From assembly GCA_014846205.1 (NCBI GenBank), contig RKAY01000061.1:1-8759 (forward strand): a stretch of 8,759 bases of DNA, given 5' to 3'. Within the stretch, counting starts at the first letter, position 1; each line of letters begins with the position of its first letter. Origin of the DNA: Collinsella aerofaciens (lineage in GTDB: Bacteria; Actinomycetota; Coriobacteriia; Coriobacteriales; Coriobacteriaceae). Position numbers and translations under genes: made by a program. This document shows positions 1 to 8,759 of the stretch, piece by piece. The notes under the pieces were generated by a model. It did not search any database, was not told the DNA's origin, and saw only the letters and a list, made by a program, of their open reading frames with translations.

Positions 1-62
1 CCCGCCTCTCCAATCAGTCCCGCAGCAACCGTAGCCGCCGCGGGCCTCAAGCATGTCCCGGA

Positions 63-935
63 CTAGGAGAACATGCCGGTGAGGTAATCATTCAGCCGCT
101 TATCCTTGGGCCGTTGGAAAATCTCATCGGTCTCGTCGTACTCGACCATATCGCCCATGTAGAAGAACGCCGTACGGTTGGACACACGCGATGCCTGCTC
201 CATGTTGTGCGTCACGATGACAATGGCGCGGTCGACAACGATCGACGACATGAGGTCCTCGATTGCCAGCGTCGAGATGGGGTCAAGCGCCGAGCAGGGC
301 TCGTCAAACAGGATCACGTCGGGGTTGAGCGCCAGCGTGCGCGCAATGCACAGACGCTGCTGCTGACCGCCCGAAAGCGCGTAGGCGCTTTTGTCGAGCT
401 TGTCTTTGACCTCGTCCCACAGCGCCGCACCGCGCAGGCTTTCCTCGACCATGCGATCGAGCTCGTCGCGGTCGGTGATGCCGTGGCGCTTGGGCGCAAA
501 CGTGATGTTGTCGCGAATGGACTTGCGGAACGGGTTGGGCTGCTGGAACACCATGCCAATGGAGCGTCGCAGCTCGTAGGTGTTCTCGGTCTTGGTGTTC
601 ACGTTGCGTCCGCGGTAGTTGATCTCGCCCTCCACGCGGCAGCCGCGAATCTCGCGATTCATGAGGTTGAGGCTGCGCAAGAAGGTCGACTTACCGCAGC
701 CCGAAGGCCCGATGAGCGCCGTGATCTCGCCCTTGTGGAAGTCGAGCGACGTATTGTGCAGCGCATGGTGATCGCCATAGTACACGTTGACGTCTTTGGT
801 GGAGAGCACGACCTCGTCGCTCACGGCCTTGCCGCTCACGCGCATGCGCTTCTCGCTCTCCCCCACGCTCGACAGGAAGTTCTGGGTCTCGGACGATGCC
901 GCCTCGGTTGCGGGCGTTGCTTTCATCTCGCTCAT
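63..935 (-). CDS. pstB: Phosphate ABC transporter ATP-binding protein PstB
   Basis: This is the cytoplasmic ATPase of the PstSCAB high-affinity phosphate importer; it hydrolyses ATP to drive phosphate through PstC/PstA. All ABC motifs are visible in the 290-residue product: Walker A GPSGCGKST at 76-84, Q-loop glutamines at 131-132, signature LSGGQ at 187-191, Walker B VILFDEP at 207-213, D-loop SALD at 215-218 and the switch histidine at 243. The ATG lies in an ATGA overlap with the pstA stop (932-935), which implies translational coupling. An AAGGAGG lies about 11 bases upstream, inside the end of pstA. The first 40 or so residues are a Ser/Glu/Thr-rich extension not found in the usual PstB of about 257 residues. 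Residue Met31 is an alternative start, but its upstream Shine-Dalgarno is worse placed. It is the last pst gene visible; phoU often follows in such operons but is not in the 62 bases left. Confidence 0.96.
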   Translation of the reverse strand: MSEMKATPATEAASSETQNFLSSVGESEKRMRVSGKAVSDEVVLSTKDVNVYYGDHHALHNTSLDFHKGEITALIGPSGCGKSTFLRSLNLMNREIRGCRVEGEINYRGRNVNTKTENTYELRRSIGMVFQQPNPFRKSIRDNITFAPKRHGITDRDELDRMVEESLRGAALWDEVKDKLDKSAYALSGGQQQRLCIARTLALNPDVILFDEPCSALDPISTLAIEDLMSSIVVDRAIVIVTHNMEQASRVSNRTAFFYMGDMVEYDETDEIFQRPKDKRLNDYLTGMFS

Positions 936-1858
936 TCGGCCGTCATCCTCCTTGCCAGTTGCTTGCCCACAATGCGGGCGATTACGTTAAACAGCAGCAC
1001 GCAGATCATCAGCAGCGCCGCGGTGCCCCAAACAATCTGCTGTGCCTCGGGGCTGCCCTCGCCATAGATCTTGTAGATGTGCACGGCGAGCGACTCACCG
1101 GGGCGGAACACGTTCCAGGCGCAAGTGGGGCTCGACAGGTTGAAGCTCAAGAAATTCAGGCGCACCGGCGAGCTCATGCCCGAGGTAAAGAGCAGCGCCG
1201 CGGCCTCGCCAAACACGCGACCGGCCGAAAGCACGATGCCCGTCACGATGGCAGGCATGGCCTCGGGAATCAGAATGTGCAGCGTGGCCTCCCAGCGGGT
1301 AAGGCCCATGGCCAGGCACGCATCGCGCTGGGCCTGCGGCACGTCCTCGAGCGCCTGCTGAATCACGCGCACCAGGATGGGGATGTTGAACATGGTGAGC
1401 GCGATGGCGCCGGAGATGATGGAGTACTTCCAGCCCAGCTGCACCGAGAACACCAGAAAGCCGAACATGCCGACGACGACGGACGGCAGCGAGGACAGCG
1501 TCTCGATGGCGGTGGAGGCGATGTCGCGGATGGGTCCGTCCGGCGCGTACTCGACCAGGAAGACCGCGCCGCCCAGACTGATAGGCACCGAGATGATCAG
1601 GGTGATCAGCAGTAGGTAGAACGAGTCGAACAGCTGATAGAGTACGCCGCCCTGGGTTCCGTTGGCACGCGCGGGCTGCGTGAGAAATCCCGGCTGGAAC
1701 AGTGTCGAGATGCCCTCGAACAGGATATAGGCCACCATGGAGACGACGATGAGCATGACGATAGCAGCGATTACCGTCAGCACGCCCGTGGCGATGCGGT
1801 CCTGCTTTTGGACGCGCCCGAGTCTCGCCTCGTCGATATGGATGCGCGTGCTAGCCAC
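932..1858 (-). CDS. pstA: Phosphate ABC transporter permease PstA
   Basis: This is one of the two membrane permease subunits of the phosphate importer and pairs with PstC to form the translocation path. The 308-residue product has a cytoplasmic N-terminus followed by hydrophobic segments near residues 24-48, 74-102, 118-140, 146-166, 197-215 and 275-297, the usual six-helix permease layout. The cytoplasmic EAA-type loop that contacts PstB is seen at about 178-200 (Arg-Asp-Ala-Cys-Leu-Ala-Met-Gly followed by Ile-Pro-Glu-Ala). I assign PstA rather than PstC from gene order and from the LSSLPSVVVGMFGF segment at 121-134. The start codon is GTG at 1856-1858, inside an 8-base overlap with the pstC stop. 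An AAGGGGG upstream serves as a plausible ribosome binding site. The gene ends in the ATGA overlap with pstB. Confidence 0.95.
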   Translation of the reverse strand: MASTRIHIDEARLGRVQKQDRIATGVLTVIAAIVMLIVVSMVAYILFEGISTLFQPGFLTQPARANGTQGGVLYQLFDSFYLLLITLIISVPISLGGAVFLVEYAPDGPIRDIASTAIETLSSLPSVVVGMFGFLVFSVQLGWKYSIISGAIALTMFNIPILVRVIQQALEDVPQAQRDACLAMGLTRWEATLHILIPEAMPAIVTGIVLSAGRVFGEAAALLFTSGMSSPVRLNFLSFNLSSPTCAWNVFRPGESLAVHIYKIYGEGSPEAQQIVWGTAALLMICVLLFNVIARIVGKQLARRMTAE

Positions 1859-2759
1859 GAGCCTTCGCCCCCTTGCGGCCGATAAAGTGGATGATCAGGA
1901 TGAAGATGAGGCTCATGCCCATCAGCAGCAGACCGAGCGCCCACAGAACATCGTCCTGGGCCGAGCCCTCGGCATAGACCGCCATGGACGTGGTGAGCGT
2001 GGTGGTAATGGTCGAAGCCGGCGACAGCAGCGACGTCGGCATGGCCTCGATGCCGCCGATGACCATGCGCACGGCGAGCGTTTCGCCAAAGGCGCGGGTC
2101 ATGCCAAGGATGACTGCAGTCATGAGCGATGGCATGGCAGACTTGAGTACCACGTGCCAGATGGTCTGCCAGCGGGTATAGCCCAGCGCGAGCGAACCCT
2201 GACGGTAGCTGTCGGGCACGGCGCGCAGGCCATCGACCGAAAGGGTGGTCATCGTCGGCAGGATCATGACGGCCAGCACGATGGCGCCAGGCAGGATACC
2301 CAGGCCCGTACTCACGTGGAAAACGCTCTTCATAAGGCCGACGACCACGTGAAAACCGATGAGGCCAAAGACGACCGAGGGAATACCGGTCAAAAGCTCA
2401 ATGAGCGGCTGAAAGACCTTGGAACCAAACTTAGGGCTAATCTCGACCGCAAAGATGGCAGAGCCGATGGCGATGGGCAGCGCGATGAGCGTGGAGAGCA
2501 CCATGACCGCAAACGAGGTGACGATCAGAGGCAGGGCGCCGGTGTAAGGCAGACCGTTTTCGGCTGTGTTGGCCAGGTCCCACTTGGTGCCGGTGAAGAA
2601 CTCGACGACCGAAACGCCATCCTTGAAAAAAGCCGAGAGGCCCTTTTGGGCGACCATAAAGATGAGCGCGGCAACGACAAGCGTCACGAGCGCTACGCAC
2701 GCGCCCGTGACGCCCAGGCCCACGTTCTCAAGGTCGCGCTTTGGCAGCTGTTTTGCCAT
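1851..2759 (-). CDS. pstC: Phosphate ABC transporter permease PstC
   Basis: This is the partner permease of PstA in the phosphate importer. The 302-residue product has hydrophobic segments near residues 18-36, 73-106, 118-144, 155-172, 207-225 and 270-293. The EAA-type coupling loop is seen at about 180-210 (VPDSYRQGSLALGYTRWQ, then LKSAMP). The IPSVVFGLIGF segment at 126-136 is typical of Pst permeases. The start is an ATG at 2757-2759, with GGAAAGG six bases upstream (2766-2772) as ribosome binding site. Only 24 bases separate it from the pstS stop and no hairpin is visible there, so co-transcription with pstS is likely. It overlaps the pstA start by 8 bases. Confidence 0.95.
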   Translation of the reverse strand: MAKQLPKRDLENVGLGVTGACVALVTLVVAALIFMVAQKGLSAFFKDGVSVVEFFTGTKWDLANTAENGLPYTGALPLIVTSFAVMVLSTLIALPIAIGSAIFAVEISPKFGSKVFQPLIELLTGIPSVVFGLIGFHVVVGLMKSVFHVSTGLGILPGAIVLAVMILPTMTTLSVDGLRAVPDSYRQGSLALGYTRWQTIWHVVLKSAMPSLMTAVILGMTRAFGETLAVRMVIGGIEAMPTSLLSPASTITTTLTTSMAVYAEGSAQDDVLWALGLLLMGMSLIFILIIHFIGRKGAKARG

Positions 2760-2783
2760 TGCAAACCTTTCCGGGGCGATTAC

Positions 2784-3722
2784 TTATTTAGCGGAGACCT
2801 TGCCGCTGGCATCCTTGACGACCTTCATGGCAGAGACGGGGATAAAGCCCTGCTCCTCGACGAGCTTGCCCTGAACGTCGTCGGAAAGCATGAATTCCAG
2901 GAAGGCCTTGGTGGCGTCGTCGGCGTCCTTTGCGCAGTACATGTGCTCGGTCGCCCAGATCTTGAAGGAGTCGTCGGTGACGTTTGTGCTCTTGGGCTCG
3001 ACGCCCTCGACCATGATGGCGTTGAACTTGGAGTCATCGAAGTGCGAGAAGTCGAGGTAGGAGATGGCGTTGTCGGTGCTGGCCATCTGAGTCTGGACAT
3101 CGCCGGACTTGTCGAGCTCGGCGTCGCCCTTAAAGTCGACGGCCTCGTCGCCAAAGACGGCCGCCTCAAAGGTGGCGCGGGTACCGGAGCCGGCCTTGCG
3201 GTTGAGAACGACGATCTTGGTGTCGTCGCCGCCGACCTCCTTCCAGTTGGTGATCTGGCCGGAGAAGATACCCTTGAGCTGCTCGAGGGACAAGTCGTCG
3301 ACCTTCACGTTCTTGGAGACGACGGGGCCCATGCCCACGACAGCGACCTCGTGGTCGACGAGGTTCTTGACCTGGTCGGCCTCGAGCTTGGTCTCGGCGA
3401 AGACGTCGGAGTTACCGACGGTGACGGTGCCGGCGGCAACAGCGGTCAGGCCCTTGCCCGAACCGTTGCCCGAGCCGGAGACGGAGACGTCCGAGTTGGC
3501 GTCCATGAACTTCTCGGCAGCAGCCTCGACGAGAGCCTGGAACGAGGAGGCACCGTCGTAGGTCACCTCACCGGAGACGGACTCGGCAGCGGCGGCGCTA
3601 CCCTTGTCGGCGGTGCCGGAGGCACCTGAGCCGCCGCAACCAACGAGGCCGAGACCGACGATGCTGGCGAGACCACCAGCGAGGCCGAGGAACTGACGAC
3701 GAGAATAAGCCTGATCGAGCAT
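2784..3722 (-). CDS. pstS: Phosphate-binding lipoprotein PstS
   Basis: This is the extracytoplasmic phosphate receptor that delivers phosphate to PstC/PstA. The 312-residue product begins with an export signal: SRRQFLG at residues 7-13 resembles a twin-arginine motif, a hydrophobic stretch follows, and the lipobox LVGC ends at Cys29, the likely lipidated residue. A low-complexity Gly/Ser/Ala linker then leads to the binding domain. Phosphate-contact segments typical of the family are present: GSGNGSGKG at 83-91, GNSDVF at 103-108 and RKAGSGTR at 175-182. The frame is open upstream to 3812, but I place the start at 3722 because AAAGGAAG lies just upstream (3726-3733), and because this start puts the signal peptide at the N-terminus. 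It is the first gene of the pst operon, and Pho-type regulation is suggested by the upstream direct repeat. Confidence 0.94.
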   Translation of the reverse strand: MLDQAYSRRQFLGLAGGLASIVGLGLVGCGGSGASGTADKGSAAAAESVSGEVTYDGASSFQALVEAAAEKFMDANSDVSVSGSGNGSGKGLTAVAAGTVTVGNSDVFAETKLEADQVKNLVDHEVAVVGMGPVVSKNVKVDDLSLEQLKGIFSGQITNWKEVGGDDTKIVVLNRKAGSGTRATFEAAVFGDEAVDFKGDAELDKSGDVQTQMASTDNAISYLDFSHFDDSKFNAIMVEGVEPKSTNVTDDSFKIWATEHMYCAKDADDATKAFLEFMLSDDVQGKLVEEQGFIPVSAMKVVKDASGKVSAK

Positions 3723-3725
3723 GAT

Positions 3726-3733
3726 CTTCCTTT
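3726..3733 (-). promoter_or_regulatory. Ribosome binding site that fixes the pstS start
   Basis: On the minus strand this reads AAAGGAAG, with its AGGA core five bases before the ATG at 3722. The in-frame upstream starts (3740 and 3812) have no comparable purine-rich site, so this site decides the start and keeps the signal peptide N-terminal. Confidence 0.75.
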
Positions 3734-3865
3734 CATACATGCGACTCGCGGACACCCTGCCCGCTTTGCTGTTTGGAAAGATACGGCCTCGATCGGGCAG
3801 CGCCCGCGCCAACTGCGGTTTCTTACGGGCTATTGATAGACCCTTACCGCATGCTCTGCCCAGCC

Positions 3866-3883
3866 TTTACAAACGGATAACAA
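3866..3883 (-). promoter_or_regulatory. Candidate Pho box upstream of pstS
   Basis: On the minus strand two 7-mers, TTGTTAT and TTGTAAA, are separated by exactly 4 bases, giving an 11-bp period. This is the layout of the PhoB box (CTGTCAT, 4 bases, CTGTCA). TGT and the A at position 6 are kept in both half-sites. A third similar half-site, TGTAAA, lies at 3908-3913, 42 bases (about four helical turns) away. It sits about 145 bases upstream of the pstS start, in front of a phosphate-import operon, where such a site is expected. The match is partial and no regulator gene is in the window. Confidence 0.35.
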
Positions 3884-3925
3884 TCCAGCGCCGAACATGG
3901 CACACCTTTTACACCAATGAAAACG

Positions 3926-3994
3926 AAGTTGCGGTGAAATAGTTCCTGTTTGGCCATCAGACAGCCTCTTTTAGGAACTATTCCACCGCAACTT
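3926..3994. repeat. Long imperfect palindrome, copy 1 of an intergenic repeat
   Basis: The left arm 3926-3947 and right arm 3973-3994 pair over 22 bases, with one imperfect pair (3937 with 3983), around a 25-base loop. The loop contains GGC (3952-3954) and GCC (3964-3966), which could form a small inner hairpin. The outer arm (TTGCGGTG.AATAG), the loop core (TTTGGC..ATCAG) and the right flank (CAACTTAAAA) are shared with copy 2 at 7225-7292. It begins 47 bases after the dipeptidase stop when read on the minus strand. Function is unknown; options are a REP/MITE-like element, a 3'-UTR RNA structure or a transcription terminator. Confidence 0.85.
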
Positions 3995-4019
3995 AAAAAG
4001 CCCGGACGAAAGGGGTGCT
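3995..4019 (-). terminator. Weak terminator-like hairpin after the dipeptidase gene
   Basis: On the minus strand AGC-A-CC pairs with GGGCT around a 10-base loop (five pairs, one bulge) and is followed directly by TTTT, with the last stem T making a run of five. It is placed 22 bases after the dipeptidase stop. The stem is short, so strength is doubtful. The trailing GCTTTT is also present beside copy 2 of the palindrome, so it may belong to that repeat instead. Confidence 0.3.
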
Positions 4020-4041
4020 AAGTTGTTAAAACGCCGCAGCC

Positions 4042-5478
4042 TTAAAGCTCCAGCTCGTTGAGGCGCAGGATTGCCACGATATAAATCTTGAGCGCTTGCT
4101 TGAGGTGCTCTTCGTTTGCGCACTCGTTGGGACCGTGCATCTGGCCGCCCCACGCGGGCAGCTCCAGGCCGGTCTCCTCGGGGCCAAACGACACGGCGCG
4201 GGCAAAGTTGCGCGCGTACGTGCCGCCGCCCATGGCAAAGGGCTCGGCGTGCTTGCCCGTAAACTCGTTATAGGTGTCAATCAGCGCCTTCACGGCCGGG
4301 TCGTCGGCCGAAACTGAGAACGGCACCTTTGCATGACCCACGCGACACGTCACGTCGAAGCGCCCCACGAGCGGCTCGAGCTGCTCGCGGATGGTATCGG
4401 CGCTCGTGCTATCGGGAAAACGCACGTCGATGACCTGCTCGATATGGCCATCCACCACGCGGATGACGCCGGGGTTGCAGGTGAGCGGGCCAAACGCCGG
4501 GCTCGTCGCGTCGATACCCAGGCCGCGGCCATAGGCGTCCGCATGCACAAAGGCCAAAAACTTGACAAACTCGTGCTCGGCAGGCGTCAGCAGACGCTCG
4601 CCGCGGGCACCAAACGCATCCTCGGCCTCGCGCAGATACGCCACGATCAGACCGACGGCATTGATCGTTCCCTCGGGCATCGAGGCATGGCCACCAATAC
4701 CGTGGGCGAAAATCTGCGCATGCCCGTTATCGTGTGCCGTAATCTCCAGGCGGTCGGCATTCTCGACCGGCGCCGGCAGCTCATCAGCGGCAATCGCGAG
4801 CTCGCAGATAGACTGCGACGGAATGGCGTTGCTCGCCTCGGCACCGCCCCACGACACGATGCGCCCGCCGTCGATCTTGGGGCTCACAAACGTCGCCCCA
4901 AACTGGCCCTTCTCGGCATTGCAGACCGGGAACTCGGCATCGGGCGTAAACAGAAAGTCAGGGTCTGCGTGGTTCTCCAGATAATGGTGAACATCGGACA
5001 TGCCCACTTCCTCATCGCAGCCCAGCAGCGCGCGGAAGGTGTAGCGCGGCACAATGCCGTGCTTGAGCAAATAGGCGCCGGCGTAGAGCGACAGCACGGC
5101 AGGACCCTTGTCGTCGATAACGCCGCGGCCGAGCAGCCAGCCCTCGCGACGCTCCATCGCAAACGGGTCGGTGTTCCAGCCGGGGCCTGCGGGCACCACG
5201 TCCACGTGGCAGATGGTCGCGAGCTGCTTATCTCCGCGACCCGGGATATCGGCAATGCCCACGTAACCCTCGTCGTCGCTTGTCTGATAGCCGAGCTTCT
5301 GCGCGATGCCGAGCGCGCAATCGAGCGCGTCACGAACCGGACGGCCAAACGGCGCGCCGGGCTCCGCATTGGCAGAAACCGCCACGGACGGATAGCTCAC
5401 CAGCCGCTCGATATCGGCGACGACATCTTCCCAAACCTCGTCGACATACTCGGCAACGCTCTGCTCCACCTGATTCAT
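4042..5478 (-). CDS. pepV: M20-family dipeptidase (PepV/Sapep-like)
   Basis: This is a predicted cytoplasmic zinc-dependent dipeptidase that releases amino acids from dipeptides. The 478-residue length is close to that of PepV (about 470). Co-catalytic metal site residues are visible in order: His91 and Asp93 in CHVDVVP, the aspartates of DDKG at 122-125, Glu156-Glu157 in CDEEVG, Asp180 in TPDAEFPV and His448 in MHGPNE. His264 (GGHASMPEG) and Arg353 (DVRFP) are candidate substrate-side residues in the lid domain, and GGGTYAR at 417-423 matches the family. The frame extends to a TTG at 5496, but the ATG at 5478 has a perfect AAGGAGG six bases upstream and is chosen. It follows the HAD gene on the same strand after 53 bases, so the two may be co-transcribed. 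Family assignment is firm; the exact substrate is inferred. Confidence 0.92.
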   Translation of the reverse strand: MNQVEQSVAEYVDEVWEDVVADIERLVSYPSVAVSANAEPGAPFGRPVRDALDCALGIAQKLGYQTSDDEGYVGIADIPGRGDKQLATICHVDVVPAGPGWNTDPFAMERREGWLLGRGVIDDKGPAVLSLYAGAYLLKHGIVPRYTFRALLGCDEEVGMSDVHHYLENHADPDFLFTPDAEFPVCNAEKGQFGATFVSPKIDGGRIVSWGGAEASNAIPSQSICELAIAADELPAPVENADRLEITAHDNGHAQIFAHGIGGHASMPEGTINAVGLIVAYLREAEDAFGARGERLLTPAEHEFVKFLAFVHADAYGRGLGIDATSPAFGPLTCNPGVIRVVDGHIEQVIDVRFPDSTSADTIREQLEPLVGRFDVTCRVGHAKVPFSVSADDPAVKALIDTYNEFTGKHAEPFAMGGGTYARNFARAVSFGPEETGLELPAWGGQMHGPNECANEEHLKQALKIYIVAILRLNELEL

Positions 5479-5484
5479 GGACGA

Positions 5485-5491
5485 CCTCCTT
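5485..5491 (-). promoter_or_regulatory. Consensus ribosome binding site of the dipeptidase gene
   Basis: On the minus strand this is a full AAGGAGG with a 6-base spacer to the ATG at 5478. It rules out the TTG 18 bases further upstream as the main start. Confidence 0.85.
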
Positions 5492-5498
5492 ACCAATA

Positions 5499-5519
5499 AG
5501 GGGCAAGTGCGCCGCCCCT
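5499..5519 (-). other. Intercistronic hairpin before the dipeptidase ribosome binding site
   Basis: AGGGGC pairs perfectly with GCCCCT around a 9-base loop. On the minus strand it is followed by TATT and, 7 bases after the stem, by the AAGGAGG of the dipeptidase gene. It fills most of the 53-base gap after the HAD stop. It could be a weak terminator or attenuator, or an mRNA processing/stability element; the poor T-tract argues against strong termination. Confidence 0.45.
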
Positions 5520-5531
5520 CACATCAAGTAC

Positions 5532-6200
5532 TTATATAGCGAAAAGTTTAGCAAGCTCGGCCACCGAATGCACCACCGCATCGGCGCCCGCGGCCTCGTG
5601 CTCGCCCGGCGCCGCCGCGCCCGAATAGATGCCAATGCACGGCACGCCCATCGCGTGCGCGCCCTCCACATCGTTAAAGCGGTCGCCAATCATCACGGCC
5701 TCGTCGGCAGTCGCGCCAAGCGCCGCCAGGGCGTCGCGGACCGAATCGGCCTTGGTCTCGCGTCCCTGAGGCGGATTCATGCCAACCACGGCTTCGAACT
5801 GGCAAAGCCCCAGCTCATACACCATATCGATGCACTTTGCCTCCATGCGCGACGTCGCCACGGCCATACGCTTGCCCTGGGCGGCCAGCCCGTCGAGCAG
5901 CTCGGGGATCCCATCGAACACTGGGTACTCTTCCGGTCCCAGCTCATCAAAAAAGGCGCGGTACTCATCGGCCACCATCAGCGACTCCTCGCGCGAGAAG
6001 CCGTAAAAGTCGTGGAAGCTCTTCCACAGCGGAGGCCCGATCATACGGCGCAAATCACCCATCTGCGCCTCCGAAAACCCGCGCGCAGCCAGCGTCTTGC
6101 GCGTCGAGGTCATCACCGCCCGACCCGTATCGGCCACCGTGCCGTCAAAATCGAACAACACGACCGGCCGTTTGCATATCTCCAACGCCTCCATCGGCAT
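5532..6200 (-). CDS. HAD-superfamily phosphatase (Gph / 5'-nucleotidase-like)
   Basis: This is a predicted soluble Mg-dependent phosphatase acting on a small phosphate ester. In the 222-residue product, motif I is DFDGT at 17-21 (nucleophile Asp17, acid/base Asp19), motif II is the ATSR segment at 115-118, motif III lysine is probably Lys150, and motif IV is GDRFND at 172-177. The alpha-helical cap between about 25 and 95 includes IGPPL at 54-58, which is typical of the HAD_5NT/phosphoglycolate-phosphatase-like group. The start is ambiguous: ATG 6200 and ATG 6194 both follow the purine run GGGGAAGAGGG (6201-6211), and a GTG at 6227 is also in frame. I choose 6200. It is divergent from the degV-family gene and upstream of the dipeptidase gene on the same strand. 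The substrate cannot be read from sequence. Confidence 0.9.
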   Translation of the reverse strand: MPMEALEICKRPVVLFDFDGTVADTGRAVMTSTRKTLAARGFSEAQMGDLRRMIGPPLWKSFHDFYGFSREESLMVADEYRAFFDELGPEEYPVFDGIPELLDGLAAQGKRMAVATSRMEAKCIDMVYELGLCQFEAVVGMNPPQGRETKADSVRDALAALGATADEAVMIGDRFNDVEGAHAMGVPCIGIYSGAAAPGEHEAAGADAVVHSVAELAKLFAI

Positions 6201-6350
6201 CCCTCTTCCCCAGTTGACGATTTCCACACCGACACTTCAAACTGTTGACTATTCAACAATTGAACCTAGCAATGTGGAACGACTCTACTATACTTGTCGC
6301 ACTTTGCTCTCAGAAGGCGGCGCGCAAACGCCCCAACGAAAGGTGCAATT
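6201..6350. promoter_or_regulatory. Divergent promoter region between the HAD and degV-family genes
   Basis: This 150-base gap must contain promoters for both directions. It is noticeably more AT-rich around 6238-6296. For the plus strand, TATACT (6289-6294) or TACTAT (6286-6291) could be a -10 element, with TTGAAC (6260-6265) as a -35, although the spacing (20-23 bases) is long. No convincing minus-strand promoter was found. Repeated half-sites GTTGA, TTCAA and TTGAA lie at 6244-6264. Purine-rich ribosome binding sites flank both ends. Confidence 0.45.
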
Positions 6351-7211
6351 ATGTCTTTTGCCATCATAACCGACTCCACGTCGGACATCTCCCCCGCCCG
6401 TGCCCAAGAGCTCGGCATTTACGTGATTCCGCTGCATGTGATTATCGAGGGTGAGGACCTGCTCGACCAGGTGCAGATTACCGCCCAGGAATACGTCGCG
6501 CGCATGGCTGGCTCCGAGCAGCTGCCGCACACCTCGCAGCCGAGCGCCGGCGAGTTTAAGGCGCTCTTTGACCGTGTGCGCGCCGACGGCCACGATAGCG
6601 CGATCTTTATCTCGCTGTGCAGCGAGTGGTCTGCCTGCTATTCCAACGCATGCCTGACGGCCGGGACCCATGAGCTCGACGTGCGCTGCATCGATTCGCG
6701 CACCGGCTCGGGCGCCGAGGGCCTGCTGGTGGAGTACGCGCTGGCTATGCGCGAGGACGGTCGCAGCCTGGACGAGACCGAGGCGCAGATCCGCGCGACG
6801 CTGCCCGACGCCCACCTGCTGTTGATTCCCCGCACGCTCGAGAACCTGGTCAAGAACGGCCGCGCACCTAAACTCGCCGGCCAGCTCACCCAAATGCTCA
6901 ACATTCGCCTGGCCGTTTCGCCGGAGTGGAAGTCAGGCGAGATCAAGGCCATCAAGAAGGGTCGCGGTGCCAAGCGCATCGTTGCGAACACCATGGCCGA
7001 CTGCCTCGAGTTTTTGGCCGAGCACCCGGGCTCCAGCGTGCGCGTGCTCACGACCGGCGCTGCCGAGGAGCAGGAGCTCGTCAACCAAGCGCTCGCAGGC
7101 CAGAACTACGTAGACGCCGGCACCGGCCCCATCGGCTGCACCATCGCCACCCACGTAGGCGTCGACGCCATCGCCATCAGTTACTGCCCCCGCTACCAAC
7201 CCACCAATTAG
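6351..7211 (+). CDS. DegV-family fatty-acid-binding protein (FakB-like)
   Basis: DegV/FakB proteins bind a single fatty acid and, in the FakA/FakB system, present it for phosphorylation. The 286-residue product starts with the family N-terminus (IITDSTSDI, residues 5-13) and carries TSQPS at 61-65. The ISLCSEWS segment at 87-94 corresponds to the usual S-x-L-S-G-T stretch, followed by IDSRTGSGAEGLLV at 114-127, LVKNGR at 166-171, and THVG at 267-270 near the C-terminus. Thr61, a serine near 91, Arg171 and His268 match the fatty-acid carboxylate-binding positions known from FakB. The usual Gly-Thr after that serine is replaced (SEWSACY), so ligand preference could differ. The frame is open from 6294, but ATG 6351 has AAAGGTG five bases upstream (6339-6345) and matches the family N-terminus. 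No fakA is in the window. Confidence 0.93.
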   Translation: MSFAIITDSTSDISPARAQELGIYVIPLHVIIEGEDLLDQVQITAQEYVARMAGSEQLPHTSQPSAGEFKALFDRVRADGHDSAIFISLCSEWSACYSNACLTAGTHELDVRCIDSRTGSGAEGLLVEYALAMREDGRSLDETEAQIRATLPDAHLLLIPRTLENLVKNGRAPKLAGQLTQMLNIRLAVSPEWKSGEIKAIKKGRGAKRIVANTMADCLEFLAEHPGSSVRVLTTGAAEEQELVNQALAGQNYVDAGTGPIGCTIATHVGVDAIAISYCPRYQPTN

Positions 7212-7224
7212 GGCTACCCATACC

Positions 7225-7292
7225 ACTTGCGGTGGAATAGGGACTGTTTTTGGCTTATCAGCCGCAAATCAATCCCTATTCCACCGCAACTT
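7225..7292. repeat. Long imperfect palindrome, copy 2 of the intergenic repeat
   Basis: Left arm 7227-7246 and right arm 7270-7289 pair over 20 bases with one imperfect pair (7244 with 7272) around a 23-base loop. The loop contains GGCT and AGCC when read on the minus strand, around a GATA tetraloop. It shares the outer stem, loop core and right flank with copy 1 at 3926-3994, in the same orientation. The inner stem differs: GGGAC/ATCCC type here against TTCCT/AGGAA in copy 1, with both arms changed together. It lies 14 bases after the degV-family stop and downstream of the convergent LOG gene. Confidence 0.85.
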
Positions 7293-7306
7293 AAAAGCAG
7301 TTCATT

Positions 7307-7371
7307 TGGGACGGGGCTAAAAGACTGGTATCAAACGTATCAGACCAGTCTTTTTAGCCCCGTCCCATTTT
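7307..7371. terminator. Long bidirectional intrinsic terminator between degV-family and LOG genes
   Basis: The core is GACTGGT (7323-7329) paired with ACCAGTC (7344-7350), flanked by AAAA on the left and TTTTT on the right. This is a classic two-way terminator between convergent genes. The pairing continues outward through 7307-7322 with 7352-7367 (16 more pairs), leaving a single bulged T at 7351. The total stem is therefore about 23 pairs around a 14-base loop. The plus strand also has TTTT at 7368-7371 after the full stem. The loop region contains the direct repeat GTATCA (7328-7333 and 7337-7342). Confidence 0.8.
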
Positions 7372-7378
7372 AGCTACC

Positions 7379-8137
7379 CTACATCAGCCCGCTCAGGGCG
7401 ATGTCGACGGCCTCGTTGAGGTCGTCGGTGATATGCACCAGCTCCGGATCGAGCGGGCTGATCATACCGGCTTCCATCACCGGGCCGTTGAGCCAGTCGA
7501 ACAGGCCCTGCCAGTACTCGGTGCCCACCAAAACGAGCGGCATGCGCTTGACCTTGTGCGTCTGCACCAGTGTGAGCACCTCGAACATCTCGTCGAGCGT
7601 GCCAAAACCACCGGGAAACACGATGGCGCCCGAGCTGTACTTAACAAACATGGTCTTGCGCACAAAGAAGTAGCGGAAGTCCATACCCAGGTTCACGTAT
7701 TTGTTGAGCCCCTGCTCGTGCGGCAGCTCGATACCCAAGCCGACCGACTTGCCGTTGGCGCTCGCCGCTCCCCTGTTGGCCGCCTCCATAATGCCAGGGC
7801 CGCCGCCGGTGATAACCGCCACGCCGCGCTGGGCGATCTTGCGGCCGACCGTGCGCGCAGCCTTGTAGAGCTGATCGGTCTTGGGCGTGCGAGCACTGCC
7901 GAAGATGGTCACCGCAGGACCAAGCTCGGCAAGCGCGCCAAAGCCATCGACAAACTCGGCCTGAATGCGCAGCACGCGCCACGGGTCGGCGTGCAACCAA
8001 TCGGTCGAATCTTCGGGCGCCAGCAGGTTGGCGTAGGTGTTGTCCTTAGGAATCATGGGGCCGCGCATGACCACGGGGCCGCGGCGGTACGTCTCGTCGT
8101 AGGCGGGCTCGCCCTCGACATTCTCATTCTTAATCAT
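7379..8137 (-). CDS. LOG-family protein (TIGR00730 Rossmann-fold, putative nucleotide phosphoribohydrolase)
   Basis: LOG-family enzymes cleave the N-glycosidic bond of nucleoside 5'-monophosphates, releasing base and ribose 5-phosphate; bacterial members often have unclear physiological roles. The 252-residue product has a Rossmann core with VTIFGSAR at 76-83, the phosphate-binding GGGPGIMEAANRG at 111-123, and the defining PGGFGTLDE at 175-183, whose glutamate is expected to be catalytic. FFVRKTMF at 157-164 supplies the conserved Arg-Lys. The first 50 or so residues are a charged extension, making it longer than minimal LOG proteins. The frame opens at 8251, but ATG 8137 has AGGAG five bases upstream (8143-8147) and is chosen. 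It lies 210 bases after tgt on the same strand and ends at the bidirectional terminator. Confidence 0.92.
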   Translation of the reverse strand: MIKNENVEGEPAYDETYRRGPVVMRGPMIPKDNTYANLLAPEDSTDWLHADPWRVLRIQAEFVDGFGALAELGPAVTIFGSARTPKTDQLYKAARTVGRKIAQRGVAVITGGGPGIMEAANRGAASANGKSVGLGIELPHEQGLNKYVNLGMDFRYFFVRKTMFVKYSSGAIVFPGGFGTLDEMFEVLTLVQTHKVKRMPLVLVGTEYWQGLFDWLNGPVMEAGMISPLDPELVHITDDLNEAVDIALSGLM

Positions 8138-8142
8138 GGGTA

Positions 8143-8148
8143 CTCCTA
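8143..8148 (-). promoter_or_regulatory. Ribosome binding site that fixes the LOG-family gene start
   Basis: The minus strand reads TAGGAG, with AGGAG five bases before the ATG at 8137. The 38 extra in-frame codons up to 8251 overlap the hairpin at 8162-8198 and show no family similarity, so they are treated as untranslated leader. Confidence 0.75.
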
Positions 8149-8161
8149 TCGAAAATAGAAA

Positions 8162-8198
8162 CGGGCGGGGTCGACGCCATGCGTCAAACACCCGCCCG
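8162..8198 (-). terminator. GC-rich hairpin with T-tract in the leader of the LOG-family gene (terminator or attenuator)
   Basis: The outer stem CGGGCGGG/CCCGCCCG (8162-8169 with 8191-8198) is perfect. Inside it GACGC/GCGTC (8173-8177 with 8181-8185) forms a second stem with a 3-base loop. On the minus strand the stem is followed by TTTCTATTTT, as in intrinsic terminators. It lies 150 bases after the tgt stop and only 24 bases before the LOG ATG. It could therefore end tgt transcription or, if the LOG promoter lies upstream of it, act as an attenuator. Confidence 0.6.
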
Positions 8199-8347
8199 AA
8201 CATCAACCATTCGGTATGGTACCCACGATGCATCAAGCGCTTGCAAGGCATCGGCCAGCGGTCACACAGACCGTGTTAGCGAACGCGATGACCGATCGCC
8301 GCTTGGCCTTTGCCGTTGCTCACGCCCCGCAAGCGCGCCCGCAGCTC
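8199..8347 (-). other. Hairpin-rich gap between tgt and the LOG-family gene
   Basis: No coding frame with family resemblance was found. Two further stems precede the terminator-like hairpin when read on the minus strand. GGCCA.GCGG at 8253-8261 pairs with CCGC.TGGCC at 8299-8308 (nine pairs, one bulge). CGATGC at 8226-8231 pairs with GCATCG at 8248-8253, enclosing the palindrome CAAGCGCTTG (8234-8243). An alternative pairing, CGGTCA (8259-8264) with TGACCG (8289-8294), competes with the first stem. No known riboswitch class was recognised and no clear promoter was identified. Confidence 0.4.
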
Positions 8348-8759
8348 TTAGTAATCCACCGCCGCAGGACTGTTCATCCAGTCGCTCACGAACGCGCCGT
8401 ATCGGCCCTCGATAATGGCTTGGCGAGCACGCTGCATAAGGTTGAGCAGGTAGTAGATGTTGTGCATCGAAAGCAGAATGCCGCCGAGCATCTCCTTCTG
8501 CGTGACCATATGACGGATGAGCGCACGGCTGTAACCGCCCGTGCACACCGGGCAGGTGCAGGTGGGATCGATGGGACCGTCGTCGTGCGCAAAGCGCGCG
8601 TTACGGAAGTTGAGGCGACCCTCACTGGAAAATGCCGTGCCCATACGGCCGGTGCGCGTCGGCAGCACGCAGTCGAACATGTCGATGCCCACGCCAACGC
8701 CGCGCACGAGCGTGGTCGGGTTGCCGACACCCATCAGGTAGCGCGGCTTATGCTTGGGC
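8348..8759 (-). CDS. tgt: Queuine/preQ1 tRNA-guanine transglycosylase, C-terminal part
   Basis: Tgt exchanges guanine-34 in the anticodon of GUN tRNAs for the queuosine precursor preQ1 (in bacteria). Only the last 136 or so residues are present; the gene runs off the right edge and lacks its start. The visible part begins PKHKPRYLMGVGNP, a family hallmark, followed by GIDMFDCVLPTRTGR, which carries the nucleophilic aspartate. The zinc site is intact: CTCPVC (Cys codons about 8558-8560, 8552-8554 and 8543-8545) and the histidine of SMHN (about 8462-8464). The C-terminus ends normally in a TAA at 8348-8350, with the expected FVSDW segment nearby. No other queuosine gene is in the window. Confidence 0.95.
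   Translation of the reverse strand, partial: PKHKPRYLMGVGNPTTLVRGVGVGIDMFDCVLPTRTGRMGTAFSSEGRLNFRNARFAHDDGPIDPTCTCPVCTGGYSRALIRHMVTQKEMLGGILLSMHNIYYLLNLMQRARQAIIEGRYGAFVSDWMNSPAAVDY

Follow-up and report, generated by a model that had tools for sequence, protein, structure and literature searches.

A clade-specific family of long palindromes between genes in the Collinsella aerofaciens group

Results

A dispersed palindrome family in Collinsella

Family 1 comprises long intergenic palindromes specific to one clade, the Collinsella aerofaciens group. On balance, we think that it most likely derives from a non-autonomous miniature mobile element of the MITE or REPIN kind, which today is mostly passed down at its existing sites and retained as a hairpin behind stop codons. 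Two copies lie in the window, the 8,759-nucleotide stretch of C. aerofaciens DNA that was analysed, which has the following features.

3926..3994, minus strand: family-1 palindrome copy 1, class A arms (TTCCTG opposite TAGGAA), one A.C mismatch further out
3931..3948: left core arm of copy 1 (59-bp core), from the alignment
3949..3971: hypervariable loop of copy 1, 23 nt, from the alignment
3972..3989: right core arm of copy 1 (59-bp core), from the alignment
4042..5496, minus strand: Sapep-type dipeptidase open reading frame, whose 3' end precedes copy 1
6351..7211, plus strand: DegV-family gene, whose 3' end precedes copy 2
7225..7292, plus strand: family-1 palindrome copy 2, class B arms (GGGACTG/CAATCCC), one C.A mismatch
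7229..7246: left core arm of copy 2 (59-bp core), from the alignment
7247..7269: hypervariable loop of copy 2, 23 nt, from the alignment
7270..7287: right core arm of copy 2 (59-bp core), from the alignment
7300..7380: family-2 palindrome adjoining copy 2; the minus strand reads GGGTAGCTAAAATGGGACGGGGC...

Both palindromes had been reported in an earlier note on this DNA, and both were confirmed by a repeat search of the window and by folding against shuffled sequences. The arms of copy 1 (3926-3947 and 3973-3994) are 95% complementary and those of copy 2 (7227-7250 and 7266-7289) 92%, with copy 2 being a strict palindrome only across 7227-7289. Fold energies of -36.6 to -45.5 kcal/mol correspond to z scores of -8.1 to -9.7 on both strands, and 0 of 200 shuffles folded as well in each case. 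Copy 1 is located 47 bp past the end of the minus-strand dipeptidase gene and copy 2 is located 13 bp past the DegV-family stop codon, in a convergent gap. The right flank described as common to both copies, CTATTCCACCGCAACTTAAAA, is indeed identical; the outer arms are shared less completely than had been claimed, since the left outer arms are one base apart (GGTGAAATAG in copy 1 vs GGTGGAATAG in copy 2). The three paired inner differences had been read correctly, as T-A/T-A/C-G in one copy and G-C/G-C/A-T in the other. The fourth inner pair of copy 2 is the C.A mismatch and the A.C mismatch of copy 1 lies within GGTGAAATAG/CTATTCCACC; on the opposite strand each reads G.T. Five weak Rfam matches in the window, all under gathering scores and of miRNA, scaRNA and snoRNA types that make no sense here, were rejected.

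The two copies are homologous, as proposed, and the refuting outcome named in the note, no copies beyond these two, did not occur: they belong to a single family dispersed through 23 of the 43 genus genomes, as detected with model R1. In 22 of these 23 genomes the model finds at least about 20-48 copies each, which are lower bounds, with 114 candidates scored per genome under strict filters. A strict two-arm pattern matched 22 of the 43 genomes (8-26 copies each), while the reversed-pattern control gave 0 matches in all 43, which places the family well outside chance expectation; across the order, the arm pattern occurs in 24 of 395 genomes. One genome (G124) has two copies on a 9,129-bp contig that is 96.6% identical to another genome (G001), for which either contamination or recent transfer may account. 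Viral contigs contained no stretch with the strict pattern, and phages did not match it. Plasmid carriage was considered and dropped: the sole plasmid record with matches is a 900-kb replicon carrying ribosomal protein genes and therefore provides no evidence for plasmids. Among the papers listed by literature searches, no description of these Collinsella palindrome families or RAYT-like genes was seen. The supplement of one study lists, according to its text, 250 palindromic candidates (PMC8040213), and family 1 could be among them.

Architecture and conservation

The core of family 1 is 59 bp long in 148 of 153 copies and 58 bp in the other 5. Conserved arms enclose a hypervariable loop of about 23 nt, which differs from site to site, and the foot consensus is ATAAGTT/AACTTA (61 site representatives). 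At fixed sites arm evolution is slow: minor alleles per column amount to 0.031 in the arms and 0.008 in the outer arm, compared with 0.125 in the loop. Loop identity between sites (0.65-0.78) was dropped as a sign of orthology because it reflects shared loop composition. Pairing of loops within a site is weak (mean -5.95 vs -5.45 kcal/mol for chimeras, sd 0.27), and site-specific flank pairing beyond AAGTT was rejected, with 308 paired cells vs 331 in cross-site shuffles (67 representatives, 3 of them genic).

Decayed copies are absent from one 900-kb stretch, where the weakest match scores 62 bits and the next 14, with none between. Partly decayed copies do exist outside that stretch (locus L178, and a leftover CCACCGCAAC in L143/L145). 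Only 1 of 279 exact half-arms lies outside a pair, and there are no surplus arms in two whole genomes (G019 and G030), in which exact arms do not exceed those inside elements (69 in each genome, vs up to 86 and 94 in model matches).

Position relative to genes

Gene context was counted for 134 of the 158 pattern-found copies, the remainder being without a called gene on both sides. The 67 site types comprise 34 tandem, 26 convergent, 4 divergent and 3 genic cases. Relative to their share of length, divergent gaps are depleted among the 64 intergenic site types (4 vs 22%, p 0.001) and convergent gaps are enriched (26 vs 15%, p 9e-7); the median distance to stop codons is 44.5 nt, and that to starts 208 nt. 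Family-1 copies prefer gene ends and avoid divergent gaps. The 19 model matches in the unselected 900-kb stretch (12 tandem, 5 convergent, 1 divergent and 1 called genic) do not give significant divergent depletion by themselves (1/18, p 0.15); 160 mostly chance matches of a loose regular expression on this stretch were discarded together with the tests made on them. The genome counts and position data uphold the description of a multi-copy, REP/MITE-like element that is mostly intergenic and 3' of genes.

Paired arm changes

It had been argued from the two window copies that paired change implies selection for the fold. The paired changes themselves lend this less weight than it seemed. Among 61 site representatives, 93 cells are changed on both sides, of which 77 fall in columns 20-22, 5 in column 19, 7 in column 14 and 4 elsewhere; no cell in columns 23 and 25 is changed on both sides. 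Columns 20-22 form one block with two versions, TTC or GGA, that define arm subfamilies, and the three "compensatory" pairs are this one linked block and therefore no proof of step-by-step compensation. Most of the covariation signal is one inherited difference between subfamilies. Column 14, by a hand count, assorts approximately as independent bases. Compensatory changes are frequently read as proving that an RNA is functional, and this family urges caution in applying covariation tests to repeat families.

Separate evidence comes from wobble-type changes. One-sided arm changes that leave Watson-Crick pairing at fixed sites are of the wobble type in 22 cases vs 1 other mismatch, whereas the loop has 69 transitions vs 40 transversions (arm vs loop p 0.002). 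This excess is independent evidence that favours constrained pairing. Arm conservation in the columns without variation, 10 of 23 pairs, is uninformative on pairing and could reflect sequence recognition.

No copy combines the TTC version in one arm with GGA in the other. Without any pairing filter, 98 of 193 copies have GGA in both arms and 95 have TTC in both, with 0 mixed, and none of 194 distinct copies has three or more differences between its own two 5-bp arm blocks. Arm differences within a site are mostly one-sided (290 vs 16 both-sided, as pairwise counts). A copying mechanism that keeps arms symmetric, the other option raised in the earlier note, is still plausible: in a single orthologous pair (L031/L069), the sole clean site for a class switch with a kept loop, the two loops have the same sequence and each of the two arm blocks has switched version. 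In L069 the left flank also mirrors the right flank four bases further out.

The same data bear on the idea that family 1 is a double-stranded binding site, with two inverted half-sites at fixed spacing that a predicted dimeric protein would read. The nearly invariant outer arm, a length nearly fixed at 59 although loops differ between sites, and the lack of decayed copies in 900 kb are what such a site would be expected to display. However, independent half-sites should yield mixed A/B copies, which do not occur among the 193, and the strong preference for gene ends also speaks against this idea, which we regard as quite doubtful.

Evidence for and against an RNA element

A two-way transcription terminator or a 3'-UTR stabiliser, selected at the RNA level, would be consistent with the short distance from stop codons, the strong folds in the window and the predominance of wobble-type arm changes. 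Moreover, a per-strain locus comparison revealed that in other strains different hairpins, some of them terminator-like, occupy the same spot. We nevertheless consider an RNA element unlikely. A U-tract behind the stem is absent (downstream T 0.05-0.47 at positions 6-20, in transcript sense), and terminators require neither conserved arm sequence nor fixed loop length. In tandem copies, transcript-sense G.U is not preferred over A.C (31 vs 52), which argues against a reading at the RNA level. Canonical terminators initially appeared strongly depleted at element-bearing ends (3/20 vs 166/371 unmasked; shuffled control 10/150), and the depletion was gone once occupied space had been masked (3/17 vs 52/292; 23/90 vs 50/211); therefore it provides no support for terminator function.

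Exchange between copies and gene capture

At one site seven genomes share flanks, and two of these carry a different interior. Several loci are reminiscent of a recombination or gene-capture site of the attC type, in which cargo is held between two direct copies with matching loops. At one locus (L322) two copies flank the kdp genes (8.4 kb), where another genome (G022, L323) has one copy, and the DegV-LOG locus of the window itself has, in another strain (L088), two copies with a TOTE-type primase-helicase between them. Among the 56 pairs of copies within 15 kb of each other, same-orientation loop identity is at least 0.76 in 9 distinct ones, from four loci. Yet at the kdp locus the G022 match breaks about 50-110 bp outside the element and not inside it, an integron integrase (TIGR02249) scored above cut-off in 0 of 8 genomes, and the arm ends, GTTGCGG, do not fit what we take to be the attC core. 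The paired copies are explained by homologous recombination between repeats, and gene capture of this type seems very improbable.

RAYT-like genes and mobility

Family 1 might also be a population of REPINs that a REP-associated tyrosine transposase (RAYT) mobilises, with inverted arms and a free spacer, rarely copied as single-stranded hairpins. REPINs are REP doublets that form hairpins, and the conserved arms and variable spacer of family 1 match the arms and spacer as that source describes them (PMC3116915). Y1_Tnp genes are found in 37 of the 43 genus genomes, and among the loci fetched, which do not include every match, one RAYT cluster is present in 16 of the 22 genomes rich in family 1 and was seen in no other genome. 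The search for a RAYT gene that the earlier note had called for revealed that genes of the RAYT-like type occur commonly across the genus. However, a family-1 copy lies beside 0 of the 63 RAYT-like loci fetched, within flanks of at most about 1.4-2 kb. In addition, two other RAYT-like genes (L123, L132) are flanked by their own repeats, different from family 1; the hairpin foot lacks a GTAG/GGAG tag in the 61 site representatives; the arms have no visible small hairpin of their own; and G019 and G030 have no excess of arms beyond elements. Mobilisation by a RAYT is therefore not the reading that we favour, and we see only a modest chance of it.

Three RAYT-like proteins that were scanned scored 54-61 bits to NF047646, under its cut-off of 80. 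The family-2 hairpin at 7300-7380 closely resembles the GTAG repeats flanking a RAYT-like gene in a relative (L123). Among 14 Y1_Tnp loci that are not RAYT-like, one (L121) is followed about 290 bp downstream by a family-1 copy, but this copy has counterparts in L071 and at 311445 of G021:C6 with no Y1_Tnp match listed nearby.

A target-site duplication was absent from 61 sites (72 offset/length combinations, best z 2.1), and neither a clean empty site nor a partner transposase was found; on these results mobility itself is putative.

Discussion

Under the preferred reading of a once-mobile, MITE- or REPIN-like element, the TTC and GGA arm versions would be two subfamilies, each spread as whole units. 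The arms could then be kept matched through exchange with other copies and through arm-to-arm copying (hairpin template switching), and selection against mispaired arms may contribute. The hairpin would replace a terminator, acting as a two-way gene-end or mRNA-end structure, and the mobilising enzyme may have been lost or may act in trans.

A bolder proposal, which we put forward as speculation with little expectation of its being right, is a domesticated hairpin signal. The once-mobile 59-bp palindrome would now be the standard gene-end element of one gut-bacterial clade, with a putative dedicated reader that needs matched arms and an exact arm-to-arm distance. Arm pairs would be rewritten by arm-to-arm copying, so that whole versions switch while the loop stays, and pairs of copies would serve as exchange points for accessory genes (kdp, TOTE).

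With at least about 20-48 copies in each of 22 genomes and loops that mark sites, family 1 offers a well-replicated natural experiment, in which it can be asked whether matching arms evolve by step-wise compensation, arm-to-arm copying or exchange between copies. For Collinsella, the analysis further contributes several families of palindromes as well as RAYT-like genes.

Comparison with known systems

Family 1 works like a REPIN or a MITE, yet fails tests for them: it has no GTAG tag, no copy beside the 63 RAYT-like loci and no target duplication. Bacterial MITEs such as ERIC and Correia have terminal inverted repeats, no coding capacity and many copies. Family 1 shares the inverted repeats, the lack of coding capacity and the multiple copies; it differs in that neither target duplication nor a partner transposon was detected. 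Bidirectional intrinsic terminators form a hairpin right behind stop codons, often between convergent genes. Family 1 likewise forms a hairpin just behind stop codons, often in convergent gaps, but has no U-tract, conserves its arm sequence and is a dispersed repeat family.

Decaying singlet units, expected of REPINs, were not found (1/279 half-arms unpaired; no partial copies in 900 kb), whereas an inverted pair of conserved units, with a less conserved spacer between them, is present (alignment A1; arm vs loop variation). Compared with REPINs as portrayed in that account (PMC3116915), family 1 is similar in its inverted conserved arms, less conserved spacer, many copies and extragenic location, and different in having no self-hairpin GTAG-tagged REP unit, no RAYT next to it at the loci seen, very few arms on their own and a nearly fixed length. 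The main text of the work on GTAG- and CGTC-tagged REPs does not mention Collinsella, Coriobacter, Slackia, Eggerthella or Actinobacteria (PMC3733652). Family 1 carries neither tag at its foot and is longer (59-73 bp vs 20-40), but, like the REPs described there (PMC3733652), it consists of short palindromic intergenic repeats.

Palindromes in the window

The proteins read in the window are PstB, PstA, PstC, PstS, a Sapep-type dipeptidase, a DegV protein, a TIGR00730 (LOG-type) protein and the end of Tgt, together with a HAD-type hydrolase for which there was no match above its cut-off. The palindromes concerned are as follows.

3926-3994, - strand: copy 1 of family 1 (59-bp core of two arms and a loop of about 23 nt), TTC-type in the inner arm block (columns 20-22)
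7225-7292, + strand: copy 2 of family 1, GGA-type in the same block
7300-7380: a second long palindrome, GGGTAGCTAAAATGGGACGGGGCTAAAAAGACTGG... on the - strand, with close likeness to GTAG repeats flanking a gene like those for REP-associated tyrosine transposases (RAYT) in another locus (L123)

Copies 1 and 2 have the arms described in the earlier note, which also read the three paired differences between them correctly. Of the flanks and arms it held to be common, the right flank is indeed shared and the left outer arm differs by one base. Each copy carries one mismatch that had been overlooked (A.C in copy 1, C.A in copy 2, each G.T on the opposite strand), and their fold energies correspond to z values of -8.1 to -9.7.

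Size and distribution of the family

A scan for both arms returned at least 120 stretches; all 120 listed come from Collinsella-titled records, many of them C. aerofaciens, and family comparisons were made in relatives of the window's strain. A relaxed search of these stretches and the window yielded 153 copies, of which 148 have a 59-bp core and five a 58-bp core, and placed one of 279 exact half-arms outside any pair. A covariance model built from 61 site representatives matches 23 of the 43 genus genomes. Each of 22 has 39-96 strand matches, or at least about 20-48 copies, counts that are lower bounds with 114 candidates scored per genome; genome G022 has a single copy. Across the order, the arm pattern occurs in 24 of 395 genomes: the same 22, G022 and G124, where the match sits on a short contig and may reflect contamination. 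This 9,129-bp contig (L321, G124:C44), from a genome outside the genus set, has 96.6% identity to DNA of genome G001 and is a possible contaminant.

One genome was searched over a contiguous stretch of 900 kb; with the covariance model this gave 19 copies and no decayed ones, because the weakest family 1 strand match scores 62.3 bits and the next match 14.3 bits. One partly decayed copy lies outside this stretch (L178). A 900-kb record that bears the label plasmid 6 (NZ_OY725717.1, L318) contains genes for ribosomal proteins and is therefore probably part of a chromosome.

Covariation is concentrated in one arm block

Across the 61 sites, columns 20-22 switch as one block between T-A, T-A, C-G and G-C, G-C, A-T. 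These columns hold 77 of the 93 cells changed on both sides; column 14 has 7, column 19 has 5, and the other columns together have 4. Paired cells (92.3% vs 86.1% shuffled), both-side cells (93 vs 50.7) and the covariation score (0.179 vs 0.086) were above all 500 shuffles; the number of pairs (8 vs 7.6) and of pair types (19 vs 18.8) were not. The pattern over the whole structure agrees with one or two inherited blocks rather than with numerous independent compensations. None of 194 distinct copies has three or more differences between its own two 5-bp arm blocks and, when the pairing filter was dropped, 193 copies comprised 98 with GGA-type and 95 with TTC-type arms on both sides and no mixed ones. 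Mixing is seen for a smaller difference, G or C at position 12, where 4 of 60 cells are C.C.

Changes at fixed sites favor pairing

Minor alleles were counted at 38 orthologous sites, which comprise 141 distinct sequences: the loop has 0.125 per column, the arms 0.031 and the outer arm 0.008. One-sided arm changes away from Watson-Crick pairs led to a wobble-type pair in 22 cases and to another mismatch in one, compared with loop changes made up of 69 transitions and 40 transversions (p 0.002; p 0.004 without position 7). This excess of wobble-type changes favors pairing, while a binding protein tolerant of similar bases could mimic it. The earlier note took paired change to imply selection for the fold, or else copying that keeps the arms symmetric; its inference of selection is borne out only in part. 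Pairing is favored by the fixed-site changes; the covariation signal is mostly one block. Arm changes in pairwise counts at orthologous sites are predominantly one-sided (290 vs 16). In transcript sense, arms of tandem copies (L001-L120 and the window) have 52 A.C and 31 G.U, and therefore the constraint is not obviously on RNA.

Among 501 orthologous pairs of equal length that are not identical, the loop was kept in 481 and the interior was replaced between conserved flanks in 20. At one site (site 4), both flanks are common to seven genomes up to the outer arm, and two of these have GGA-type arms with another loop. One clean case is the pair L031 and L069, with an identical 23-nt loop and both arm blocks switched; the left flank of L069 mirrors the right flank four bases past AAGTT, and that of L031 does not. 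We read such a pair as the outcome of exchange with another copy together with arm-to-arm template copying, a route that PMC8794818 puts forward for RNA hairpins in general.

Placement relative to genes

The gene calls rest on a codon model for which the window served as training sequence, and their stops agree for all 14 annotated genes checked. We could place 134 of 158 pattern-found copies: 66 in tandem gaps, 56 in convergent gaps, 7 in divergent gaps and 5 inside called genes (34, 26, 4 and 3 after merging copies with similar loops). Relative to intergenic length share, divergent gaps are depleted (4/64, p 0.001) and convergent gaps enriched (26/64, p 9e-7) in these loci, which were selected for holding a family 1 copy. 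The 19 copies of the unselected 900 kb fall into 12 tandem, 5 convergent and 1 divergent gap, with 1 called genic (divergent 1/18, p 0.15). Median distances are 44.5 nt to a stop codon and 208 nt to a start codon.

Corresponding loci in other strains

Family 1 is present at the copy-1 locus in 10 of 18 genomes. Six of the other eight are readable across the gap, all with other palindromes or palindrome parts, in some beside terminator-like hairpins; in the remaining two the contig breaks, that of G010 running into the left arm. The strain-specific palindromes or parts in this gap (L143, L145, L147-L150: GTAGTCATTGGGGACG..., GATCCCTTGGGGACGGAGG..., TGCCGGCA...GGGGACG) have a GGGAC or GGGGAC core in common with RAYT-linked repeats. 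Copies around accessory genes, and a single counterpart, are found at the following loci.

L322, 1989-10464: kdp gene block (8.4 kb) between two direct family 1 copies with similar loops
L323 (G022), 9396-9454: counterpart single family 1 copy, same flanks, no kdp match between
L088, 2131-5887: two direct family 1 copies, 3.7 kb apart, in the counterpart of the window's DegV-LOG gap, with a TOTE-type primase-helicase between them; a YafQ-type toxin gene comes next
L102, 3140-6896: two direct family 1 copies in the DegV-LOG gap, 3.7 kb apart, spaced as in L088

The match between L322 and G022 stops about 50-110 bp outside the family 1 element. The simplest reading of the paired copies around accessory genes is recombination between the repeats.

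Relation to mobile elements

Genes with the Y1_Tnp domain occur in 37 of the 43 genus genomes. Of 77 such loci examined, 63 hold a RAYT-like ORF, and family 1 is in the flanks of none of these 63; it accompanies one of the 14 loci that are not RAYT-like (L121). There (1327-2286), some 290 bp separate the gene from a family 1 copy whose paired arms read GAGATAG/CTATCTC, and the counterpart of this copy in another genome is without a listed Y1_Tnp match nearby. The RAYT-like gene of L123 is flanked by GTAGCTAATTTGGGACGGGGC, close to the window hairpin at 7300-7380, and that of L132 by GGGACAGACAT repeats. Target duplication was not found in 72 tests (best z 2.1). Family 1 consists of real, multi-copy, constrained palindromes that are best filed beside REPINs and MITEs and are proven members of neither group.
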